Shown here: one piece after another, positions 1 to 64,000 of the stretch | Numbering within the stretch: the first letter of the stretch is position 1 | Layout of the letters: each line of letters starts with the position of its first letter | Assembly (NCBI GenBank): GCA_025617745.1 | Contig: CM046853.1 | Coordinates: 12,292,974 to 12,356,973, forward strand | Length of the DNA: 64,000 nucleotides | Direction of reading: 5' to 3' | Source: Heliocidaris erythrogramma | Lineage: Eukaryota > Echinodermata > Echinoidea > Camarodonta > Echinometridae | Translations under genes and position numbers: made by a program | Notes under the pieces: generated by a model | What the model saw: the letters and a program-made list of their open reading frames with translations, nothing else | What the model was told of the DNA's origin: nothing | Databases searched by the model: none

Positions 1-352
1 TTGACCGCCTTATACATGCACATGTAATAGCATACAATGTATAGTGTATGTGGCTTCTACAACCGTTTTCTGTAAGATTTCATTTCATTATATACATGTA
101 TTCAATACTTGTTTGTTCTGAAATTACGGCGTCTACGTTGCGTACGGGTTCACCGAGTATAATATAGTTGATTTCAAGTAATTTGTTATATACCTGCGTG
201 ATAACCTGATGAGTGCAGGTCGAAAAGCTTCGTTATCATGTCTCTTTTTCGTGCCATATTGAAATTTTGTAGTATCAAGAAATTATTTGTGTATTCAATA
301 CTTGTTGATATATAATTCATACAGTGATTATTTCCCTTCTTCTCCTTTTCCC

Positions 353-440
353 TCTCCCCTTCTCTCTCTCTCTCTCTCGCTCGCTCTCTCTCTCTCTCTC
401 TTTTTCTTCCTCTCTTTTTTTTCTCTCTCTCCCTTTCTTG
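353..440. repeat. CT-rich microsatellite
   Basis: A pyrimidine tract dominated by CT dinucleotides with a few CG interruptions. The rest of 1-537 is AT-rich DNA in which I see no gene. Confidence 0.9.
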
Positions 441-537
441 CTAACTGAAAGCGTATTCACTGACTCTGAGAGTTATTTCTACGTATGCATAAATATTTAA
501 ATTGAATATATCATAAAAAAATGTGAGAAAATTACAA

Positions 538-609
538 TGCCCCGACCGGGATTCGAACCCGGGACCCTGGATTACATGACCAGTGCTCTACCAACTGAGC
601 TATCCGGGC
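538..609 (-). tRNA. tRNA-Thr(TGT)-like gene or tRNA-derived repeat
   Basis: Read on the minus strand this is a 72-nt cloverleaf. It has an acceptor stem with one mismatch, a D arm with AGCTCAGTTGGTAGAGC (A box), and a T arm with GGTTCGAATCC (B box). The anticodon loop reads CATGTAA, so the nominal anticodon is TGT, but the usual U33 is A and the 31-39 pair is T-T. The body resembles metazoan tRNA-Thr(TGT). The same flanking sequence accompanies the next two copies, so this is more likely a dispersed tRNA-derived unit than a functional tRNA. No intron is visible. Confidence 0.5.
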
Positions 610-792
610 TCCCGTCGAAGCAAAGCAACAATCTCACATATAGCCCCTCTCTTTCCATCGAGCGTAGGGGGTACATCCATATACCAATTCCATGCGTACG
701 CTATATAATGGCCTACCAATGAGACAGGTCTTCCCTCTAAAGTCGGGCAAATCCATGCCAACGAATTTCTATAGAGGACAATTTGAGTTTGT

Positions 793-1010
793 AATTAAAT
801 ATCATAATTGATAGGATTGAAGTAAATTGAATATATCATAAAGAAATGTGAGAAAATTACAATGCCCCGACCGGGATTCGAACCCGGGACCCTGGATTAC
901 ATGACCAGTGCTCTACCAACTGAGCTTTCCGGGCTCCCATTCACATTTCTTTATGATATATTCAATTTACTTCAATCCTATCAATTATGATATTTAATTA
1001 CAAATTCAAA
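793..1010. repeat. Palindrome with a tRNA-like copy at its centre
   Basis: About 70 bp at 793-860 (TTTGTAATTAAATATCATAA onward) recur in reverse complement at 940-1010, with the tRNA-like body between them. A third copy of the arm follows at 1075-1145. The arms can form a long hairpin with the tRNA in its loop. Confidence 0.8.
863..934 (-). tRNA. Second tRNA-Thr-like copy, minus strand
   Basis: Nearly identical to the copy at 538-609, with one visible difference in the region after the acceptor stem (AAAGC instead of ATAGC). It shows the same A and B boxes and the same atypical anticodon loop. It lies at the centre of the palindrome 793-1010. Confidence 0.45.
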
Positions 1011-1013
1011 TTG

Positions 1014-1074
1014 TTGGTAGAGCACTGGTCGATCATGTAATCCAGGGTCCCGGGTTCGAATCCCGGTCGGGGCA
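1014..1074 (+). pseudogene. Truncated tRNA-Thr-like copy, plus strand
   Basis: It starts inside the D arm (TTGGTAGAGCACTGGTC), so the 5' acceptor strand is missing. Two extra bases (GA) sit in the anticodon arm. The T arm and 3' acceptor strand match the other two copies. This is a dead fragment. Confidence 0.75.
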
Positions 1075-1145
1075 TTGTAATTTTCTCACATTTCTTTATG
1101 ATATATTCAATTTACTTCAATCCTATCAATTATGATATTTAATTA

Positions 1146-1600
1146 TAAATATTTAACTTATTTATCATGGACTTTTCCATTAGACTTAATTCTTTAAATT
1201 CTTATGTTGATTTCCTAAACTCTAGGCTATACTGAGATGATTCCAACTTTTGTTCCATACCTTCCAAATTTACTTTGCAACCGTATTATATGCACATTTA
1301 ATTTTGCAATATTGTCAGACTATATCATTTATGTTCATATTGGTCATAATAGCCAACTTTGCCTAAATTCCTATTTGTTTATTTATTCATTATTTGAGAT
1401 GTCCTTATATATATACATTTTTTCTTGATTAGAATGATACATATTTCCCAGTTATAATTCTATCATACTCAAAACATTAATTTATACTATTCTATTCTTG
1501 AACAGCCAAGTTTGTTCTACATAGCATTTTTAGAATCAGCTTTTTGATATTTTATCTTAATTCATTTGGTTCTTATACTGAGGAAATATGTTTCATTGTG
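1146..1600. other. AT-rich DNA without a recognised feature
   Basis: Only short chance open frames are present on either strand, and I see no repeat or RNA signature. Confidence 0.6.
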
Positions 1601-1980
1601 TGCAATATTTTTGCGCCCCTTCCAAATACCGAATGTCTTTTTAATGAAAAGAAGAAATGCACAGATCTACGCCAATGGACGGAACCCCTCAATTGAGAAT
1701 GACAATGTGAGCGAATCAATTTTCTTCGATATTTTCGCATTGAAATTATGGCTTTTCTTATTTCCTTACTTCTAATCATTAAGGAATGTGATGGTATTTC
1801 AAGATCAAACATAATGAGTTTGGGTAATTATTAGTTTTAACTTAATGTATCATAATTCTTATTTATTTCATCCAAAAATATTGGGGGGGGGGGGGGATGA
1901 TAATACAGGCCATTCCCCCACCTCAATATTTTTTTTTAATTGGGGGGGGGGGGGGGGATATATTATACCCTCATCCCCCC
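1600..1980. repeat. Interspersed repeat, inverted relative to 52490-52790
   Basis: The reverse complement of this stretch matches 52490-52790 along most of its length, including words such as CTTGAAATACCATCACATTC. Two G runs (near 1886 and 1943) mark its end. Family not identified. Confidence 0.75.
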
Positions 1981-2176
1981 GGGATCGACACCCATGAACA
2001 TGACACACATATTAAAACACACACCAAGGAGCTTTGAAAAGCTGGAGTCACAAGTATCTCATTCCCTTTGAACCATGTTCGATGCCGCCAGGAAAAATAT
2101 GTCAGGCATGTGCTTAACGGGATCTTGCAGATAAGAAGACAAAGGATTCCTGCCTGGCTGCAACCTTACGGGCCTT

Positions 2177-2985
2177 ACCTAAAGCCTCGGTCACAAATAC
2201 CATTAAGAACTGCTACGACGTATGAATGATTTTTAGACCTTTTCGTAAGATATTCTCAAGAAGGCCGTACGAAACTAGCGTTCGCAGACCGTTTGTAGAC
2301 CATTCGTAAGTTCGCAGCCTGGTCGATGGTCTCGTGCAAGATATTTTTTCGTAAGGCAGCCATACGAATGTTGTAAGAACATCGTAAGAACCACGCAAGA
2401 TTTTGTATTATCGAGAGACAATTCTAGAAGCCTTAAATTCTTACGATGATCGTAAGAACGCCTTAAGTTGTTCATAGAGAGATCTTACGGCGTTCGTAAG
2501 AAAGCATTACGAACGGAGATTCGTAGGGCGCTCTTACGAACGACTCTTGGTGTTTACAAGGCGTTCGTAAGGTGCTCGTAGGGCGTAGGTACACAGTTTG
2601 TGCAATGGTTGAGTTTTAGCATTACAGCCATCTTTAATGTATCAAACTTTCAACAGTCACATAATTTTTGACAGTACACGGCCGCGCCTTTTTGCAACCC
2701 GAAAAATATACAAAAATTCGTAAGATCTTCTTACGGAATGACTTGAGAGTGTCGCGAGTTGCACGTACGACCATCTTGCGAAAACAAGAATCGGAAGATA
2801 TGGCCGTAAGTCTGACGAATGAATAACTCAAGGCATTCTTACGAAAAACGTATACGAACTCTTAGGGCCATTGTATAACCAAAAATCACTTCGTTTCTCA
2901 AGAAGGTCTAAAGTTGTTCATGCGAATTAAACGGCGTTCGTACGACCTTCATAAGAAGGCTGTAAGAATCTATGCCCCAGGCAAG
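2177..2985. repeat. CGTACG-rich transposon-like repeat, 3' truncated
   Basis: It begins with AAGCCTCGGTCACAAATACC and is packed with variants of TTCGTAAG, CGTACGAA and CTTACGA in both orientations. The same 5' end and order recur at 41493-41813 and 43442-44557. The terminal motif present at 44541-44557 is missing here, so this copy has lost one end. The short open frames inside follow the repeats and are not genes. Confidence 0.8.
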
Positions 2986-5336
2986 CGAAAAGAAATGGTG
3001 CAAAATTTCTTTAAAATATGAATCAAAATTACTCGACCTTGACAAGTCTTGACAAGTCTTGACATTATTCTAACATATAACTTTATAAATTACTTTACTT
3101 GAACAATTGCATTTTGATTTTCGTTCGTCGGAAGTAATCGGAAGGGTCTCAAATTGCGAATATTAGGATTTTCAAATTTGTCCCTTTTTCAAAAATTGCA
3201 ACTGCTATCGTACAATTTAATAAAATTTCTGGACACAATTTAAGCTTTTGTATCCATATTTTATCATCTGCTCATTTTTCAGTTCGTTTATTGAAATAAA
3301 AATTGAAGAATTCCCGATATTTTATTTGTGACAAAAATCACTACTCAGCTTTCCGATGAAGTTGGCGGCATCGAACATCGGACATCAAAGGCAACAGGCA
3401 ACCTGTAGATTATTTTGTACATCCTTAGAAAGGGGCAGCTGCTTGAATTAATTTGTTGCCAGTTGTCACTGATTTTTACCGACAACTGTTATAAGCTACT
3501 GGGATCCTTGCATCTGATTGGCTGAGAGCAAATTTGTCAGTAAAAATCACTGACAAAACGCTTGATGAAACGCTACCCAGCTCTTCAAAGCTCCTCGGTA
3601 CACACACATACACACACACACACCCATATTCCTGTAATTGCTTCGTAATTACATTTCATTACCGTTTTATATTTGTTTTGTTTATACCCTATAATTTATC
3701 TTCTTGAAAAACAATGAAGCATTCAAAAAAGTTACAACCGTATGGAGTCATTCTCTGAAAGCTTTTAATCTTCTGTGACCGTTTAGTCTGGAGCAACCAT
3801 CATAGTAAGGTTATGTGGGTTGGGGGGGGGGGGTAGGCGGTTGGTATTCATGAGGATGGACGGTGAAGTAAAAACCTAGTGCTGTAAGATATTCAGTGTT
3901 CAGCCACTTGTAGGTTATATGACACATTCCCAAGGAATACGAGCGGGAGCCGGGTCTGTTGGTAGAGAGGTCTTTATTATTCACGAGCTTATGAAAACAC
4001 ATGTGCAACATCATAACATAAAAACTGTTCTCAAACAATAACACTTGAATGTTGGAATGAACATCATACAACCAATAGTTAGGCTACTTTGCCTCAATTT
4101 AACACAAAGCTTAATTTAAGCATTTACTGTTAACACAAAACAAAGTCAAATATATCCCTTTAAAAACAATTAAGGCATCCATAGACGTGTATGTATACTT
4201 GTACGCCTAGTTATCAATAAAACCAACACTGCGCCTCGGCTTGAGTACATGTAATTCAACCCAAAACTTAAAAACATCTTTTTCCTGTGATTAATATGGC
4301 CTTTAAATACATTAAATTAATCCCAACAACATATCAGAAATGGTTCTCAGTCAACTTCACAGAATGGTAATCCTTTGACTTTGTTAATCTATCCCTAATA
4401 ACATTTTATATCCTAAAACACTTCCAAGGAAGATTAATTACAACCCTGCGAACACACCGTACAATCCAAAATTCACATAACCCTTTAAATGGCATGTTAA
4501 AATATCTATGGATCACTTAAATGCATTCAACATAACACTGATTCATATAAGCCATAAGGTAAAACTCATAAGTCATAACTTAACTACTGTGTTGCTGTGT
4601 ATAATTATGTATTATGACTAAATTGTATTACAACATTCACACAGGCTTGGAAAATAACATAAATTACTCTAATGTGATAGTATAATGACGATTGTGGGAT
4701 ATTTATCAAATCATGCCAACACACCATAAATTCTTGATTCATTTCATACTTCCAGCAATTGCAAAACATCTCTACCATTATTTAATCATTGACCATCACA
4801 GTCTGCACTATAAGATTATCCCAGGCTTAAGGTGCCCTACTCTATTCTCCACAGCACTTTTAAACCCATACATTATACGACTCGGCCATATCTAAATTCG
4901 CTTTATACATCATTATCCTACTTATGTCATCCGCTCCATCTACTAATCTCTAACTTCCATACCCAAATATTATTCTACCTCTATCTCCAAACTTCATCAA
5001 AATAAATATTAAAATCTACCATGTAACAACCATACATGATATTATTAATTCCACTGTGAACCTGCCATATTAATTCAGTACATGCAAATCCCATTGCAAT
5101 ACTGCTTCCCAGTTGCCTTCCATGGGCCTTCACCCATGCCCACGCCTATCATAATGTCCATCGACAGACTGTGCCTTAATTATATTGCCTGGATCATATC
5201 AATGACATACCGATTTGAGCCGATTTGAACATACACATACCATGCGTAACTCATGCACAGAAACACAGTTGAGATGCTGTAAAACATTTCACGTAAAACA
5301 TACTTTGCATATATATGCCTGGGATGATGTCCCTAT
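2986..5336. other. AT-rich intergenic DNA
   Basis: It contains a short CA run (3601-3622), a G run near 3821 and a triple direct repeat of CTTGACAAGT near 3045. I see no coding exon, RNA gene or complete mobile element. Confidence 0.55.
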
Positions 5337-5925
5337 CGTGCCCCTTCTGCCCCATTGTTCAAAAAACTGAAATCTCTTAATATTTTTGATTTGTACTATT
5401 ACTCCCTTGCTCTCCTTGGTTTCTTTTACTTTCAAAATAAATTACCCTCTAACATTTCTCAAATGTTCACTCTTAATTACCAGATACATAATCATAATAC
5501 CCGTTTTAAGGATTCTTTTCACTTATGGCCAGTAAAAACAAATAATGCAATGAAATCAGTACGACATAATTTCCCTGCAATTTGGAACTCCATCCCCAAA
5601 TATATTTCGAATTGCAATACCATCACTTCTTTCAACAACAAAAAAATGAAGCATTTTCTTTCCCTTAAAATATGTATAGTTATTTTTCTGTTCCTATTTT
5701 TCTTTGTTAGCTATATTTGTGTTATATTTTAGTTTTAGTTTTAGTTTTTTTTTATTTGTTTATATAATTTTCGCAATATTTTTATGCTTGTACAAGGCCG
5801 AAGGGCTTTATTTATGTAGTTCCCCATTTCAATTTCTAATTTCGTTTATGACTTATTTTTTATTTGATTTGAGTGTACTTTTTGAACGTGAAATAAATGA
5901 GAATTTATGGATTGATTGATTGAAA
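5337..5925 (+). mobile_element. 5'-truncated LINE, C-terminal ORF2 end and 3'UTR
   Basis: The plus-strand frame from about 5337 to 5732 encodes the conserved C-terminal tail of a LINE polyprotein. Hallmarks are PLFKKLKSLNIFDLYYYSLA, then IHNHNTRF and a PAIWNSIPKYISNC block close to the stop. Only this tail remains, with no RT motif upstream. A 3'UTR follows and ends in a TTGA tail near 5910-5925, typical of target-primed reverse transcription. Clade not certain (CR1/Jockey-like). Confidence 0.8.
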
Positions 5926-6261
5926 AACTTAGCATATTATGAGGCTACAACTACTAGCCTTAACAAGTCAAACAACATCAAAATAACCATACGGGTTATG
6001 CATTTCGTAAAACACCGACTACAGTGAAATAACGTGCTTATAAAAACATGAAATTTAACTTTAAAAACTGACGTTCAAATTAGTGTAAGGCAGAGAGGTG
6101 CCCATACAGAAATAAACGAGGTCCTCTATACACTGTAGTTAACTGTAATTGTAAACACATCGATTCAAGAGCCCTTACAGTTATACCATAAATATACATT
6201 GTTCATTATAGGTTGACAGCTCCCTCACACTCTGCGAGAATCAACGAGACTTATCTTCTGA

Positions 6262-6843
6262 AATGTTATAGGTGCCGAAAACCATACAGCATACGTTTGT
6301 ACTGGAATACACTATCATGTGTAATGAATGCAGTAAGGTATCGGCTGTGTTCTGCAAGGGGAATCTGAAGGTAGCTCCTGCGCATGCATGTCGAGCTTCG
6401 TGAAAATTGTAGAGCCGTGAAACGACGCAGACAGCTCTTGGATGGTAGGCAGACTTTAAGGTCAATACACAGACGCAGTTCCCCATTCTTCCGGCGTGCT
6501 ATCACAACTCGGATTGGATACCCACGGTGAGAAATCTATGTGTTCAATGATATCTTCGCTTTCGAGACGGCGTAGTCTGCAGACACTTCCTCGCGGACTG
6601 CATATGGTAGACGGCGTAAGCTCTGCGAAACTGGACACACTGACTGGTCTACCCCGGGGTGCATGGCAGTACCCTGTAACCACTCCGAAGTTCTCAAACA
6701 GGGATGCATACTCTGCCATATGGGAGTTGATGATGTTGACCTGCTCACCTGAGGGGTCACAGAGGCGGAATCCCAGCATGTCAAATAAGTCAACCCCAAG
6801 GAGGCTCTTACCCTTCGCAACGTAGATCAGACAGTTAACTTTC
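6262..6843 (-). pseudogene. Gypsy-type (Ty3) pol fragment, frameshifted
   Basis: On the minus strand the order of conserved blocks is protease end (GKSLLGVDLFDMLGF), linker (ESEDIIEHIDFSPWVSN), then RT fingers and palm start (IARRKNGELRLCIDLK, then IPLAEHSRYLTAFITHD and FQYKRMLYGF). This order matches the protease-RT junction of Ty3/Gypsy polyproteins. The blocks lie in at least two frames, a segment after LCIDLK is missing, and the YxDD catalytic motif is absent. No LTRs were recognised nearby. The fragment is inactive. Confidence 0.82.
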
Positions 6844-6878
6844 AGCGGTCGTGTCCTATATCTCTCACTTAATCAATG

Positions 6879-7171
6879 AAAACAGATAAAAAGGGTACCT
6901 TTTCAGCAATAAGCGCATAACCCGGTTTACGCGTTTAGGGAATCAAAAAAGGCAAAAAAAGTTATCAAATTCAGAGACTGATAAGAAGAAGATCCGCTGA
7001 AGGGGGGGGGGGGGGGATATAGCTCGGTAATTTGTTCCAAATTAGATTAAATTTCTTTTACGGTTCCTTTTTGGCTAAAAAGAGGTCTGTGATGATGATG
7101 ATGATGATGTAGGCCTTAAATGCGTAGGGTTATGCGCTTATTGCTGAAAAGGTACCCTTTTTATCCGTTTT
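6879..7171. mobile_element. MITE with about 43-bp terminal inverted repeats
   Basis: AAAACAGATAAAAAGGGTAC at 6879 recurs in reverse complement at the right end, and the match continues through CAGCAATAAGCGCATAACCC on both sides. The interior is only about 200 bp, with a G run near 7003 and a short GAT microsatellite near 7092. No coding capacity. Confidence 0.85.
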
Positions 7172-7435
7172 CGTACGTGGATGATGCCTGATGTACCGGC
7201 CTCAATGATTTTGAATGATAATAATACAAATTATGTCAATGAATATATACTGACCCACAATAAAAAGTACCCACTACTTTATAATGGTATATCATATTTA
7301 TATTGACAGACACAGAATGACAATGAACCAGGGTGGAAAGATTGACCTTTTATTGAAACATTTCGGAAGACAATGCTGTCTCTTGTCAGCGCGCATTACA
7401 GCGCAGAACACAAGTTGAAAAATGAAAGTGACAGA

Positions 7436-7625
7436 TCAATAGCGTGTGTGGTCACCATTTGTTTGCAGACAGGCATTGCATCTGCGACGCATACTGCACA
7501 CGAGTCTTTGAATGAAATCTTGTGGAATCCTGTTCCATTCATCTTGCAAAGTCTGGATCAGTTGTGCACGAGTCCTGACCCTGCCAGCAATGCGCCTCCC
7601 AAGCTCATCCCACAGACAGATGGTA
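7436..7625 (-). pseudogene. Tc1-like transposase C-terminal fragment
   Basis: The minus frame ends in LWDELGRRIAGRVRTRAQLI, QTLQDEWNRIPQDFIQRLV and CSMRRRCNACLQTNGDHTRY followed by a stop. That is the extreme C-terminus of Tc1/mariner transposases, just after the third catalytic acid. The upstream DDE core is not recognisable. It is unrelated in position to the other Tc1 remnant at 42463-42725, although the proteins are homologous. Confidence 0.85.
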
Positions 7626-7739
7626 TCAAAATCTGCCCCTACTTCAATCTGCTTTTTAATTCAGCAAGTGATTTACGCGGATGATGTACAGGTCTCAATG
7701 AGACATCGGGGGGGGGGGGGGGCTGGCGGTCGTCGCGAT

Positions 7740-8111
7740 CGATTTGGATAGATTCAGGTGCCTGTAAACTTTTCTGCCTCTTATTATTTTGTGAAAATTA
7801 GGCTCTGTTGGAAGTTTGATATTATGTAAGCATTCCATTACTTTATAAATTGAACTTTCAACAGTTTTTTTTTGTGTTTTTGTTTGGGGGGGGGGGGGGG
7901 ACTGTTTCTTAGTTGAACTTAATTCTTTCTTTGCTACATTTTTTTTTGTGTGGGGTTGATGTTCGATGAGACAGGGTGAAGGGGAGGGACATGTAGCTGT
8001 TCAAATTTTAGGACTCTTTGTTTCAATTTAATTTATTCTACTTTTTACTTATATCATGGAAGCATATACAGGGTAAACTTCCTTTAGCGACAGCCACCTA
8101 AAATGAAAACA
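7740..8111. other. Spacer with G runs
   Basis: AT-rich DNA with a G run near 7887. Nothing else recognised. Confidence 0.6.
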
Positions 8112-8658
8112 ATACAGGGTTGGAAAAAAGTTTGGAATATTTTTATTCCAAGAATTATTTCTTGTCTTAAACATATCCCTCGTCATTTTAAGTTCTTCTT
8201 TGAGGTTCAAATAAAAGATATGTGTCCCTTTTTAACTTTAAAAGCACAACATTAAAAATCAGGCTTATCACACAGTGCAGAGGTCCACTTGGAATTCGGA
8301 AGCGTATATTTGCTGTTTTTGCAAATGTCTAACGAAAAAGTTAAATAATCAGATACAGTTTAATTGCTATACCGAAGTCCTCAAAATGACTGCAAACTGC
8401 ACGTGAAGTACAGAAATGTATAACAAGATGTTCAAACACAAATAGAGCAAATCTGACAACATGTGGTTCATTGGTCAGCCATTGTAACATGTTTAACAAT
8501 ATTACGTAATCTTTGGTACAAGATGGAACAGTAGACTTCATTCAACACAGTTAATCCGATTTGGATGAATTATTCATCACAATATAGTAGAAACTAGCAT
8601 TTAAAATCAGACATACTCATCGCCAAAAAAATATTCCAAACTTTTTTCCAACCCTGTA
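8112..8658. mobile_element. Tc1/mariner-type MITE, copy A
   Basis: The ends are TACAGGGTTGGAAAAAAGTT and its reverse complement; the inverted repeat is about 32 bp and the element is bounded by TA dinucleotides. A second copy, almost identical, is at 28064-28630. Copy A lacks about 20 bp near 8402 between two short ACGT repeats. A short minus-strand frame shared by both copies shows no recognisable domain. Confidence 0.88.
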
Positions 8659-8728
8659 TATAGGGTTAGGGTTGGGGTCAGGGTTGGGGTTAGGGTTTAG
8701 AGTTTAGGGTTTAGGGTTTAGGGTTTAC
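8659..8728. repeat. Telomere-like TTAGGG/TTTAGGG array
   Basis: About 70 bp of TAGGGTTAGGGTT, GGGTT and TTTAGGG units on the plus strand, immediately right of the MITE copy A end. It is an interstitial telomere-like tract of degenerate units. Confidence 0.85.
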
Positions 8729-9742
8729 ATAACTGCACATTGGGGTGGCTGTCGCAGAAGTCATTCCTATTATCAACAACTAAATTGACATGAAAGGGGA
8801 AAATGGCCCTCATACCGTTGAAAACATGTTATTGTATATCGCCTCAAATATATCATTCATTCCCGTATGACAGACAAAACCGATCTGTAGACATCATTCA
8901 GGGGAGGAGAGGTGTAGGTGATCACGTCACTTAGGAATATCGGTTGCCACGGTGTAAAGAAGGAGCACCTCCCCCCCCCCCCCCCACCAAAATTTCCTTC
9001 GAAAATATTTCCACTATCATAATTATGAATACGTATGGGATATTACTCCCGTCTCCCCTCGCGCTGGGGGTGACGGGAGGCCGATGGGGGTGGGGAGGGG
9101 TAGTAGGGAAAAGTCAATCCGTCGGTCCTCCCAAGACCCATATAAGGGGCCATAATCCCCCTGAAAAGAATATGACAATAAAATCATTTTTCTCATTTTG
9201 CATCCTTTATAAAGAGACGTATGCTAACTACGCATGTTATGTTTTCATGGCCTTCATTTCTCTAAGTTATAAACCATGCATATGAACATGGCAAGATCAA
9301 ATCGCTCCCTCTAGCTCTATGCATGGATAACCTATACTACTCGAACATAATTATATCCATGCTCTATGTGCGAGAATCCTGCCCGGGTGTAAATGAGATG
9401 TCTGTCATCCGCAGGACACAGGGCCGACGTAACATAAATAAAATCGTTATTTAGTCATTCATAAAGTAAAACTATCGTCATTTAGTCTTCATAAAGATGA
9501 AAGTGTATTATAACACATACTCATATGTTGTAAATACTGCTTGGTTAAAAAATAACACTTTACCCGACTTTTTTTTTCTTCACTTGAATATTGTGACAAA
9601 TATACGGTACGGTGATTAATCATAAACACAGCTAGCGCCCGTGGATGTCCACGGGCTGCTTCTGCTAGTATACTTATAATGTCTTTGCAACCACTGGAAA
9701 CGGTACAGAAAGTTTTATGCTGCAGTTAGTTACATCTTTAGC
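8729..9742. other. Intergenic DNA between telomere-like tract and duplicated GPCR segment
   Basis: It contains C and G runs near 8970 and 9065-9105. I see no gene. This stretch has no counterpart beside the second GPCR copy. Confidence 0.6.
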
Positions 9743-12475
9743 TTTACTTTGTCAAATGTGTTTCTACTTTGTAATGTTTTCTTTGCCAAATAAAATAATA
9801 ATGATAATAATGCTTTCCCCCTTATTTTTATCTTTAAATTTTTACTACGTCGTCCTTTCGAAGTGTCTGAATATTTGGCTCGCAAGTCTCGCCCGCTTGC
9901 CGACTTTGAGAAAGCCTTGAATTTTATTTTCTAGCAAAAGACAACAGCCGCTCACCCCACCCCATTGAAATAGTGACTGTATGGCCATGGCAATTATTTA
10001 CAATTCTTAAAACTAGCTCCTGTCACCCTATACAAACCGAAAAGTGATACGTTCTCCTACACCTTGTCAACTGAGATACCGGCCACTGCGCCCCCACTCC
10101 CAATTAATACCTGATTGGTAACAAGTTATGACGTATGTCCAGTCCGTTTATTTGAATTGTGAAGCGAATGATGCGCTGTTTACCACATAGACCCATGATC
10201 AAGCAAGATCATCCCTTGTCAGGTCTTCAGATAAGGTTTAGTTAAGCTCCATACCGAAAAGCGGTACGTTCTTTTGTGTGTTGCCCACAAAAACAGCCTT
10301 TATGGCAGAACGAAATTTGGGATAATGGGCTGCGTAGATGAAAGGGTTGATTGACGAGTTGACAAAGGTAATTAAGTTGAGAACGTGACGGAGGGTACCT
10401 TTCACGTAGGCTTTAACAGATCCTCTGAAAGAGGCGACGATAAATGCGATCTGGCCTGGAGCCCAGGATAGAATAAAGACGACTATCACAACCAGCATCA
10501 TCTTGATGACACGATTCCTAGCCAGGATGTGATAGGATTGCTTTGAACTGCGAGACATGGCTCCTCTGAGTCGATTGGATTGTAGATGCAGTGAGATAGC
10601 CATTGCTATCTGGGAACCCAGCAGCAAAACTGTAGGAATCACCAGACGAATGGCAAAATTGAACAAATTAATGATTTGTAAATTATAAGACTCGGTCGCT
10701 GAATTTGTTGGCGTACAATAGATTCGGGAAAGAACATCAGTAACAAAAAAGTACGATAGAAAGTAGTAGGAACATGATAAAAACGAAAACAACCACACAA
10801 CTGTGATAAAGACGTAAACCTTGCGTTTTGTGATGATTTCCTTAAAGCGTAGAGGAAAGACAACCGCTGCTAGGCGCTCAAAAGAGGCTCCCAGTAGGAT
10901 GTAGGTCGACGAAATGACACAGACCCAAGTCAGGGAACTAGTAGATATTATTGGGCAGTAGAGTCCTCCAAGTACTGTATCAGCCACTTGGAGTGCTTTT
11001 GGAACTGGGACAATGCAGACTGATGTCAGCAAGTCAGAGACAGCTAGAGCTGCTATGAAAATATCTGTAGAGTTGTGGATTTACGAACTCCCATTACAAC
11101 GACAACCAAGAGGTTTCCTAGAATGCCAGTTAGAGAAATTATTAATTGAAGGATGGTCACCCATGTCCAGGAGAATTCCCACACCCATATAGTTGTATCC
11201 AAGGCGACCGATTCTGTAGGTAATTCGCCTGTAGTGACAGTGGTAAACTCGCTCATGTATTCTGGAATGGTTAGTAACTGATCGGAGCCATCGGAGCTTG
11301 ATGCGCTTTCGGTGGTGACTGCAGATGATGTAAGCAGAAATGTAGTCTGGGTATTCTCAGAACTCATTTCCGAAGCTTGTGGCAGTTCCTCTGCATCAGA
11401 TGGATCCATCGATGGAGTTTTGTTTGTTGTATGTTCGGATGAATTAACTACGATGACCAGAAAGAGCAAGATGATACGGAGCATTATCCGTGTTTGTTTG
11501 ACTAATTTCTTCATAATTTTTCTTTGGTGAATTTTTTGGCTAAATCAATGGATGAAAAGTTAGGTTTTTGAGTTTATTTCCAGCCACAGTACGTCGAAAA
11601 TGGTGAATCGAATTACATTTTTCGAACAGTTGCATCTAGAAGAACCTAAAGGAGTAAAGAAGGGGGAAAATACGTATAAGCTTTGAGTTCCCAGTGCATA
11701 TGGGCATGATGGGTGACATTACAAAAGAAACTTAAATCGAAGTAGGTATGAGTACACGCTACATAGCTGAGACTCCACCCCTTGCAAAATATTACAACGG
11801 ACTATTATGATGTAAATCATTTGATTCATGAGAGGAGCAACGGGTTGAAAATTAAAAAAAATAAAAACAAATATGAAATACTGATAGGAATAATGGTAGT
11901 AGGCACAGACACAGAGCATAATGAATAGGCCTAAATAATCATGAGAGGATGAATGAATCATGAATTGTAAATTAAGTAAATGACTAAAGATGGTAAACAG
12001 AATATTTTAAACTTAATTTTCACAGACCTTTGTTTTTAAAGGAATATATTTTTAATGGAGAGGCAATTACATTTAATTTTGAGCTAAATTCAGGAAGAAG
12101 ACCGAGTCAATAGTGTCATAAAATTTAATTGAAATCATTAGAATTGTGCAATTTCGTGCAACAGATTTGTATATCAGTTCTGGGTTAGCTCTATACTTTG
12201 AAAGTATGTATTTGCTTTATAAATTATAATAATTATGCCTTTTATGTACAAGGTTGAGAGCCACCTTGTATGTGTTATTCTCATAATATTATTTCAAATT
12301 AAACTTAGTGCTTAGTGATAGAAATATCCATTTGAGGTAAAACTTACCTATGGTAAACCGAAAAGAGCCAAACGATATCTGCGTAGAGTTGATGTGAATA
12401 GGCCAGGCTGGTTTGCATTGCACTTATTTGTACGTTTTAGTACGATCATCCGCGTAGCCGCACTATCCACCCATC
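9743..12475. repeat. Segmental duplication copy A (GPCR pseudogene and flanks)
   Basis: It aligns end to end with 28764-32374, from AAATGTGTTTCTACTTTGTA on the left to CCGCGTAGCCGCACTATCCA on the right. Differences are mostly substitutions and short indels, except for the foldback element that is present only in the other copy. The flanks contain no other gene. Confidence 0.92.
10238..11514 (-). pseudogene. Class A GPCR pseudogene, paralogue of 29259-30542
   Basis: Same protein as the intact copy at 29259-30542, read on the minus strand. The first frame (ATG at 11514, about 147 matching residues) covers the signal peptide, the Ser/Thr-rich ectodomain and TM1. The second (11055 down to 10238) covers TM2 to the C-terminus, including the ERL and NPFIY motifs. 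The break is a 4-bp loss near 11071: the intact copy reads AGTTAGTTGTGG on the plus strand, this copy AGTTGTGG. That shifts frame straight after TM1. This copy also lacks three residues (SEL) of the ectodomain. Apart from the 4-bp change the frame is open, which suggests recent inactivation. Initiation at a downstream ATG would give a receptor lacking TM1. Confidence 0.9.
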
Positions 12476-13138
12476 CCATGGCATTGGCCCCCCCCCCCCC
12501 CACACACACACTATTCCCTAAGTCACGAAAGTGGGCTGTACTAGATCGTACCTACGTAGGTATACGAGTCGATTGACATACCATGGAGGTGGAAGTAGTA
12601 GATCCATATGCATTTAAACTCGTTCGGCTGCATTGAGCAGTGACGTGCTGGTGAGCGGACCAATCATCTTGCGTCATTAGGCACGATTTCATTTCGGATG
12701 GGGAATAATCTGTATCATGCTTGAACATGCCTAACTCCTGACTTGTATAAAAGCTAAATCATCAGGTTTTTGGGTTATTTCTGAAAGAGTAATCTTTCAC
12801 GATTCCAATGATCTAATTTTTTTTTGGCAGCAAGATATATGACTAATATTTTTTCACCCTTTTCCGTCAAGGTTACGTCGTTCATTTTCACTCGTTAATG
12901 GTCTATTCATTTTAAAAAGTCTTCCAAGTCAAACTGCTAAGTTTTAAGTAGATATTGGTACAATTATTATTCTTTTTTCATTTGTGATAAAAATCGTAAA
13001 AATCCGCCCAGAAACAGCGAAGTAATTGGCAGTTTTATACCGTACCCTTCTGCTCGTGAGTTCCGTTATAAATAGTATCAAGACAGATTACTCTGACCTA
13101 CTTCCGTAGTACATTTTGGAGGCGTAAATTTCTGTGTT
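12476..13138. other. AT-rich DNA between GPCR segment A and LINE
   Basis: A CA run and C run lie near 12490-12511. No gene seen. Confidence 0.6.
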
Positions 13139-15935
13139 ATTCAATTCAATTCAAGACTTTATTCCAGACTCAGCTGCAGAAGCAGAGGTCCATATAACAC
13201 ATTTACATGAGAAGATAACATAAAGAAACAAGGAACAAGAATACAAAGATAAGCGTATAAGAGAAACCACAAAACTAATATACCGCCAGAACGAAGCAAT
13301 GGACACATATTAGGCCTACAAAAGATTAAAGCTGCGATAATGAAGTGCTTACTATCAACAATGGACATAATGGGCAAAGAATGGACAAAGAATACTAAAG
13401 AGAGAACATAAAAGAAATACTGGAGGAGGCACAATAAATAATTAAGAAAGAGAGAGAGAAATAGACCCAAGAAACAGACATAATATGAAAATATTTACAA
13501 GTGTCATGATAAATTATGGTACTAAGATAATACTAGTGACAGGCAGTGAATATAAGAAAAAAATCGTAAAAGAGACGATATGGAAATATATAAAAGGCAA
13601 GATGAATTATTTCTTTACAAAGAACCATTAAGCAATAAAAATGCATAATATTATATTAAACTACTTTAGCCACCCACTTCCGACTGTGCCAACAAGCTAT
13701 CAAACCAAAACTTCCACAAGTCTGAGGTGTACCTTGTACTGCTTAGCAATGGGTTAACCAGTATATTAATAATACTATTTACAGAAGTGTCAATTCTCTG
13801 AGTAAACTTAAACATCACATTCCTTACTACAGCTTGACATGCAGGTGTATTCACCTCAGCAAACATTCTACTTGCACTGGAGTACCTATTAGGTATCCGT
13901 AAAAGCATCCTCATAGCATCATTATAGGCTACAGTGAGTTTCTTCAAACTGCTCTTTTTATATCTGCACCAACGATGTGCAGTATATAAAGGTGTACAAT
14001 AAGCTCTAAATAACTCAACTTTAACTTTCCGAGAGCACATATGAAACTTCCTGCACAGCATGTTACCCTGAGCATATAGCTTACGACATTGTCTATATAT
14101 GTCTCTGTCATCACACAGATCATCTGTAAAAAAAATGACCAAGGTACTTAATCTCTTTACAAACATCAAGTTTTGCACCACACAAATAAAAATCTGGAAA
14201 CACTAACTTTTTATGTTCTTCACAATTTACAATCATAACGTGACTTTTTTTCGCATTATATTTTACATAATTGGCTACCCCAAACTGGGTACAGACATTT
14301 AGCAAACTCTGCAGACCTGCAGCTGATGGACTAAAAATTACAAGATCATCAGCATACATCAAATGATTAATCTTGGTAAAACCAAGCAATAATCTCTTTC
14401 AGAGCAAAGATACCATGCTTTGCTTTAAAGCCAAATTGATTATCATTGATAGAAATGTACTGTTCTAACCTAGACAATAATACTTTTTCTAATACTTTAG
14501 AAAGAACACTAGCCAATGCTATTGGTCTATAATTGTCTTTGCTAGCAATGCGACCAGCTTTATCCTTTAACACTGGAATTAAAATGACGGATATCATACT
14601 ATCAGGCAAAATTCCATAAATTAGAAACCCAGAAAAACACAAAGCAAGTAAAGATAGCAATTTGGAACTAGCAAACTTTAAATGCTCTGCAGTTATAGTG
14701 TCTAGACCACATGACTTATTGACATCTAGCTGCTTAATAGCTTCTTTTATTTCCTCAGGGGCAACAATCATGTCATCATGAAAAGGAACATTGTTAACTT
14801 AATTTAAACATGACTTCTAACACAATTAAATAATTCTCTATAATGTTTCCTCCATAACTCACATATTTCAGCATTGCCAGTAATACCCTCAATGTTGGTA
14901 GGTGAAGGTGATTTATTGTTATTCATGAATCGGATTTCTTTCCAAAATTCCTGATAACTCTTTTTCTGAAGCTTACTAGCAGTAGAGTCCGCACGCAGAG
15001 AGTCTTCATTATTCTAAATAAAACGTAGAGCATATTTAAATTGGGCATTCGCTCTATTCTTCATCTCATATAAAGGACCTTGTTTGTTTTTGCCATTCTC
15101 CACCCAAAGCAAGAGGGCCTCTCGAGCCTGAGAGTGAAGCTCAGCAACATATTCATTCCAACCAGGTCTAATATTATGCAACATGCTAGAGAGATTTTCA
15201 CCTGCTGCACATAAACCATCTACTATTCTATTATACACACAACATAAATCGTCAATGTGATTACTATTTGAACAATTAGAATCTCTACACAAAAAGGCAT
15301 TAGACTCCAAATCAATGCTACTTAACCAGAACTCAGTCTGGCAGTAATATTCATCTTTCAGACTCTCATCCATCCTAGACCAATCTAACTTTCTTGTTCT
15401 ATTATTAAATGAACCTACATCCACATGACCAGGAAGATGCCCAAAATCAATTGCTATACAAATAGGAATATGATCCGATGTAGCAAACTGATATTTTATC
15501 TGAATATTCTGAATGGAAGCATGAGCATCTGCTGTGCTAACACAATGATCTAACTAAGACGTAGTATGCCATGATTCACTAACATACGTATAACTATCAA
15601 CTGGTAAAAATCCAAGACTTGATAGAATATAATTATTGTCACTACAAAAGGTTTTCATGTGATTTGCAAAGAGTGAAGTATGATCAGAAATGTCAGCATT
15701 CCAGTCACCAACTATAAAGACGCTAGTGGTATCTAACTCTGCAATAGCCGAAGCAATAAAACCTAACTTCTCCAGATAGATGCTTTCATTATCAAGGCTT
15801 TCAAAAGGGGTATAAATATTAACAATAACAAATTTCTTCTCACCAATTTTGAATTCAACTCCTATAGCCCAATCAACATTTAAAAAAAAAACAGACTCTG
15901 AAAAATACGTTCGCCATAGGTATAACAAGTGAAAA
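13139..15935 (-). mobile_element. Degenerate non-LTR retrotransposon (APE endonuclease and RT)
   Basis: On the minus strand, from 15928 down: an endonuclease region (VNIYTPFESLDNE, FIVGDWNADIS, then TSDHIPI with the catalytic DH), a linker, RT fingers (KDNYRPIALASVLSKVLEKV, QFGFKAKHG), palm (HLMYADDLVIFSPSA) and a C-terminal region to 13666. It carries a nonsense codon at 15554-15556 in place of an expected Trp, another at about 15014, and frame changes near 14800 and 14120. About 100 residues are deleted between QFGFKAKHG and HLMYADDL, removing RT motif A and the GxxQG block. The 3'UTR runs to 13139 and ends in a TTGAA-type tail. The 5' part is missing. The clade is CR1/Jockey-like; the element is dead. 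Confidence 0.88.
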
Positions 15936-17160
15936 GATGTCTCATTTTTTCTTGATATTTCATATCTTACTCTATCTTTTTCAAGTGTGATTTTTGCACG
16001 AGAAAAAGGATGGATAGTTCAAAAAACATTTTTTGAACCTCTTTTGTCAATAAATGCCGCTATGAATCCCTTGGATCATGCCTGCTTTTTGACAAAGTCA
16101 TCTGCCATGGGGTTAACACGTGAAAACATGGATTTTAAAAAGGATTATAGTTCCTCTAATATTACTTTGAATTTAGTGTAAATGTGGCTTACATGTAATT
16201 TGAGACTCTGAAAAAGCTTAAAGTAGATATTCAAAGAAAATCACAAATATGGCAATTAATGTATCACTAGAAACTGGGAAGCTTACAGATGGCAATCTTA
16301 TAAGTTTTATGTCAACTGCGTATCTGGTGATTATAAAACCAACACAAATAAAAGCTCTTCTCAGCATCTGGAATATCCGAGGATTCGCCAGAAATATAGC
16401 GATGTTTTGATGTCGTCACACTCGGGATCGATCCTGCTTAAGCAGACGACGTCCTATAATGAATGAACGTAATTGCAATGCAATTATTTATCAAATTATA
16501 AAGAGTTTGGTGTATTTAAACATGACCTTATTTCACACCATTATAAAGGGAAAGTGAAACTGATTCTGATAGCTAAAACCGTTTGATTGTAAATACATAG
16601 GAGAAGGGTCAATGATCAATGAAATAAACCCCACTTTCAAATTGAAAAGCCCTCCGAATAATAGCAGGATGGTATTCGTTCCCTCTTGAAACGCCGAACA
16701 TGCCCCGGTGCAAGCAGCTGAAAATACAATGGCGTCTTATTTTGTTTACAAGTGACTGATTCCTTTATTTTTTTAACGCTGCATTTTTCATCAAAATAAT
16801 ACCATACACGAAGTTAAGAGTGAGGCAACAGACTAACATTAAGACTGACGCCAGTGAAGGAAGAGAAATAAGTGAAAATAGGCTCTGAAAAATGTGTAAG
16901 ATGTTATGGGACATCGTCTGCTTAGACAGGACTGGTCCAGGGTGTGTCGTCACATATCTCAGCAGCGTTCGAGGAGCTCTTCAGCTGCTATATCGGGGGC
17001 TGTATTTTACCGTTTTATAATTGATAATAATCATTACTTCAAATGTTTCCAAGCGTTGAATTTGGATAACCTTGTTTAATTTATGCCATCTATGCAATAA
17101 TAAGTATTAAGCCAATATTTAAAATCATTAACGTTCTACTTTAATGAAGGCTCAAAAAGT
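15936..17160. other. Intergenic DNA with a diverged satellite-like unit
   Basis: The stretch 16060-16250 resembles one diverged unit of the tandem repeat at 17168-17965 (shared order: CATGCCTGCTTTTTGAC, then GGTTAACACGTGAAAAC). The rest has no recognised gene. Confidence 0.55.
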
Positions 17161-17167
17161 GCAAGGG

Positions 17168-17965
17168 ACCCCGCATAAATCTCCGGGAATGTGCATGCTT
17201 TTGGCCTTCAATCTCCCATAGGTTAGCAAACGGGGATTTTTGAATAATTATAATTCCCCCAGAATTAAATCAAAATTTTGAAAAATGTGCCTTGAATCAA
17301 ATCTAAAGCTCTGAAAATGAATAATCAAGACTCAACTAGTTGAATAGACCCCGCATAAATCCCCTGGAATATGCATGCTTTTGACCCTCAAAAAGTCTCG
17401 CCTGCCATAGGTTTACACTCGAAAACAAAGGAATTTAGGATGATTATAATTCCCATAATTTTTATTTGAAAATATAAAAAATGTGATTTACATGAAATTA
17501 ATTTAAAACTCTGAAAAGGTATAATTAAGGCTTGATAAGTCCAGTAAACCCCCCATAAATCCCCGGGAATATGCATGCTTTTGACCAAAAACGTCTCGCC
17601 TGCCATAGGTTAACACGCGAAAACTAGGAATTTTAGGGTGATTGTAATTCCCTTTGTTTTTCTTTGAAAATGTAAAAAATGTGATTTACATGAAATTAAA
17701 GCTCTGATAAGGTATAATTAAGGCTTGATGAGTCCAGTCAACCCCCCATAAATCCCCGGGAATATGCATGCGTTTAGCCTTCCAGGTCCCATAGGTTAAC
17801 ACATGAAAACAGGGGTTTTGAAAGGATTTTAATTCCCCTAGTATTTATTTGAAATTATGAAAAATTGTGATTTACATGAAATTTAAAGCTCTGAAAGGGT
17901 ATAATTGAGGCTCGATGAGTCCAATAAACCCCCCATAAATCCCCGGGAATATGCATGCTTTTGAC
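17168..17965. repeat. Tandem repeat, about 190-bp units
   Basis: The word ACCCCNCATAAATCNCCNGG recurs at 17168, 17348, 17548, 17741 and 17928, giving periods of 180, 200, 193 and 187 bp. Each unit then carries GAATATGCATGCTTTTGACC or a variant, CATAGGTTAACAC, a run of AT and a CTCTGAAAAGGTATAATTAA block. About four and a bit units; open frames inside are repeat artefacts. Confidence 0.9.
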
Positions 17966-18640
17966 CAATTTTTTTTTTGCCATACTACTCGTGTATTCCA
18001 ATATTTGTTATCGATGACGTAATGTGGGCGTGTACCGATCACGTGAGATCGACGGCATCCAATGAGATCGCGCGCTAGTAGACGACCATGTATCAGACGT
18101 ACGTCCGCCCGAAGGCAAGCCCAGTCCCCAGCGCAGCCTAGCCGGTTAGAAGAAACTCTAACTAAATTCCAGTTCACTATTATATTTCTAATGTACCAGA
18201 GGCAAAATTCAACGTGTTAAATTCATAAATTCGTATAATCAATGTTCTATCACCGCATTACACCGAGCCTAATGGCTGATGTTAGATCATGCAAGCAGCA
18301 TGGAATAGCTGAGCGGAATAGGTGCATGGACCATGATGTCTAGCACTATCTACGCTCGGTCTACCCCACTGCGATCCCGATTGAGGTGGTGGCGTTGCCG
18401 GTGGCGTTGCTGATGGAACTATATGTCAGTTTGCCAAAACTTGGCTCATCAAGGTTTTTTGCTTGCTGTTCGTCGTGTACTTGGCAACTTGGCAATTTGG
18501 CAATTTGGCACCGACAGCCCCGAGAGACCGACAATGTAGTGGGAGGGGACTTCTGAACCCTGTTATGGATATGAGTCTGACACTGACATTCTATGACAAG
18601 GGCGAATGCAGGATGTAGTAAAAGAGTGGGGGCACCAAAT
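17966..18640. other. Moderately GC-rich unique DNA
   Basis: It has higher GC than its surroundings and short TTGGCAA repeats near 18480-18510. An open frame of about 100 codons on the minus strand (17872-18177) has no recognisable motif. I do not call a gene. Confidence 0.5.
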
Positions 18641-19000
18641 TAATGCAGGGCTGTCAACTTTGGGGAATTGCTTGAAGGAAAATTTGTATTTTTTTCTTCT
18701 CGCCAGCCCTCCAAAAGTCAGTTAGGGGGATTTTTCGCCAGCCCTCCAAAAGTTGCTCAGTAGGGGGGGGGGGGGGGGGGGGGATGAGGGGAGGCAATAA
18801 TGTTTTCTTCTCTCGCCAGCCCTCCGAAAGTTGCTCAGTGGAGTGGGTGGGGTATCAGATGTTATGGGTCCAGTTTTCCTCCAAAATTCTCTGACAAGCA
18901 AAAAAAAAAGTTATCAGTTCTAAAAGGGGGTATACAATTTAAAACAATGCCCCTAAATCCGCCACTGATCCATGCCCGGACTGTCACGTCAGTCTTGCGG
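18640..19000. repeat. Poly-G repeat family with CGCCAGCCCTCC units
   Basis: Three short direct repeats of CGCCAGCCCTCCRAAAGT lie at about 18703, 18736 and 18816, with a G run near 18764. The following part (GGGTCCAGTTTTCCTCC, then TTCTCTGACAAGCAAA) is shared with 22990-23160. The right side carries ATCCGCCACTG, the terminus of the CAGTGGCGGAT repeat family. Confidence 0.75.
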
Positions 19001-20439
19001 GGTGGGCATTTTTACAAGTTTTCTTGGAGGGTTAATAGAACGCCATTGTTAGCCTCGTGGGCTCCCAAACTAAATTTGGTGCTCGATCCGGGTTTTTCAA
19101 CATTTTAGGCAAGAGCCCGTATGCCAACTTGGGTTTCAAAAAGGGGGCCGCTGGGGCAAAAGTAATGGGGTATTACTACAAATACAGAATAGGACTGGTA
19201 ATAAATAAATTATATCATCAGCTGCTATTGTTGGTTACTAGTTAATTCAATTCAAAACACGGAGGCCATTCCCCCCCCCCCCCTTTTTTGTACAATCGGT
19301 ATAGGCCCTATTGCGTTGGTGATGGCTTCGGAGCAAGCCCCTATACTGTTTTCTTCGCCCGTCGTCTCAAATTTCTACAGCAGAATATTATAAATAACTT
19401 ACCGTAAGTTAGTTATATTGGTGGCATATCCAGGAATGCATTGGGAGCGGGGGGGGGGGGGGGGGGGCTCACGCCTGACGAACAAACAAAATCATCAGAT
19501 GCATTCTATTTTGAATTTTAGGACAAGCAAGGAAAAAGAATTTATCACAGTTTTCAGATTCTTTCTGTGCGGGGAGGGTACACATTTCCTTTCGTTCGAT
19601 GTGTAACTAAGATATGTCACATTTGGTGTTGGCTGCACATTCATGGATACGCTAAAATGAGATAATCTTGGATACGCCACTCTTAATTTAATCCTTATAT
19701 TTATAAGGAATTGCTCGAACGCAACCTCATTTTATTAAAGCCTTTTCTGTCTTGACTTTTAAAAGAATAAGGTTAATAAATTTACATTATAGGTCTATAA
19801 TCCCTATAATTTCCATAAATCATATTAAATGAAATATTCTGACTTAATAGAAAAATAAAGATTGCATTTCATTTTTTTTTTAAATAACTTTTCTCGTCAT
19901 TCCCGTCAGATATCGCAGTGTATGCTCTTAGAGAGCTTAATATCAGGGAACATGTTTGGACCCCCCCCCCCTCATCACATAAAAATTAATAGAAATTTCA
20001 CAGCAAATAACTTTAACTAAAATACAAACATCTAGTCCTAGCCCCCCCCCCCCAACTCTATCCCTCTCCTCCCTGGTGCAGTTAGAGTTGAATCATATCT
20101 GTTTTGGGGCATAAGTTTGTATTTGAAGGGACAATATCAATATTATGCCCTTTAGTTACGGCTTTACCAAAAGCGATGTCCAGAAAAAGAAGAAAAAATA
20201 CAGAAAGAAAAAAAAAAACATCTTGATTAAGACTATAACCTTTCCCTCTGGGCCGATCGACATGTACCACAATATATACGCATGCTTTAATTCGGGACTG
20301 AGCACTCTTCGTATTTAAACTCTTTGGCTGAATTTGATGTCATATTGTACATGGAAACAATAGGCCTACTGTGTACCCTGCATTGATGATAAATTGTGTG
20401 TGAGCAGGGAACTCTATGGCATGCTATTACGAATTAAAT
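19001..20439. other. Repeat debris and AT-rich DNA
   Basis: It contains C or G runs near 19270, 19450, 19963 and 20043 and several short open frames with no domain. No gene recognised. Confidence 0.5.
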
Positions 20440-20890
20440 ATATTTGTTCAACATCAATACAAAATATATTTCACTTTAACAAATATATATTTATCTTTTA
20501 CAAAACCATTTCACTCCAGCCAATATATATTTCATACATTACACTATTCACAAAATTTCATTTCACTTTTTCCCCAAAATACATTTCACTTTTCACAAAA
20601 TTTCATTTCACTTTTTCACAAAAATTCATTTCATATTTTACAAAATTACATTTCACTTTTAACAAAATTTCATTTCACTTTTTCACAAAAATCCTTTTCA
20701 CTTATAACAAAATTTCATTTCACTTTTCCAAAAAATACATTTCACTTATAACAAAATTTCATTTCACTTTTCAAAAAAATACATTTCACTTTTCACAAAA
20801 TTTCATTTCACTTTTCACAAAAAATTAATTTCACTTTTCACAAAAAAATCATATCACTTTTCACAAAAATTAATTTCACTTTCAAGAGGA
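20440..20890. repeat. Minisatellite, roughly 22-24-bp units
   Basis: Degenerate tandem copies of CACAAAATTTCATTTCACTT. Two long Phe/Ser-rich frames in this stretch (FHFTFSQ-like repeats) arise only from the repeat. Confidence 0.9.
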
Positions 20891-21140
20891 AATAAATTCC
20901 ACTTTATGAGGCTATTGTCTCGAACAACTTTCCTTGTCATGCATCTAGACCCCGATCTAGACGTGCGTGTACATTCCTCTCGTATAATATACATGTGCGT
21001 AATGTGCGTAGAAATCATTCCTCTTACACGAAAACCATTTCACTCTGACAAAAAAGTAGGTTCCTCTTTTTTCTCGGCCTAAAGGTGGCGCTATAGCAAG
21101 CTAGCTCGCGCTACCACACCTGCCGGTGCAGCGCAATCGA

Positions 21141-21480
21141 ATGAATGAATTAATGAGTTTATTACCAAATCACAATGATACATACATCTTGGTAAAAATC
21201 ACAATAACGTCTTGGTAAAGGGAGCTAACAAATAGCATATGCTAATCGAGGTTAGCCCCGTAAAATTTATTACATAAATCAATAGTTAGCAAATTAATTG
21301 AAATGTACATCTCATATATCTTCATTGTTTTTAAATAACACATATACATTATTTACAATCAATAGAAGTAGTAATAACAGTACAATATCAGTAATAACAA
21401 CAATAATAACGAATATCAAGTGAGCTTAAAATAAATAAAAATGATCTTCAAATCCAATCCAATCCCATTCAATTTCCGAC
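21141..21480 (-). mobile_element. 3' end of a minus-strand LINE
   Basis: Read on the minus strand the segment ends with TGTATCATTGTGATTTGGTA, AATAAA and a CATT-rich tail (plus 21141-21160). This is the layout of a LINE 3'UTR. No coding part survives. Confidence 0.6.
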
Positions 21481-21540
21481 CGCGACGTCCCCATCCTCAG
21501 GGGTATCGCTAGAACATTTTGAATGGGGGGGGGGGGGGGG

Positions 21541-22185
21541 GAACACCCAAATTTGCCGACAAATTTTTAGGGTGTGACACCCAAATTTGCCGACAAATAT
21601 TGCTGCACCCTAATCCCCCACAAATAATAATAAAAGAAAATCGCAGATGTAGACAAGGGCGTCGCTGGGGGGGGGGGGGGGTGGGGGGAGGGGGTGTGGG
21701 GTGTCACACCCCCACTCACAGTTTTTGTCGGCAAATGCGCCACCTCTGTCGGCAAAAAAGGGATAGGGAAAAGGGGAAAGGGAAGAGGAAAGATAAAAGG
21801 AAAAGGAGAAAAGAGAAAGGAGAAGAAAAAAAAAGAAAAAAGAAAAGTGAAAGAAAGGGGGGGGGGGTAACACCCAAATTTGCCGACAAATTTTTAGGGT
21901 GTGACACCCAAATTTGCCGACAAATATTGCTGCACCCTAATCCCCCACAAATAATAATAAAAGAAAATCGCAGATGTAGACAAGGGCGTCGCTGGGGGGG
22001 GGGGGGTGGGGGGAGGGGGTGTGGGGTGTCACACCCCCACTCACAGTTTTTGTCGGCAAATGCGCCACCTCTGTCGGCAAAAAAGGGATAGGGAAAAGGG
22101 GAAAGGGAAGAGGAAAGATAAAAGGAAAAGGAGAAAAGAGAAAGGAGAAGAAAAAAAAAGAAAAAGAAAAGTGAAAGAAATGAAA
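21541..22185. repeat. Two near-identical 328-bp tandem units
   Basis: AACACCCAAATTTGCCGACA starts at 21541 and again at 21869. Each unit holds two TTTGCCGACAAAT blocks, a G run, GGGTGTCACACCCCCACTCA, and a long purine-rich AAGGGAAAGAGG tail. The long low-complexity frames on both strands here are artefacts. Confidence 0.92.
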
Positions 22186-22989
22186 GGGAAAAAAAAGGAA
22201 ATAAGAAGGAAATGAAAAGGGAAGGAAAGAAATGAAGGAAAATATGGCATTATTTTTGCTCGTTCGCAAGAACACTGGAATTTCAATACTTTGATATTAA
22301 AGGCGTGCCCCTTCAGCAATGGGCTGCAGCCCCCCCCCCCCCCCCCCCGGATTTTCAAAGTTCTGATATTCATATTCGGGTAGCAAGGTGCTAGAATATC
22401 CAAATATTTGGGAAGCAAGGTTTCCAGATAATAATATTATGTAACTTGTGTTTGTAACTTTTGTACGTTCTCACTACGAAATTGCAACAGTGAATGTTCG
22501 ACGGGACTGAAGTAACTAACCACAGCAGCAGCTTGGAGCATTCAACCCCATTGCACCCGGCGTAGCGTACCGGACGTTCACCCCTCAGTGGCTTTCACGA
22601 GGTATTTTGTTCGGGAAACGGTTGAAAGAAAACCATATTTTCTTCGACAAATATTGCTGCAAAATTATTTTTAATTCATTGTTAGCGCCAATAATCCAAC
22701 TCAACGATCTTCGACATCACTTAGATTTTAAAAATTTATACCAGTCAGTCAGGAGTTAGGGGGAAGCAAATAGAGGCTAAAATTGCTCCAAAAAAAGTCC
22801 TAAATTTCATCATTTTTGGACGAGGTAAAAGATATCCAAATCCGATCGAATATAGTCATGTTATATACCAAAATGAAGAGCGAAATGTCACGGAGAAGTT
22901 CCTTTACCATAGCCGAACGATTTTCGTTTGAGAGATACCTTCCTGACCCCTTGCAACTATCTCGTCGGCAAAAAAACAAATTTTAAAAA
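22186..22989. other. Repeat flank and unique AT-rich DNA
   Basis: It includes a C run at 22330-22347. No gene recognised. Confidence 0.55.
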
Positions 22990-23012
22990 TTGCCAGACCT
23001 CTAAAATTCGCT

Positions 23013-23049
<37 letters not shown>

Positions 23050-23240
23050 GGGGGGGTTATGGGGGTCCAGTTTCCCTCCGTAATTCTCTGACAAGCAAAC
23101 CCCCCCCCCCAAAAAAAAGGTTTTCATTCTAAAAGGGGGCACAACCGACAAAAGGGCGAATCCTTTATGGTCAAAATGCATACTTTTCTTCCAAAGGGGG
23201 GGGGGGGGGGCACGGACCGGAAGTGCCCCCTGGATCCGCC
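22990..23240. repeat. GT microsatellite within a poly-G repeat
   Basis: A GT run spans about 23013-23047. The flanks (GGGTCCAGTTTCCCTCC, then TTCTCTGACAAGCAAAC) match 18840-18900. It ends in GGATCCGCCAATG, a degraded CAGTGGCGGATCC terminus. Confidence 0.85.
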
Positions 23241-23719
23241 AATGTTACTAAGTATAATTTTGGAGAAAAAGGATGAATAGCAATCAAATAAGAAACTATT
23301 TCCTGAATCCTATTTTCTTCCTATAAAAAAATAGTCAGGATAGTGGATACCTTTCCCCTATTTCGAAACTATTTCACTCTCTTTTCATTCTGGATAAAAA
23401 TATTGAAATTTAAAATTGATAGTTAATATTTTTATCAGACACCACATCAACCTCTTACCATAAACGTGGGAGGCAGGGAAGGGGGCTGCACCCCTTCCCT
23501 TCCCTATAGAATTTTGAAAATATCATTCGGACAACGAGGTGCCCCGGCCCCGAATATGTAATTTTTATATGTCATCTTGTGAATTGTGATGAAGAAATCT
23601 TAATAGAGCACGTTTTTGGTCGTTCGCTCGCAAAATTTCGAAACTGGAAATGTGATGTTCAAGGCAAGAGGCATCAGCCCCCCCCCCCCCCCCCCCTTCG
23701 CAAATTGTGCCCTTATGCC

Positions 23720-23832
23720 CAGTGGCGGATCTAGCCTGGTAAGACACAATACATTCTAGGGGTCCGCTTTGTTTGTGCACAATGGCGGACCCCTAGAATG
23801 TATTGTGTCTTACCAGGCTAGATCCGCCACTG
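23720..23832. mobile_element. 113-bp perfect-arm palindromic MITE (CAGTGGCGGAT family)
   Basis: Two arms of 48 bp, identical in reverse complement, flank a 17-bp loop. Each end is CAGTGGCGGATCTAGCCTGG. It is flanked by direct repeats ATGCC (23715-23719 and 23833-23837). Copy 2 of the segment (near 33180) has only one ATGCC and no element, so the insertion and its 5-bp duplication are directly visible. Confidence 0.95.
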
Positions 23833-24090
23833 ATGCCTATGCCTCACATAATCTTTTCTCTTATACCAAATAGGAATGAAGTGAGTAAATATTTGAAGGG
23901 GATGTATCAGACTATGCCTGGGTCATGTAAGTCACACCGGCCGCAAGTAAAATATTTTATCGCTCGTTTATGTTCGTGCCTCTAACATACCCTATACGCC
24001 ATTTTCGTAATGCATTCAAATTTAATGCTTACCTCTTTGTAAAACTGCTAGTAACGAACTATTACAACAAAATGTTACAAGTCATTGTGT

Positions 24091-24203
24091 TTCAATAGTC
24101 AGAATACAGATTGCATACATTAAGTGTTGCTAGGTTAGGCAAGCCAAATGCATGTCAAACCTAGCAACGCCTAATACATGCAATTCACATTCTGACTATT
24201 GAA
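24091..24203. repeat. 113-bp inverted repeat
   Basis: TTCAATAGTCAGAAT at the left recurs as ATTCTGACTATTGAA at the right, with further complementarity through GTTGCTAGGTT / AACCTAGCAAC. The duplicated segment near 33429 retains only the left arm. Confidence 0.9.
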
Positions 24204-25519
24204 AAAGAAAAAAAAGGGCTAAGAAATATTTTTCTCAGGTGAATTTGTCACTATAGGCAAACGTGTATAAATTTGAATACATAACACAAATTGCCTATTT
24301 GTAGTAGCGTATCCATGCACGATGCAGGATAGAATAGAGCCGATGTGTGCTGCCCCTGGCGCTTTGAAGGACCCGCAGAAAATGATAAAACTTTTATATA
24401 GGTCTTACAGCAGCTGCCAGTTACATTCCGCCCCGGGTATAGGGGTGTTTATACATTTCTGGATACGCCACTAAATATTGTATTCAGAAATGACGGTTTA
24501 TAACCATTGAATGGAGGCGCCTTTAACATCTTTGTTGACCTCCATCACTTTGTTTTCAGTTACAGTACAATCACTGAAATAATGTATAATGTTCTGATAT
24601 GTGTTATGTTTTTTGTATCATTGAACAAAATATAATTTCTTAAATTTTCTTAAACTAATAAAACAAAATAATACCAAACAGCGACGCTAAACCATGCATA
24701 TGTACCAAATCGCAATGGCCGCCCACGGTCAGGATTTATTTCCATACGTGCATGAACGTCACAAAACACAACTTAGGTTTTAAAGTTGCCAACTTATTTT
24801 TTTTGTCTTCAGTATTTGAAAAGGTCTTTGAATTAATGTAAGTTTCAGTTTCAATGAGGTATTACTCCTTTGCAAAATATTATTTTGAACGGCATGTTAT
24901 TTGGAAACTGTATTTTGTGACTTTATAGCCCTCTAATGAAAAACATTAGCTTTAGAATTGGTCTCTTTCATTTTCCTCCCAACCGGAGGGGAACTTTAAC
25001 TTTGAGAAAATCTCAATGGAACGTGTTGCTAATTGCTTCTTCATGTGCTCCTGTAATGACCTTTCAAAATTTTAACACAAAATCATGCACTCGGTTTGCC
25101 TATTATTCCTCTATATACTGCACAAATACAGTATACTCCTTTATTGTGATGTGCGTTATTAACAATGGTGATTTCCGAGGGTGAGGGGATTTATTACCAA
25201 GAGCGTGATGGAAAGACCTGATCAACTGTTTTATATTTTCATGGCAGTCAAATATATTTGTCAATTTTGTTCGGACTTCTAATCCTATCAGTGAAAAAAA
25301 TAATGCTTCTCAATCACTGCAAAGCTGCATGTCATGCGGTTAAAAGCACTTAACACATTTCGGTATTTCTTGTGGATTTTGTATATTTGTTGACTTTTTA
25401 TCGCGGAGGTGCATGTCGATAAACAATTCCGTTTATTATTATCATCAGCATCATCATTATTATTTTTATTATTTTATATTATCATCATCATTACCATTAT
25501 TTTTATTTCCATTATTATC

Positions 25520-27015
25520 ACGGAGGATTTCAAGAACTATCGCCCCGTGTCTAATCTGAAATTTCTCTCGAAAGTGTTAGAGAGGATTGTTGCTGTACGT
25601 CTCCATGACCATCTTGAAGATAGCAATCTCCATGAATCTTTCCAATCAGCCTACAAAAAGCACCATGGAACAGAGACGGCTTTACTTAAGGTACATAACG
25701 ACATCTTGCAAGCTCTTGATTCCAAACAGGCTGTATTTCTAGTGCTTCTTGATATATCGTCGGCCTTCGACACTATCGATCATGACATCCTACAGCACCG
25801 ACTTTCATCTGTGGGCATTGAAAGTTGTGCCTTGTCCTGGTTTCGCTCTTATATGGATAATCGATCACAGTCCGTAAAGATCAACGACTCCGTTTCACCA
25901 GAGGTTAATCTCTCTTACGGCGTGCCACAAGGGTCAGTTTTGGGCCCGTCCCTCTTTAGTATCTACTCTACACCTCTTGCAGAGATTGCTCGATTACACG
26001 ATGTCCATGCCCACCTATATGCAGATGACACTCAGCTTTATATACCATTTAATCCTTTGGACCCTGAGAGTCTAATTAGCAGACGTCAGAAGTTGGAAAG
26101 GTGTATAGCTGAAATGAAGGCATGGATGTATTTGAACAAGCTTAAGCTCAATGATGCTAAGAGTGAATTTTTAATTATTTCATCTCAGTATCAGAAGGTT
26201 GATTTACAACACTATTCCATTCGAATTGGTGATTCACATGTATTCCTACAAATACTGCACATAATCTTGGAGTGTTATTTGATAGTAATATGACAATGAA
26301 TGATTTTGTACAAAATACATGTCAGTCAATGTATTTTCATCTACGTATAGTATCAGTAACATCAGAAAGATATTGTCAGATAAAACAGTTGCCACTAAAC
26401 TTCATGCATTTGTAATTCTCGTCTTGACTATTGCAATTCTCTTCTGTACAATGTGTCATCTTCTCAAATAGCTAAGCTACAAAGAGCACAAAATGCTACT
26501 GCCAGAATATTGTCTAGGACACGTAAAAGGGATCATATTTCATCAATTTTGAAAGGGTTACATTGGCTACCAGTCAGAGAGCGTATCAAGTATAAAATTC
26601 TGCTTATTACTTGGAGAGCATTACATGGTTCTGCCCCCTCATATATTGAAAATCTAATTTCTGAATATGTACCAACTCGCTGTCTGCGTTCTTCTGGCAA
26701 AAATCTTATTGTGGCACAAAGAACGAAATCATCTCTTGGTGACCGTGCCTTCAGAGCTGCGGCGCCTAGTTTATGGAACAACGTACCCCCTAATATCCGT
26801 TCCATAGACACTTTGGATTCTTTAAAGTTAAAATTGAAGACAGTCCTTTTTTCTAAAGCATACAGTGAAATGTAATTCAACACAGATTTGTAGTATTCTT
26901 CAGTCCATTCTCTTTCTACCTTCTTGCTTCTCTCATTTTCATCATGCGCCTCGGAATAGTTAACTAGATAGATGGCGCAATATAAGTGCGTTGTATTATT
27001 ATTATTATTATTATC
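25520..27015 (+). mobile_element. CR1/L2-type LINE, 5'-truncated
   Basis: RT starts at about 25524 with EDFKNYRPVSNLKFLSKVLE. Motif A is LLDISSAFDTIDHDI, motif B GVPQGSVLGPSLFSIY, motif C LYADDTQLYIPF. The frame shifts near 26250 and again before 26450. The C-terminal block (26453-26875) reads LQRAQNATARILSRT, LHWLPVRERIKYKILL, DRAFRAAAPSLWNNVPPNIR and stops at 26875. A 3'UTR of about 130 bp ends in an ATT repeat, as in L2-type LINEs. It is inserted in an ATT/ATC-rich site whose uninterrupted form is at about 41090-41100. Endonuclease and ORF1 are absent. Confidence 0.92.
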
Positions 27016-27122
27016 AATATTATTAGTGTTGTTATTATTTCTTGTTGTTAATTTATATTAAAAAACTTATTTGGAAAAATCTTGCAAAAACAAGAGAAGG
27101 TGAATTAGAAAGGCCCCTACTT

Positions 27123-27760
27123 CAAGCGTTCAAGTGGTGGCATTATCTTTATCTTTAACACAGATATGAAACCAGACAAAGGGAAAATAAACATTTATGT
27201 TTACCAAAAGTGAAAACTACTCAAGGCCAATTTTCTCTATCATACAGAGGGCCATTTTTGTGGAATGCACTAACTTCGGAATTAAGAGAAAAACCTTCTC
27301 CATTTTCTTTCCGGAAAGCCCTTATATCTCAATTGCTGATAGATTCTTGATAGTGATGTGTGCTATAAGTTATTTTCTTTTCTGACAATATGTAAAAGTG
27401 TATAACCAAGATTTTAATTTTCGGTCATATTTTGCTTGGTTGCTTGTTTTATTTTTTGTTCTATGTTGTTTCTTCCCACTATTTTAAATCATTTATCTCT
27501 TAATGATTAATGCTGTAAACAGACTTGTATAATACTAGTTTAGCTAAGGGATCAGACTTGATTAGCATTTATGCTATTTTTTTATTCCTTTTATCTAATC
27601 AATATCCTATGTACCTGCATATAACAATATAATGCTCTTGTAATTACCCACGCCGATGAAATCGGCAGGGTTGAAATCGGCAGGGTTATGTAAAGGGCTC
27701 CGTATGTTTGTTTGTTTGTTTGTTTTTTCTTTTTTGTTTGTTTGTTTGTTTACTAACACT
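27123..27760 (+). mobile_element. LINE C-terminal fragment and 3'UTR
   Basis: A frame near 27180-27350 reads LPKVKTTQGQFSLSYRGPFL, then WNALTSELREKPSPFSFRKA, a LINE ORF2 tail. It is followed by AT-rich 3'UTR. A short duplicated motif (CGATGAAATCGGCAGGGTTG) near 27653 and a TTTG tail (about 27708-27750) close it. The upstream RT is missing. Confidence 0.7.
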
Positions 27761-28063
27761 GACATGACTGAACACTGAATACAAATTGCTAACATTTTTT
27801 TCCTCACCACGCCACGTTCTCTGACATGTCTAATCAAATACTTTTAGGGGAGGGATGTTTCAATAATAAAATATCTTTTCAAGGTGGGGACACACAAAGT
27901 TATGACCTGGACATAGCACAATTTATTGGGGGGGGGGGGGCCGGGGAGATGTGCCTCTTGTTATGCCCTTTGAATGGCTACTGCTTACAAAAATAATCGC
28001 AACAAAACAAAACCTATATTGGGTTTACTTTTTTTTATACACAGGGGAACCAACCAGTAAAAA

Positions 28064-28630
28064 TACAGGGTTGGAAAAAAGTTTGGAATATTTTTATTCC
28101 AAGAATTATTTCTTGTCTTAAACATATCCCTCGTCATTTTAAGTTCTTCTTTGAGGTTCAAATAAAAGATATGTGTCCCTTTTTAACTTTAAAAGCACAA
28201 CATTAAAAATCAGGCTTATCACACAGTGCAGAGGTCCACTTGGAATTCGGAAGCGTATATTTGCTGTTTTTGCAAATGTCTAACGAAAAAGTTAAATAAT
28301 CAGATACAGTTTAATTGCTATACCGAAGTCCTCAAAATGACTGCAAACTGCACGTAGCTTTTTCAAAATTCCACGTGAAGTACAGAAATGTATAACAAGA
28401 TGTTCAAACACAAATAGAGCAAATCTGACAACATGTGGTTCATTGGTCAGCCATTGTAACATGTTTAACAATATTACGTAATCTTTGGTACAAGATGGAA
28501 CAGTAGACTTCATTCAACACAGTTAATCCGATTTGGATGAATTATTCATCACAATATAGTAGAAACTAGCATTTAAAATCAGACATACTCATCGCCAAAA
28601 AAATATTCCAAACTTTTTTCCAACCCTGTA
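28064..28630. mobile_element. Tc1/mariner-type MITE, copy B
   Basis: Same TACAGGG...CCCTGTA element as 8112-8658, with about 32-bp inverted ends. It is about 20 bp longer because it keeps the segment containing AGCTTTTTCAAAATTCC that copy A lost. It lies 134 bp from the left edge of GPCR segment B. Confidence 0.9.
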
Positions 28631-29258
28631 TATCTATTTCTGCAGTTTCAAGAATAATAGCGCCGCTAAGGCGTGGGTCTGCCGCCTTTGACGGCCTTTC
28701 TAGTTCAGTATGAATGTACATATGATTATTGAGAAAGATAATAAAATCCCAGTATCGTATCGTAAATGTGTTTCTACTTTGTAATGTTTTCTTTGCCAAA
28801 TAAAATAATAATGATAATAATGCTTTCCCCCTTATTTTTATCTTTAAATTTTTACTACGTCGTCCTTTCTAAGTGTCTAAATATTTGGCTTGCAAGTCTC
28901 GCCCGCTTGCCGACTTTGAGAAAGCCTTGAATTTTATTTTCTCGCAAAGACGACTGTCCCCCACCCCCACCCCGTTGAAATAGTGACTGTATGGCCATGG
29001 TAATTATTTACAATTCTTAAAACTAGCTCCTGTACGTCACCCGATACAAACCGAAAAGTGATACGTTCTCCTACACCTTGTCAACTGAGATACCGGCCAC
29101 TGCGCCCCCACTCCCAATTAATACCTGATTGGTAACAAGTTATGACGTATGTCCAGTCCGTTTATTTGAATTGTGAAGCGAATGATCGTGATGCGCTGTT
29201 TTACCACATAGACCCATGATCAAGCAAGATCATCCCTAGTCAGGTCTTCAGATAAGGT

Positions 29259-30542
29259 TTAGTTAAGCTCCATACCGAAAAGCGGTACGTTCTTTTGTGC
29301 GTTGCCCACAAAAACAGCCTTTATGGCAGAACGAAATTTGGGATAATGGGCTGCGTAGATGAAAGGGTTGATTGACGAGTTGACAAAGGTGATCAAGTTA
29401 AGAACCTGTCGGAGGGTACCTATCACGTAGGCTTTACCATATCCTCTGAAAGAGGCGACGATAAAAGCGAACTGGCTTGGAGCCCAGGATAGAATAAAGA
29501 TGACTATCACAACCAGCATCATCTTGATGACACGATTCCTAGCCAGGATGTGATAGGATTGCTTTGAACCGCGAGACATGGCTCCTCTGAGTCGACTGGA
29601 TTGTAGATGCAGTGAGATAGCCATTGCTATCTGGGAACCCATCATCAATACTGTAGGAATCACCAGACGAATGAAAAAATTGAACAAATTAATGATTTGT
29701 AATTTATAAGAATCGGAATTTGTTGGCGCACAATAGATTCGGGAAAGAACATCAGTAACAAGAAAATATGATAGAAAGTAGTAGGAACATGATAAAAACG
29801 AAAACAACCACACAACTGTGATAAAGACGTAAACCTTGCGTTTTGTGATGATTTCCTTAAAGCGTAGAGGAAAGACAACCGCTGCTAGGCGCTCAAAAGA
29901 GGCTCCCAATAGGATGTAGGTCGACGAAATGACACAGACCCAAGTCAGGGAACTAGTAGATATTATTGGGCAGTAGAGTCCTCCAAGTACTGTATCAGCC
30001 ACTTGGAGTGCTTTTGGAACTGGGACATTGCAGACTGATGTCACCATGTCAGAGACAGCTAAAGCTGCTATGAAAATATCTGTAGAGTTAGTTGTGGATT
30101 TACGAACTCCCATTACAACGACAACCAAGAGGTTTCCTAGAATGCCAGTTAGAGAAATTATTAACTGAAGGATGGTCACCCATGTCCAGGAGAATTCCCA
30201 CACCCATATAGTTGTATCCAAGGCGACCGATTCTGTAGGTAATTCGCCTGTAGTGACAGTGGTAAACTCGCTCACGTATTCTGGAATGGTTAGTAACTGA
30301 TCGGAGCCATCGGAGCTTGATGCGCTTTCGGTGGTGAATGCAGATGATGTAAGCAGAAATGTAGTCTGGGTATTCTCAGAACTCATTTCCGAAGCTTGTG
30401 GCAGCTCAGACAGTTCCTCTGCATCAGATGGATCCATCGATGGGGTTTTGTTTGTTGTATGTTCGGATGAATTAACTACGATGACCAGAAAGAGCAAGAT
30501 GATACGAAGCATTATCCGTGTTTGTTTGACTAATTTCTTCAT
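29259..30542 (-). CDS. Rhodopsin-family (class A) G protein-coupled receptor, intronless
   Basis: A 427-residue receptor, presumably at the plasma membrane. Residues 1-25 form a signal peptide, then about 90 Ser/Thr-rich extracellular residues with possible N-glycosylation at NSS (24) and NKT (31). TM1 holds GN (136-137), TM2 has LAVSD (D165), and C191 at the start of TM3 can pair with C271 in loop 2. The DRY site is ERL (217-219), TM4 has W245, TM5 P296, TM6 SWAP (352-355) instead of CWxP, TM7 NPFIY (392-396). The C-tail is short. The ATG at 30542 is chosen because it opens directly into the signal peptide. Ligand and G protein unknown; it resembles orphan peptide- or amine-like receptors that are expanded in echinoderms (inference). 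The paralogue at 10238-11514 is broken. Confidence 0.93.
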   Translation of the reverse strand: MKKLVKQTRIMLRIILLFLVIVVNSSEHTTNKTPSMDPSDAEELSELPQASEMSSENTQTTFLLTSSAFTTESASSSDGSDQLLTIPEYVSEFTTVTTGELPTESVALDTTIWVWEFSWTWVTILQLIISLTGILGNLLVVVVMGVRKSTTNSTDIFIAALAVSDMVTSVCNVPVPKALQVADTVLGGLYCPIISTSSLTWVCVISSTYILLGASFERLAAVVFPLRFKEIITKRKVYVFITVVWLFSFLSCSYYFLSYFLVTDVLSRIYCAPTNSDSYKLQIINLFNFFIRLVIPTVLMMGSQIAMAISLHLQSSRLRGAMSRGSKQSYHILARNRVIKMMLVVIVIFILSWAPSQFAFIVASFRGYGKAYVIGTLRQVLNLITFVNSSINPFIYAAHYPKFRSAIKAVFVGNAQKNVPLFGMELN

Positions 30543-30742
30543 AATTTTTCTTTGGTTAATTTTTTTTTTGCTAAATCAATGGATGAAAAGTTAGTTTTTT
30601 GAAAAGAGTTTATTTCCAGCTACAGTACGTCGAAAATGGTGACGAATCAGATTACTCTTTTTCGAACAGTTGCACCTAGAAGAACCTAAAGGAGTAAAGA
30701 AAGGGGAAAATACGTATAAGCTTTGACTTCCCAGTGTATATG

Positions 30743-31567
30743 TACGGAAGCGTTAAAGTGCCATTCGACTTGAAGACTTAATTTATGTCGCCATGTTGAC
30801 TTATAATTCTTGGGAAGTCGACTTGGCAAGATATATATCTCGCCATGACGACATATTTTGGGAAGTCCACTTGGCAAGATAATATATCTCGCCTACGGAA
30901 GCGTTAAAGTGCCATTCGACTTGACGACTTGTCGAGATATTTTATCTCGACAAGTCGACTTAATATCCATATTTTGTCGACTTGTAAAGATATTTATCTT
31001 ACCAGTCCACTTAATAACTTTTATAAGTCGACATGGCGATATAAATTATCTTGCCAAGTCGACTAAACAAAAACAATTATGTCATCATGGCGACATATAT
31101 TATCTTGCCAAGTCAACTTCCCAAAAATTATAGGTCGACACGGCGACATAAATTATCTTACTAAGTCGACTTAACAAAAATACATGTCGTCATGGCGAGA
31201 TATATTATCTTGCCAAGTCGACTTCCCAAAAATTATAAGTGGACAGGGCGACATAAATTATCTTACCAAGTCGACTTAACAAAAATACATGTCGTCATGG
31301 CGAGATATATTATCTTGCCAAGTCGACTTCCCAAAAATTATAAGTCAACATGGCGACATAAATTATCTTACCAAGTCGACTTAACAAAAAAATTATGTCG
31401 TCATGGCGAGATATATTATCTTGCCAAGTCGACTTCCCAAAAATTGTAAGTCGACATGGTTAGATAAATATCTTTACAAGTCGACAAAATATGGATATTA
31501 AGTCGACTTGTCGAGATAAAATATCTCGACAAGTCGTCAAGTCGAATGGCACTTTAACGCTTCCGTA
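30743..31567. mobile_element. Foldback element with 105-bp internal tandem repeats
   Basis: Ends are TACGGAAGCGTTAAAGTGCC and its reverse complement. The main unit (30894-31567) has inverted arms of about 108 bp (30894-31001 / 31460-31567). Inside are units starting ATGTCRTCATGGCGA at 31079, 31184, 31289 and 31395, period 105-106 bp, each made of two related halves around AAGTCGACTT. A left-end fragment (30743-30893) sits directly in front. Because 105 is divisible by 3, long repeat-coded frames appear; they are not genes. GPCR segment A has no element at this site. Confidence 0.93.
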
Positions 31568-32756
31568 TATAGGCCTATGGGCATGATGGGTGACATTACA
31601 CTTAACTTAAATTGAAGAATAGAAATAGGTATGAGTACATGCTACATAGCTGAGACTCCACGCACCCGTTGCAAAATATTATGACGGACTATTATGATGT
31701 AAATCATTTATGAGAGGTCAACGGTTTGAAAATTTAAAAAAATAAAAAGTATGCAAAATTATTTTTCGATGAATATAATATTTGTATAGAACAAATATGA
31801 AATACTGATAGGAATAGTGGAAGTAGGGACACACAGAGACTAATAAAAATAGGCCTAAATAATAGAGGATGAATGAATCATGAATTGTAAATTAAGTAAA
31901 TGACTAAGATGGTAAACAAAATATTTTAAACTTAATTTTCACAGACCATTGTTTTTAAAGGAAGACATTTTTAATGGAGAGGCAATTACATTTAATTTTG
32001 AGCTAAATTCAGGAAGAAGAGCGAGTCAATAGTGTCATAAAATTTAATTGAAATCATTAGAATTGTGCAATTTCGTGCAACAGATTTGTATATCAGTTCT
32101 GGGTTAGCTCTATACTTTGAAAGTATGTATTTGCTTCATAAATTATAATAATTATGCCTTTTATATGCAACGTTGTATGTGGTATTCTCATATTATTTTA
32201 AATTAAACTTAGTGATAGAAATATCCATTTGAGATAGAACTTACCTATGGTAAACTGAAAAAAAAACCCAAACGATATCTGCGTAGAGTTGATGTGAATA
32301 GGCCAGGCTGGCTTGCATTGCACTTATATGTACGTTTTAGTATGATCATCCGCGTAGCCGCACTATCCACCCATACTACCCACCCTTCCCCACACCCACA
32401 CCCACACACACACCCTAACGTGAATGACGTATACGGACACATGCACGCTCGCGCACAAGTCGTTTTGGTATATTTCCATGAAAATATAAAATTTAAAGCT
32501 TTTGTAATTTCAGTAAAGCAGTTTGTTCATCAATTCTTTTTTTTTTAACCGATTTTACCTGATGAATAGAGTGACGTCACGATTACCGCCCATGTATACA
32601 TGCATATATTTTAGATAAATAGCAGTTTGTATTCATTATTAGCATGATTAGCGATTTGATTAGGCCAATATTTAAAGAAAGTTTTCTTTGATTAAATTTC
32701 GTCTTATTGAAAGAATGAATGAAAATTACCTTTACTAAGTATCTTGGAGTAAAATG

Positions 32757-33546
32757 ATGAATAGCAATCAAATAAGAAACTATTTCCTAAATCCTATTTT
32801 CTTCCTATAGTCAGGATAGTGGATACTTTTCCTCTATTTCGAAACTATTTCACTCTCTTTTTCCTGGATAAAAATGTTGAAATTTAAAATTGAAAGTTAA
32901 GATTTCTATCAGACACCACATCAACCTCTTACCATAAACGTGGGAGGCAGGGAAGGGGGCTGCACCCTTCCCTAGAATTTTGAAAATACCATTCGGACAA
33001 CGAGGTGACCCGGCCCCGAATATGTAATTTTTATATTTCATCTTGTGAATTTTGATGAAGAAATCTTAATAGAGCGTCATGCATGTTTTTGCTCGTTTGC
33101 TCGCAAAATTTCGAAACTGGAAATGTGATGTTCAAGGCAAGAGGCATCAGCCCCCCCCCCCTTCGCAAATTGTGCCCTTATGCCTATGCTCTTTTCTCTT
33201 TTCTCTAATAACAAATAACAAATAGGAATGAAGTGAGAAAATATTTGAAGGGTTGTATCAGACTATGACTGGGTCAGGTAAGTTACACCGGCCGCAAATA
33301 GAATATTTTATCGCTCGTTTATGTTCGTGCCTGTAACATACCCTATACGCCATTTTCGTAAAGCTTACCTCTTTGTCAAACTCCTAGTAACGAACTATTA
33401 CAACAAACTGTTACAAGTCATTGTGTTTCAATAGTCAGAATGCAGATTGCATACATTAAGTGTTGCTAGGTTAGGCAAGTCATTTCGTAAAATTTCTTAA
33501 ACTAATAACAAATAATAACAAAATGCGACGCTAAACCATGCATATG
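32757..33546. repeat. Duplicated non-coding segment, copy 2 left part
   Basis: Matches 23270-24700. It lacks the 113-bp palindromic MITE and about 480 bp present in copy 1 after the half-palindrome near 33429. It continues at 40261 after the 6.7-kb insertion. Confidence 0.9.
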
Positions 33547-34639
33547 TCGTCTGTTTGGAGCCAGAAGGGCGTTAACTCATTTTGGCGATTCCGAGATAAT
33601 CGCGTTTAAAGATTTGGACGTGTATAAAAGCTAAAATAGCGATTTAAATGATTTTTTTTTTAGGTTAACTGAAATAAACTACTAAAATGACTTGGCAACT
33701 GAAATATTTTGCTGAAATTGATTGATTAATTCGTTTTAGGGCCAAAATAGTGTTAGCGCCCTTCTGGTTCGGAGAGAAATGGTGAATATTTTGCGGCCAC
33801 AACGCCGCTAACGCGTTAACGCCCTTCTGGCTCAGAAACATTGTGATGATTTTGCGCGCGCGCAAGGGCGTTAATACGTTATTTATACACGCTATACATT
33901 GGAAATGCGCCGTATTCAGCCTTCTACTGCGTTGTCATGGCAATTTTCTGTGTCTGTTCAGTTATATTCTAGATTTAACAGTCATAATGCACAGAAATCA
34001 ATTCCTTATAAAGAAATAAAACAATATTCAAGCGTTTAGAAGTTATATTTCTTTTCCATGGAGCTGTGATTTCACGATTACGATGCTCAATATTCAAACA
34101 GTTTTTGAAAGGTGAAAGCATGCGATGAAGCATAATGCTTACGATCCATTCCCCCTTTTCTACTTTCCCGATGTAGGTTTTGATAATTGGAAAAGGGATA
34201 GATAAAAATTCGAGGACAATTTTCCTCTTTCGTTCTGGAAATTCTTTTCTTGCGGACGGCAGTCTGTTCACTCATCAGAACCTATTTCTACTGGTCTACC
34301 CTCATTACACTAAGTACGATTGTTATTTTTGAAAGCTCACACTTGGCGAAAAAAAATCCTTGCAAACAGTTCAACCCACCTGGTCCACTCATCTTTCTTT
34401 CTTCCTTTTTTCACTTCTTTGAATATTTAACTTTAGCAAACTTCCTTGGGATAAGATATTACACTATTTCTGATAACCATATCAATATTCCCCGCATCCA
34501 TATTTTTTTTCATTTAAGGGAAATTTAGCTTCTTCCATATGTATCATTCTGCTTAACCCATTTCTTAATATTCATTCACTATTCCCCCCCCCCAAAAAAA
34601 AAAATAAACAACACAACAAAACACTAAAACAAAAACAAA

Positions 34640-36308
34640 AACAAAAACCTCTCTCTCTCTTCCCCCTCTATCTTTATCCTCAGGCTCTCTCTCTCTCTCT
34701 CTCTCACTCCCTCTCCACCCCTACCCCATCTCTATATTTGAGGTTATCTGTCTGTCTCTCCTTCTGTCCATTTCCCATGTTTTGTGCAAATGACAAAGTA
34801 ATCACATTTAATAACCAGCAATAGTTAGTCTAGTGCTGTACAAACATACACAGACACATCCTTCTCCATCACATAAACCTAAAAATAAGTATTTAATAAA
34901 ATTTCAAACAACCCAAATTCAATGTTTTAGATATCATGAAAGAAGTAATTAATCTGGTATTATAACGTTCACATGACGCTGTATATGTTTAATACACACT
35001 CTTCAAATTGATGCTTTAAAAGACTGCCACGAAATAAAATTAGATATACAATCATTTTTTTACATGAATATTTATATCAAGTGCAATACCTGCTGAAAAT
35101 ATATGAAAGCATCGTAAATGTACATGCACATACAATTTACAAACTAAGCAAAGACAATTCATGATGGCAGTTGTCTTTTACTTGAATTCATTCATAAGTG
35201 CTAACAATCTCAGTCTACAATATTAGCAGAAGAAATGAACTTGACATAGAATAGTACAATAATTTTCCGATAATTCAATTTGTGAATTCAGAATATCTTC
35301 ACCTTAACAAAAATGTGTCTGTCATTTATATGCGCGTCTTTGCAATAATATGATGTACTGCTTGGCCTGGAAGTAAAACCTGTACAATCTGAAAGTACAA
35401 TCTGAACTCGTACTGTGCCAAGAGGTTTAGCTCTCTTAAAATTTTACCAAAATGTGATGTTACTTTTCAAATATCTGCACCTCATTAACCAACTATCATT
35501 TCAAAAAATAATGTGTACAATATTATAGGAAATTTATGACCATTTCTTATGATAACAAACATTATTACATTATCCAACTTTATGCATAACAATTATTAAA
35601 ATTACATTTGAGTTTCTTTTTTGTCCATTATTTTTGGGTTTCTCATTTGTTCACTATTTAATGTTGAAATAAAGTAATCTTTTTAAAGATCTGCACTTTT
35701 TTCTGAAAAATTCTATGGTAGCATATAACTATAATCATAATATATTTAGAGTGCTTAATTATGCTCAAAATTTTGATATACATTGACCACCATATACCTT
35801 TCCTGTGGTCAAGCAATTGGTGAATGAAAATGACAAGTCTATCTGTCACATATACATGACATCGGCACTGAAAGAGTTAAACCATCAATAACTCATATTT
35901 GAAGGTTTGTCACTTGCTTCCTTTTGTCGAAGTAGGGTAGAATAGCAAATGACATCACAATATCTTTAAAATAGCACTATCTTTCATTAAATATCAATGC
36001 TATTACATGGAGTAGGATAGTCTATTATAATTTTAATATAAATAAATGGTAAATCTCTCAATATCAATTCAGGCTTTGAAGTACAATAAACTTCAACTTA
36101 AAAAGAAAACGGTCATTTTTTAGTCATGTTGGATGCTGGAGTACATTGATGTATTTAATATCAAGAAGTTTTGAGTAAACACCATATGCATCTTTTTCTT
36201 TACCAATAAATAATGAATTGAACCCCCTCCCATTAGCTTGGGTGAAGAAGCTGTATATGTAGGCATCATTCATGTACAAAAAAATCTAGGAATATTATTA
36301 ATCTATCT
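34640..36308. other. CT microsatellite then AT-rich DNA inside the 6.7-kb element
   Basis: CT tracts lie at about 34648-34660 and 34683-34715. The remainder is AT-rich and without exons. On the minus strand it lies downstream of the stop codon at 36309, so part may be 3'UTR (inference). Confidence 0.45.
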
Positions 36309-37990
36309 TTAATTGGTCTTCTTTCTTGCCATTTGCATTTCTTTCTCCTGTCTCTCATGTTTTTTCCAAAGAATGCGATTTCTGCATGCATCTTCTTGTT
36401 TCTGGTCATTGATCTAATAAAAAGGAGAGAGGGAGAGAAACAAGGAGAGTAAAAGAGTGAGTGAGTGTGTGTGTGAGAGAGAGGGGAGGGGGCATAGGGG
36501 AGGGAAAGAAAATAAGAACTTGTTTAATACAAAATATTAATTCCAACATATAATTATTTCGTTTATTCAGCTCTTTTTGATACATTTAAACAAGAGGAAT
36601 ATACACTGTAGAACAACCCATTGCACTAAAACAGTAAAACAAAGCAAACAAATATTAAATTAAAAAAATATTAACCAAAACTTTGAATAATTAGCTCTAG
36701 CTGGAAAACCATTTAGAATCAGTCTGAAAATAAAAACATAACTGAAATGAAAAGAAAATACAAATTAAGCCAGTCCATAAAAGGAATATTTGTGAAAAGA
36801 TTAAAGGGAGCGACAAGTCGCAATCTATGGGCGGTTTTACTGTTGGCTGCTCCTTTCTCTGGATCAAAGTTCAAAGCGATTTCAATTTATCGCGCGCAGC
36901 TAATAAAAGTTCGCACATTGACCCAGATTTGAGTAAACAAGATCGCCCGTTCTTTATTCCAGTATTTGAATCTCATTGGTCGGTTACGTATGTAGGGATT
37001 CGAGTTAACGATCAAGCGAGGAATTCGGCAATAACATTCCTTCGGTAGCGCACGATTGGACCTGAATGTATCCGAATTTCCCCGAGTCAGGCCAACTGGT
37101 CAGGCCCATGGATTACGACTTGCCAGTCCCTTTAACATGAATCATTTCAGATATCCAGTGAAATGAAGTCCATGCAATGTTAGAACATGATCTTTGCTTT
37201 AATTGTATGGTTATCATTCTTCATTCCCGAATGCTGTAACTGCTTCAAATAAAATTAAATCCTGCCATACCTTTCATACCTTCACTGATGTAAAAGATAC
37301 TGGTGATTCTGACAGCCTCTTGAGTATTACGTCCTAATCCCAGATGCTAAGCTTGCTTCTCTGATTTCATCAAACAGTCGGGGCCTATTAACAAGTTACA
37401 ATTAAGAGGCATGCATTGTTTATATTTCAGCCATTAGTTATTAATATGAAAGGAAAGTTTATCTATCAATCAACACAATCTATTTTTTTTTCATGTATTA
37501 TTTTACACACACAAAAAAATGACAATTTATTCATCATCCATGATTCTACACGTAACTTAAAATATCCAGAAACAAATCCTGGAATCATTCAAACAGATGG
37601 CTTTCACTTTTTGTCAGCCTCTTCAGTTTGTGTTATGGATGTTCTTTCAGCAAATATACAAACTGAAAAAAACCCAACAGAATGGACTGATTCTGTGTCT
37701 TTTATTAGCATGATTACAAATGCTATATACTACCTTTATCTTTTAAACTACATCTATGGCAAACATGAGAAAAACAAAGTGATATCCACCTCTCATCTAG
37801 AATGATCTCACTCATTTACAATGATGGAAATTATTTTAACTTTATTACAACCACTACATGGATGTAATATTATGAACATACCTCTATATTTTATGATTAT
37901 ATTGCATCCCTGTTGCTGGAGTAATAGACAGTTCAATCGGTTCATCATAGCCAAAGGTGTTTGATCAAGTCCCATGTGAGAAACCAGTGC
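36309..37990 (-). CDS. Three-exon gene fragment of unknown function inside the 6.7-kb element
   Basis: Exon-like segments on the minus strand: 37882-37990 (acceptor TATTTCCAG, donor GTATGT; frame contains GLDQTPLAMMNRLNCLLLQQ), 37608-37662 (acceptor TTTTTTTCAG, weak donor GTGAAA; CIFAERTSITQTEEADKK), and terminal 36309-36414 (strong pyrimidine tract then TTATTAG; GKKHERQEKEMQMARKKTN then stop). Intron phases fit: the first ends in phase 1, the middle one is 55 nt and ends in phase 2, and the last opens in that phase. The encoded tail is basic and probably helical. I do not recognise the protein. The upstream start is unresolved. It may be an element gene or a captured host gene. Confidence 0.5.
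36801..37135. mobile_element. MITE flanked by TTAA, nested in the 6.7-kb element
   Basis: Left TTAAAGGGAGCGACAAGTCG and right CGACTTGCCAGTCCCTTTAA form imperfect inverted ends, continuing through AATCTATGGGC / GCCCATGGATT. TTAA lies at both ends, as for piggyBac- or Kolobok-mobilised MITEs. It sits in the intron between the 36.4-kb and 37.6-kb exons. Confidence 0.85.
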
Positions 37991-38637
37991 CTGGAAATAC
38001 ACACATATATGGCATTATCACATATTCATATTTGGTATATAAATTCACAAAATAAAAATGTTCTCTTGTACAAGTGTGTTTGATGAAAAAGATGTACCCC
38101 AAACAAAATTAAATAAGAAAGATTCTTTAAGTGCCTAGTAGCATGCAAGTGCTTGTCAATTGAAATTGCATAAAGGACTTTCCATATTTTGACTTTCACC
38201 ATAATGTATCTACTAGTGATACTAGTGATAGGTAATCATAATTCATATTAATTCAAAAATTCATATTTCAACTGATTTATTTAATGAGACTAATAAAAAA
38301 CACATTAAATATGTTCTTTTGTAAGAAAATTGCATAATTTTGTATCTATTACACTAAAAAATGTTTTCAACAGTTTCGGATTAGTCCTAATTCAAAGACC
38401 CCATAAAAAGTGTATAAAATGAACTTGCATTAAGCTCTATAAAATGACTGAAGCAGCAGTCTACAAGGAAATACAATGCAATATTCTACAATGTACTTCA
38501 TCTATAAAATGCAACTGATTTTTTTTTTTAAACATTGACTAAGCCTCCAATTTTTCAGTGCATTCTAGCTGAAACATTCCAAACCCATGGTCATCCTGAG
38601 TGATAAGCAATCATTCAATACAAATATTTCCAACAGT

Positions 38638-38650
38638 GTATATATATATA

Positions 38651-38681
<31 letters not shown>

Positions 38682-38682
38682 T
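38638..38682. repeat. AT dinucleotide microsatellite
   Basis: A TA run interrupted by TGTACA. Confidence 0.9.
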
Positions 38683-38773
38683 ACTGAAAATTACATGTAT
38701 ATAGTACCCTATACTATTATCTGATCCTAGCTTACAGATGTAGTTTGATAAAGACTACACTACTGAAATTTAC

Positions 38774-38900
38774 CTCAAAGCTCCTGCAGTAGTGTTACGT
38801 CCTCAGAATCATCTAATGAAGTCTACTGGGCAATTCCACTGTATCGAACACTCCCTGTCAACTCCACCACCACATCTGTGTCTGGATCCAGCATCTTGCA
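38774..38900 (-). pseudogene. Exon-like segment with stop codons, upstream of the unknown gene
   Basis: Bounded by TTTTGTGTAG and GAG/GTAAAT on the minus strand. One frame reads KMLDPDTDVVVELTGSVRYS, GIAQ, stop TAG, then TSLDDSEDVTLLQEL, stop TGA. Both halves look protein-like in the same frame, so it could be a coding exon damaged by two nonsense changes, or a 5'UTR exon. Its phase does not join cleanly to the exon at 37882-37990. Confidence 0.35.
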
Positions 38901-39445
38901 CTACACAAAATAAAATAACAGTTAACATGGGAATGATATGCCAGTCAGTGCATAATATTGGAATTTTATCAAATTTATGTTGACTTTATTCTTAATTTAT
39001 GTAATCACAACTTTGCATTTAAAAGTGTGGTGTTTGAAACAATAAAAAAGCCCAGACCTTTGTAAAACACTGTGAAACATTGTGATTATTTTCAACTCAG
39101 TAAATATTATTAATTATTACCGGTAATAGCCCCACTCCTCACCTTTGATAATGTTGAATACTGTTAAACCACACATTTTCTTAGTCATGGGCAAGACTCC
39201 TTTTTATTATTGATAACAAATACTTTAGATCTTTCAGTCAGCATCTAAACTGATCAAGGGACAGAGTTATTACTCATAGTCATACCCTTTTTATGCACAT
39301 ACCAACAAGCAAGTAGTTACAAGGTTTAATTCCTTGGAACTTACAGAATCTGCTATGTTTCATTGTCCTATTTGTAGAATAAGAATAGGTAGACCATATA
39401 TCTGACATTAGATCAAAGACTTTAGTAGCTCCAGGTAGAACTTAC

Positions 39446-39464
39446 CAAAATCTTCTTCGCCCAT
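39446..39464 (-). CDS. Possible first coding exon (MGEEDF)
   Basis: ATG GGC GAA GAA GAT TTT G is followed directly by a strong donor, GTAAGT. An inverted copy at about 39661-39730 (plus) keeps the same reading MGEEDF with only synonymous differences (GAG/GAA, GAC/GAT), but has no donor there. An upstream ATG five bases earlier in another frame (MPWAKKIL) is the alternative. Linkage to downstream exons is unproven. Confidence 0.35.
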
Positions 39465-42177
39465 GGCATTAGTCTGGTCGGTCGCCAAGGCAAGCCAATC
39501 GAGTCATTTGAATCTACGGTACAGTACGGGGGAACATCGGCTCGGTGAGGAAATTTCATTTGTTTCATCGAAATAATCATCAAAACGTGAAATCAAAGTG
39601 CCTGCTGGATAGTTACAGTTATTCTCTTGAAATGTAAGTACAAATTTCCATCTTACCTGCCGAAATTAAGCGATGCGACCGACCAAACTAATGGGCGAGG
39701 AAGACTTTTGTTGTAGGCCTACCTGGTGTTAGAGTTTGCACGTATTTGTATACACTAACACAAATATGAATACATGGGGCAGTGTTAGAGAACTTTTGCA
39801 CATTACGCCGTTACAAATGAAGGAGGAATTTATATTCATGCGATATACCTCCCTTTATACACACAGAAATTATGAAAAACATTATAATTGATAAAATTTG
39901 TATTTGAAACTTACCATAATGAGGGATTCTACCAGTTCTGGCCGATTCTTGCTTGGTTAACGCCCTCCGTGCCGTACGGGATGGAGGAAAACGCATCGAA
40001 CCAGAAGGGCGTTAACGCAATTTCGAGGGTTAGCGCCCTTTTGGCCCGTAATAACCCTACTTTACGCCCTTCTGGCTCGAAATCATAATATACATAACTG
40101 TTAACGCCCTTTTGTTTTTGGAATATATAGTTAGATATATATATGATCCTGCTACATAATAGATATCATTAGAAAGAGCAGAACGAGATCTACAAGATGA
40201 TACCAATAACTCCATAACCCCAAAAATCGAGTTAACGCCCTTCTGGCTCCAAACAGACGATGTACCAAATCGCAATGGTCGCCCACAGTCAGGATTAGTT
40301 CCAGAACGTCACAAAACACAACTTAGGTTATAAAGTTGCCAACTTATTTTTTTTCTTCAGTCTTTGAATTAATGTAAGTTTCAGTTTCAATGAGGTATTA
40401 CTCCTTTGCAAAATATTATTTTGAACGGCATGTTATTAGAAAACTGTATTTTGTGACTTTATAGCTCTCTAATGAAAAACATTAGCTTTAGAATTGGTCT
40501 CTTTCATTTTCCTCCCAACCGGAGAGGAACTTTAACTCTGAGAAAACCTAAATGGAACGTGTTGCTAATTGCTTCTTTCTCTTTCTTCACTTCAGAGAAC
40601 TCCCTGTGCTCCTGTGATGACCTTTTAAAATTTCTAACTCACAATCATGCACTCGGTTTGCCTATTACTCCTCTACTGTACCTCATTTATTGTGATCTGC
40701 GTTATTAACAATGGTGATTTCCGACTGAGGGGATTTATTACCAAGAGCGTGATGGAAAGACCTGATCAACTGCTTTATATTTTCATGGCAGTCAATATAT
40801 TTGTCAATGTTGTCTTGAGGGCTAAATGGACGTCTAATCCTATTAGTGAGAAAATAATGCTCCTCAATCACTGCAAAGTTGTCATGCGGTTAAAGCACTT
40901 AACACACTTAGGTATTCCTTATGGATTTTGTATATTTGTTGACTTACCATTTTTTATCGTGCAGGTGTCGATAAACAATTTCGTTTATTATTATCATTAT
41001 CATCATAATCATCATCATCATTATTATTTTTATTATCATTTATTTATATATTATCATCATCATCATTACCATTATTTTTATTTCGATTATTATCAATATT
41101 ATTAATGTTGTTATTATTTCTTGTTGTTAATTTGGAAAAATCTTGCAAAAACAAGAAAAGGTGAATTGGAAAGGCCCCTACTACGGTATTAGAGCGCTCA
41201 CCTCTAAATAGAAAATTAATAGTCCCAACAGAATGAAATTCAGCTGCGATTTTGAAACTTTTTAACAACGCTTTCTTGTCTTGTATGTCTTCCATCATTC
41301 CACTCCCCTGATTAACTTTCGGAATCTACTCTGACTCAAGTATTTCTTTCTTTCCCTTGTCCAGGTTCCTTGTTCTGGTTCTAAATCTTATTAACTATAA
41401 ACACGCTTACAGCTATGATATAGACATAATTTCTTTCTCCTTAACATGTATTTTTTTCCTCGCAGCACCTTTGATAAGCATGACAAGACTTAAGCCTCGG
41501 TCACAAATACCATTAAGAACTGCTACGAATGCCGTAGGAAAGATTTTTAGACCATTTCGTAAGATCTTGTCAAGAAGGCCGTACGAAACCAGCGTTCGTA
41601 GACCGTTCGTAAGTTTGCAGCCGGGTCGATGGTCTTGTCCAAGATTTGTTTCAACGTCGTACGAAACTCCTCTTCGTAAGGCAGCCGTACGAACGTCGTA
41701 AGAACATCGTAAGAACCACGCAAGATTTTGTAGGGTCGAGAGACAATTATAGAAGCCTTAAATTCTTACGGTGATCCTAAGAACGCCTTAAGTCGTTCAT
41801 AGAGGGCTCTAACATTTATTATGATCTGCGTTATTAACAATGGTGATTTCCGACTGAGGGGATTTATTACCAAGAGCGTGATGGAAAGACCTGATCAACT
41901 GCTTTATATTTTCATGGCAGTCAATATATTTGTCAATGTTGTCTTGAGGGCTAAATGGACGTCTAATCCTATTAGTGAGAAAATAATGCTCCTCAATCAC
42001 TGCAAAGTTGTCATGCGGTTAAAGCACTTAACACACTTAGGTATTCCTTATGGATTTTGTATATTTGTTGACTTACCATTTTTTATCGTGCAGGTGTCGA
42101 TAAACAATTCCGCTTATTATTATCATTATCATCATAATCATCATCATCATTATTATTTTTATTATCATTTATTTATA

Positions 42178-42991
42178 CACTAAAGGAAAAAGAAACTTAT
42201 AAAAGTTCAAGAGATCACCAAATTAAATTCTCTGCATGGAAATGTACCAAATTTGGATATAATGTTGATTCAATGCATGGCTTTAAATGACAGTCAATAA
42301 CAAAAAGTTTTCTTCAATGCCACAAAAGAAATGTGCACTGAAGCAAAGGACTCTCTAATCCCCAAGTCACAAAGACAAACTGCAGCCTTGTACACCATAT
42401 GCATGTCAATGAATGAAACAAAAGAATTTCAAAAGGGATTTGCAAGTTCATATCCAAACAGATTAATAGCCAGTATGTCCACCTCTAGCTTGCTGGCAAG
42501 CTGTACACCGTCTTCGCATGCTTCCGATCAGATTCGCGATGGTAGCCTGGGGAACATTGTTCCATTCCTCTTGCAGTGCTGCAATGAGCGTCTCCCTATT
42601 GATGGGTTGATTGTCACGCCTTGACACACGTCGACCAAGCTCTTCCCAGAGATGTTCAATTGGGGAAAGGTCTGGTGAACGGGCGAACCATGGCAGAACA
42701 TCAATATCCTCTTGCTCGAGGGGTGCAAATCCCTTTTGAAATTCTTTTGTTTCATTCATTGACATGCATATGGTGTACAAGACTGCAGTTTATCTTTGTG
42801 ACTTTGGGATTAGAGAGTCCTTTGTTTCAGTGCACATTTCTTTTGTGGCATTGAAGAAAACTTTTTGTTATTGACTGTCATTTAAAGCCATGCATTGAAT
42901 CAACATTATATCCAAATTTGGTACATTTCCATGCAGAGAATTTAATTTGGTGATCTCTTGAACTTTTATAAGTTTCTTTTTTCCTTTAGTG
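42178..42991. mobile_element. Deleted Tc1-like transposon with about 265-bp inverted ends
   Basis: CACTAAAGGAAAAAGAAACT and its reverse complement form the ends, with complementarity to about 42443 on the left and from about 42727 on the right. It is flanked by TA at 42176-42177 and 42992-42993. The first unit of the host tandem duplication shows the uninterrupted site TTTATATATTATC near 41046-41058, so insertion followed duplication. Confidence 0.95.
42463..42725 (-). pseudogene. Tc1 transposase C-terminal remnant
   Basis: The minus frame reads EDIDVLPWFARSPDLSPIEH, LWEELGRRVSRRDNQPINRE, ALQEEWNNVPQATIANLIGS, MRRRCTACQQARGGHTGY, stop. PIEHLWEE holds the third acid (E) of the Tc1 DDE triad. 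The DNA-binding domain and the first two acids are deleted, so the element must be moved in trans if at all. Confidence 0.92.
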
Positions 42992-43441
42992 TATATTATC
43001 ATCATCATCATTACCATTATTTTTATTTCGATTATTATCAATATTATTAATGTTGTTATTATTTCTTGTTGTTAATTTGGAAAAATCTTGCAAAAACAAG
43101 AGAAGGTGAATTGGAAAGGCCCCTACTACGTACGGTATTAGAGCGCTCACCTCTAAATAGAAAATTAATAGTCCCAACAGAATGAAATTCAGCTGCGATT
43201 TTGAAACTTTTTAACAACGCTTTCTTGTATTGTATGTCTTCCATCATTCCACTCCCGTGATTAACTTTCGGAATCTACTCTGACTCAAGTATTTCTTTCT
43301 TTCCCTTGTCCAGGTTCCTTGTTCTGGTTCTAAATCTTATTAACTATAAACACGCTTATACAGCTATGATATAGACATAATTTCTTTCTCCTTAACATGT
43401 ATTTGTTTCCTCGCAGCACCTTTGATAAGCATGACAAGACT

Positions 43442-44557
43442 TAAGCCTCGGTCACAAATACCATTAAGAACTGCTACGAATGCCGTAGGAATGCCGTAGG
43501 AAAGATTTTTAGACCATTTCGTAAGATCTTGTCAAGAAGGCCGTACGAAACCAGCGTTCGTAGACCGTTCGTAAGTTTGCAGCCGGGTCGATGGTCTTGT
43601 CCAAGATTTGTTTCAACGTCGTACGAAACTCCTCTTCGTAAGGCAGCCGTACGAACGTCGTAAGAACATCGTAAGAACCACGCAAGATTTTGTAGGGTCG
43701 AGAGACAATTATAGAAGCCTTAAATTCTTACGGTGATCCTAAGAACGCCTTAAGTCGTTCATAGAGGGCTCTAACGACGTTCGTAAGAACGCGTTACAAA
43801 CGGACATTCGTACGGCGCTCTTACGAACGAGTTTTCGCGCTTGTAAGGCGTTTGTAAGATGCTCGTAAGGCGTATAGGTACACAATGTGTGCAACTGTTG
43901 AGTTTTAGGGGGTATAGAGCCGAATGAGCGAAGTTCAAATCCTCACTATGTTCATGGTGTTCGACGAGGAAGCGTCCTATCGAATTGAAATATGGGACCA
44001 ACATTGAAGTCTATGCAGGGGCGTATCCAGGGGGGGGGGCCCAACAGGCGCGCGCCCCCCCCCCTATTGGCCGTCGTAAAAAAAAAAACTAGCAGAAAAA
44101 AAAAAAATTTTTCCAAAGACCCCTCCCCCATGACGGCGATCAATAATTCCTGGCGCCCCCCCCCCCCCTATTGGGAAATCCTGGATACGCCACTGCTATG
44201 AATGGGTTAGGGTTAGCTCTATCAACAGAATTTTCGACAGTATACGGCAGCGCCTTTTTTCAACCCGACAATATATACAAAAATCGTAAGTTGGCTGTAA
44301 GTCTGACGAAAGAATAACTCAAGGCATTCTTACGAAAAACGTACGAACTCTAGGGTCATTGTATAACCGAAAATCACTTCGTTTCTCAAAAAGGTCTTAA
44401 GTTGTTCTTGCGAATTAAACGGTGTTCGTACGAACTTCGTATGAAGGCCGTAAGAATCTATGCCCCATCTACGAATATCTACGAACTCCGGAATTTGTAC
44501 AAACAGTGAGATTCGTACGAACGCATCGTTCGTATGGACCTTTGTGACCGTAGCTTT
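43442..44557. mobile_element. CGTACG-rich transposon-like element with both ends
   Basis: Left end AAGCCTCGGTCACAAATACC; right end reverse complement begins AAGCTACGGTCACAAAGGTC, giving inverted termini of about 20 bp with mismatches. The interior is packed with CGTAAGAACG-type motifs in both orientations. No transposase frame. Interrupted by the MITE at 44016-44195. Related copies are 2177-2985 and 41493-41813. Confidence 0.82.
44016..44195. mobile_element. CAGTGGCGTATCC-family MITE with homopolymer interior
   Basis: Left CAGGGGCGTATCCAGG and right CCTGGATACGCCACTG. Flanked by direct repeats CTATG (44011-44015 and 44196-44200). The interior is dominated by G, C and A runs. Confidence 0.9.
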
Positions 44558-44779
44558 AGTAACAAAAAATTCTGCTTGGGTGAGTATACAAATTTGTAAA
44601 CAATTTCATTGTTTTGATGTTCTCTGTAGGTTTCCATGGTGAGTGAGAATTCACAGTTGAAGGTTTTCGGTAACACCATGTAGGAGCCTCTGTGAAAAGG
44701 CTGTTGATATATTCTTTCGGGAATCCAACCCACCAGGTTTATCGTAAATCTACACACACAGACAGATGTACCTGAATTA

Positions 44780-45130
44780 CACATCTTTCCATCACCCGTC
44801 GGTTCTTCAGTCAGTGTCTAGCACACTCATCCGAAGAGCACACGCAATCAGTGACCACGACCACCTTCAACAGGAGCTGCATCACATCAAAACAGCACTC
44901 AAGACAATCAACGGTTACCCAGCTCGCAAGGTGAAGACTAACTTAAATTGTCAAACATGCCCAGCAACTCAATCACCCTATCGACTGGCCCAATACGAAA
45001 CTCATCACCTCAATCAAACATTGGCACACCAGACGAGTTCGAGAAGCCATCGAAATACATCAACACAACGCAGTACCACAGGACAGCGGATTAGTCATCA
45101 ACGACATTTGGCGACCTCTCCACATTAAAC
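44780..45130 (+). pseudogene. Penelope-like element fragment, GIY-YIG core deleted
   Basis: The first frame reads FHHPSVLQSVSSTLIRRAHA and ELHHIKTALKTINGY, matching the region after RT in Penelope-like polyproteins. A second frame (44985-45127) reads DWPNTKLITSIKHWHTRRVR, EAIEIHQHNAVPQDSGLVIN, DIWRPL, the GIY-YIG domain C-terminus. The GIY-YIG catalytic core between them is missing, and the join is out of frame. RT itself is absent upstream. Confidence 0.8.
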
Positions 45131-45266
45131 TACCTTAATTTTACAACCCCCAACACAATACACCACTTTACGCCAATCGATAGTCTCTAAACAGATTAAC
45201 GGACCCGACAGGAAATATAGACTTAGGAATTTGCGCGGCAAACTTCTGACACAGACACACAGTAAG

Positions 45267-45320
45267 CCACGCCCACTGCCGCTAACGGACCAATCAGAGG
45301 TCCGCAAAACTGCATAAATA
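45267..45320 (+). promoter_or_regulatory. Possible promoter in Penelope-like LTR region
   Basis: CCACGCCC (45267-45274), a CCAAT box (45290-45294) and CATAAATA (45313-45320) occur in promoter-like order and spacing downstream of the coding remnant. Sequence-motif evidence only. Confidence 0.35.
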
Positions 45321-45676
45321 CTCGCCGCACTGTAGACTATATAATTGTACCTTATACTATAGAAATAGCGCAATAAATCGAAAAATAGAAAAAAGGAATT
45401 CGACTCGTCATTATCCTCATTATTTTTGGTACGAAAGTTTAATTACAATAACGCACAATTAATGGTGATGGGAAACTAATTTTGCACCTCGCAGAGGCAG
45501 GTGAGCCAGTTCAAACCCGAAGACATTGGCCGGGAAAAGCAAACCCACCTCAACAAAGTGGTCATCACTGTCACAACGACGAGGCCAAATAAGTAATATG
45601 GAACGTCAGTGGCGCAGATAATCTATGAAGATTGAAGAGCGCCATCAAGCTCCAACAACAACAACAAGTTTTCATC

Positions 45677-45735
45677 GAGTTAATCTCTGACGATGAATAG
45701 AGCACACTGTTCGAAACGCGTCGAGACAAATACTC
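45677..45735 (+). ncRNA. Hammerhead-ribozyme-like fold in the Penelope-like element
   Basis: CTGACGA (45687-45693, fits CUGANGA) and GAAA (45713-45716) flank a 6-bp helix GAATAG / CTGTTC (45695-45700 with 45707-45712). A further helix pairs 45677-45680 and 45684-45687 with 45732-45735 and 45723-45726. GTC at 45720-45722 fits the cleavage triplet, and ACGCGT is a self-complementary helix III. An extra T94 and competition for C45687 mean the core is not strictly canonical. Hammerheads are known in Penelope-like elements. Confidence 0.5.
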
Positions 45736-46099
45736 CTTTACCGAAAGATTACCGTAGTTCGGAAACTCTCTTTCAGAACTACTCTACAGAGGAATACAAA
45801 CAGTTCTTTTCAGAACTACTCTCTCCTTCTCTGACCTGCTCAGAACTTTTCGTGATCTCGATCACTCTTTCCTCCTTTTTTTTCTTTCCCCTTCCCATTT
45901 CACTTCAAACAAAAACCAAAAATAGTCTTGTGTATGTGTTTAAATTTAATTTCATTCCATTTCCATCTCTTTACTTTCCTTTCACTTCTCCTAAATTCCT
46001 CTAAACGCCCCATAAGTGGGATATTTTTCACGAAAGAATATATCAACAGCCTATGGTGTTACCGAAAACCTTCAGTTGTGAATTTCATTGTTTCAGATA

Positions 46100-46640
46100 A
46101 TACTCACTGGCGTAGCCAGACTTTTTGAATAAGTGGGGCACAAAACATTGTGATCCAGAAAAAAATTGTTTTACAGGTCCTGATCTGCGTCAGAAGGGTT
46201 GGTGTGGGTAGGACGTTTAATGTTGGTGACAACCGGTCGTGCACCTCTGTGAGTGTGGTCTGCGACGGATTTCACAGAAAATCCTTGCCTCGCACACACG
46301 GGTCTGCACGTTTTTTCCAAGCACGTAGGAGCTCGCAGCACACATGTCCAACAATCTGTGGGTGTATATGTGTTCTTATGAACGCACGTGACACGCGCAG
46401 CCATCGTACTTTCTGCACGTGCTTCTTGCGACCATCGCACGGCTCCTTGCAGAGGTCTCACAAAGCATATGGAACATGTCGCGCGTCGGTGGCACGTCTG
46501 GTTGTGACCATGCCAAAAGAAGGACGTATACGAATCGCAGGAGTTGGCCTTCAGCCGATCGCAGCTGCGAACACGCACGATCAGTTGTGCCCATATTATA
46601 CTCCTTTTACCCATCTATTCATAATTTGCAAGTAATCATA
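46100..46640. repeat. GC-richer repeat-like block with overlapping open frames
   Basis: Open frames of about 160 and 147 codons overlap on opposite strands (46150-46635 plus, 46171-46614 minus). Both are Cys/Arg-rich and match no family I recognise. Many GCACGTG-, GCGACC- and CGTGCAC-like words in both orientations suggest a non-coding repeat. The left edge carries ACTGGCGTAGCCAGAC, a CAGTGGCG-type terminus. Confidence 0.45.
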
Positions 46641-46948
46641 GGCGTGCAGGCAGGTATTTGAGAGGGGCTGACACATTTTTAGTTTTCCAGTTTCTAAATT
46701 TTGTAAAAATGCTGACATTTTTTTGTACTGAAAGTGTACAGAAATAACCTCGGTGCCCGAATATGAAATGTGGTTGCCCGAAAATCGGAACTTTAGTTTA
46801 ACATTTTCGAGGGGGCTGCAGCCCCTAACCCTCGCCCCTCACGCCTATGCTTTTGATTTAACTTTGGCTTTGTTTTAGCGGATGAACAGGGCCGGCGGAG
46901 GCCATGGCCCCTTCGTGCCACCCCCCCCCCCCCCGGCTACGCATTATG

Positions 46949-48208
46949 ATTATCTTGATAATACAATAACTAGTCAATTTGTCATTGTCGACTGGTACAT
47001 ACCCGGATGAATGGAAGCACGCAAAGGTACTTCCATTGTATAAAAAAGGTGACATTAATGCAATACCCAATTATCGACCAATTTCCATATTCCAAGTTAT
47101 TAGTAAAATTCTGGAGAAAATTGTTCATAGGCAGCTTTATGATCATCTCGTCTCCAATAAAGTGCTTTCAAACGCACAATTTGGATTTAGGCCCGGTCAT
47201 TCTACCGCCTCAGCACTTTGTGCTTTAACAGATACTTGGGTACGTGCTATAGACGATGGTCAAATCATTGGTGCTCTTTTTGTCGATTTAAGACGAGCAT
47301 TCGATACAGTTGATTCATCTATATGTTAGCTAAGCTACAGCGAATAGGGCTATCTAACGGTGTTTTATCTTGGTTTCAATCATACCTTACAAATAGAAAG
47401 CAACAAGTGTTAATTAGACATTCTATGTCATACGAAAGTTCCCTTTCTATAGGAGTTCCTCAAGGTTCGATACTGGGCCCGCTTTTATTTCTAATTTATA
47501 TTGATGATGTTGTCCATGTCTTAAAAGAAGGAAATGTCATAATGTATGCAGATGACACCACTTTGTATGTTACCGGATCTTTTAGATACCAACAAATTAT
47601 TTCCGATACGTATTTGTTTATAAATGCTTTCACGGCCTTTCTGCCACTTACTATACGAAAATTATTTCCAAGAGCTAAATAAATTACATGATCAAAACAC
47701 GCGGCAATCCGCCAGACGTGATCTTGTAATCCCTAAATGCCGCACTGATTACTGCAAACACTCTTTGTATTACTTATGCCCTCATTTGTGGAATAATTTG
47801 CCGGTCGCTATACGAGAGTTATCCACATTGGTCTCGTTCAAATTAAACCTTAAACGGCATCTGAAGTAAATGGAAGTATAAGTTTCTTCAACATGTATTA
47901 CTCTTTAATAGTTTGTACATATATGTTTTTTTTTTCAATATCATTTTCATTTCTATTTTATATGATATTGAACTTTACCTTATATGATTTTTTATTATTC
48001 AACGTTGGCGACTTTGCACCCCTGCAATATTTTACTGTTTTTCATATTTTTGTTTTAATCACCTTTTACTTGGTATTATTGTATTTGTATTTTGAATGCT
48101 TTTATCTGTACATGTATATGCATTCTGTATCATGTTAGTTGTTGGGGCCCCATGGGAGACGAACTGTTGTTGAATAGGCCACCCGTATCAATAAATAAAT
48201 AAATTAAT
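46949..48208 (+). mobile_element. Non-LTR retrotransposon fragment with RT
   Basis: RT fingers begin near 46979 (TYPDEWKHAKVLPLYKKGD, NYRPISIFQVISKILEKIVH, AQFGFRPGHSTASALCALTD). Motif A is LFVDLRRAFDTVD; the frame then shifts near 47325. Motif B is IGVPQGSILGPLLFLIYIDD, motif C MYADDTTLYV. After about 47600 a deletion joins to the C-terminal block ELNKLHDQNTRQSARRDLVI and LCPHLWNNLPVAIRELSTLV, stop at 47869. The 3'UTR ends in AATA repeats near 48190-48208. Upstream poly-C DNA marks the 5' truncation. Confidence 0.9.
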
Positions 48209-49128
48209 TAAAAATTAACACATGAATAGTACATTACAGCCTGGTAGGCACTTACCACACCTATAAAGCTCCTCTTATGTATTATCAGGGAAGTGTTCTC
48301 CCTGGTATTATCAAGGAGATACTAGGCAAGCTGGAGTTACAGCGAGGGAAGGGATGTCTGTTTGAGCATGGACCTCTAGTAGGCACAATATGGCATAATT
48401 ATTGGCGGGATCCAAGCAGGGGCGCTGAGGGTGCGCGCCCCCTTTAATTTTTCTGTTTGTGATTTTTTTAAAACTCTTCGGATCACCTTAAATATACCTT
48501 TTATACCTTTTATATAGGAAAGTGTTCCTTTTAATTCAGATAAGTGTCCCACTTTCTTTATTCCTGCCCGTTCCACATTCTTACAATTTGATTTTATCAC
48601 TGCCACTGATAATTTCCAGAGGCCTATCAAAATCTGAGAGCTGCCCCTTCTTCCTTGACAACTGTCCCTTTTCCTTTTTAAGAAGTGCCCCTTCCCCTTC
48701 TATAAGTATCGTTTATATTATAACACGTGCCCCTTTTCCAAACTTTTAATTACCCTTATTCTTTCTGATAAGTGCTCCCTTTATTTTATTTCTAAAAATT
48801 AGCCTCTTCCCTTTTCACATCTCATAAACCCCTAATAAAATCTTTCCTTCGACAATTTCCTTTTAAAACATTTGCATCAAATTTACCTATGAATCCCTTT
48901 CAACAACTGCCCTTTTTCCATTCTCACTTTTCAGATACAAGACTTAACCCGTTTCCATCTGATAAGTGCATCTTCACCTGTGGCAATGGCCTCTTTTCAA
49001 ATTTGAGAGGTGCCCGTTCTAATTTGACAAGTGCCCCTTTCGCCTTCTGCTAAATGACACTTGTCATCTCTGATGAGTGCCCCTTTACACCTCTGATAAG
49101 TTCCCCTGAATTCCTTTCCTTTTCTTTC
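48209..49128. other. Pyrimidine-biased repeat-like DNA
   Basis: Recurrent phrases such as GATAAGTGCCCCTTT every few tens of bases from about 48530 to 49660 look like a degenerate short-period repeat on the plus strand. No gene. Confidence 0.5.
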
Positions 49129-49274
49129 TATATACCGGGTACCCATTTAACACCTGGGTGGAGAGTGGCAAATGTAGATTAACGTCTTGCCAAAGGACGC
49201 TAGTGCTGTGGTGGGATTCGAACCCCGGACCTCGTGGTTCACAGTCCGGGACTTATCCACTGATCCACAACACC
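49129..49274 (-). mobile_element. tRNA-derived SINE
   Basis: The minus strand starts with a tRNA-like body (49274 to 49208) with A box TGGATCAGTGG and B box GGTTCGAATCC. The anticodon loop is CTGTGAA, nominally GTG (His). A tail follows: GTCCTTTGGCAAGACGTTAA, then CCACTCTCCACCCAGGTGTT, AAATGGGTACCCGGTATA. The head-plus-tail arrangement is a tRNA SINE rather than a tRNA gene. Confidence 0.8.
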
Positions 49275-51340
49275 TCTACAAAATATGGGCAGAGTCTTGG
49301 GCTACATACCATCACCCGTTGGTCCTTCATAACCTTTCATCAGTGTTATCTCCACACCATCCCAAACATCTACTGGTGTAGTGGTACACACGCACATCCA
49401 ATCAGTTATACCAGGAGGAGAAACCTGAGGGTTACAGTGGTTAAGTACACTTATTCCTTCTGATAAGAGCCCCTCCTCCTTTATAAAAAAATGCACCTTT
49501 CCCATTCTCATAAGTGCCTTTTTCACCTCTGGTAAAGTGCCAATATTGATGTGCGACAAATACCACATGTTTCATCCTCTGATAAATGCTCTTTTTAATA
49601 TGACACATTACTGTTCCTTTTCTTTTCTGATAAGTGCAATTTTCGTTCTTGATAAGGGCCCCTTTTTTTCTTCCTCCATAATTTGTGCTCCTAATTTATA
49701 GCGATTTAGAGCAACTACTTTAATTTCGTCAAGGTTCGCTCGCTACGCTCGCTCACATTTATATTTTATATAGTTATGTTACTTATTAGACGTCCTTTCA
49801 GTCTTTCATCCCGATACTGTGTTAAAAACTTTTCAAACAGGGTTTTTCTTCTTTATAAGATGTTATTGATCATCATGCAGCCTCTCAGATCTTTAAAAAC
49901 TGTAGGTCATCAAACCCAACAAAGGCTGCAAACGTTGATGCTTATTATGAAATATAATTGAAATCCATATGTAATCACAATGTAGGGTATATATGCCAAT
50001 GTTTATAGCGATGGTATATTCTTCCCGTTGTAGGTGCCCTTTTTTCCAAAGAAAAGTCCTTGATTATCGGTGCCCCCAAACTTTGGAAATTTCCGCTCAA
50101 TATTGCTGTCATACCCCCACTACTTGTTCACGATCCACGAGCCCTTAAAGTGCTCTTAAAATGCGACTTTCGCACATGATTTTTTTGAAACAGTCCTTAC
50201 CGTGGGAGGGGGATACCCCCTCCCACACCCTCCCCGCTCGGTCGGTCCACTCCCTCACCGCTGGCGCCCCTACTTCAAATCCCTGGATCCGCCACTGCAT
50301 AATTATTATGGAAGAGCGACCACGTCATCCAAAAGGCATAGTGAAGGGTATTTATCCCCAGTGGCCAGATGTCTTATGGTTTGGGCAAGCCTCAATCGAG
50401 GTGGAAGGGTTTCTCGAAGTCACGTAATTTTCTTCTCTATGCCTGGTGTTATTTTTTCCAGGATCTCATCAAATAGATCTGCATGGAGACGTCCTTATAT
50501 AGTAGGCGCGGGTTCTAACATCTTCACACCTGAGTTATCTGTTGAGAAGTTGAGAATAGTGCCCCAACTGGTGCCTTCTGTCTACACTTTGTCTCATCCA
50601 CCACCTCCTAGGCCTTGTCCTTATCCTTCCTCTCTCGAGCGAATATTCATAATAATAATATAATGTAAAATGATAGAAATTAGGCCCACATTATAAAATG
50701 AACTCGATGTAATAAATGTAATATTAAGAAGTAAACGAACTTAATATTGATAATTTGATGTCAATTGCACCGAATTATTTTACATTGAAAAACAATAATC
50801 TACAAAGTGGGATTAAAAGAAATGCTTTTGATCTTTAGTAAGTGTTGCAAGCGTTTGCGAAAGAGTCGTAATCATTTTGCAAACGGTTGTAAGACGTATC
50901 GCTAAAGTTATTTTTGATTCGCAATGCTAGCAGCAACGTTTGACCGTGGTTCCTCTATGAGTATGAAATCGACCCATAGCTGTAGCAGCAGCCAGGAAGG
51001 GAAATTCTTCAAGGGCAGCAGAACGTTGAGCCTCTTCCTGGCAGAAATTCAATTCCATATTCTCGAAATCCATCTTAAAAAGATAAGTCTTTTGAGATCT
51101 GTCTTCGACGATGGTCAGAAGAAATCTGACCCTTTTATATAGGGTTGGGTCCATAGATTCGCCTGGTACTTTACCAGGAGTTGGCAAAAGGTCCCAAACA
51201 CTGGCGTAGACAGGGGGCACAAGGGGGCCATGCCCCCCCCCCCCCTATTCAGCGACTAAAAAAAAAAAAAAAAAGAGCGAGAGCGAAAAAGCGGGGGAAG
51301 TGAGAGAAAAAGACCTACAAAGGCGTTACAAGCCCTTATC
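49275..51340. other. Intergenic DNA with repeat debris
   Basis: GGATCCGCCACTG near 50283 and ACTGGCGTAGAC near 51200 are CAGTGGCG-family termini, the latter followed by C and A runs. CGCTCGCTACGCTCGCTC lies near 49737. No gene recognised. Confidence 0.5.
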
Positions 51341-52469
51341 TTTCTCTCAAAATTTGCTAAAACGTCAAAGTTTTCGCGCTTCGCGCGGGAAGGGGGAATT
51401 AACTCTCCTCTCCCTGCACCCACTGTTATACATACAGTGAAATGTTGAGTCCACATAATTGAAAAGCAGTCCAGGCGTTGAACTATAACTGTCCGCCTAA
51501 AAAAATTGTTTGTTATACTAGCCGTTTTCTTTCTCTCAGATTTGCTAAAACGTCAGAGCTTTCGCGCTTCGCAAGGGAAGGGGGAAATCCCCCTCCATGC
51601 ACCCATCCCTATTACAGTGCAGTATTACGTCGAAAATAACTGAAAAGCAGCCAGGGCATCAAACTAACTTTCCGCCTAAAAAAAGTGTTACGAGCCGTTA
51701 TCTTTCTCTCAAATTTGCTGTAAAATGTAGGAGCTTTCGCGCTTCGCGCAGGAAGGGGGAAACTCCCCCTTCCTGCACCCAACCCTGTTACATACAATGC
51801 AGTATTGCGTCCAAATAACTGAAAAGCAGCCACGGCGTCGCACTAAATTTCCGCCTAAAAAAACGTATTACGAGCCGTTATCTTTCTCTCAAATTTGCTG
51901 TAAAAACTTCAGAGCTTTCGCGCGCGCTTTGCACGGGAGGGGGAAACTCCCCCTCCCTGCACCCACCCCTGTTACATACAATGCAGTAACTGCGTCCAAA
52001 TAACTGAAAAGCAGCCAGGGCGTCGAACTAACATTCCGCCTAAAAAAAGTGTTACGAGCCGTTAACTTCTCTCAAATTTGCTGTAAAAACGTAGAGCTTT
52101 CGCGCTTTGCGCGGGAGGGGGGAAATTCCCCCTCCCTGCATCCACCCCTGTTAAATACAGTGCAATATTGCGTCCAAGTAATTGAAAAGCAGTCGGGACG
52201 TCGAACTATAACTTTCCGCCTAAAAGTTTGTTTGCTATATACAAGCCGTTATCTTTCTCTCAAAGTTGCTAAAACATCAGAACTTTCGCGCTTCGCGCGG
52301 GAAGGGGGAAGCTCCTCCCTCCCTGCACCCATCCCTGTTACAGTGCAGTATTACGTCCAAATAACTGAAAGCAGTCCGGACCTCGAAATAACCTTCCGCC
52401 TAAAAAAAAAGGTGCTACGAGCCGTGATCTTTCTCTCAAATTTGCTATAAAACGTCAGAACTTTCGCGC
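51341..52469. repeat. Satellite-like tandem array, about 180-bp units
   Basis: The anchor TTTCTCTCA recurs at 51341, 51530, 51703, 51883, 52065, 52254 and 52430 (periods about 173-189). Each unit continues with TTTGCTRTAAAACGTCAGAG, CTTTCGCGCTTCGCGCGGGA, CCCTCCCTGCACCCA and TTCCGCCTAAAAAAA. The CpG-rich TTTCGCGCTTCGCGCG core is well kept. Open frames are repeat artefacts. Confidence 0.92.
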
Positions 52470-52489
52470 CTGTATTATTATTATGGCCT

Positions 52490-52790
52490 GTATTATCATC
52501 CCCCAATATTTTTGGATAAAATGAATAACAATTATGATCATTAATTTAAAACTAATAATTATCCAATCTTATTATGTTTCACCTTGAAATACCATCACAT
52601 TCTTTAATTATTAGAAGTAAGGAAATAGGAAATGCCATAATTTCAATGCTTAAATATGGAAGAAAATTCGTTCGCTCGCATTGTCATTCTCAATTGATCC
52701 GTCCATTAGAGGAGATCCGTGCATTCATTCTATTTATTAAAAAAACATTTTGGGATGCTTTAAAATGGAAGTTTTATAGACAGATTTTCG
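52490..52790. repeat. Interspersed repeat, inverted relative to 1600-1980
   Basis: It shares ordered blocks with the reverse complement of 1600-1980, for example CTTGAAATACCATCACATTC and TGTCATTCTCAATTGA. It directly abuts the 180-bp satellite. Confidence 0.75.
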
Positions 52791-52854
52791 AAAAAGTCCC
52801 TGGTGTGGGAGGAGGGATACCCCCTACCACACCCTCCCCTGCTCGGTCGCTTTG

Positions 52855-54500
52855 TTCAGTGGCGTATCTAGGGGGGCAGAAAGAAAAATCATAATCTTTA
52901 TACGGATTACGCACCCCAAAATCCGCATGCAGGGCACTAGCAATCTAGTTTTTGGAGGTTTGAAATGCAAAATTTTTTCGAAAGCTCGGTCGCTTTGCTC
53001 CCTCGCATAATTATTATCTTTCAGGATCTCGTAATTTCTTAATAGCTTAAAGGGTTCAAAAATTTGAAAAAAAATAAAGATGTAATTGCTTTGCTCGCTA
53101 TATCATGTATGTGTCATATGACTCCTGCTAAATATTGCGCCCCCGATGTAGGATAAAGTGTATAAAACAGCATTATTTTGCAAAGGTTCAACTTTTGAAA
53201 GAAATCTCAACTTGAGGTATAGCCTTGCTGAATTTCTCGACTCCTTCTGAAGCCTTTCATGGTTTTAGTTAGTTTTGCTCCCGATTGTAGAAGTGAGTGA
53301 ATAGAAAAACCGCTTATTAATGTATAAAATTCGAGCTTCTCTAAATACCGCTCAATTACGGTGGTCATTTGCAAAATTTCCTGGGTAAATGCACAAGAAA
53401 TTGCGCTTTTTAGGGTTAAAAATTGAAAATTTTGCCGCTCAGTCGCTTTGCTCCTTCGCCGACGAAGATAAGTTTGGGCACTCGGGGGGGGGGGGGGGCT
53501 TCATTTTTTGACCCGGGTTCCATAATCCCTAGTATCATGAACACGGATCGACACCCCTGTGGCCCCCCCCCCTATTGAAAAATCCTGGCTACGCCTGTGG
53601 TCCCAAACGTTCACAAACAGTGGCAAGGAATTGGCAAATAGTTGGTAATCTTCGCAAAAACTGTCGCTCACATTTTCTTACTGTCGCTAATAGTCTTTTT
53701 CCAAAACACATTCGCGCGAATGTTGCTAATTATTGTCGCTAAATTGACATCGACTGAGACGAAGGCTGATTTTCGCCAACATTCGTTAGAAAAGTTGGCG
53801 AATCCCCAATTGCAACGTTCGTAGCATTCGCCGTTCAGTGAGATACCACCTTGGCAGTGGCGTATCTAAAGATTATGGCGCCCGGGGCAAACAATAAAGT
53901 GGCGCCCCTCCCCAGACTAGCTAGGCCCCCCCCCCCCCCCGAGTGCCCAAAGTTATACAAGCGAATTTTTAACCCTAAAAAGACAATTCCTTGTGCCTTT
54001 TACCCAGGAAAGTTTTGGAATTGACCACTGCTATTGAGCAATCTAGAAGTTCGAATTTCGTACCTTCTCTCACTTCTAAATTTGGGAGCAAAATTAACAA
54101 AAATCCTTGAGAAGTATAGTCGAGAAATTCAGCAATTAAGGCGACCGAAAGTTGAGATTTCTTTCAAATGTGGAACCTTTGCAAATGCTACTTTTATACA
54201 CTTTATGATATATGCGAGCGCAATAAAGCAAGATTCAGATGAAACGTATTACATGATAGCGAGCTAAGCAATGACAATTAATCTTTATTTTTCAAATTTT
54301 GAACCCTTTAAACTATTTAAGAACTATATACCGGGGGTGCGAAATTACGAGATCCTATAAGCAAATGCCAGGGAGCAAAGCGACCTAACTTTCGAAATTG
54401 TTAGCATTTCCAAGCCTCAAAGACTGTATTTCGAATGCATTTACCCTTCGAATTGGGGGGGGGGGGGGCGCATAACCGGCAAGGATTATGATTTTTCTTC
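52855..54500. repeat. Large inverted repeat, arms about 550-600 bp
   Basis: The left arm (about 52880-53490) and right arm (about 53935-54500) are diverged reverse complements: GGATCTCGTAATTTCTTAA against TTAAGAACTATATACCGGGG followed by AAATTACGAGATCC; and TGCGCTTTTTAGGGTTAAAA against TTTTTAACCCTAAAAAGAC. CAGTGGCGTATCTA occurs at 52859 and 53852. The spacer holds TTGGCAA- and GTCGCTAA-rich DNA. Confidence 0.82.
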
Positions 54501-57500
54501 ATTGCCCCCTTTTTCTTTTCCTTTGGGGTTTTTTTTTCGCCCCCTCCAAGAGCCGTCCGGGGCACGTGCCCCCTGCCCCCTGCACCTTAGGGCCAAGGCC
54601 GAGCATTAAGGCACTACAACACTGACGGAGCATATGGTTTGTAATTTCTATCTTTATATAAGGTATAACTATAAGGCGTTAATTCTCAAAATCATGATAA
54701 GGGGTAGAGTGATAACAAGATGCTTGTTAATGGTAGTAGTACATGAGAAATATCTATATCTATATATATACTAGGAGGAGGCACACTGACTCCCATAGAA
54801 GGGAACATTACAGTTATAGAACTCCATAATTATATGAATAGACCCTTTTCTTTGGCTGCGCCAGTGACAGCGTGAATGGAAGGGGATTTCCCTTCTGCGT
54901 CAAGATGCGCAATGCACGCCGTAGTCGTATTCATGTTATGTAGGATTGTAGCCTACTATATGATTCGCCGCCCGGCCAACCGTGCACTATAGTATACGGT
55001 ACCAAACGGTACGCATTTATTGCACTCGGAATTGGAAAATTAGTAGTACAACAATGAGAATAGTGAAAAGGGTTGTTTGTTTTGATGTAACTCCCGTTTG
55101 GAATGGTTAATTTTCTTCAAAATCTTCACGTACCGTGTCATTAACTGGAAATTGGAATGCCGTTTCCATTTTGAAGCCGAGGAACAGAATCGTAATTATT
55201 GTTTATGATTTGTTTGCCTAAATGTCATTTCCTCAGTTCAGCACTTTTTGTGGTTGTGTGAATATATGTTGGCATATACATGTACCGTAGTGTCTAGCTA
55301 GTACTGTAGAGTGTAGTACTAGGAGTTTGCAGTGTAGTGTTGTTGCTTATCCAGCATATTGGCTGTATGTAATATCAGGAAGTGATGAAGTACATGTAGG
55401 CCCTAGTCTATTATGATGGGGAGCCGTATGTCTGCGCACCTAAGGTTTTGACCTGAATATGAACAAGAATTTCTTTAAATTTAATAATATTCCTCTAATT
55501 TAAAAGCTTTATTCCTGATATTAAACTTTAAAGAGAAAGTTTGATAAAAATGTCATCAAAATTCAGTCAGACCGCAGGTCGTATGCAAATGAGCAAAAAA
55601 TGAAAAATCACACATTTTATTTCCAGTGCCCGAAATGGACTCTCTCCCTGCACCCAGTCGGCTGTATCGCATGGTCATATTTAAAGTTATGTTCTTCAGT
55701 AAATATTAATGCTGTGCTCATTAGACTTTCTGCAAAAATAAATGAATAGTTTACCAACACAGGGATATTTTGTTTCAGTCAGAATTTTAGAAATAAGTTG
55801 TTTAAAATAACTGATGAAATAGTCATACAAAAGCCTTTTTTTCATAAGATTTCAAGTTGTTAAAAGACATATAAAAAGTATATGAGCCGCCATCAAGACA
55901 CATATGTATGGAAGCGCTGGAATCTCATCTTTTTCATTGTTACATTCAAAACATCGTTTATGACAGAGTCGGGATCCAGCAATATTCAGCCGCAGATTAT
56001 CCGATGTCAAGACCATGGTCACGACCATAGAATCTTAGCCCTGTGATTGGCAAGCGAGCCATTTGTAACCAAGTGCGCGTTGAATGAAATAATGCGCAGC
56101 CTGTTGCTTCATCCTTGTGCAAACATGCGCATAGCTGTTGCCTGGCTGTGAGAAAACATCTTGCGTGGTGGTAACCAATCGGAATGCTGGAATTGACTTT
56201 TTTAAAGACAAAGTGTGTATATTACATATTGCTGGATCCTGACCCTGTCATGAAGTGCACATTAATGTTATTTCAATCTTTGGAAAGTACAGAAAATGCT
56301 CTTTATGCTCATGTCAAATTTGCCCTGGCTCACAATAAAACTGGTAGTTTGGGCCAGATTTATATTTCATTTCATTTCCATTGTTTGTCATAAAAGGAAC
56401 ACCATTTTTTACCAATTTCGTCTTTTATTTTGAACACAATAAAATCATGTCACAAATCTCTGATCCCTCTTCTTTTATTTGATGTATAATAACTCAATCA
56501 TGACAATTGGTGAATGATAAGTAGTCTATTCAATAGTTTGCAAATGAGATGTTCCTGGCTGTTCTTGCTTATTATGTATTCATAGTCAGGCAGAACTGGA
56601 AATAAAATAGCGCGCTTTTAGGGGACCTGCGGATTGGCTGAATTAGAGCGAGAACAATCATGACAATGCCATTTTCACAAGAAACGGTGGTGCCCATGTC
56701 TGCGCATCTTCATTTTACACGCAGTTCAGGAGTTTTGACGCGAAAGACAACATTTTGAAGCTTGTGAATATAAATTTTTTTTTTTTCATTATTTTGACTA
56801 GTTTTTTGCATGAATACCTATCGCTATGATATTGTGTTCGTTGCATGTTTTGTTTTATTAGAATCGCGCAGTTACGCGTGTGCGCAGACATGGGCACTGC
56901 ACAGACTTGGGCACTATACTACTACATGTAACGTTAGCTAGTGTTCACCACCGACTCTGCTTGCTGTTATAATGTCAGTGATGGTATTCATGGAGGCCTA
57001 TCAATCATGCCTATGCAGGATTTGGGCATAAACTATGCAGACTTTGCAGTGTTTGAGACAGATTTCATTTGTTAAACTAGATCTAACTTTAGCTTGGTTC
57101 TAAGTTAGATTCGAGATCGACATATTGTGAATTTGAATTGTAGAGAAAACTAGTATGATCAAAACATAATAATGAACAAAAGTCAGAACAAAAGCAAATA
57201 TTTCTTGAAGTCGATTACAGTCACGTACCGATTTATTGAAGCCTGTGTAAAACTAAAAGATCTGCTAGCAATATTGTGAAATATAGACCTACCAAGTGTC
57301 ATTCGTACTCATTAGGTGTCACAGTCACTCATTTGGGCTCAGTCTTACTCAAGCCCAAAAATCTCTTTCTCACGCCTGGCCTCACAACCTATCTCCATGG
57401 TATATATTATATATACCACGCGGCGAGCTTACGGTTCCTCCCCTACCTGCATGATGCCCGGAAAATCTCACACATTGCTGGTCTTTGACCTTGGCATCTC

Positions 57501-57880
57501 TGGAAATAGGTCCCCTTTCATTCACTCCACTATCGTTTTATTGTGTGCAATGCTTAGCGTTAGCATTAAGGACTTCATTCCCCCTCAATCGACATAACAC
57601 CCAAGTGTGTGTGTACACACAGTGAATGAGAAGGGACTTATTCCACGATTAGGCTGAAATTAACAATTAATACATATGGAGCAAATTGTGATTTTCAGAC
57701 TGATGTGATTATCTTGTTGCTTTGTCACTTGTTTGACGCATTGTACATTGTGCATTCTTCCGATTATGTTAATCCATGGAGCTTAAACGAACCTTGCTCT
57801 GTTATACAGAGTCTACCAAAAAAACCTTATTAAAACATAAGCATGCAGTCCCATGTATGATGGGGTGACCATATTTCACG
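54501..57880. other. Quieter AT-rich DNA upstream of the SH2 gene
   Basis: Fewer repeats than the rest of the window. Short frames at 56184-56393 and 57276-57597 have no domain. Untranslated exons or a promoter of the downstream SH2 gene could lie here but cannot be identified from sequence alone. Confidence 0.5.
56690..56897. mobile_element. Short MITE with 17-bp inverted ends
   Basis: GTGCCCATGTCTGCGCA (56690-56706) and TGCGCAGACATGGGCAC (56881-56897) are exact inverse copies around a 174-bp interior. Confidence 0.88.
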
Positions 57881-57882
57881 CA

Positions 57883-58556
57883 CATTTTAAAAATTTGTAG
57901 GAATATGATATTCCATCCATGATTTCTCATATTCTACAATAATTTATTTAGATAATCTATACCAAACGGAAAGCAAAAATTCTGGAGTAAAAGTGGTTCC
58001 AACAAGAAAATTAATCTACAAAGAATATGGGTGATATCGCGATCTCAAAATCCAGTGTCAGATCGCAACGCGCTGCAACTGAAAAAAGGGCATAAAAATC
58101 ATGAAACCTAAGTTCACGCACGTGAGTTTACATCTAAATAAGTTATCCAACACAGCGATCCATCAAAGGTAAGATAATTGCATCATTTGCAAGTCAAAAT
58201 ATCATACAATCATTTGGTATCCCGTTTTACTTAAAAGTTTGATGAAATCTCTCCACATGAGGATTTCTAGACCCTTGTTCTAGAACCGATGACTACTGAA
58301 TTCTCTCATTCACATAGGCTTAATACAGAGAGGATCCAGTTCCCGTAGGCAAACGGTTAACTTCAGATTTTGCGGAAACTGATGCAAACAGTAGTAAAGT
58401 TTGCTGATCTTTTGTCAATATCTTCATAATTTCTCACCCAAATTTAAAAAAACTATTGTCCATAGGTAATCTTAGCTTCCTCTATTCAATGGTGCTATCA
58501 AATTTTTGAAATCTTTTGTTTTTGAGATATTAATTTGGCATGGTCACACCACCATA
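57883..58556. repeat. GTGACCATATTTCACGCA-type repeat, copy 1
   Basis: It starts with GTGACCATATTTCACGCACA and ends near GGCATGGTCACAC. Blocks such as TCCATGATTTCTCATATTCT, TACAATAATTTAT and GATAATTGCATCATTTGCAA recur in order at 59640-60600. Confidence 0.75.
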
Positions 58557-58932
58557 CTGCAATTCATGTTCATGAAATATACAATAGTCTTAATGAGTGA
58601 AATCACTTTAGATCTGTGCATATTGCCACTACATTTCAAGTGATCCTGCCATTTTTCTTAAACCAAACTTATTGTGTAGATCCCACTGCGCATAGTATTC
58701 AATCTCAGTGCAGTCTGATTGTGGAAGACTTTGCAGCATCATTAACATTCAGTGTTGCAAAATGTTTGACAAACTTTCTGAATATTCTGAAGTAAATGTA
58801 GATCAAAATCTTGAAAGTAATAATCCAAAATTAAAATTTCCTTTTATGGATTTGTTTCATGAATTTAGTCTTGAGAAGGAGACATAAGAAGAAGGAAGAT
58901 CTGGTGCATCAAAAGAGAGATTGGTGCTGAAG

Positions 58933-59037
58933 ATGGAGAGGGGTGGACCATCAGCACCGCAGATCCCTGCCAGACCAAGCATCTTTGAATATGCAGAGTC
59001 CCTCCCATTCTTTCATGGAAGACTTACAAACACTGAG
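58933..59037 (+). CDS. First coding exon of an SH2-domain protein (SYK-family-like)
   Basis: ATG at 58933 is the first after an in-frame TAA at 58885. The exon encodes MERGGPSAPQIPARPSIFEY, then AESLPFFHGRLTNTE, ending in phase 0 at GAG/GTGAGA. Continuing into exon 2 (61956-62050) gives the start of an SH2 domain about 22 residues from the N-terminus. The LPFF(H/F)G opening and its position match the N-terminal SH2 of SYK/ZAP-70 kinases, which bind doubly phosphorylated ITAMs. No kinase domain is in the window, so another SH2 protein such as Shark is possible. 5'UTR sequence is expected upstream. Confidence 0.7.
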
Positions 59038-59135
59038 GTGAGAAGGGAACTTTATGTTCTAAAAAACGAATTGTCATTTTAAACACATGTCAAGGATAAT
59101 CCATGTAAATTAATCGGTAATATGTTATGTGATGT

Positions 59136-59415
59136 ATACACTATGAACATGGCGAACAAAGAAGCGGACAAAATATACAGCTCCTCATTGTACCGTCCAC
59201 AATTACTCTGGTAGACAAAAGAACGTCCCTTGATTGCTATTATGTAAAAGTATGTAGAACAGGTGTCACATGCATTCACCTGTTCTACTTATTTTACATT
59301 AATGGATTATAGCAATGAAGGGATGTTCTTTTGTCTACCAGAGCAGTTGTGGAGGGTACAATGAGGAGCTGTATATTTTGTCCGCTCTCTTTGTCATCGT
59401 GTTCATAGTGATAAC
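59136..59415. repeat. Foldback palindrome in intron 1 of the SH2 gene
   Basis: Arms of about 130-140 bp are reverse complements with mismatches (AATATACAGCTCCTCATTGT against ACAATGAGGAGCTGTATATT). A short loop, TCACATGCAT, sits near 59266-59275 between AGGTG and CACCT. Frames on both strands here are repeat artefacts. Confidence 0.9.
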
Positions 59416-59566
59416 TTCCTCATACACATATGAGGTTATCTTATGCTTCATGCTAACTAACTTTTTTTCTCCAGCAGGCATAAAATTACATGTAAGGTCA
59501 TCAGTTTCCTGACAGCAAAATGTTGTTGATTTACAGGCAGAAAAATTAATGGGGATAGTCATTCCT

Positions 59567-59593
59567 TCCCCCCCCCCCCCCCCCCCCCCCCCC
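59567..59593. repeat. Long C homopolymer
   Basis: An uninterrupted run of more than 20 C residues in intron 1 of the SH2 gene. Confidence 0.95.
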
Positions 59594-59639
59594 TCTAGCA
59601 ATACCTCTGATCCAACACTCTTGCTTGTTAGTACGATGG

Positions 59640-60600
59640 GGGGACCAACATTTGTGCACAATTTTCAAAAAGTCAGGAATGTGATACACAATCCATGATT
59701 TCTCATATACTACAATAATTTATTAAGATTGATTCATACCAAACGGACAGCAAAATTATGGACCACAAATGGGTCCAGCTAGAAAATCAATCCACAAATA
59801 ATTCTGAAGATATCGCAATCTCAAAATGCAATACGCTGCAACTACAACAAAGTCATAAAAACAGCAAGTTCAAGCTTCGCACATGTACATGTGTTTATAG
59901 CTGATTTATCCAAGGTAGCAGTCCATGAAAGAAAAGATAATTGCATCATTTACAAGCAAAATATCATACAAATTGTTTGGTTTACATTTTTACTAACATT
60001 TTAACCCTTTTGAATTGAACCACATTTTGTGGTTTAGCTCAATAACTTTTAATTCAGAGCTCTAAAAATATACCAGATGCATGAGTAGAAAGAGCAAAAA
60101 TTTCTGCACACACTGTGTCCATTTTTATTGCTTGACCATATTGCGTTTGATGCCAGAAATTTTAAAAACGAGAGTAAGCTTTAAAATCCTTAAATTGGCA
60201 ACACATTGAGATGTTTAAAATCATTGTTTTTCATCAAAATTGGCAATTTATTTTCGACAAAATTCCTCACCATGTACATTGTTTTCAAAGAAATGACACC
60301 TTATTCGAACCATGTAGCACTGAAAGAAACATTATTGTTGCCAATTTGAAGAACAAAACGTGATCAATTTAGCCCTTAAATAATTCCTGTCCTAAAGTGA
60401 TGTTTTTCAGAAGAAAGAAGAAAGCAGCAAAATTTGCCCATCTTTTGTCAATATTTTCATAATTCCTCACCAAATTCCAAAGAAAATTCTTTTCATATAG
60501 GTTCCTCTGTCTATAGGTGCTACCAGATTTTCGAAATCTTATAGATTAAAAAAAAATATTGATGTGTGCGCGAACTTGGTCATGCGTGAAATATGGTCAC
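59640..60600. repeat. GTGACCATATTTCACGCA-type repeat, copy 2
   Basis: It shares ordered blocks with 57883-58556. Its right end (GCGTGAAATATGGTCACATT, 60581-60600) is the reverse complement of the left terminus at 57883, so the family has inverted ends. It lies within intron 1 of the SH2 gene. Confidence 0.75.
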
Positions 60601-61139
60601 ATTACCACACAATGCTGAAGCACAACATTCACAAATTTGCCATTTCAAATAATGGAGGATACATTGATACTAATCAATTATTCAGTGCCTTTTAATAGGT
60701 TGGAGTTGTTATTGTGAGTGAAAACAAAGGTCTCCACTTTCACATTTTATATAAACAATACACACCACACACTTCAGAATATCTCTTGAATGCAAAATCA
60801 TTTCCTCTAAATGCACTCAGTGCAGTTTGTCATTTAAAAAGTACACTGTAGTAAAGAATTTTTTTCTAACTACATGCACTTATATCGTGAAGATGACAAG
60901 AAAATGATGTTATGCTATCCTGATACAGAGCTGTAGCTGTATTTTCTGATTTTGAAGGAAATTTTGTTTTCAGTGTGGTTAAACTACATGCAGGTTTTCC
61001 CTTGTAAATACCGGTACATGTACTTTAACTTGTGTGATTATTCATAAATCCTGTCTTTTTTTTTTTAAGCTCTATTCCATTTGATGCTCCTGTACAACCA
61101 ACAGTTTTTTTGTTGATTTATAATCATATGTGATCAGTG

Positions 61140-61437
61140 AACAATTTCAGCTTTGTTCTTCAAGGGGCAGCCTTGAGCAATTTGCATAATTTGCATATCA
61201 AAAGACAAAATCCAATGTGTTCATCTTATGCAATGTAACCTGTGATGCAACGAACGGGCAAATTGTATTTTATTTAATTGCAAAAGATTAACAACTTAGT
61301 GTTGGGTGCAGCACGCACATAGTGCGTAAGTTCTCGTGGGCTGTTTAGCATTGCCTTTACATAAGGCCAGTTGGATTTATGCAAATTATGCAAAATGATA
61401 AAGTTGCTTTTTGTGCTACAAAGCTGAAATTGTTTGG
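61140..61437. mobile_element. MITE with inverted ends AACAATTTCAGCTTTGT
   Basis: AACAATTTCAGCTTTGT near 61140 recurs as ACAAAGCTGAAATTGTT near 61420, with TTTGCATAATTTGCAT / ATGCAAATTATGCAAAA further inside. Located in intron 1 of the SH2 gene. Confidence 0.85.
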
Positions 61438-61955
61438 AGACAACATGGGATCACAAATCCACAACACACTCAAATGGAAAGAACTTATCTAGGTTCATAA
61501 AATGTCAGGTCAACTACTGTGAAACATTTAGATATCAGAGGTGCCCATGATTCAGCTAAATCTTGATGTAATGAATGGAACCTTGGATCGAAAAGTAAAA
61601 ACCACAAAAGCCAAGATAAATATTACTTTTTCCAAACCATTTTTGTTCTTCCTGCATACCATAATATGAAAACCAAAAAGCACAGTTCTTGATAGAAATC
61701 CCTTTTAATTGCTCTAGGTGAAAGTGAACTCATTTCATGGCCATGATGTCTACCCTAGTTGATTTATATCTCTCTAACAGATGAAAGTACATGTTAAGAG
61801 AAGAATTTTACAATTTTTCTTTTGTTTCATTCTATTTCACAGACCAAATTTACATGTATACCAGTTTGAGGATGTTCAATATTTTTGTCTGCATGCAACT
61901 TGTTAGACTTTACCTGATTGTGTGTCTTTTCCTGTTCACTTTTTTTTTCTTTTAG

Positions 61956-62050
61956 GAGGATAGAATTTTCAAATACTACTTGGATACAAGGGGAGCTTAC
62001 CTATTGAGGAAAAGTAATTCACAGCAGGACACTCTAGTTATTTCGATTGT
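61956..62050 (+). CDS. Second coding exon, SH2 domain core
   Basis: A strong acceptor (CTTTTTTTTTTCTTTTAG) precedes GAG GAT AGA; the donor GTAAGAG starts at 62051. It reads EDRIFKYYLDTRGAYLLRKS, then NSQQDTLVISI and part of Val. YLLRKS is the FLVR-type betaB strand whose Arg contacts phosphotyrosine. Joined in phase 0 to the first exon it gives a continuous SH2 N-terminal half. The exon ends in phase 2. An alternative donor two bases earlier is weaker. The domain's C-terminal half must lie downstream. Confidence 0.8.
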
Positions 62051-62482
62051 GTAAGAGCAAGAAACAATTTTTAACCTTGAACCCTATCAGGACCAAAGTC
62101 AACAACACTATGTACAAAGTGAATAGTATTTTAGTCTTGTAACGAGAGGGTTAAAGAATTGATTAATCAAATTATACTTCAATGATAAATATCATCACAT
62201 ATTTTGTACCTCATGTTGGCTAAATGTGACTTTAAAAAAAGCCGCTCATATTACCATATTCTCAACAGTGATTTTGTTATTCCCATGTATAAGAACACAA
62301 TAGTAGCAATGAATCATGCAAAGGATTGCTCTTGAAATGTTCGTAATTTAAAATACATGTATAATTAGTGGTAATTTTAAATGATTAAGCCATTTGACTC
62401 CCCCCCCCCCCAAAAAAAAAAAAAGAAAAGAAAAAGAAAAATGGGAATATGTTATGTAGTCCAAGAGGTCTCCGAACTGCTA

Positions 62483-63054
62483 TTAAAGGGTACCACACCT
62501 CTGTAAGAAGGTGATTTGTATGAATTCAGAAAAATAATAGAAACAGGACGGTGAAAGTGTAAAAGAAATTGGACAAAAAGTAAGAAAGTTATGAATGTTA
62601 GCAAAATGAGATCACTAAGTCTATGCAAATTCGAAATTGGCATTTTGATTGGTCAACTGTGATGTTTCAGTGGGAAACTTTCCCGTTTGCCATTCACTAA
62701 AATTAATTCACAGTTTTCTCTTAAGCGCCTCTCCCCTTGGGACAGTACTCAAAATGTATTGTAGATAGCATTGTTCTATGTCATCAAAAAAAAAAAAGAT
62801 CCTACTGAGTTATACTTTTTGAAAACTTGACATTTATTTATTTTGTGTGTTGGAGCAAATAGGAGAGTTGTCCACTGCTACATCACAGTGACATTACCAA
62901 TTTAGCCTATTTGTAATGCCCATAGTGATTGCAAATTTTAATAATTCATAACTTTCTTAAAGTGTCCGATATTTTTCAAACTTTTCACTAATCTGCTTCT
63001 CTGATTTTTCTCCTTTCACCAAAATCTGATTACCAAGGTTGGATTGCACTTTAA
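62483..63054. mobile_element. TTAA-flanked MITE, left of a pair
   Basis: It starts TTAAAGGGTACCACACCTCT and ends with GGATTGCACTTTAA, sharing its right TTAA (63051-63054) with the next element. The interior contains inverse-related stretches (GAAAGTTATGAATG / AATTCATAACTTTC). Ends are imperfect. Confidence 0.6.
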
Positions 63055-63524
63055 AGGGGAAGTCCACCCTAATTACAAGTTGGTTTTAAAAGAAGCAGAA
63101 AAATTTAAGCAACAGATCAGTGAAGGTTTGAGCAAAATACGATTCCATGACGTATCTTGTGAGCTCCTCTCGCATTTGCCGTGTACCCCCAAAATCATTA
63201 ATATCCATTTTCTCTGAACGAAAATATTCAATTATACATGCACCTTAGATATAACCATTGCTCATATGTTTGTATGAAACAAATCTATTCCTTCATAAAA
63301 CTATGAAAATGAAAATTTACGAAATTTTCTGTACTGAGCAAATGGGAGAGGAGCTCGTAAGATCCATCATGGAGTTGCCAGTTTGTGTTTGATTGATTAC
63401 AACTTCAAAAATTCATAGCTTTCTTGTTTCTTATCGCATTTGGCTCAAACTTTCATTAATCTTTTCCTCTCATTTTTTGCTTTTATTTAAATCAACTAAA
63501 TACCAAGGTGGACTTTCCCTTTAA
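63051..63524. mobile_element. TTAA-flanked MITE, right of a pair
   Basis: TTAAAGGGGAAGTCCACC at 63051 and GGTGGACTTTCCCTTTAA at 63507-63524 are inverted ends with TTAA at both borders. The interior lacks coding capacity. It lies in the intron after exon 2 of the SH2 gene. Confidence 0.85.
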
Positions 63525-63963
63525 GTGTTTGTAATATTCAGCAATATTTTTTTTTTATTCTGTTGATATTTTGATTGTTCTAATCTAATCACATTCACTT
63601 TTGATTCCAACATAATCAACCTTTCAGAATAACTTCAAGATAGTATATTTTGAAAAGTCATTTTATCAACTGTACTCAAGATAACCTTTCAATTTGAAGA
63701 CTGTGAGAACAACAAATATAAAGCAATTATGTAGTAAGTGAAGAAGCTGATTCAGTGTGAGCATGATGTAATGCAATGAACAACATATCAATGTAGTTTC
63801 ATACTATTAATGTTTGTAGTAGTGGCAGGAAATCCTTTTTGTTCCTTTCGGTTTCTAGATTAGCGGAAACTACTGATAGTCATAATGTGACTATGATGAA
63901 TTTTCAGTAAGCGTTTGCCAGTCATTTAGTTATTCTTTGGAGAACATAATTATTGTATTGTAG

Positions 63964-64000
63964 GAAAAAGGTGAAGAATTTATTATACCCCCACCAAACG
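63964..64000 (+). CDS. Possible third SH2 exon, cut by the window end
   Basis: TTGTATTGTAG precedes G AAA AAG GTG AAG, which completes the phase-2 codon of exon 2 and would give VKKVKNLLYPHQT. That aligns in position with the betaC-betaD region of SYK SH2 domains, but the acceptor is weak and only 37 bases are visible. Another frame (EKGEEFIIPPPN) is also open. Confidence 0.3.

Follow-up and report, generated by a model that had tools for sequence, protein, structure and literature searches.

A probable Sola2-like non-autonomous transposon and its young family in the genome of Heliocidaris erythrogramma

The piggyBac and Kolobok transposons use TTAA target duplications, those of Kolobok being 4 bp long; hAT and Mutator elements make duplications of 8 bp and 9 bp, respectively, and duplications of 4 bp are possible for Academ and Chapaev. 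The Sola2 elements of amoebozoa, according to the portion of PMC3627910 used here, have 4-bp duplications of the type AWWT, that is, ATAT, AAAT and ATTT, and in that portion a 4-bp duplication is described as consistent with Sola2. The element reported here, located in a window of 64,000 nucleotides from H. erythrogramma (the whole stretch of DNA that was analysed), is probably a Sola2-like non-autonomous transposon.

The insertion, its ends and its subterminal motifs

Comparison of the window with itself revealed an empty paralogous site, CATATGTACC, with ATGT at 24700–24703, and homologous flanks which align on both sides. The corresponding filled site reads ...CATATGT/CGTCTG...CAGACG/ATGTACC..., and the part common to the two sites is the 4-bp ATGT. 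This confirms the original prediction for this locus, which had recognized a real insertion from the empty site near 24.7 kb. The 2-bp TG duplication that it proposed is only the middle of ATGT, and in 18 of 18 other two-ended copies the duplication is likewise 4 bp. The inverted ends, predicted to be exact over 32 bp, are indeed exact inverse copies but over 31 bp, the outermost T/A belonging to the duplication; since ATGT starts with A and ends with T, this outer pair was mistaken for inverted repeat. Repeats are abundant in the window, and one might consider an artefact of assembly or of repeats, or suppose that the 24.7-kb site suffered a deletion and that nothing was inserted here; since the 4-bp duplication is exact in all of 19 copies, each at a different place, such an explanation has a negligible probability.

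Nine matches to the motif CCAGAAGGGCGTTAAC (three or fewer mismatches) were found in the whole window, and all of them lie within ~305 bp of one or the other end of the element; in 100 shuffles the average was 0.26 and no shuffle gave more than 2. This bears out the prediction that the terminal motif recurs in both orientations within the outer 300 bp. The number and order of the motifs are identical in both arrays of all 19 copies compared, and we would suggest that these arrays are putative transposase binding sites.

The coordinates of the element and its parts are collected in Table 1. Over its length the window copy is 99.6% identical to copy L036 on contig C5. Relative to another copy, L033, it is without ~205 bp near 38471, apart from the differences listed in the table.

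Table 1. Coordinates of the element and of features within it (positions in the window)
Feature	Position	Strand	Basis
Target site duplication ATGT, left copy	33544..33547		Empty site at 24700-24703; exact 4-bp duplication in 19/19 two-ended copies
Whole element, 6,712 bp	33548..40259		Empty-site comparison; near-identical copy L036 on contig C5 (99.6%)
Left 31-bp terminal inverted repeat	33548..33578	+	Inverted-repeat search; copy comparison
Left array, three CCAGAAGGGCGTTAAC-like motifs (33561 +, 33752 -, 33815 -)	33561..33830		Motif search; 19/19 copies
Nested insertion of 327 bp, flanked by TTAA (36801-36804, 37132-37135)	36805..37131		L033 keeps empty TTAA site
36-aa exon-like stretch between splice-like borders, intact in only some copies	37882..37990	-	Open-frame reading; genome search; copy comparison
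Junction, ~515 bp of L033 missing	38837..38838		Element positions 5290/5291 against L033 5161/5677
Right array, six CCAGAAGGGCGTTAAC-like motifs (39956 -, 40001 +, 40029 -, 40060 -, 40100 -, 40231 -)	39956..40246		Motif search; 19/19 copies
Right 31-bp terminal inverted repeat	40229..40259	-	Inverted-repeat search; copy comparison
Target site duplication ATGT, right copy	40260..40263		Comparison with empty site; 4-bp duplication in all two-ended copies

Elsewhere in the window two paralogous rhodopsin-type GPCR genes lie on the minus strand at 10238–11544 and 29259–30575, the Pfam 7tm_1 domain being present in both translations. An array of 53/105-bp units, with inverted outer arms of 41 and 111 bp, occupies 30739–31571. 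At 23720–23832 two perfectly inverted 48-bp arms, separated by a spacer of 17 bp, are perhaps a small MITE.

Copies and termini in the genome

Both ends of the element served as queries against the genome from which the window derives (1.06 Gb in 26 contigs). For the right end the best 40 of 115 candidate places were scored, and 34 of these 40 are at least 96% identical, the place in the window itself being included in both figures; for the left end the best 40 of 74 candidate places were scored. Of the 39 other listed right-end places, 20 were taken for copy comparison together with the surrounding 10 kb, and 18 of these 20 stretches contain both ends. One concern attached to the original prediction was that the ends might be independent MITEs at unrelated distances; instead these 18 are paired units of 6.7–8.3 kb with matching duplications. 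With the window copy included, most of the 19 copies are near 7.0–7.1 kb. CGTCTG is terminal in 18 of them, the left end of copy L047 being TGTCTG.

All 18 further two-ended copies possess exact 4-bp duplications, which brings the count to 19 of 19 with the window copy, and none extends to 5 bp. The sequences are ATAT (11 copies), ATTT (2), AAAT (2), and ACTG, CTAT, TTTT and ATGT (one each). Hence 15 of the 19 conform to AWWT, against a background of 4.6% for the remainder of the window; ATGT, the duplication of the window copy itself, and three others fall outside this pattern. When the flanks of the 18 fetched pairs were shuffled a mean of 7.3 and a maximum of 14 pairs matched (observed, 18), the mean being this high because many of the sites are ATAT. 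Pairwise identity among the 19 copies averages 97.9% (range 94.5–99.9%) and the family is therefore young. The DNA transposon family to which the element belongs has been active recently.

Two of the fetched stretches deserve separate mention. In L038, where the left end is listed just outside the stretch and which is not among the 18 two-ended copies for that reason, a LINE-like open frame of 1005 aa (judged by eye) is nested in the family copy at 6063–9077 on the minus strand. L043 was considered as a long autonomous copy and rejected, being a lone right end of 333 bp (9284–9698, contig C9) across which the adjoining 83 bp recur inverted at 97.6% identity. It looks as if it were an aberrant transposition product, and a six-frame Pfam scan of it at E up to 0.5 gave no match.

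With three or fewer mismatches allowed, the genome contains 9,577 matches to the 22-bp terminus (4,841 and 4,736 on the two strands), while the reversed 22-bp terminus, serving as control in the same search, has none. On contig C1, AWWT precedes 56 of the 93 listed exact 22-bp ends. Among the matches listed, at least seven pairs of exact ends on this contig start 54 bp apart and so delimit 76-bp elements. Such elements, for example that at C1 8205800–8205875, carry the ends of the family, and AWWT is found on both sides in six of the seven listed C1 pairs. Outside this genome a 19-base terminus gave two matches in bacterial and archaeal genome contigs, which by our own estimate is about the level of chance, and a 21-base terminus gave none in viral contigs. 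A full-text literature search with a 12-base piece of the terminus returned nothing related in the text it covered.

The interior and a candidate source of transposase

As predicted, the interior is without a recognised transposase, in that a six-frame Pfam scan of the window copy (E up to 1) produced no match. Compared singly with Pfam, eight ORFs gave one match below the cut-off (SPAN, 14.3 bits vs 24.8, E 0.05); the exon-like peptides matched nothing in Pfam or PDB, and the only Rfam match, also sub-threshold, lies in a TA repeat. The interpretation of the locus as a single inserted element in which no transposase is recognisable is supported.

Spliced exons had also been predicted. Exon-like open stretches with splice-like borders do exist on the minus strand, but in the clearest of them, that of 36 aa, two of 19 copies have mid-exon shifts with stops and six are one base short. 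In view of these shifts and missing bases a working gene is unsupported. One might still suppose that a host gene supplied the interior by capture, as in Pack-type transposons, a possibility which would be compatible with the explanation favoured below. Of 47 genome matches to the 36-aa piece, 41 are inside recognised copies and six are elsewhere, two on contig C12 (E 1.7e-5) and four on contig C2 (E 0.006–0.33), which speaks in favour of capture. Against it, the four C2 matches are weak, the second exon-like piece matches copies exclusively (41 of 41), the frames are disrupted in some copies, and the exon-like parts, with a divergence similar to that of the rest of the element, are conserved no better than the remainder. 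We therefore regard gene capture as possible but doubtful.

Two exact termini lie 13.4 kb from each other at C1:66357142–66370546, the right end of this larger element being 86% identical to that of the window copy over 306 bp. AWWT precedes neither of its ends. The Pfam profile PF25273 (DUF7869) was searched in this genome and in 14 control genomes; it has 54 matches in the former and none in the latter. One of the 54, at C1:66362647–66363024, falls in an open frame of 588 codons inside the 13.4-kb element. The chance that any of the 54 would fall in these 13.4 kb is ~7e-4, or, allowing for the five noted long end pairs (~101 kb), roughly 5e-3 by our own estimate. At 44.1 bits (E 9.2e-9) this match is modest, and as it is one of 54 in the genome, the frame may alternatively belong to a nested unrelated element. 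Since neither exon-like piece has a match in the 13.4-kb element, its interior is probably unlike that of the 7-kb copies. The search for a related autonomous copy, proposed with the original prediction, has yielded a DUF7869 frame between the same ends, the protein of which is a candidate for the transposase. We consider this sibling the likely source of transposase.

On balance we think it rather probable that the window element is non-autonomous and belongs to a young cut-and-paste family, most like Sola2, which is mobilised in trans by the 13.4-kb DUF7869 sibling. The transposase would be supplied by this larger relative in the same genome, would bind the subterminal CCAGAAGGGCGTTAAC arrays together with the 31-bp ends, and would then excise the element. 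Insertion at AT-rich, roughly palindromic AWWT sites would presumably generate the 4-bp duplication. Should the DUF7869 link be true, it would suggest a likely role for a domain of unknown function, and a system whose non-autonomous partners are in part very large and in part very small would become testable.

Affiliation of the family

Several superfamilies are at variance with the duplications found. Those of 4 bp in 19 of 19 copies do not fit Tc1/mariner (TA), nor do they fit hAT and Mutator, no duplication reaching even 5 bp. The CCGG or CCGT of Ginger1 occurs in 0 of 19 copies. While piggyBac and Kolobok share the length of 4 bp, their TTAA, in contrast to the AWWT that predominates here, also occurs in 0 of 19. 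Ginger2/TDD elements have both a 4-bp duplication and AT-rich targets in common with this family, but their termini, in the part of PMC2836005 used, are TGTNR as opposed to CGTCTG here, and on these termini Ginger2/TDD was rejected.

The suggestion of an undescribed superfamily is unsupported: it was based on a 2-bp duplication which is really 4 bp, and an AWWT 4-bp preference is published for Sola2 (PMC3627910, in the part used). What appeared to be a candidate for a new superfamily becomes a provisionally placed family with a concrete candidate for its enzyme. The tie to Sola2 consists of the length and sequence of the duplication, and a non-autonomous element of another superfamily with 4-bp duplications, such as a relative of Academ or Chapaev, might be envisaged instead. 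The AWWT preference, seen in the copies and before the listed exact C1 ends alike, fits the Sola2 pattern described in that part of PMC3627910, and we consider such a relative unlikely.

Overlapping with this alternative is the proposal that the DUF7869 protein is the transposase of a lineage so far undescribed as such. Its open frame sits between exact ends of the family, and a literature search for "DUF7869" found no paper in a collection covering part of the literature. Given that 53 of the 54 DUF7869 matches have no observed tie to these ends, and that the duplication pattern already agrees with Sola2, the proposal appears improbable. Quite as speculative is its broader form, that a DUF7869 transposase from a lineage unrecognised as mobile drives thousands of ends, from the 76-bp miniatures to bodies of 7–8 kb in which no coding domain is recognisable.

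Membership in Sola2 is likely by the length and sequence of the duplication. The amoebozoan families, in the portion of PMC3627910 used, have inverted ends of 12–13 or 21 bp, whereas those of the present family measure 31 bp and are accompanied by subterminal arrays. The AT-rich duplication of the AWWT type is the same in both, being 4 bp in 19 of 19 copies and AWWT in 15 of 19.
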